Part shown: positions 1 to 22,354 of the stretch, one piece after another | Position numbering within the stretch: position 1 is the stretch's first letter | How the letters are laid out: each line of letters begins with the position of its first letter | From: a virus | Reading direction: 5' to 3' (one strand) | Virus record (IMG/VR): IMGVR_UViG_3300042456_000349 | Span: 1 to 22,354 of that record | DNA length: 22,354 nucleotides | The notes under the pieces: generated by a model | Told to the model about the DNA's origin: nothing | The model's input: only the letters and a program-made list of their open reading frames with translations | Databases searched by the model: none | Made by a program: the position numbers and the translations under genes

Positions 1-72
1 CAACACTTAGACCGAACAACCAACGCGGTTATTGGCCGCTATCACCGACTTATGAAGGAGAAAACAAAATGA
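1..72 (+). CDS. 3' end of an upstream gene (partial, unknown)
   Basis: The frame starting at base 1 is open to a TGA at 70-72. That stop shares the ATGA at 69-72 with the ATG of the next small gene, the same junction used repeatedly downstream. This suggests that the last 23 residues of a real upstream gene are present. The tail is basic (RYHRLMKEKTK) and gives no clue to function. The call rests on junction style only; 23 codons could be open by chance. Confidence 0.45.
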   Translation, partial: QHLDRTTNAVIGRYHRLMKEKTK

Positions 73-170
73 CCTATCTGAGACTTGCTTTCGAGTGCCT
101 GTTCACGATTGGCGCGTTCTTGGCCTTTGCTTTGCTGGCCGTCACGTTTGCCGCGATTGTGGGGGGCTGA
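69..170 (+). CDS. 33-aa single-pass membrane microprotein
   Basis: The ATG at 69 is preceded by AAGGAG with good spacing, and the frame ends in TGA at 168-170. The 33 residues are almost wholly hydrophobic from about residue 10 onward (CLFTIGAFLAFALLAV and beyond). Only a few polar residues stand at the N-terminus (Arg5, Glu9), so this is most likely one transmembrane helix. It sits first in a run of small overlapping early genes, four bases before the next start. Small membrane proteins of this kind are common in phage early operons, but I cannot name a function. The strong ribosome binding site and ATGA junction support a real gene. Confidence 0.6.
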   Translation: MTYLRLAFECLFTIGAFLAFALLAVTFAAIVGG

Positions 171-174
171 TTAG

Positions 175-369
175 ATGACCCAGACAAAATACTTTGTCAT
201 TCGCTATAACGGCGAAAACCCGGAATTGCATATGGCAACCAATTTCCTGAATGACGCCCGCGATGAGGCCCAACGCGCCGCCCTGTCTTGCCCCCAAACC
301 CGCTTTCTGATCGCCACTGAAACGCAATCCGTTGTGGTTCAAACTCAAGTAAACTGGACAGATAAATGA
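175..369 (+). CDS. Unknown small phage protein (64 aa)
   Basis: This frame starts with ATG at 175, four bases after the membrane microprotein stops, and ends at 369, sharing ATGA with the next gene. The 64-residue product has alternating hydrophobic stretches near the start (KYFVIRY) and end (SVVVQTQVNW) around a helical, alanine/arginine-rich middle. That suggests a small alpha/beta fold. There is no signal peptide, membrane segment or metal motif. I do not recognise the family. Its place in a tightly coupled early operon argues that it is real and expressed with its neighbours. Confidence 0.6.
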   Translation: MTQTKYFVIRYNGENPELHMATNFLNDARDEAQRAALSCPQTRFLIATETQSVVVQTQVNWTDK

Positions 370-680
370 CCGAGCAAGAACGTATAGACAAGATTAACCA
401 GCTTCGCATTCGTCACGCCGAAGCACAAAAGTTGGCCGACCGCGCACAAGATAAGTATATGATCGCGGCGGCAAATGCGGTTCGCATTCGTAATGCCCTG
501 GAGGATTTGCTTGCGGAGGCCTGGATCAATTGGGTGGACGGCGACAGCCCACCGCCTGCGAATGCACGGGTTGAGGTCCGCTCGCGGAACTACGTCAACC
601 GGGTTGGCCTGGCAGGCGCTTTTGAGTGGCACACTGGGGAGATTATCCGCTATCGCTTTGTTGAGGAGACTGCACGATGA
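366..680 (+). CDS. Unknown early protein with N-terminal coiled coil (104 aa)
   Basis: The start overlaps the preceding stop (ATGA at 366-369) and the end overlaps the next start (ATGA at 677-680). Residues 1-50 are charged and helical (MTEQERIDKINQLRIRHAEA onward) and probably form a coiled coil. The rest contains a tryptophan-rich pattern (WINWVDGDSPPP, then VEVRSRN and EWHTGEIIRYR). It resembles a widespread phage small-protein domain in which W-x-W-x-G-G-x-x-P is followed by a beta-rich segment ending in a YR motif. The molecular role of such proteins is not known to me. No catalytic residues stand out. Confidence 0.65.
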   Translation: MTEQERIDKINQLRIRHAEAQKLADRAQDKYMIAAANAVRIRNALEDLLAEAWINWVDGDSPPPANARVEVRSRNYVNRVGLAGAFEWHTGEIIRYRFVEETAR

Positions 681-1096
681 CCAATGAAGAACTGGACAAG
701 GCCCGGGCTAATAAGGCTTGGGAAATTCGATACGTTGAAACAAAGCCAACAAATGATTCAATAGCCCAAATCGCCGCCCGCCTAGCCCGCGAAGGCTGGA
801 CCCCGCCGCCGCCGGTTGACCCGGATGTGTTGGCGTATCGGGAGTGGGAGTCCCTCCAAGGCCACCGCGATCACGGGGAAAAAGTGCTTGCCGGGGAATG
901 GGACCAAAGCGTCGCCGCAATCGGCTACCTCGCCGGAGCCCGCATGGCCCGAGAACAGGAGCAGGAACGGGCGAAGGCGCTGGAGGCTGGAGTGTCCGAC
1001 GCCATCGCATACGTCGAGTTTCAGCGGCCCAACGCCGTTGACCTAGATCAACTGCTTCTCGCGCTGCGCAATCTGCTCAAGGGGGCTGACCAGTGA
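677..1096 (+). CDS. Unknown phage protein (139 aa)
   Basis: The frame runs from ATG at 677 to a TGA at 1094-1096 that overlaps the GTG of the next gene. The N-terminal 40 residues are helical, and a proline linker (WTPPPPVDPD) precedes a middle segment with GEWDQSVAAIGYLAGARMAR. The C-terminal part is again helical and ends in a leucine-rich stretch. The VDPD motif followed by AYREW resembles small early proteins seen in many proteobacterial phages. I cannot assign an activity. It is soluble, has no cysteine pattern and is clearly part of the overlapping operon. Confidence 0.65.
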   Translation: MTNEELDKARANKAWEIRYVETKPTNDSIAQIAARLAREGWTPPPPVDPDVLAYREWESLQGHRDHGEKVLAGEWDQSVAAIGYLAGARMAREQEQERAKALEAGVSDAIAYVEFQRPNAVDLDQLLLALRNLLKGADQ

Positions 1097-1254
1097 ACCG
1101 AGGCTGGCTGCTCAACGACATCCTCCGCGCCATCTTCGGCCAGCCCAAACCCCGCCGCGAGCCGCTGCAACTGCCCGATGACCAGAACTATGGCGGGCCT
1201 GAACGGCGCTTCGATGGCTGGCCTAACACGACATGGAAAGCGCCGTGGCTGTGA
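1093..1254 (+). CDS. 53-aa unknown protein with GTG start
   Basis: A GTG at 1093 shares GTGA with the preceding stop and opens a 53-codon frame ending in TGA at 1252-1254. The product has a short helix (GWLLNDILRAIFGQ), then a proline/arginine-rich linker and a tryptophan-rich tail (DGWPNTTWKAPWL). Its own stop lies inside another GTGA (1251-1254), which is probably the start of the QueD-like gene. Both junctions fit the operon style, so I take it as a real small gene of unknown function. The short length keeps confidence moderate. Confidence 0.55.
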   Translation: MNRGWLLNDILRAIFGQPKPRREPLQLPDDQNYGGPERRFDGWPNTTWKAPWL

Positions 1255-1562
1255 CCTTGCAATGGGCAGATGCTCACCTTTCGTCAGCTCACCGAAACGC
1301 TGCCGGAAAACTGCACGGCCACACTTGGCGGGTTCGGGCCTTCTGGCCGCATGACGGAACGGACGTTCTGGAGCGGCAACGGTTGCTGCGGAAATGGGCG
1401 TCTGCCCTAGATCACCGGGAACTGCCCGCGCATCTGACCCTATCCGAAGACCTCGCGGGCCACCTGGGCGCTGCCGTCAAGGCTTGCCGCGTTGAGGTAT
1501 GGCGCGAGGCGGAAGGCTTGGGGGCTGTGTGGATTGCACAAACAAAGGAGATCGAAATATGA
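1251..1562 (+). CDS. queD-like: QueD-like 6-carboxytetrahydropterin synthase family protein
   Basis: Family members convert dihydroneopterin triphosphate to 6-carboxytetrahydropterin, the second step of preQ0 (7-deazaguanine) synthesis. The zinc-site pattern is visible: His9 in ADAH, then His22 and His24 in LHGHTW. The catalytic Asp-His pair is at 54-55 (LDHRELP), and SEDLA matches the conserved TSExLA stretch. At about 103 residues it is shorter than the usual 120. The cysteine expected three residues before the LHGH leucine is alanine (Ala18), so the reaction may differ. I prefer GTG 1251, which makes a GTGA overlap with the preceding stop; an in-frame ATG at 1233 would add six residues. 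It is followed by deoxyribosyltransferase-like and DpdA-like genes, which supports a role in base modification. Confidence 0.72.
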   Translation: MTLQWADAHLSSAHRNAAGKLHGHTWRVRAFWPHDGTDVLERQRLLRKWASALDHRELPAHLTLSEDLAGHLGAAVKACRVEVWREAEGLGAVWIAQTKEIEI

Positions 1563-1948
1563 CCACGCTTTACCTATGCGGGCCGATCAATGGCTGCACG
1601 GACGAACAGGCAACGGGCTGGCGCGAGCATGTCAAAAGCCTTTGGGCAGGCGAAACCCTGGACCCTATGCGGCGGGACTATCGCGGCAAGGAAGCGGTCG
1701 CCTATCGGGACATCGTGGAACTCGACAAGATCGACATTCAGCGATGCGACGCGGTTTTGGTCAGCTACGACAAGCCGAGCGTTGGAACGTCAATGGAAGT
1801 GCTGTTTGCGTGGCAGATCGGGAAGCCGGTTGTGGTCGTCGCTGACAGCAAGACAACGATCTCCCCTTGGTTGCGATACCACGCGCACAGGATCGTTGGG
1901 GACTATGAAACTGGCGTTGCCGTCGCGGCTGAACTCTCTCGCGAATGA
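1559..1948 (+). CDS. Nucleoside 2-deoxyribosyltransferase-like protein
   Basis: The 129-residue product has the order of motifs expected for the deoxyribosyltransferase superfamily. YLCGPING near residues 5-12 matches the N-terminal nucleotide-binding loop, and LDPMRRDYRG follows at 34-43. The segment from about 52 contains DIVELDKIDIQRCDAVLV. GTSME at 76-80 puts Glu80 in the position of the catalytic glutamate, followed by FAWQIGKPVVVV. Such enzymes move deoxyribose between bases or hydrolyse nucleotides. The start is ATG 1559 (ATGA overlap with the QueD-like stop) with AAAGGAG upstream. Between a QueD-like and a DpdA-like gene it may supply or salvage a modified nucleoside, but this is inference; nucleotide hydrolysis is an alternative. 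Confidence 0.72.
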   Translation: MTTLYLCGPINGCTDEQATGWREHVKSLWAGETLDPMRRDYRGKEAVAYRDIVELDKIDIQRCDAVLVSYDKPSVGTSMEVLFAWQIGKPVVVVADSKTTISPWLRYHAHRIVGDYETGVAVAAELSRE

Positions 1949-2631
1949 CGATTCACTACCACGGCACCCCGATTACCCCAAACGAAGTGCTTTTAAGCAT
2001 TTCTGGCCGTAATTTTTGCGTGTCTCACGCTAGGCCAGATCAAGTCAAAACAGTTCATGCAATTGGTCAGTCCGTGATGCTGGACAATGGCGCTTTTTCT
2101 AAACACACTACGGGCCGGCAAACGAATTGGACAGCATACTATTCTTGGTGTGACCAATGGCTAGACTATCAAACAACTTGGGCCGTAATTCCAGACGTGA
2201 TTGATGCTGGAAGCCAGGAACAGGACGCGCTAATTCGAGAATGGCCGCACGGCCAGCGCGGCGCTCCCGTATGGCATACGGGGGAGCCTATTTCTCGGCT
2301 TCTTGCCCTATGTGACGCATGGCCCCGTGTGTGTGTAGGCTCTACAGACGAGCATTGGCAGGTTTTAGGCCCTGCATGGCGTAGGCGTATGGATGAGGCG
2401 TTTAATGAACTTGCGAAGCGCCATAAGCGCATTCCTTGGCTGCATATGTTGCGGGGAATGCAACTGGCCCTGCATCATTATCCCTTCTCCAGCTTGGACA
2501 GCACAGACATAGCCCGCAATCATCACCTAATCCATAATTCTGCTTTGGCTATGGCTACGCGGTGGGACGCCGCGCAATGCCCTCCGCGATGGGAAATTAA
2601 AGCCCAACAACAAGATTTGTATGGAGACTAA
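1945..2631 (+). CDS. dpdA-like: DpdA-like TGT-fold DNA base-modification protein
   Basis: The 228-residue product resembles phage DpdA proteins, relatives of tRNA-guanine transglycosylase that exchange guanine in DNA for a 7-deazaguanine. SVMLDNGAFS at 43-52 corresponds to the TGT DSGGFQ motif, with Asp47 as the base-binding aspartate. AVIPDVID follows at 80-87. VCVGSTDEHW at 129-138 matches the glycine-rich loop, and SLDSTDIARN at 183-192 resembles the TGT segment with the nucleophilic aspartate (Asp185). The TGT zinc cluster (CxCxxC) is absent, and the protein is shorter than TGT (about 370). It starts at ATG 1945 in an ATGA overlap. The DNA looks more AT-rich than its neighbours, suggesting separate acquisition. 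The substrate (preQ0, preQ1 or other) cannot be read from sequence. Confidence 0.72.
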   Translation: MTIHYHGTPITPNEVLLSISGRNFCVSHARPDQVKTVHAIGQSVMLDNGAFSKHTTGRQTNWTAYYSWCDQWLDYQTTWAVIPDVIDAGSQEQDALIREWPHGQRGAPVWHTGEPISRLLALCDAWPRVCVGSTDEHWQVLGPAWRRRMDEAFNELAKRHKRIPWLHMLRGMQLALHHYPFSSLDSTDIARNHHLIHNSALAMATRWDAAQCPPRWEIKAQQQDLYGD

Positions 2632-2632
2632 A

Positions 2633-2875
2633 ATGGCTGGTCGCCCGGTATCTTGGACGCCCCAGGAGGACGCTACCCTTTGCGCCTTGCGGCAAGAGGG
2701 CTATACTGCTCGACAGATCGCGCAAGAAATGGGCAAGACCCGGAGCGCGGTGCTAGGTCGAATCTACAGGCTACAGGCGAAAAAAGATGTTCGAGTGGGG
2801 ATATCTTCCCAAGAGGGACAAGCGTCCAAACCAGCACAGGCTGACGCCGGAACAGATGGCGGAAGGCCGCTATAA
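2633..2875 (+). CDS. GcrA/SANT-like DNA-binding protein
   Basis: The N-terminal 45 residues carry a Myb/SANT-like helix-turn-helix of the type found in GcrA, the alphaproteobacterial cell-cycle regulator: SWTPQEDATLCALRQEGY, then TARQIAQEMGKTRSAVLGRI and YRLQ. The remaining 30 residues are polar and probably disordered. At 80 residues it is far shorter than GcrA and lacks its sigma-factor-binding C-terminal region. I chose ATG 2633 over in-frame ATG 2621 because GGAG at 2623-2626 is spaced six bases from it. It follows the DpdA-like stop directly. A role in early or middle transcription control is likely but inferred. Confidence 0.7.
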   Translation: MAGRPVSWTPQEDATLCALRQEGYTARQIAQEMGKTRSAVLGRIYRLQAKKDVRVGISSQEGQASKPAQADAGTDGGRPL

Positions 2876-3158
2876 GGGCAGCAAGTCCAGCAAAGGAAAG
2901 CTACGCGGCGACAGGGTGTATTATCAAGCCCTGATCGCTTTGCGAAAGGACTACTCGACAACTAACACCAAGGCCGCGCAACAGTGGGTTAAAGACAACC
3001 CCGAGGAATTTAGCCGCATATGCAGGGAAGCCGCATACAAAGCCTGGGAAGAAGGCGGGCCGATGCGTAAGGCCGTTAGCCGGAACAAAATAAAGCGAGC
3101 GATGGCGTTGCGCGGAGACTCGAAAGCGTATAAAAGACCTCCGCGAGTTGAGAGATAG
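2787..3158 (+). CDS. Basic protein of unknown function (123 aa)
   Basis: This frame overlaps the end of the GcrA-like gene by 89 bases in another frame and ends just before a strong terminator. The product is rich in Lys and Arg, with a central segment GRYKGSKSSKGKLRGDRVYY and a helical part containing QQWVKDNPEEFSRI. The C-terminus is highly basic (AYKRPPRVER). This suggests nucleic-acid binding, but I do not recognise a family. The start is uncertain: ATG 2787 has no strong ribosome binding site, and in-frame ATG 2856 would shorten the overlap to 20 bases. I keep the longer form because residues before Met24 look protein-like. Confidence 0.6.
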   Translation: MFEWGYLPKRDKRPNQHRLTPEQMAEGRYKGSKSSKGKLRGDRVYYQALIALRKDYSTTNTKAAQQWVKDNPEEFSRICREAAYKAWEEGGPMRKAVSRNKIKRAMALRGDSKAYKRPPRVER

Positions 3159-3172
3159 ACATTTTCCTCGCC

Positions 3173-3215
3173 GCCCCGTCGCCTGTCCTCTCCTCCAGGC
3201 GGCGGGGCCTTTTTT
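3173..3215 (+). terminator. Intrinsic terminator of the early + operon
   Basis: A 13-bp stem pairs 3173-3185 with 3196-3208, with one T-G wobble and otherwise G-C rich. The loop is 10 bases (3186-3195), and six T residues follow at 3210-3215. It lies 14 bases after the last + strand stop. It reads as a terminator only on the + strand; the last T bases overlap the stop codon of the opposing primase-helicase gene. Confidence 0.9.
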
Positions 3216-5097
3216 ATGCCTTTTTCCAGGCGTCGGTCCCGGCGCGGCGAACGTATCCAGCATTCACCAGCTTCATAAGCGAGCGCCTGACGCCTTGGCG
3301 GGCAGTCGCCGCGCTGCATTCCGCTTCGTCTCTGATTGCGTTTCGCATGTCGTCCTCCGACACGATCTTGCCGCTTTCGAGTAGGTTCATTAACACAATG
3401 TCATACTTGCTGGTCTTGCCGCCCGCCGCCCGTAGCGCATCGTTATAGGTCGAAACCAGGGACGACGCGGGCTTGCCCTTCTTGTTCACGCCAAGCGGCA
3501 TAGGCTCCATTGTAAAATACATGTCCTCCAGCCTATCCCCATCCTTTTGCTTGGCGACCGTGACGCGAGCCGTTGGAGCTTCGGGATCAGGCTTGAACAC
3601 GCCTAGCAGGAAGTCCAAGTTTGCCATCATGGCAGACGAGCCACGCGGCCTGTCTGACGCATTGTGGCCGGTATGGTGGATGATGATAGCGGAGCATCCG
3701 AACTGTGCCCGAACGTCCGTATTGATGGCGCGGATATAGGATGCAATGTCGTTCGATGAATTTTCATCGCCCGCGAACGTTTGAGATAGCGTGTCGATCA
3801 CGACCAGGGCGGGCTTCACCTTCATTCGGTGCATGGCCGCAACCAACGCTTCTAACTGCTCCTTCACAGTCAGAATAAGCGGTGTCGTCACTAGCCAAAT
3901 GTCGTCGGAGATCGGCAAGCCGTGGTGCTTATGCCAAGCCTGAATCCGCCGATAGATACCCGCGCCGCCTTCGGAAGCCAGATACAAGACCGGGGCCTTG
4001 CGCGTTTCCTTGCCGATAAAGTCCATCCCGTTTGCCATATGGCAGCACAGGTCGATGGCGATGAACGACTTGAACGTGCCAGACGCACCGAAAATCATGC
4101 CCACGGCTTGTTCGGGGATCAGGTCATCCACAATCCAGTCAATGTCTTCATACTCGCGGCCAACATCGTTAGCCGTTCGGATCAGTTCGCCGGGCTCAAA
4201 AGCGGGCTCCGGGGCAAATTTCTGAGCGCCATGCACCAGCCGTGGGATTTCTTGGACACGGGCCTCCCAGCGCCGCAATTCCGGCCCTTCAGGGGGCTTC
4301 CCGGCCTGCATGAGCCCGGTGACCATCTCAACGGTTGTGTCGGGCCTCACGCCCTCGCTAGTGAGCCTAGCGGTCAGCTTCAAAAGCGGATCATGATAGC
4401 TACGCTCATCCAGATTTGGCGTAACCAGTGCCTCAACAAGCTGTGCGGCATTGGACCGTGGCTTTAGTTCGCGCCGTAGCGGGACCACCGTTTCAGAGCG
4501 CAATCGGTCAAGGTTGATGCCAAAAACCATGCAGGCATCGTCCAGGCTATAGACCCGCTGTGCGTCAAATTGCCGCAGTTGCGCCGCAAAGGCACCGCTA
4601 GGCCGCTTCTTCGTGTTCGCGCCTTGTGGAAGCCTGACATACCGAATCAGGTTGTTGCCCGACGCATCCGCTTTAACGAGTCCGTCCAGGGCCATTGCCT
4701 GCATGATGCGGTCGATCAATGCCGGGTCGCGAGCATCGGGATCATCCGCGTCGATCAGACAGCCAATCTGGAACTTGCCCGGTGAGGTTTCGATTACATA
4801 ACTAGGGTGCGCCCCCAAGCCGGTCATGTCGGCATCGTCGGCTACGAGAACGCATAGCCTGTGAAAGTGTGTCTTACGCCGCGCAATCTCCTTGCCCTTC
4901 ATGGCAGAGACGCAGAAGAAATTGTTATCTTCCGACCGGCTGTTAATTAGCCGCTGTTGGGCCTCAGTCGCCCGCCATGCTTTGCCGCCCCACATTGTGA
5001 CATCGGCGGCATTCGGGTCGGCGCGAAAGCTAGTCGTCCAGCCGTAGCCGTCGCCCAAATCGCCATAGACGTGTTGCAGAAACTCGCTGTTGTCCAC
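3214..5097 (-). CDS. Primase-helicase fusion (RepB-like primase plus RepA-like ATPase)
   Basis: The 627-residue protein appears to join a primase domain and a ring helicase. Residues about 60-165 resemble the archaeo-eukaryotic-type RepB primase: acidic VADDAD at 85-90, ETSPGKFQIGCLID at 103-116 and RYVRLPQGANTK at 152-163. Residues about 325-530 are a RecA-fold ATPase of the AAA_25/RepA type: Walker A GASGTFKS at 337-344, Walker B LVVIDT at 431-436, and HHTGHN at 474-479. The C-terminal 90 residues look like a small helical DNA-binding domain. It starts with GTG 5097, three bases after the stop of the small HTH gene, with AAGGG upstream. It should prime and unwind at replication forks; the phage polymerase is outside the window. 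Confidence 0.85.
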   Translation of the reverse strand: MDNSEFLQHVYGDLGDGYGWTTSFRADPNAADVTMWGGKAWRATEAQQRLINSRSEDNNFFCVSAMKGKEIARRKTHFHRLCVLVADDADMTGLGAHPSYVIETSPGKFQIGCLIDADDPDARDPALIDRIMQAMALDGLVKADASGNNLIRYVRLPQGANTKKRPSGAFAAQLRQFDAQRVYSLDDACMVFGINLDRLRSETVVPLRRELKPRSNAAQLVEALVTPNLDERSYHDPLLKLTARLTSEGVRPDTTVEMVTGLMQAGKPPEGPELRRWEARVQEIPRLVHGAQKFAPEPAFEPGELIRTANDVGREYEDIDWIVDDLIPEQAVGMIFGASGTFKSFIAIDLCCHMANGMDFIGKETRKAPVLYLASEGGAGIYRRIQAWHKHHGLPISDDIWLVTTPLILTVKEQLEALVAAMHRMKVKPALVVIDTLSQTFAGDENSSNDIASYIRAINTDVRAQFGCSAIIIHHTGHNASDRPRGSSAMMANLDFLLGVFKPDPEAPTARVTVAKQKDGDRLEDMYFTMEPMPLGVNKKGKPASSLVSTYNDALRAAGGKTSKYDIVLMNLLESGKIVSEDDMRNAIRDEAECSAATARQGVRRSLMKLVNAGYVRRAGTDAWKKA

Positions 5098-5100
5098 GGG

Positions 5101-5337
5101 TTAACCCTTGAACAGCGTTTCAAGGCTGATCTTTATTTTATGTTGCTCTGCATAATCTAGGATGGGCTTCCAATACTTAAGCGGAACCTTGCCGCCAGAG
5201 CCCTTTTTACTTGTGGGTTGCAACCACCGCGATACGGTAGATGGATAGGTGTTCAGGATGGTCGCGGCCTTGGTGACGCCGCCGAGCATAGTGACGACAT
5301 CGTATGCGGGCTGTTCACGCCCTCGGATCGAATTCAT
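5101..5337 (-). CDS. Small HTH DNA-binding regulator (78 aa, Cro/YdaS-like)
   Basis: A helix-turn-helix lies around residues 15-40: DVVTMLGGVTKAATILN, then TYPSTVSRWLQP, in which GGVTKAA and STVSRWL are the supporting and recognition helices. The rest (LKYWKPILDYAEQH and on) is helical, as in Cro/YdaS-type regulators. The start at 5337 is set by AAAGGAG eight bases upstream; the frame is open further to 5556 but would then cross the divergent promoter region. It is transcribed with the primase-helicase gene and faces the recombination operon across a 125-bp gap with an inverted repeat. It probably controls both divergent units, which is inference. Confidence 0.78.
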   Translation of the reverse strand: MNSIRGREQPAYDVVTMLGGVTKAATILNTYPSTVSRWLQPTSKKGSGGKVPLKYWKPILDYAEQHKIKISLETLFKG

Positions 5338-5375
5338 GGGGAAATCTCCTTTCACACACACTAGGCCCGGAAGCG

Positions 5376-5408
5376 CATTTTCTGCAATAGCGATTTGTGC
5401 AAAAAATG
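5376..5408. promoter_or_regulatory. Candidate operator: 11-bp inverted repeat in divergent gap
   Basis: CATTTTCTGCA at 5376-5386 and TGCAAAAAATG at 5398-5408 are reverse complements at 10 of 11 positions, separated by 11 bases. The repeat is central in the gap between the HTH gene and the divergent recombination operon. The size fits a dimeric HTH repressor on two half-sites about two helical turns apart. Promoters must lie in this gap, but I see no convincing -35/-10 pair on either strand. Confidence 0.55.
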
Positions 5409-5462
5409 TCTGGACACGCCAAACGGGGGCGACTAGGGTTCGGTCATTGGAAGGAGAAACCA

Positions 5463-5852
5463 ATGTCAAACCGTGAAACAGCCCTGGAGGCCCTCGCCTC
5501 CGCATGGGTGAAAGCCAAGACCGCCGAAATCGAAGCCAACGCCCATCGCGTCGCAATCGAAGCCGACATCATCGCCATAACCGGAGCCAAGGAAGAAGGC
5601 CGCGAAACACACACCCTGCCCACGCACAAAATCACCGTCATCGGAAAGCTGACCTACAAAGCCGAATTTGAGCCGCTGCACGAACTCACCGAACAATGGC
5701 CCGAGCAATTCCAAGTCATCAAATACGAGCCCAAACTGAACGAGCCGCAAATCCGCAAAATCCGCGAAATGCGCCCCGATCTTTACCGCCAAATGTCCGA
5801 ACACATCACCGTCAAGCCAGCCAAAACCGGGATCACCGTCGATGTCCTTTGA
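5463..5852 (+). CDS. Unknown phage protein of the recombination operon (129 aa)
   Basis: ATG 5463 is preceded by AAGGAG with six-base spacing. The frame extends upstream to 5397, but that would cross the regulatory gap. Residues 1-45 form an alanine/glutamate-rich helix (ETALEALASAWVKAKTAEIE and on). A beta segment (THKITVIGKLTYKAEF) and a helical C-terminal part (PQIRKIREMRPDLYRQ) follow. It resembles small proteins coded just before Sak4-like ATPases in other phages, often left as unknown. The end overlaps the ATPase start by 11 bases. It may be a recombination accessory factor; position is the only evidence for that. Confidence 0.7.
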   Translation: MSNRETALEALASAWVKAKTAEIEANAHRVAIEADIIAITGAKEEGRETHTLPTHKITVIGKLTYKAEFEPLHELTEQWPEQFQVIKYEPKLNEPQIRKIREMRPDLYRQMSEHITVKPAKTGITVDVL

Positions 5853-6570
5853 CCTCAAATCCATCCGCAAATCCGAAGCCATTGCCGCCCCCCGCGTCAT
5901 GCTCTATGGCGTGGAGGGGATCGGCAAGACCACCTTTGCCGCCGGGGCTCCCAACCCTGTCTTCATTCTGACCGAGGACGGCCTGGGCTCGCTTAAGGTC
6001 GATCACTTCCCGATTGCTCGTTCGTCTAATGACGTTCTGGAGGCTATCGGGACGCTCTACAGCGAGGCGCACGAATTCCGCACCGTGGTCCTAGACTCAG
6101 CCGACTGGCTTGAGAACATGATATGGCAGGAAGTCGAAGCCAAGCATGACGCCAAAGACCTCGCCTATGGTAAGGGTGCGGTGCTGGTGACAAACCGCTG
6201 GCGGGAAATTCTGGATGGCCTCAACGCCCTCCGCAATGACCGCAAGATGGCCGTCATCGTGATCGCGCATTGCGCCATCAAGCGTTTCGACAGCCCCGAA
6301 GTCGAGCCCTATGACCGCTATCAGCCCAAGCTACAGGATCGGTCTAGCGCCATCCTGCGGGAATGGGCCGACGCGGTGCTGTTCGGCAACTACAAGACCC
6401 TCGTCAAGAAAGACGACGTTGGGTTTTCCAAAACCAGCAATCGCGGGATTTCGACCGGCGAAAGGTTGCTCTACACCAATGAGCGCCCCGCCTACATGGC
6501 GAAAAACCGCTATAGCCTTCCCGACCATATCCCTATGGCCTGGGATGAATTCGAAGCCGCAATCAACTAA
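5842..6570 (+). CDS. sak4-like: Sak4-like RecA-fold ATPase (AAA_24 family)
   Basis: The 242-residue protein has Walker A GVEGIGKTT at 23-31, a Walker B-like TVVLDSADW at 81-89 (Asp85) and VIVIAHCAIKRF at 138-149, with His143 at a sensor position. This is the layout of the AAA_24 phage ATPases, including Sak4 single-strand annealing proteins. Its C-terminal part (YMAKNRYSLPDHIPMAWDEF) is also typical: these proteins often end with a segment describing unmodified residues near NRYxLP. Downstream DUF669 and Cas4-like genes form the usual Sak4 neighbourhood. It should load or anneal single-stranded DNA during replication-linked recombination. The start at 5842 overlaps the previous stop by 11 bases. 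Confidence 0.85.
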   Translation: MSFDLKSIRKSEAIAAPRVMLYGVEGIGKTTFAAGAPNPVFILTEDGLGSLKVDHFPIARSSNDVLEAIGTLYSEAHEFRTVVLDSADWLENMIWQEVEAKHDAKDLAYGKGAVLVTNRWREILDGLNALRNDRKMAVIVIAHCAIKRFDSPEVEPYDRYQPKLQDRSSAILREWADAVLFGNYKTLVKKDDVGFSKTSNRGISTGERLLYTNERPAYMAKNRYSLPDHIPMAWDEFEAAIN

Positions 6571-6584
6571 GGAACCAGAAAACC

Positions 6585-7079
6585 ATGCCTGCAATCGACT
6601 TTGACGTTACCGCCTATGAGCCACAGCCCATCCGCTCCGGTTGGGAACCGCTGCCTCCCGGCGACTATACCGCCTGCGTGACTTCCACCGAAGTCAAGCC
6701 GACCAAGGCGGGCAACGGGGAGTATATCGAACTCACCATTGAGATCATGGACGGGGACTTTTCCGGTCGCAAGATTTGGGAACGCCTGAACATCAACAAC
6801 CCGTCCGAACAGACGGTCCAGATCGCCCGGTCGCAGCTTAACCAGCTTGCCACCGCGCTAGGCCAAGTCCCGCTGAAGGACACGGATCAACTGCTTGAGA
6901 TTCCGTTCACCCTGACGCTGGACATCGACCGCAAGGACACCACGCGCAACCGGGTCATGGGCTATTCGTCCGCGTCATCGGCTCCGCGTAAGGTGGTGAC
7001 GAGTCCAACCAAAAATTACTCTGGTTATGAAGTTTTGAACGTGCCCACAAGCCCCGCTAAGAAGCCCTGGGAGAAGTAA
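6585..7079 (+). CDS. DUF669 family protein, probable ssDNA-binding partner
   Basis: The 164-residue protein matches DUF669 phage proteins: an N-terminal PPGDYTACVTSTEVKPTK, then GEYIELTIEIMDGDFSGRKI and WERLNINNPS, a helix with QIARSQLNQLATALG, and a second beta half. The family has an OB-like fold and lies beside Sak4-type ATPases; it is thought to bind single-stranded DNA in place of SSB. The C-terminal 30 residues are polar and end in a basic, tryptophan-containing tip (AKKPWEK), where SSB proteins often carry a partner-binding tail. AAGGAA precedes ATG 6585 with suitable spacing. It is part of the recombination operon, 14 bases after the ATPase gene. Confidence 0.8.
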   Translation: MPAIDFDVTAYEPQPIRSGWEPLPPGDYTACVTSTEVKPTKAGNGEYIELTIEIMDGDFSGRKIWERLNINNPSEQTVQIARSQLNQLATALGQVPLKDTDQLLEIPFTLTLDIDRKDTTRNRVMGYSSASSAPRKVVTSPTKNYSGYEVLNVPTSPAKKPWEK

Positions 7080-7081
7080 GC

Positions 7082-8107
7082 ATGGTCGCGGTGCCCGAGC
7101 CTGTGAGGACCACAGCGAAAGAGATTTACGCTTGGTATGAGCAACAGAAGGAGGAACACAGAGAACATCTGGGGGCCTCACAGATCGGGCACCAATGCGA
7201 CCGCTACCTTTGGTATGTGTTCCGGTGGGTCAATCTGCCTACGTTCAACGGACGCCTGCTAAGGCTATTCGGAACGGGCAAGCGCGAGGAGCCGCGTGTT
7301 TACGAGGAACTGCGTGGGATAGGCGTTGAACTGCATACCGAGGATAGCGGTAAGCAGATCGAATGCCGGGATGCGTCGGGTCATTTCGGTGGCTCCATTG
7401 ACGGGATTGGGCGAGGCTTTCCTGAAGCGCCTAAGACCTGGGCCATCCTTGAAGTCAAAACCCACGGGTCCAAGTCGTATCATGAGGTTGCCAGTAAGGG
7501 CGTCGAGACGGCCAAGCCGCAGCATTATGCACAGATGCAGACTTATATGCGGCTCATGAACGTCGAGCGAGCCCTGTATTTCGCCGTCAACAAGGACACC
7601 GATGAGATTTACGTCGAGTGGGTCCACTACAACGAGGCTGACGCCAAGACGCTACAGACGCGGGCGACGTATATCATTGCGCGGTCAACGCCGCCTGAAC
7701 GCTTCAGCAATGACCCGGCGAACTGGGTCTGCAAGATGTGCGACTTCTATAAGACCTGTCATCACGGTGGCTGGCCTGAAGCGAATTGCCGCACTTGCTC
7801 GCATTCAACGCCTGTTGATGGTGGGCAATGGACCTGTGGTTTACATAGTAAAGTGTTGACCGCCGACGACCAGCGCAAGGGTTGCGGGGATCATGTGTTC
7901 ATCCCGCCGCTTGTCCCGGCCACGCCTGTTGATGGCGGCGTGAACTACGTCGAGTATGAGGCCAAGGACGGAACCACGTTCAAGAACGGTCCAGGGCATA
8001 CCCTGAGCGCCAGCCTGTCCAACTCGACCAAAGCTACCAAGCTAAAGCGTAAGGCCGTCGGGGATAACAATGGCGTTCCCTTTGACGACCCGATCCCTTT
8101 TGACTAG
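7082..8107 (+). CDS. Cas4/RecB-like PD-(D/E)XK exonuclease with Fe-S cluster
   Basis: The 341-residue protein carries a PD-(D/E)XK core: Asp107 in HFGGSIDG, then Glu124 and Lys126 in AILEVKTH, and the QhxxY-like motif around 147-155 (PQHYAQMQTY). Cys39 (GHQCDR) with Cys217, Cys220 and Cys226 (CKMCDFYKTC) makes the C...CxxCx5C pattern of the iron-sulphur cluster in Cas4 and AddB nucleases. A second set, Cys236, Cys239, Cys252 and Cys268, may bind zinc and is less usual. It most likely resects DNA ends to give single strands for the Sak4-like protein. No cas1 or CRISPR array is near, so adaptation is not indicated. The start is two bases after the DUF669 stop. Confidence 0.82.
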   Translation: MVAVPEPVRTTAKEIYAWYEQQKEEHREHLGASQIGHQCDRYLWYVFRWVNLPTFNGRLLRLFGTGKREEPRVYEELRGIGVELHTEDSGKQIECRDASGHFGGSIDGIGRGFPEAPKTWAILEVKTHGSKSYHEVASKGVETAKPQHYAQMQTYMRLMNVERALYFAVNKDTDEIYVEWVHYNEADAKTLQTRATYIIARSTPPERFSNDPANWVCKMCDFYKTCHHGGWPEANCRTCSHSTPVDGGQWTCGLHSKVLTADDQRKGCGDHVFIPPLVPATPVDGGVNYVEYEAKDGTTFKNGPGHTLSASLSNSTKATKLKRKAVGDNNGVPFDDPIPFD

Positions 8108-8145
8108 GCAGAGCGTGACTGCCCTACAAACACGCGGAGGACGAC

Positions 8146-8502
8146 ATGACCGGACGCATGAGCAGGAACAAGGGCGCTCGCGGCGAAAACGAACTTGCCA
8201 AGCTGCTATCGGATGAACTCGGCTTTGTGGTCAAGCGCAAGCTAGGTCAAGCCCGAGACGGTGCCGACGACATTGAAGTCGGACCCTACCGCATCGAATG
8301 CAAGCGCCAGGAGACACTTGCCATCATGAAATGGTGTCGTCAGGTGGAAGCCTGCACGAAGCCCGGCGAAATCCCGACCGTCATCTTCCGCCAGAACGGG
8401 GGGACGTGGCGCGTAGTATTGCGGCTCGAACACTTTCTCCCATTGCTGCGTGAGCATCTGGCAGAGTTGCCATCGCCACCGCCTTCGCCTGAACCTCTCT
8501 AA
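8146..8502 (+). CDS. Holliday-junction-resolvase-like nuclease
   Basis: The 118-residue product shows the archaeal Hjc-type nuclease pattern: SRNKGARGENELAKLL (Glu14), then GQARDGADDIEV with Asp41/Asp42, and YRIECKRQE with Glu51 and Lys53. The fold is PD-(D/E)XK; small phage versions act on branched recombination intermediates before packaging. GGAGG at 8136-8140 precedes ATG 8146; Met5 at 8158 is a weaker alternative. It closes the recombination operon. The last 122 bases overlap the opposing endolysin gene, so its proline-rich C-terminus (LPSPPPSPEPL) is under double coding constraint. Confidence 0.8.
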   Translation: MTGRMSRNKGARGENELAKLLSDELGFVVKRKLGQARDGADDIEVGPYRIECKRQETLAIMKWCRQVEACTKPGEIPTVIFRQNGGTWRVVLRLEHFLPLLREHLAELPSPPPSPEPL

Positions 8503-8971
8503 CCCGGCGCTCCCAGCCCTTGCCAAATGACGGCCAATGCGGAAGCGCCTTGAGGAACCGCAGACGCTCGCCGCAATACCGCTGAATAAGCCCCTCGGAA
8601 GCCCGTGCAGCGGCAATCGTGGCCGGGCCTATCATCCCGTCCGTCACAACGTCCAAGGTCGCCTGTAGCACCTTAGAAGCCCGCATGACGCCGCTGTTCA
8701 CCGCGTAGTCAAACACGGCATAATCCAGGCCGGATGGCAGATCGTCACAGCGGCACTTGTCCCAATAGTTGCGCTTGTAGAGCGGGCCAACGTCATCAGG
8801 CGTAAGCTGCTTCATTTCGCCTTCAGTCACCGTCTCGCCGGTATAGGCTTCCCATACCTTCTTGGTGACGCCTAGCATCGTCGCCCCGCCAGGATCAGCC
8901 GGGTGTTTCGAGAAGCCGCCCTCGTGCTTCAGGACAAGACGTAGAGAACCGGGAAAATTTGAGGCTACCAT
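8381..8971 (-). CDS. Endolysin, GH108 N-acetylmuramidase with peptidoglycan-binding domain
   Basis: The 196-residue enzyme should cut the glycan strands of peptidoglycan at lysis. EGGFSKHPADPGGATMLGVT at 17-36 is the GH108 signature, with Glu17 as catalytic acid and the DPGGAT loop beside it. The C-terminal half (DYAVNSGVMRASKVLQ, then DGMIGPATIAA) matches the PG_binding_3 domain usually joined to GH108. There is no signal peptide, so export should depend on the holin. I chose ATG 8971 because it makes a 7-base ATGGTAG overlap with the Rz1 stop; the open frame upstream lies inside Rz1. It is the last gene of the late operon and overlaps the resolvase gene tail to tail. Confidence 0.88.
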   Translation of the reverse strand: MVASNFPGSLRLVLKHEGGFSKHPADPGGATMLGVTKKVWEAYTGETVTEGEMKQLTPDDVGPLYKRNYWDKCRCDDLPSGLDYAVFDYAVNSGVMRASKVLQATLDVVTDGMIGPATIAAARASEGLIQRYCGERLRFLKALPHWPSFGKGWERRVREVQAKAVAMATLPDAHAAMGESVRAAILRATSPRSGGR

Positions 8972-9213
8972 AGCTTCCACCAAGGCTTTTGCTTCGGGAC
9001 TTCGACCAACTTCACAAGGCCCGCCCGTTTGGCCTCGCAATCTTGTAACGCGACTTCCTGCCTAATGCTGAACACGGCAAGGTCGCCAATGGATTTGACA
9101 GGTGTATCAGGACCGATACAGGGTTCAAGGAACGGTTTCGGGATTGTCAGGACTGGCGGGCTTTTCGCCGCGCAACTGGTCAATACCATCGCGCCAAGCA
9201 GACAGAACGTCAT
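8965..9213 (-). CDS. Rz1-like: Rz1-like outer-membrane spanin lipoprotein
   Basis: A lipobox (VLTSC, Cys14) follows a short hydrophobic segment. The mature part begins with a proline-rich stretch (SPPVLTIPKPFLEP) as in known o-spanins. The frame overlaps the Rz gene by 89 bases in another frame and continues 160 bases past it, ending in the endolysin start. From ATG 9213 the signal peptide has no positive charge and no clear ribosome binding site. The frame is open upstream, and CTG at 9222 or 9231 would add one or two arginines, giving a more normal signal. The 82-residue length is typical. Confidence 0.75.
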   Translation of the reverse strand: MTFCLLGAMVLTSCAAKSPPVLTIPKPFLEPCIGPDTPVKSIGDLAVFSIRQEVALQDCEAKRAGLVKLVEVPKQKPWWKLW

Positions 9214-9463
9214 CGGGCACAGGCGTCTCAGCCTTGGGCGATTCCTTGATCCGAACGGTGGCTGCATTGCCCTTCTCCCGAATGATAACGGTCCTGCTGT
9301 TGTAGGCTTCCAAAGCCTCCAGGGCCTTTTGGTTGGCCCTGGCTTGCGCCACAGCCTCCGCAGTCTTGATACGCTCAATATGGGCCTGCCTGTTCGCCCA
9401 CACAGCCCACGCCCCTGCAATCAGGACAAAGGCAATCTCAGCAAGGATGACGTATTGTCTCAA
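9125..9463 (-). CDS. Rz-like: Rz-like inner-membrane spanin
   Basis: The 112-residue protein has a single N-terminal membrane helix (about residues 4-22, YVILAEIAFVLIAGAWAVWA). A charged, helical periplasmic domain (KTAEAVAQARANQKALEALE onward) follows, as in lambda Rz, with a short polar C-terminus. It starts with TTG 9463, sharing TTGA with the holin-candidate stop, and AGGGA lies upstream. With the nested lipoprotein downstream it forms an i-spanin/o-spanin pair that would fuse inner and outer membranes at the end of lysis. This implies a Gram-negative host. Confidence 0.82.
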   Translation of the reverse strand: MRQYVILAEIAFVLIAGAWAVWANRQAHIERIKTAEAVAQARANQKALEALEAYNSRTVIIREKGNAATVRIKESPKAETPVPDDVLSAWRDGIDQLRGEKPASPDNPETVP

Positions 9464-9714
9464 CTGATAATGTCCCTGACTTCAGCCGCCGTCTGGATAG
9501 CCTCGCGCTTGATCCGCGTGAGATCAACCAATGTCGCCCCGGCCATGTAGACAAAGGCCAGGAGTATGTTCGCAAAGGCCAGAGCCAATGCAATCCACTT
9601 CAGCGCGTCCGGTTCGTCCAGCTTGGACACAATCCAACAGATCGTCGCCGTGTTCACGCCCATGAACAGGAACGTAAACAGACGGCGCCAGAACCATTGG
9701 ATTTCCTTTGTCAC
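9460..9714 (-). CDS. Holin candidate, two transmembrane helices
   Basis: The 84-residue product has two hydrophobic segments, about residues 12-30 (LFTFLFMGVNTATICWIVS) and 40-63 (WIALALAFANILLAFVYMAG onward). A short polar loop (DEPDALK) separates them, and a charged C-terminal tail follows. This, with the position before the spanins and endolysin, is the pattern of class II holins. I place the start at GTG 9714, which shares GTGA with the phosphoesterase stop; GGGG lies upstream. The frame continues upstream to ATG 9759, but that stretch is inside the phosphoesterase gene. No holin family can be named from sequence. Confidence 0.7.
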   Translation of the reverse strand: MTKEIQWFWRRLFTFLFMGVNTATICWIVSKLDEPDALKWIALALAFANILLAFVYMAGATLVDLTRIKREAIQTAAEVRDIIS

Positions 9715-10658
9715 ACCGCATCCCCACGGAAATAGGCCACGCCGTCTATGACTTCGCATAGTTCAGGCGGAAGCATCATGCCATCCCTGAACGTCAAGAC
9801 TGCAAAGCCCGAAGTCCAAGGTGTAGCATTGTTTTCCAGATACTCAAATTGCGGACCTAAAGGATCGGCCAGGGTGCCAGTATCCACGCCCCACCGTCTG
9901 CCCGTATAGTCAGCCCAAGGCGTCACAGCGAGGCGATGCAAGTGCCCCGTGACCATAGACAGCCCGCCTTTCAGTGTATTGTTGTAGGCGGCATGAACGC
10001 CGTTGGCCTGTCTATGCTTGACCATGACCGACCCATTGATGCGGATAGACCAAGCCATTTCCCATTCTGGGAACCGATCCGCCAAGCGTTCCACGACGCC
10101 CTCATATTCGGCGGCATTGACGACCATCGCCCGGTCGAAACGGGCATCATGGTTGCCGATATTCCAATCCAAGGGGTTTCCCCGAACGGCAACAAGCGCA
10201 ATCTCGTGCATTCGCTCAAAGCAGGCGTCCAATTCTTCCTTGACGGATGGGGGCTGTCCCCAGCCATGCGGATCATGACGGCTGATCCGTGCGCCGTCGA
10301 AGATGTCACCATTGGCAATGACGCGGGCGGGCTTCAGCCGCTTAATGAGTTTGAGCAGCGCCTCGTTTGCGGGCGTTCGGCCACCCGGCCAGAAGTGTGC
10401 GTCAGAGAAGACAATGACATGGCCGTTAATGACCTCCGCCGTCCGCTCACGGACATAGGACCAGGACTGTGTGTAGGTGGATTGTATGACGCCCGCGAGA
10501 TTGACGGGATGAGTCTCAAGGACGATTCCGCGTTCGGCCATATTCTTGCGGCGGCGGTAAACTTCGCGGGGCTGGACGCCCATCATGCGGGCTAGGACTG
10601 AAGGTGAACATTTGGCCTGTTGCCAAGCGGCGATGAATTCATCGTCAGAAAGTGCCAT
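9711..10658 (-). CDS. Calcineurin-like metallophosphoesterase with N-terminal HTH
   Basis: The 315-residue protein carries the metallophosphoesterase metal motifs in order: SDAHFWPG (Asp86, His88), NGDIFDG (Asp118, Asp121), GNHD at 168-171, VKHRQ (His215) and GHLHR at 238-242. These bind two metals for hydrolysis of a phosphoester. The first 45 residues (SPSVLARMMGVQPREVYRRR) look like a helix-turn-helix, which suggests DNA contact. Homologous HTH-phosphoesterases occur in many tailed phages, often near structural or lysis genes, with unknown role. AAAGGA within the preceding gene's end is the ribosome binding site, and the stop overlaps the holin start. The substrate is unknown; DNA is one possibility. 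Confidence 0.85.
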   Translation of the reverse strand: MALSDDEFIAAWQQAKCSPSVLARMMGVQPREVYRRRKNMAERGIVLETHPVNLAGVIQSTYTQSWSYVRERTAEVINGHVIVFSDAHFWPGGRTPANEALLKLIKRLKPARVIANGDIFDGARISRHDPHGWGQPPSVKEELDACFERMHEIALVAVRGNPLDWNIGNHDARFDRAMVVNAAEYEGVVERLADRFPEWEMAWSIRINGSVMVKHRQANGVHAAYNNTLKGGLSMVTGHLHRLAVTPWADYTGRRWGVDTGTLADPLGPQFEYLENNATPWTSGFAVLTFRDGMMLPPELCEVIDGVAYFRGDAV

Positions 10659-10660
10659 CC

Positions 10661-10840
10661 TTATCCTTTCAGGATGTTGCTACCTACGAGCAAGGCGCAT
10701 CCCGAAACAAAGACGACGCCTATGAACCAAAACACCCGTTGGGCAACTGACCGGCCAATCTGTTCATACACCTTGATGATGGCCTTTTCAGCGGCCTTGT
10801 CAGCAATGTGTTCAATCTCAGCGTCAGACAGAAGGGACAT
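10661..10840 (-). CDS. 59-aa single-pass membrane protein
   Basis: ATG 10840 opens a 59-codon frame ending in TAA at 10661-10663. The first 35 residues are charged and helical (SDAEIEHIADKAAEKAIIKV). A hydrophobic segment follows (VFWFIGVVFVSGCALLVG), then a short polar end, so this is an N-in or N-out single-pass protein. It overlaps the preceding structural gene by 17 bases, and its last codons contain the AAAGGA ribosome binding site of the phosphoesterase gene. Lying at the junction of tail and lysis genes, it could be a second holin, an antiholin or an entry-related membrane protein. The sequence does not decide. Confidence 0.7.
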   Translation of the reverse strand: MSLLSDAEIEHIADKAAEKAIIKVYEQIGRSVAQRVFWFIGVVFVSGCALLVGSNILKG

Positions 10841-11204
10841 CGGTAGTGACTTTCACCCAGGATTGATTTGGTTCGTCCCACATATACCAATCACCATCAT
10901 TCGGCATAGGAATAGGTGCTACCCAATCGCAAGTTTCTGCATCAAGAGCCCAACTTGGATACGGCTGAGGCGTAATAAAAGCGTTACGTTGCTCATCAAA
11001 CGAGTATCCCACGCCTGCATACCTCTTACGCTTTGAGCCGCTATAGCTAGTCTGAGCCCACCGCGTATCAGCGCCGAATAGCGACTGGCAGAAGGCAATG
11101 CCCTTGGCCTCAACCTCATAGCCGTCAACGCTTGTATCCGCGTTGTTAACGACGATGACGCGCAGGACGATGTTGTTTTGGTCGAGTTCAGCGAAATGAG
11201 CCAT
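10824..11204 (-). CDS. Conserved phage structural-type protein (126 aa)
   Basis: The protein opens with HFAELDQNNIVLRVIVVNN, a start seen in many phage proteins coded among tail-fibre genes. The middle has LFGADTRWAQTSYSGSKRKR and YAGVGYSFDEQRNAFITPQP. The end is tryptophan-rich (DWYMWDEPNQSWV). Such proteins are usually listed as virion or hypothetical proteins; tail-fibre assembly or attachment is likely from context only. I chose ATG 11204, two bases after the polyglycine gene stop; a longer frame to 11237 would run into that gene. The ribosome binding site is weak, so reinitiation from the upstream gene is likely. Confidence 0.72.
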   Translation of the reverse strand: MAHFAELDQNNIVLRVIVVNNADTSVDGYEVEAKGIAFCQSLFGADTRWAQTSYSGSKRKRYAGVGYSFDEQRNAFITPQPYPSWALDAETCDWVAPIPMPNDGDWYMWDEPNQSWVKVTTDVPSV

Positions 11205-11206
11205 GA

Positions 11207-12073
11207 TTAGAACGTGATTGATCCTGAGCCAGTCCATTGATAGATGCGGTATCCACCGGACGTTGAAACGCTAGGGGAGCCTGTGGTGGAAGTGGCAAGC
11301 GGGTAAACGTCAGAGTATCGGATGATAACGATACCGGAGCCGCCGCTGCCGCCGGCTTGCACATCGCCGCCACCGCCGCCTCCGCCACCGCCGCCGCCCC
11401 TATTAGCCACCCCATTACCGCCAACCTCGGATGGGTCTCCGCCTTTTCCGGCATTACTTCCGCCAGTCCCCCCCGTAATTCCATATCCGTCTCGAATGCC
11501 GCCCCCGCCGCCGCCCGCGTAATTTACGGATGATCCAGAAATTGACGAGGCTTGAGCAGAGCCACCAAAGCCCGCTACATCGGATGATGCAGGGGGGGAG
11601 CCCGCTGATCCCTTACCACCACCACCGCCGCCGCCAGCCAAGTCAGAAGCAGCTCCGTTGTTCCCGTAGGATGCGTTTGTCGCCGTTCCCGCAGAGCCAG
11701 TCCAGGCGGCCCCACCGCCCGATCCACCGCCGCCGCCGTTGCCGCTCCACGCAGAGCCAAAGCCTCCGCCTTCCGCTGTAATGGACGAAAATACGCTATC
11801 CGTCCCCTTTACTCCACTTGAAGTAAAAGACGCAGACCCCCCCGCCCCGCCGCCGCCGACTGTAACGGTAATTGATACTCCAGGAGTAACGGCGAATCCT
11901 GTAGAAGTGCGGTAGGCCCCAGCCCCGCCACCCCCGCTTCCAATAGTTTGCGCCGCCCCGCCGCCGCCGCCGCCGCCGACAACCAGATATTCAACATTTG
12001 GCGTGGTTGAAACTCCCCCAAACATGCCCCAACCACGGACAGCAGCGGTAGCGCGGGTTGATTGCAGGGGCAT
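11207..12073 (-). CDS. Glycine-rich tail-tip/fibre protein
   Basis: The 288-residue protein is dominated by runs of glycine (for example GGGGGGG near residues 33-39 and an 11-residue run near 226-236) between short beta-like segments such as VEYLVVG and SITVTVGGGG. A conserved end (SGIVIIRYSD) leads to a final beta segment (YRIYQWTGSGSITF). The pattern matches glycine-rich phage adhesin domains, in which polyglycine-II helices pack into a receptor-binding sandwich. It follows a tail-fibre gene with a TGATG overlap and probably forms the variable host-contact tip. The glycine codons make the + strand extremely C-rich here, which explains long open + frames. Confidence 0.8.
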   Translation of the reverse strand: MPLQSTRATAAVRGWGMFGGVSTTPNVEYLVVGGGGGGGAAQTIGSGGGGAGAYRTSTGFAVTPGVSITVTVGGGGAGGSASFTSSGVKGTDSVFSSITAEGGGFGSAWSGNGGGGGSGGGAAWTGSAGTATNASYGNNGAASDLAGGGGGGGKGSAGSPPASSDVAGFGGSAQASSISGSSVNYAGGGGGGIRDGYGITGGTGGSNAGKGGDPSEVGGNGVANRGGGGGGGGGGGDVQAGGSGGSGIVIIRYSDVYPLATSTTGSPSVSTSGGYRIYQWTGSGSITF

Positions 12074-12876
12074 CAGGCGAACTTTGTCTGGGCAGCCAAC
12101 GCGGTAAAGGTCGCCGCGCCAGTCTTAACAATCGTGATGGTGTAAGCGTCAATCGACGAAGCATTGCCCGCAGTTGGGGCCAATCCGTTTTGCCACTTAG
12201 GCGTAATGCCATTGCCATCAATCTGAAACGCCGACTGGTAATACGCCGTGCCGCCGTTCGTCACAAGGAACACAATCGTAATGCTCTCACCCGTCACCAT
12301 GAGCGCATTGAGCGATGTCGTGCCATTGCCACGGACGTTCAGCGTCCAGTTTCCAGAGGCGTTCGTGGTGTAATACAGGACCGACTGCGTAGTCACATCG
12401 TAGGCAATCGTCCCCGTCGCCGCTGTGGCGCTGATCGTCACGCCCTCCAGGGCATTGTAAAGCTTTGCAGCCAATGCCGATGTCGCGCCCGAAAACGTCT
12501 GTGTGGCCGTGAAATTGGTCGCCACGGTCGGAGAAACGTAATCCGTGCCCGCCGTAGCCGCCGTAGCCGCAGACGATCCGTTGGCCTTCACAAGCCCCGT
12601 AATGCCCGTCACGGTCAATGCCGACACCGTAGCCGCAGCGCCGAACGACAGCGCATCGCCCGCCAGCGTAGCCGCGCCCACGTTGGTCAGCTTGAACCCA
12701 CCAAGCGGGATATTGGCCGTGGGTGTGCTTTGCCCGTTTCGGGTCAGGCAGGTGCTAAGTCCCGTCGCAAGGTCAGCCGTGAGCGCATTGAACGCCGTCG
12801 CACTGATAATCGTGTTCGGGACGACAGGTTGCCCCGCGCTGTTGATTTGGAATGTGCCAGAGCCGTTGAATGACAT
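12073..12876 (-). CDS. Tail-fibre protein
   Basis: The 267-residue protein is rich in Ala, Thr, Ser and Gly with short repeated beta segments. This is the composition of trimeric phage tail fibres. IPLGGFKLTNVGAATLAGDA at about 56-75 is the widely seen fibre segment (LGGxKIxNVxxP-like), followed by ATAGTDYVSP. The C-terminal third (NASGNWTLNVRGNGTTSLNA onward) resembles fibre or decoration domains ending in KWQNG. It shares TAATG with the upstream ejection-type gene and TGATG with the glycine-rich gene, so the fibre proteins are translationally coupled. It probably connects the tail to the glycine-rich tip. Confidence 0.78.
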   Translation of the reverse strand: MSFNGSGTFQINSAGQPVVPNTIISATAFNALTADLATGLSTCLTRNGQSTPTANIPLGGFKLTNVGAATLAGDALSFGAAATVSALTVTGITGLVKANGSSAATAATAGTDYVSPTVATNFTATQTFSGATSALAAKLYNALEGVTISATAATGTIAYDVTTQSVLYYTTNASGNWTLNVRGNGTTSLNALMVTGESITIVFLVTNGGTAYYQSAFQIDGNGITPKWQNGLAPTAGNASSIDAYTITIVKTGAATFTALAAQTKFA

Positions 12877-14930
12877 TATTCGCCCTTTATAGTCCTAGCT
12901 AATTGGTTGCCTAAGGCTTCAGCGCCAAAGCGAACACTTGCAGCAGACCCAAGAACAAGAGCGCCCCACTTTAGGGCCTCATTTCGCGCTTTTTCGACGC
13001 CCATAGCCTTCTCAGTTGCGGCAATGTCACTCAGGAATTTTGCATATTCATCTTGGGTTATTTTGCCGTTCACCAAAAGCTTCTTGGCAACCGAACCAGC
13101 CTTAGTCAACACTTCTTGAGGCTCGGCAACCTTTAGACCTTCAAAGTCAGCAACCGCCTCAAGCCCAATCTTTTGAGCCTTGTCCGCTTCCTTGATTGCC
13201 GCCGCCTCGCCCTTAGCTGCCGTCTCGGCAGCCTTGGTCCTAGCCTTGCCAAAGCCCGTGAATGCCTCGGCCCGCGTTCCGGCAAGCTTGGCATCATTCA
13301 GCCTCTGAAGATGCTGCTGCACGGCAACCTTCAATTCAGGATCGGCAGCTAGCGCGTCTTCAAACTTGGTATTCTGGCCCAACTTGGCAATAACCGCGTC
13401 ATAGTCGAGCGGCGCACCGTCGGGGCCAACCATCGCGGCCTGAACTTCATCACGCAGGAATTGCTTTTGGGCTTGAGGCCCGGCCAATGCGCCGACTTGT
13501 TCAACAGCCTCACGGCCACCTGCCATGACCTTGCCAGGCACGTTAGCGGCAAAGGTATTGGGCACGGACGTTTCGCCCTGGACGCCCGACAGCGCCTTGC
13601 CTAGCCGCGTGTTGTCGTAGGGCTCAAGAGCCTGAAGCCCGGCCTTCCAGTTGGCCTGAACTTCACCGCGAGCCGCGCCAACGTAATCGTCTAGGACTTG
13701 GCTAACCCGACCATACATGTCACGGGCAAGATGGTTTGGGACGCCCTCGAAACCAGTGGGGACGCCGTTGAACGATTCCCCAAGGCGACGACGCAAATTG
13801 TCCAGCGCCTCAAAAGTGGTCTTAAACGTGCGGACGTATTTGTCGCCAACCTTGGACACCGATCCTGGGTCAATCTCGCTGGCAGCGCGAGCCTCAGCCT
13901 CGCTGATAAGAACACGACGATCCTTAATCGCCGTCTGCACGGCATTGAGGATTCTGCCTTCTTCTGGTGTAGGCAGCGCGGTCGCCGTGGCCGAAGTGCC
14001 GGGATTAGGCGTAATGCGTTGTGTGACTTCGCCAAGCAGCGTTTTGGCAGACGGAAGGTCCGAAATGAACTTGCCTGCCGCCTCATTGTCGGCAACCACC
14101 AGATCAGCGGCTTCCCGCAAAACCTTGTCCTGAGAAACCTGGTTCTCATAGATTTTGCTACGGGCAGCAACCGTAGCGTCCCGAACGGGAGCCCCGCGCT
14201 CGCTCAGGGTTTTAACTTCTCCGACGCGAGGAGCCGGTAGCGCCGCCTTGGCTTGAGCCTTGGTAGCCTTGCGCTCAAAGCCAGACGCGGCCAAGGTATC
14301 GGCTTCGCTTTGCGCTCTTAGGGCGGCGGCGCGTTCTTGGGCCGTAGCGCGGGCCGCAGCAGCCTCGCCGGTCTCACGCTCAAGCATGGCGGCGGTGCGA
14401 GCGCGAGCGGCTTTTACACCGGGGCCAGACTTAGCAAACAGTGCGTCAGCAAGCGCCTTGGCCTTTGGGGCGACATATGGAGCCGCAGCCTTAGCGCCAA
14501 TGCCCAGGACTTCGCCCACAAGCCTACCAGCGGGCGCGGCGATTGCATTAGACGCCACATCGCCAAGGACTTGCTTGCCCTTGCTAATCGCAGTTTCCCC
14601 CTGACGGCCACGGCCACGCAGGGTTTGAACAACGTCAAACGCTTGGCTTCCAATGCCGCCGCCAAGGCCAGCCGCGCCCGCCTCAAGGGCAATGGCCGCA
14701 GGCGTAAGAGCGCCGCCACTAAGCACGGTTCCGCCAACAGCAGCGGGCGCGGCGGCAACCATGCCAAGCCCCGCCCCTGCGGCAGTCATTAGTGTGCGAC
14801 CGTTTTTGTCGAACCAACCTTGTTCTTGAACGCCCGCAGCCTCAAGCAATTCGGCCTGAGTAGCGCCAGGGGGGCCTTGGACCTTGTAGCGTTTACCGCC
14901 GTATTCAAAGGTGTATTGTTTATCGGCCAT
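12876..14930 (-). CDS. Large internal virion / DNA-ejection protein candidate (684 aa)
   Basis: The N-terminus has a small domain (QYTFEYGGKRYKVQGPPGAT, then QAELLEAAG). An alanine/glycine-rich hydrophobic stretch at about residues 48-100 follows, which could insert in a membrane. The central part is long, charged and helical with coiled-coil character. A second short hydrophobic segment (WGALVLGSAASVRFGAEAL) stands near the end. This organisation and the place between smaller virion proteins and tail fibres match the large internal ejection proteins of short-tailed phages, which form a channel during DNA entry. No lytic transglycosylase motif is seen. It shares TAATG with both neighbours. 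Confidence 0.68.
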   Translation of the reverse strand: MADKQYTFEYGGKRYKVQGPPGATQAELLEAAGVQEQGWFDKNGRTLMTAAGAGLGMVAAAPAAVGGTVLSGGALTPAAIALEAGAAGLGGGIGSQAFDVVQTLRGRGRQGETAISKGKQVLGDVASNAIAAPAGRLVGEVLGIGAKAAAPYVAPKAKALADALFAKSGPGVKAARARTAAMLERETGEAAAARATAQERAAALRAQSEADTLAASGFERKATKAQAKAALPAPRVGEVKTLSERGAPVRDATVAARSKIYENQVSQDKVLREAADLVVADNEAAGKFISDLPSAKTLLGEVTQRITPNPGTSATATALPTPEEGRILNAVQTAIKDRRVLISEAEARAASEIDPGSVSKVGDKYVRTFKTTFEALDNLRRRLGESFNGVPTGFEGVPNHLARDMYGRVSQVLDDYVGAARGEVQANWKAGLQALEPYDNTRLGKALSGVQGETSVPNTFAANVPGKVMAGGREAVEQVGALAGPQAQKQFLRDEVQAAMVGPDGAPLDYDAVIAKLGQNTKFEDALAADPELKVAVQQHLQRLNDAKLAGTRAEAFTGFGKARTKAAETAAKGEAAAIKEADKAQKIGLEAVADFEGLKVAEPQEVLTKAGSVAKKLLVNGKITQDEYAKFLSDIAATEKAMGVEKARNEALKWGALVLGSAASVRFGAEALGNQLARTIKGE

Positions 14931-15655
14931 TACTGCACATCTTCAACAGAAATGACTTTGAACCTAGGATTGCCTTGAGGCTTTGACTCCGAAATGCCCG
15001 GCCTTGGAATGTTTTTCTCAGACCAATCCGCCCACCAGCCTATGAAAGACTGTCCACTAGCATTTTTTGCAGACGGAGAGCCAAGCCGATTAGCCCAAGC
15101 ATTCAATGCGCCCTCATAAGCCTTGGACCTAACTCCGGTCCACTCCATGAGTTTCACAATGCGCTGGTTTTCCTCTCGCGTCTTTCCGGGGTCAACCTGT
15201 TGCTCCCGAAGAAACTTAACGTCCTTGTCGGAAATTGCGCCCTTCAGTTTATCAAGGTCGCCAAAGACGCCCTTTCCGCCAAGTCGCTTGACGGTGCTGA
15301 GATTAGTAAGGTCTTGAAGGCCGGATTTTGGAATTGAGCCCAAAGCGCCAAAATAAGCCCCAGGACCAGTATAGGTTTGATTGAGCAATGGGCTAATTTC
15401 TTTGGCCCGATCAATTGTGTCAGAGCCCTGCAAAGCGCCAGCTTGAGCCTGAGACGTTAGTTCGCTATCACGAACCGCAAGGTCTTTACCGGCTTGGGTA
15501 TTATAAACTCTGCCGCCAATCTGTTGTTGAATAAGGTCCCCACTGGCAACAGGGCGCGGGCCGGGCGTAGCCGGGGCTGTAGGCGCGGCGGTGCCAGCTA
15601 CGCGAGCGCGGAGCGCCCTGAGTTCCTCCAACGACATTTTGCTAAGGTCGGTCAT
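14930..15655 (-). CDS. Virion-associated protein, probably internal (241 aa)
   Basis: The N-terminus has a short helix (MTDLSKMSLEELRALRARVA) and a proline/alanine linker, then a helical domain. Recognisable stretches are LLNQTYTGPGAYFGALGSIP, LKGAISDKDVKFLREQQVDP and FIGWWADWSEKNIPRP. The FIGWW segment near the C-terminus also appears in unknown podovirus virion proteins. No enzymatic motif or membrane helix is present. It lies between two other internal-type proteins, three bases after the upstream stop and with TAATG to the downstream gene, so a structural or ejection role is likely. The DNA looks more AT-rich than the flanking genes. Confidence 0.65.
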   Translation of the reverse strand: MTDLSKMSLEELRALRARVAGTAAPTAPATPGPRPVASGDLIQQQIGGRVYNTQAGKDLAVRDSELTSQAQAGALQGSDTIDRAKEISPLLNQTYTGPGAYFGALGSIPKSGLQDLTNLSTVKRLGGKGVFGDLDKLKGAISDKDVKFLREQQVDPGKTREENQRIVKLMEWTGVRSKAYEGALNAWANRLGSPSAKNASGQSFIGWWADWSEKNIPRPGISESKPQGNPRFKVISVEDVQ

Positions 15656-15657
15656 GA

Positions 15658-16653
15658 TTAGCCTCCCGCAGCCAAGATTGCAGCGTCAATCTCTTTAAGC
15701 GTAGGAACTCTTACGGGGGCCGGTCCACCGCCACCCGATCCACCGCCCCCACGCGGAGCAATGTAAGACATCTTGCGCTGGCGGTCGGTATACATTTGCC
15801 AAATCTGCTTTTCGCCCTCAGACAGCGGTTCGCCATTGGCAACCTTTTGGGCCACAAGGCCAATGACGCCTTCGGGCGACTGGATTGGCACAGGTGGCTT
15901 AATGGCATTCCTGAACGCCGGATTGTCGCTTAGGCCCATTTCAGCAGCCATCATCTGCTGCTTTTGCTCATCCGTCGCATCAAGGCCCATAATCGCCTGA
16001 ACCTTTCGGTCACGATCCTCTTGCGCCTGCATGGAAGCTTCCATGTCCGCATACATCTTCGGCGCAATGCTTTCCAGATACGGGTTCCCGCTCATGGTTG
16101 CATCCATAAGCATCTGCTGCTGTTCTTCGGGCGAGCGAGCGCGGCTCTGGAGTTCAGCCGGGACTTGCCGCATGTCGGACATCTGAGGCGCGACTTCAGG
16201 GCCTTGCGGCATAGGCATAGGCTGTGCCGGGGCCATAGGCGGCGGCGCTTGTGGGGCCGACATCTGTTGCGCTTGTTGAGGCATGAACGATTGTCCCGCC
16301 TGCTTCAGCCGGTCGATAATCCCGGTCTGTTCAGGCTGGAAGTTCGGCGGCGCGATGAAACGATCCTGGGGCGTCTCTTGCTTCAGGCCCTTTACGAAGT
16401 CCATAGCCTCAGTGCGAGCCTTGGCGCGGCCCGCAGCAATGGCTTCATCGGCCTTTGCCTCCTTGCGATTCGCAGCATAGCCAGACAACGCCCTAGCCAG
16501 CACTTCCGCGAAAGGAATAGGGGCCTGAATGCCGTTGTATGACTGGACCTGAATGGGCGAGGTCGATTGTTCACGCAAGGCCGCTGCTAGGCGCTTCTGG
16601 CGTTCAGCGGCCTCTTGTGTGGCCCTGTAATCGGTAAGGCTGACTTGCGGCAT
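15658..16653 (-). CDS. Virion-associated protein rich in Gln, Met and Pro (331 aa)
   Basis: Residues 1-100 are helical and charged (TDYRATQEAAERQKRLAAAL). A proline/methionine/glutamine-rich linker at about 125-155 (APQAPPPMAPAQPMPMPQGP) and another helical domain with EEQQQMLMDATMSGNPYLES follow. Near the C-terminus a GGGGSGGGG linker precedes a final helix (VPTLKEIDAAILAAGG). Flexible linkers between helical domains suit a protein that is unfolded for passage through the tail. The gene shares TAATG with the repeat-rich protein upstream. I infer an internal or ejection protein from order and composition; no family is certain. Confidence 0.65.
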   Translation of the reverse strand: MPQVSLTDYRATQEAAERQKRLAAALREQSTSPIQVQSYNGIQAPIPFAEVLARALSGYAANRKEAKADEAIAAGRAKARTEAMDFVKGLKQETPQDRFIAPPNFQPEQTGIIDRLKQAGQSFMPQQAQQMSAPQAPPPMAPAQPMPMPQGPEVAPQMSDMRQVPAELQSRARSPEEQQQMLMDATMSGNPYLESIAPKMYADMEASMQAQEDRDRKVQAIMGLDATDEQKQQMMAAEMGLSDNPAFRNAIKPPVPIQSPEGVIGLVAQKVANGEPLSEGEKQIWQMYTDRQRKMSYIAPRGGGGSGGGGPAPVRVPTLKEIDAAILAAGG

Positions 16654-18617
16654 TACAGAGCCCCGTAGTTGACCATATAGAAGCCGTCGTCGCGCATAGT
16701 GACGGCTTCAGGTTTCACGTGCAACACTTCTTGCGCCATCACGCCGCGTTCGCGATGACCGTCAATGTCATACTCATAGACACCAACGCCGTTGGCATGT
16801 GTGCCCACGCGCTCAATGTTGGACTTCAGGCGCATATCGCTGGTGAAGCTAAACATGCCCATGCCAGCCCCGGCAACGCTACCAAGCGCCGCCATATTGG
16901 CATTACGAGCCGCCATCTGTTGACCGTAAACGTCCATGCCATACTTGGCCTGATCGCCCGCCGCCTGATAGACCGGAGCCGCATTGACGTTCGCACCCGT
17001 GTAGCCCTGGAATTGCGGGTTCTGGATTTGCGATGCACCCATGAGCGCCGTGATCTCGTTAAGAGGCTGTGACCGGAGTTGCAGAGCGCGAGCAAGGGCC
17101 TGATCGGAAGCCATATTGCCGAATTGAGCGCCCTGCATGTTCTGGTTGTATTGTTGCGCCGCCGCTGAGTTATACAGCCCGGCAATATTTGCAGCTTGCC
17201 CATAGTTCTGCTGCATCGCAGCATTGTTCATGCCTTGGGCGCTCATGGCGTTAGCAAGGTTTGCGTTTACAGCATCGTTCTGCATTTGCTGTGCCGTTGC
17301 GCCCTGTCCAAAGTTTTGACCAATCGCAGCGTTCTGCATTTGCTGTGCAGTTGCGCCTTGGCCAAAGTTTTGGCCGATGGCCTGATTTGTAAGTTGCTGA
17401 GAAGTGACACCGCGACCGAAGTTTTGATTGATGGCGTCGTTTTGCGAGTTCTGCGCCATAAGCGCATTGCGCATATTCTGGTCAATTGCTTGATTGCGAA
17501 GTTTTTGCGCCTCAAGACCTTGGTTGAAGTTCTGAAACACAGCCGCATTCTTGAGTTGCTGTGACGACAGCCCTTGACCGAAGTTCTGGCCGATGGCCTG
17601 ATTGCTGACTTGAAGCGCCGCAAGTCCTTGGCCGAAGTCCTGGCCGAGCCCTTGGTTATAGAGCCCCGCCGCTGTAGCCGCCTGTCCAAAGCCCTGCTGG
17701 TTAGCCGACATGTCAAGACCAATGCCCTGCATGGCGGCTTGGGTGAACATGTCGTTTTCTTGCTGGCCCTGCTGCTCCATAGCCCGGTTGTAGGCTTCGG
17801 TGCCGGGGCGGAAGCCCTGATTGACCAGTTGGGTCCGCAGGCCCTCGCGCTGGCGCTGCATCTGAGGCGCGAGCCGTTGCAGGATAGCCTGCTGACCTGT
17901 CATCCCCGCATTGACCGGCATATTGGCGACGCCGGACAGGTTCAGGTTGCGTTGCGCCGAACCATACTTCGCGTCCCGCATACCGGAAGCCAAGCCAAAC
18001 TCATTGGCGTTGATGGCGTTTGCAAGGCCAAAATCGCCCGCGCCAAGGCTACGGGCCTGTTCAAAGTCGCCGTAGTTGATGCCCCTGGATTGACCGTAAT
18101 CGTTCGGATTGACGCTACCCGCCTGTCCGTAGGCATTAGGATTGACCGCCCCGGCCTGTCCGTAATCGCCCGCATTGACGCCACGGTTTTGTCCGAATTG
18201 GTTTGCATCAACGCCTTGCGCCATGCCGTATTGGCCCATCGTCGGGCCATAATTCAGGGCAGGGCCTTGATTGAACGAGGTCTGAATTCCGGGGCCTTGG
18301 TAGTCGAAAGGCGTTCCGAGAATCTTTTGCGCGTTGGCAACGCCCTGGCTTCCGAGGTCGGCAAACTCGCGCTGCACCCGCTGCTGTGCATTCAACGCGG
18401 CTTGCGCGTCAGGCGTGAGCGTCTGCGTAATCGTGGGCTTCGGCATATTGGGATCGCTCATATCCCAACTGACGGTTTGGTTCCCATACGGGCTGATGAT
18501 GTTAGGATTGCTGATGCCAGCCGTCTGCAAGCCCGCGTTAAGGTTGGCTTGCCCCTGTGCTGTAGCCGCCGCCGCGTAATCAGGCGCGGGGGGCGGTGCT
18601 GGCGTTTTCTTTCCCAT
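16653..18617 (-). CDS. Repeat-rich virion protein with C-terminal S74 chaperone (654 aa)
   Basis: Three parts are visible. Residues 134-221 hold eight 11-residue repeats of the type GVNAGDYGQA. Residues 304-501 hold eleven 18-residue repeats of the type QAIGQNFGQGATAQQMQN. Residues about 593-654 match the S74 intramolecular chaperone: TSDMRLKSNIE, then YEYDIDG, RGVMAQEVL and MVNYGAL. In S74 proteins the chaperone helps the preceding part to trimerise and then cuts itself off; Ser593 and Lys598 have the S-D-x-R-x-K spacing of the cleavage dyad. The N-terminus is proline/alanine-rich. It is probably a trimeric tail or internal shaft protein. The start is ATG 18617, with a 38-base overlap with the GNAT-like gene. 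Confidence 0.8.
   Translation of the reverse strand: MGKKTPAPPPAPDYAAAATAQGQANLNAGLQTAGISNPNIISPYGNQTVSWDMSDPNMPKPTITQTLTPDAQAALNAQQRVQREFADLGSQGVANAQKILGTPFDYQGPGIQTSFNQGPALNYGPTMGQYGMAQGVDANQFGQNRGVNAGDYGQAGAVNPNAYGQAGSVNPNDYGQSRGINYGDFEQARSLGAGDFGLANAINANEFGLASGMRDAKYGSAQRNLNLSGVANMPVNAGMTGQQAILQRLAPQMQRQREGLRTQLVNQGFRPGTEAYNRAMEQQGQQENDMFTQAAMQGIGLDMSANQQGFGQAATAAGLYNQGLGQDFGQGLAALQVSNQAIGQNFGQGLSSQQLKNAAVFQNFNQGLEAQKLRNQAIDQNMRNALMAQNSQNDAINQNFGRGVTSQQLTNQAIGQNFGQGATAQQMQNAAIGQNFGQGATAQQMQNDAVNANLANAMSAQGMNNAAMQQNYGQAANIAGLYNSAAAQQYNQNMQGAQFGNMASDQALARALQLRSQPLNEITALMGASQIQNPQFQGYTGANVNAAPVYQAAGDQAKYGMDVYGQQMAARNANMAALGSVAGAGMGMFSFTSDMRLKSNIERVGTHANGVGVYEYDIDGHRERGVMAQEVLHVKPEAVTMRDDGFYMVNYGAL
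17115..17708 (-). repeat. Eleven tandem 18-residue (54-bp) coding repeats
   Basis: Each unit is 18 codons with a consensus near Q-A-I-G-Q-N-F-G-Q-G-x-x-x-Q-Q-x-x-N. The units run without gaps from residue 304 to 501. Those at 412-429 and 430-447 are nearly identical in protein (17 of 18 residues) and differ at several bases; others have diverged further, so most copies are old. Confidence 0.85.
17955..18218 (-). repeat. Eight tandem 11-residue (33-bp) coding repeats
   Basis: Units of 11 codons run from residue 134 to 221 with a pattern G-V-N-x-x-x-Y/F-G-Q-A-x. Gly, Asn and a Tyr or Phe at fixed spacing are conserved. The units are diverged at the DNA level and keep the frame throughout. Confidence 0.8.
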
Positions 18618-19023
18618 ATCTGTCCCCTAGGAACCTACAATCTGACTTCTTCATCGTGAGCAATAGAATGTCGCCATTCGGTTGCGCGTCTTTGATTCGG
18701 CATTCTTCGGCAAACCCCATGCGAGTTACCATCCGAATGCTTTTGTCATTGTCCGACCAAACCGGCACAATGATCTTGTCTACATTACACACATTGAACG
18801 CATAATCGTAGATGGCAAACAGATAGAGGCGGTTTAATCGTCCGTCGATTGCAATGTGGCAAACCAAAGATTTGCCGTTCCAATCCGTGTAAACAACGCC
18901 CGCTACAATCCTGCCATCCCTGACCAGTCCAATCGCATTTGACCTTGACGGGTTGTAGCCCGAGCCCAAATGTTCACTTACCCAATACCCGATTTCGGGT
19001 CCGCTCGCTATATGCCAGCCCAT
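18580..19023 (-). CDS. GNAT-fold-like protein, T7 gp13-like position (147 aa)
   Basis: The C-terminal half resembles a GNAT acetyltransferase: VCNVDKIIVPVWSDNDKSIR, then MVTRMGFAEECRIKD, the pattern around the last helix and strand of the fold. The central part (IDGRLNRLYLFAIYDYAF) is where acetyl-CoA would bind, but the usual Q/RxxGxG/A loop is not evident. In T7-like phages the gene at this position, between nozzle and internal core genes, is gp13, a virion protein family (DUF2833). This may therefore be a structural or assembly relative rather than an enzyme. I chose ATG 19023, which overlaps the nozzle gene end; ATG 19056 would add 11 residues. It ends 38 bases inside the next gene. Confidence 0.65.
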   Translation of the reverse strand: MGWHIASGPEIGYWVSEHLGSGYNPSRSNAIGLVRDGRIVAGVVYTDWNGKSLVCHIAIDGRLNRLYLFAIYDYAFNVCNVDKIIVPVWSDNDKSIRMVTRMGFAEECRIKDAQPNGDILLLTMKKSDCRFLGDRYGKENASTAPRA

Positions 19024-20579
19024 CCGGTTTGATACACCACATCTGTTGAAGCCCATTCAATCTGGACGCCCTGGCTTGACGACTTGAATTGCAGTCCACC
19101 GCAATAGCCAATGCCGGTGACGCCCTGCCATTGGTTCGTCATCACCAAGCCAGCGCCCCAATAGCCAACGTCCCACAACGACACGTCCCATGTAGCGGCA
19201 TTCGCTACAGAGAACGACAGCGGGGCCGGATTGGCCGTAACGTCAAAGTCAGTGTTCATGCCCACGAAGATCGAAGGCGACCCGTTGGTGAACAAACTGT
19301 AACGTGCCCGCGTGAAATACTTTTTGACGCCCCGGCTACCGAAATAGTTGAACGCCTGGATAACGCTTGTCTCAATGTCAGCTCCGTTGTCGGCATAGGT
19401 CTCATCCCACGCCAAGCCAACAATCCCGTTGCCGCCAAAGTATGCGTCGTCCTCGTAAATCTCCCAGCAGTTCGCAGCCCAGCCCTGAAACTGGCACCAT
19501 GACTTTGTGATGGTGTTCATCACATATTGCTCTTGAGAGCCAAGTGAGACAGGCACGTTGATCCAAACGGCATTGTGCTTGGCGGTGTATGTGATCTGCC
19601 AGCCGATAGACGTATGGTCCCCGCCATAAGCGGTCGTAGCCGCCGTAATCGCGCCCTGTATCTTGTCTGACAGCGCCACACGCGGATCAAGGCGACTGCT
19701 TTGCAGGGACGACGCCATTGGGACCAAGCCGTCATAGGTGAGGACCAGCAAGTCACCGCCCCACTTCAGCATACAGCGTTGACCGATGGGCGAACCCAGC
19801 TTCCACACGCCGATCAGAGCAAACGTGTTAGCGTTGGATGGGTCTGTGCCGCTCCACAAGATAACCTCGCCCTCGCTCGTAATGAACGCAAGGTTGTCAT
19901 CCACGCCGTAGCCCGCGTCGATAGTCCAGGTGTCGAGGTCCACCAGATGCCCGCCGTGTCGGGCAATCGCGGTCATTTCCAGCTTCTGCGCCGTGCCATA
20001 GATGGAGTCCGTCGGCAGATACCAAGCGTTCAGCGTGTTCTTTTCGATGAACCACAGCCGGTTCTTGAACAGCACCACGTTGATAAGATCGCTTGTCGTC
20101 ACTCCGAAAATCTGAGTTCCACCGCTGCCCGTCGAAATGCTTGTCCAAGTCGTCCCGTCATACAGGCCGGGCTCGTTAGCGCCGTTGACCGCGACAAGGT
20201 AACTACCCGCGCTCGTCGTGATGTTAACGTGTTCCCATACGCCGCCCGACAGCCCCGTCACCAGCGGAGCGCCGACAGGGCCGCTTGACGTTACATCGTA
20301 AAGCTTGCCGGTGTCCGTCACCGCAAACAGTTCCGTAACCGGCCCCGCCGCATAAGTCATGAGCGACTGCACCTGACCATCAAGGCCGGTCGCGTGTTCG
20401 GTGTATCCGCCACGCAAAACCGCGCTGGAGACGGTCGGGAACATGTTGACCATCGTCACCGCGTCCATCGCATCCATATTTGCCAGCGAGTCACGGGCGT
20501 TCCAGCCCCCGACAGGTGCGGGCAGGGATTCGACTTGCGCCGAAGCCCTCTGAACCAATGTGCGAGGCGAGAAGCCCAT
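19008..20579 (-). CDS. Tail nozzle / tail tubular protein B-like
   Basis: The 523-residue protein begins with SLPAPVGGWNARDSLANMDA and has MVNMFPTVSSAVLRGGY at about 43-59. These are hallmarks of the podovirus nozzle family (T7 gp12 and the P22 gp10-like group). The rest alternates short beta strands with conserved Trp and Gly (LFKNRLWFIEKNTLNAWYLP, then DLLVLTYDGLVPMAS), consistent with a beta-propeller ring. Six copies would extend the tail below the adaptor. It overlaps the adaptor stop by one base (TAATG) and lies upstream of the gp13-like and internal proteins, the usual order. The function is assigned by family and order. Confidence 0.85.
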   Translation of the reverse strand: MGFSPRTLVQRASAQVESLPAPVGGWNARDSLANMDAMDAVTMVNMFPTVSSAVLRGGYTEHATGLDGQVQSLMTYAAGPVTELFAVTDTGKLYDVTSSGPVGAPLVTGLSGGVWEHVNITTSAGSYLVAVNGANEPGLYDGTTWTSISTGSGGTQIFGVTTSDLINVVLFKNRLWFIEKNTLNAWYLPTDSIYGTAQKLEMTAIARHGGHLVDLDTWTIDAGYGVDDNLAFITSEGEVILWSGTDPSNANTFALIGVWKLGSPIGQRCMLKWGGDLLVLTYDGLVPMASSLQSSRLDPRVALSDKIQGAITAATTAYGGDHTSIGWQITYTAKHNAVWINVPVSLGSQEQYVMNTITKSWCQFQGWAANCWEIYEDDAYFGGNGIVGLAWDETYADNGADIETSVIQAFNYFGSRGVKKYFTRARYSLFTNGSPSIFVGMNTDFDVTANPAPLSFSVANAATWDVSLWDVGYWGAGLVMTNQWQGVTGIGYCGGLQFKSSSQGVQIEWASTDVVYQTGWAGI

Positions 20580-21484
20580 TACCGCCCGTATCCACTGTCA
20601 GGAATGTTGTCGTAGCCGATCAGGATGTTTCCAGGGCGCGGCGCAAAGGAGAGGTTCGCGGACGAAGTGTCCTGTGCAATCGCCGTATCCAGTTCGGTGT
20701 AATAGTCCCGATACAGGGCCGTGGTGTCGAAGCCCTTGGCTTGAAAATACTTCAGCTTCGTGTTCAGCACCATAACCCGGTCGGGATAGATGCAAGTATC
20801 CGTGTCGAGCGTAAAACTGGTCTTCGGAACGCCAGCGGCGCTGCGAGCCCAACTATTGCTGCGATACTCAAAGCTAAGGTTTTCAGCCGTCGAAAGCCCC
20901 GGCCAAATCTGGAAATAGTCGCCATACAGACGCCACCGAATGCGCGGGCCTGTGCTGATATAGCCACTCAGCAGCCATTCCCACTGTTGGGCGTTCTCCG
21001 GGCCGAGCATTTCCCAATGCTTGCTCTTGTCCCACTGTGTGCGAGGAACAATGGCGTCGTAGTCAGCCGGGAAGTCGTATTTGACCTTTTGGAAATAGAT
21101 GGTGCCGCCGGTCGCCGCGTCTTGCGGGAAAGCCGACAGCGTGACCTGTGTGAGCGAATCTACGCTTTCGATGAACGTGCCGTTTGGCAGGCCCAAGCCC
21201 ACGGCCATATAGGTCGTGTCGAGCCCAGCGGTGGACGGAATGCCCGTAACCGTCCTTGCCGCCGTTGTGTAGGTGCCCGTAGTGGTCGTGAATTCCGTGA
21301 AGAAGGAATGCGCGGCGGTAAGCCTTCGCCAGTCAGCCTTTCGGAGCAGTTCGTATCCCGATGCGTTCATCAACGCGAGAAGCTGAACTACGTCCTGATT
21401 AGCGTTACCGGCAACCGACGCAGGCGTCGAAATGCCTAGTTCATTTGTGACCTGAGTCACCAACTGGAGCATTGTCGATGGCAT
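20579..21484 (-). CDS. Tail adaptor / tail tubular protein A-like
   Basis: The 301-residue protein starts with a helical segment (MLQLVTQVTNELGI, then DVVQLLALMNASGYELLRKA, DWRRL) typical of adaptor proteins that bind the portal (T7 gp11 type). The middle and end are beta-rich, with WEWLLSGYISTGPRIRWRLY and DYFQIWPGLSTAENLSFEYR. A C-terminal helical part (YFQAKGFDTTALYRDYYTEL) follows. This layout is common to podovirus tail tube A/gatekeeper proteins. AAGGAAG nine bases upstream supports ATG 21484 over the in-frame ATG 21472. It overlaps the preceding gene by 44 bases and is coupled to the nozzle gene. Confidence 0.82.
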   Translation of the reverse strand: MPSTMLQLVTQVTNELGISTPASVAGNANQDVVQLLALMNASGYELLRKADWRRLTAAHSFFTEFTTTTGTYTTAARTVTGIPSTAGLDTTYMAVGLGLPNGTFIESVDSLTQVTLSAFPQDAATGGTIYFQKVKYDFPADYDAIVPRTQWDKSKHWEMLGPENAQQWEWLLSGYISTGPRIRWRLYGDYFQIWPGLSTAENLSFEYRSNSWARSAAGVPKTSFTLDTDTCIYPDRVMVLNTKLKYFQAKGFDTTALYRDYYTELDTAIAQDTSSANLSFAPRPGNILIGYDNIPDSGYGR

Positions 21485-22022
21485 TTACCGTATCTTCCTT
21501 CCTGGGGCGTCCAGGGCCTCGCCGCTCGCTCAAGATGGCCTGCATCTGCTTCTTGAGTTCGTCAATTTCGGCCTGTTGGGCGCTGATCTTGCTTTCTGCT
21601 TCCGCGTTGTTCTTGCCGGTGAGATAGGCGCGGGCACGTTCCCGAAGTCCCGCAGCCCCCATTCCGATCCGCTGAAGCTGCGCGTCCGTCGAAGTGGCAA
21701 CCTGTTCGACCGTCTGGAACTTCAGGATTTGCAACTCAGCCTGTTGCACTTCGCTAAGGTCATCTGGTCGCTCTTGACGCCACCGCGACAGCGGGACGCC
21801 AATCAGCATTGCAACTTCGTCGGAACCCCTCATCTGGAAAGAGAGCCATTGGCGCGGGAACCGCATCTTGTGATCGTCGTTGGCAAACGTCTCAATGACG
21901 TTCGTTTTGTCTCCAGGGGTCATAATCCTGACGAAAGGCCGTCCCTTGTAGGGGTCGTTTTCGTATTCATAAAACTCAACGAAAAGATGGGTGTCCGAGT
22001 TGTGGACATCGCTATCCAGCAT
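21441..22022 (-). CDS. Conserved phage head-region protein with AT-hook-like tail (193 aa)
   Basis: The first 70 residues (DTHLFVEFYEYENDPYKGRP, FVRIMTPGDKT, FPRQWLSFQ) match a conserved phage protein found between capsid and tail genes, of unknown role. Residues about 105-135 (TDAQLQRIGMGAAGLRERAR) look like a helix-hairpin-helix. Residues 138-166 are a likely coiled coil (AQQAEIDELKKQMQAILSE), and 167-176 read RRGPGRPRKE, a GRP-core AT-hook. The arrangement suggests a DNA- or capsid-contacting protein. The start is ATG 22022, three bases after the upstream stop. It may be a head-completion or DNA-organising virion protein. Confidence 0.7.
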   Translation of the reverse strand: MLDSDVHNSDTHLFVEFYEYENDPYKGRPFVRIMTPGDKTNVIETFANDDHKMRFPRQWLSFQMRGSDEVAMLIGVPLSRWRQERPDDLSEVQQAELQILKFQTVEQVATSTDAQLQRIGMGAAGLRERARAYLTGKNNAEAESKISAQQAEIDELKKQMQAILSERRGPGRPRKEDTVNAIDNAPVGDSGHK

Positions 22023-22025
22023 GAA

Positions 22026-22354
22026 TTACGCTCCGAGATGTGAAAGCCAGACGGTCGGGGAGAAGCCGAAGAAGATGCGCTCCTTGCCCGTTGCAATAGC
22101 AACAGACGCGCTGCCGTCGATGGTCGTGCCCGCGATGGGATAGACCGTCAGCGAGTTTGCGCCGCTGTTGAACACGACAACCATAGCGCCCATTTCGGCG
22201 GGCGGAAGCTTGACGCCGGTAGATGCGGCGGTGGTCGTTACGTTGTTGAGAACCGCGCTCAGTTGCAGAGCATCGGCGGTGGTGGAGCCGGTAGCGGTCA
22301 GACTGTTGGCCGCATCGCCGCAAATGACTTCGGTAGAAAGCGGAGCATTACCAG
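22026..22354 (-). CDS. C-terminal part of a virion protein (5' end outside the window)
   Basis: The minus frame ending in TAA at 22026-22028 is open to the window edge, giving 108 residues without a start. The sequence is beta-rich with alternating Thr/Ala/Val: DAANSLTATGSTTADALQLS, then ASTGVKLPPAEMGAMVVVFN, then SGANSLTVYPIAGTTIDGSA. The GVKLPPAEMGAMV...VYP pattern recurs in small phage proteins near capsid genes and ends in a short beta strand with FGFSPTVWLSHLGA. A decoration, head-fibre or minor capsid role is plausible. Only the 3' part is visible, so full length and domains before it are unknown. Confidence 0.75.
   Translation of the reverse strand, partial: GNAPLSTEVICGDAANSLTATGSTTADALQLSAVLNNVTTTAASTGVKLPPAEMGAMVVVFNSGANSLTVYPIAGTTIDGSASVAIATGKERIFFGFSPTVWLSHLGA

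Follow-up and report, generated by a model that had tools for sequence, protein, structure and literature searches.

How does a phage that carries no genes for making preQ0 come by a 7-deazaguanine to put into its DNA, and what might a relative of QueD and a relative of the nucleoside deoxyribosyltransferases be doing in one operon with the enzyme that would insert it? The question is raised by a three-gene cassette in the window, by which we mean the whole of the IMG/VR fragment IMGVR_UViG_3300042456_000349 (22,354 bp, from an uncultured phage), and it bears on how DpdA phages without preQ0 genes obtain their base and on why some of them carry dADG. Our preferred answer, which we consider rather probable, is that this is a compact, host-fed cassette for 7-deazaguanine modification of DNA, in which a small QueD paralogue (mini-QueD) and an NDT/DNPH1-like protein serve as accessory enzymes.

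Table 1. Features of the cassette and its right-hand border
Feature	Position	Strand	Description
Mini-QueD	1233..1562	+	109 aa from ATG 1233, or 103 aa from GTG 1251; Cys-less 6-carboxytetrahydropterin-synthase paralogue
Ribosome-binding site of NDT-like gene	1544..1550	+	AAAGGAG, read from the sequence
NDT/DNPH1-like gene	1559..1948	+	129 aa; deoxyribosyltransferase or N-glycosidase family
Short DpdA, MED16 type	1945..2631	+	228 aa; predicted guanine / 7-deazaguanine exchange on DNA
Right edge of accessory slot	2632		blastn similarity to siblings L236, L237 and L238 restarts

Are the genes real, and where do they sit?

An earlier, sequence-only reading had described three adjacent genes coupled by ATGA, and this is borne out, with overlaps at 1559-1562 (mini-QueD and the NDT-like gene) and 1945-1948 (the NDT-like gene and dpdA). 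Since the products match the PTPS, Nuc_deoxyrib_tr and phrog_887 families, and since four further IMG/VR contigs carry the identical cassette, these reading frames are not there by chance. Megablast of the 22,354-bp fragment against phage records returned no match, and neither did the defence-system models that we ran.

The cassette lies in an accessory slot, and exactly at its right edge, just past the dpdA stop codon, alignment with three sibling phages starts again at the nucleotide level. In one of these siblings (L237) the slot is occupied by a C5 cytosine DNA methyltransferase (L237:3683-4540), which lends mild support to DNA as the target of DpdA; a point against our reading is that in other siblings the slot holds small genes of no known function and no modification gene. 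A GcrA-like protein at 2621-2875 of the fragment suggests an alphaproteobacterial host, and a 654-aa protein encoded on the minus strand (16653-18617), with many NQAIGQNFGQG-like repeats, is probably a part of the virion.

Is the third gene really a dpdA?

On homology, the assignment of the 228-aa protein to the short DpdAs of the MED16 family is well supported. Both of the motifs that had first marked it as DpdA-like, DNGAF and LDSTDIARN, are present, the match to phrog_887 has an E value of 1.4e-48, and the DpdA of the Pantoea phage MED16 is 41% identical over 84% of the query (profile E 1.7e-56). The DpdA profile, built from 28 relatives, also picks up DpdA-like proteins of the phages Erebus, ZHS and phiSM (E 4e-10 to 4e-11), each of which adjoins preQ0 genes. 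Three aspartates, D47, D84 and D185, are invariant in the 28 relatives, and D47 and D185 align with Asp residues of the Erebus DpdA; from this we infer that all three belong to the active site and have a catalytic role. The Pfam TGT family gives no match to the protein, and a full-length TGT architecture is absent.

Structure prediction, put forward earlier as a check for a TGT-like barrel, gave a divided answer, in that the AlphaFold model (pLDDT 87) is barrel-like and resembles viral proteins that carry a queuine tRNA-ribosyltransferase annotation (E 1e-9), whereas Foldseek against the PDB found generic barrels only (E above 0.001), with no TGT among the top 50. Profile matches to T4 polynucleotide kinase in the PDB were judged to be chance.

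Where does the base come from?

A sister contig of 39,389 bp carries a cassette identical to that of the fragment and, because its terL gene is split between the contig ends, represents a near-complete genome. When this genome was searched for FolE, QueE, QueC and radical-SAM proteins there was no match, and its only PTPS match is mini-QueD itself. With no FolE, QueE or QueC match in a near-complete genome, the base must therefore be supplied by the host and is not phage-made preQ0. The options left by the sequence-only reading can be narrowed accordingly, since use of host preQ0 is favoured in so far as it means host supply of the base, and the idea that the rest of the pathway is encoded upstream has become unlikely.

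Can the QueD relative still be a QueD?

The first gene had been called a relative of a preQ0-pathway enzyme, and this is right as a statement of homology and fails as an assignment to QueD. Pfam PTPS matches the protein at E 8e-4, just under the Pfam cut-off, and its AlphaFold model (pLDDT 94.5) has E. coli QueD (4ntn, E 3e-7) as top PDB match. The metal-binding His triad (H14, H22, H24) is present in all 54 mini-QueD relatives, across which E66, a Glu that QueD has too, and Arg85 are likewise invariant, and the Asp-His pair is retained in the fragment's copy. Compared with the QueD/PTPS family, however, mini-QueD is shorter, and it scores 18.1 bits against the QueD equivalog TIGR03367, far under the cut-off of 89.25.

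The catalytic Cys of QueD and a recognition Glu close to its C terminus are there to abstract a proton and to recognise the pterin. The Cys, which should precede LHGH, is Ala in the fragment's protein (NAAGKLHGH) and is missing from nearly all of its relatives, where Asp, Glu, Gly, Thr and others stand instead (an acidic residue in about 28 of the 45 tabulated), and the Glu, found in 4/4 canonical QueDs aligned, is replaced by Arg85 in 54/54 mini-QueDs. Because one residue is lost and the other replaced, the usual QueD reaction is unlikely, and to judge by its residues the protein would have the QueD fold and not be a working QueD. With tblastn, 50,697 phage records gave a match in Caulobacter phage DMCA only, which has DpdA as well, and a single scan of bacterial genomes returned mostly ordinary QueDs, most of them with the catalytic Cys.

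What kind of enzyme is encoded in the middle?

That the middle gene is nucleoside deoxyribosyltransferase-like is confirmed by its match to PF05014 (Nuc_deoxyrib_tr; E 3e-10, 40.5 bits against a cut-off of 28.8). With DNPH1/Rcl and the nucleoside 2-deoxyribosyltransferases of that family it shares the PS-G--E motif with the catalytic Glu, E80, which occurs in all 74 relatives, and D56 is also kept; it differs from them in its invariant CGPINGC, DPMRRDYRG (a loop) and SPW..H motifs and in its linkage to DpdA. A search of the PDB with the family profile found only DNPH1/Rcl, a dNMP N-hydrolase (E 0.003). A 60% identical relative lies on a Bradyrhizobium elkanii plasmid (NZ_CP126028.1:40636-41001, a 67-kb record).

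How tightly are these genes linked to dpdA?

Mini-QueD loci were collected by an alignment-based scan of IMG/VR and DpdA was sought in their 4-kb flanks, where it was found at 55 of 59 viral loci, mostly adjacent; within 8-kb flanks of the NDT-like gene it was found at 55 of 80 viral loci, the loci of these linkage sets not all being independent and the NDT scan favouring relatives that carry two motifs. As a control, the DpdA profile used there was applied around an unrelated, Sak4-like gene of the same phage group (5842-6570 in the window) and found DpdA at 6 of 80 loci, four of the six being the fragment's own phage type. The deoxyribosyltransferase had been thought no standard member of the pathway, but in addition to recurring beside DpdA it lies, in the three cultured phages Erebus, ZHS and RHph_X3_2, within a full preQ0 cassette, and because these are complete de novo cassettes, salvage as its sole role is weakened.

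A set centred on DpdA (71 loci, 42 clusters at 90%) shows how varied its company can be, with the preQ0 transporter YhhQ in 15 clusters, mini-QueD in 12, QueE in 7, QueD in 6, NDT in 3 and none of these in 9. YhhQ and mini-QueD never occur together (0/42; hypergeometric P 0.0016), and Hutinet et al. found YhhQ in some phages with no correlation with a group (PMC6884629). The operons take the form DpdA-NDT-VUT in eight clusters, QueE-mini-QueD-DpdA in seven, mini-QueD-NDT-DpdA, which is the fragment's type, in two, and QueE-mini-QueD-DpdA-QueC in one (L139); the QueE members of mini-QueD operons score at or near the TIGR04508 cut-off. Base exchange, an NDT-like enzyme and a preQ0 transporter are brought together in the DpdA-NDT-VUT operons of L149, L153, L159 and L191, and the QueE-mini-QueD-DpdA sets of L013, L017, L019, L034 and L084 belong to phages without a QueC or FolE match.

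What might the cassette do, and what else could it be?

We propose that the host's FolE, QueD, QueE and QueC would provide the 7-deazaguanine, that DpdA would swap some guanines in the phage DNA for it, and that the swap would shield this DNA from restriction. The original suggestion of 7-deazaguanine in phage DNA has held up, through homology and gene neighbourhoods, as regards the identity of DpdA and the 7-deazaguanine setting, and modification of DNA by the cassette is itself likely. Mini-QueD most likely acts on an intermediate of the 7-deazaguanine pathway shortly before insertion and would thereby set which base, or how much of it, reaches DpdA; CDG is the best candidate substrate because several mini-QueD relatives are operonic with QueE, a choice guided by gene order and residue changes only. 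The NDT/DNPH1-like enzyme, in turn, most likely frees the base from (modified) deoxynucleotides by cutting their N-glycosidic bond. More tentatively, mini-QueD may be an enzyme new to 7-deazaguanine metabolism, one whose chemistry is new among QueD relatives and gives a DNA base other than preQ0 or ADG, and may form with the NDT-like enzyme a host-fed pathway distinct from the de novo and transporter-fed types.

A more specific idea, possible although we lean against it, is that mini-QueD is a CDG decarboxylase, so that DpdA would insert plain 7-deazaguanine (dDG). Cui et al. 2023 reportedly described dDG and predicted a decarboxylase, DpdL, which would likewise be an extra CDG-acting enzyme in phage cassettes. 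The QueE-mini-QueD-DpdA operons without QueC fit such a role, and the Arg that replaces Glu could hold a carboxylate, but L139 has QueC as well and tblastn located mini-QueD in just the one cultured phage. We think it unlikely that mini-QueD, despite its altered catalytic residues, has remained a CPH4 synthase that boosts the preQ0 pathway before QueE: fold and metal site are those of QueD, the gene is operonic with QueE (and in L139 also with QueC), canonical QueD occupies the same place in other cassettes, and the frequent acidic residue might be cited in its favour, yet the Cys is gone from nearly all members and the Glu from every one of the 54, and one subclade with mini-QueD upstream of dpdA (L024, L025, L062), which includes neighbours of the DpdAs nearest to that of the fragment, has lost even the Asp-His pair while keeping HxH, E66 and R85.

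The remaining doubts concern DpdA. It could act on host or phage tRNA rather than DNA, given that its fold family is common to tRNA-guanine transglycosylases and that its kind is often so annotated, but MED16 DNA contains dADG (PMC8306585), the protein is short and without the TGT match or architecture, and L237 has its DNA methyltransferase in the slot, all of which makes a tRNA target highly improbable. It is also quite improbable that the cassette leaves the DNA almost or wholly unmodified in the natural host. DpdA-only phages can have none or traces, as in phage Orion, where there is no modification, and in MED16 and Salmonella phage 7-11, where it is small at about 0.02-0.3% of G (PMC8306585, PMC6884629), whereas here the accessory genes are conserved and coupled in many lineages, which implies selection for function.

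How does this compare with known systems, and why does it matter?

The host-fed cassette that we favour has in common with the DpdA-only phages (group 3 of Hutinet et al. 2019; MED16, 7-11) a short DpdA of the MED16 family, a lack of preQ0 synthesis genes and a dependence on the host for the base, but its dpdA has mini-QueD and an NDT-like gene as coupled partners, neither of which lies beside DpdA in MED16. The full cassettes of Erebus, ZHS and RHph_X3_2 resemble it in having an NDT-like gene among their deazaguanine genes and, in Erebus and ZHS, a DpdA-type gene, although these two proteins are larger; unlike the fragment, all three phages have genes for FolE and QueC, to which Erebus and RHph_X3_2 add QueD and QueE.

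A single DpdA family is found in cassettes with YhhQ, mini-QueD or canonical QueD, and NDT recurs across the types; with such alternative partners and a recurrent NDT, substrate supply therefore becomes testable. A family of QueD paralogues in search of a function gains a context, and there is a cultured phage for the test in DMCA, which infects Caulobacter vibrioides, a harmless laboratory host. At 11 of 106 dereplicated DpdA loci, a C5 cytosine methyltransferase-like gene cluster lies within 2.5 kb of dpdA.
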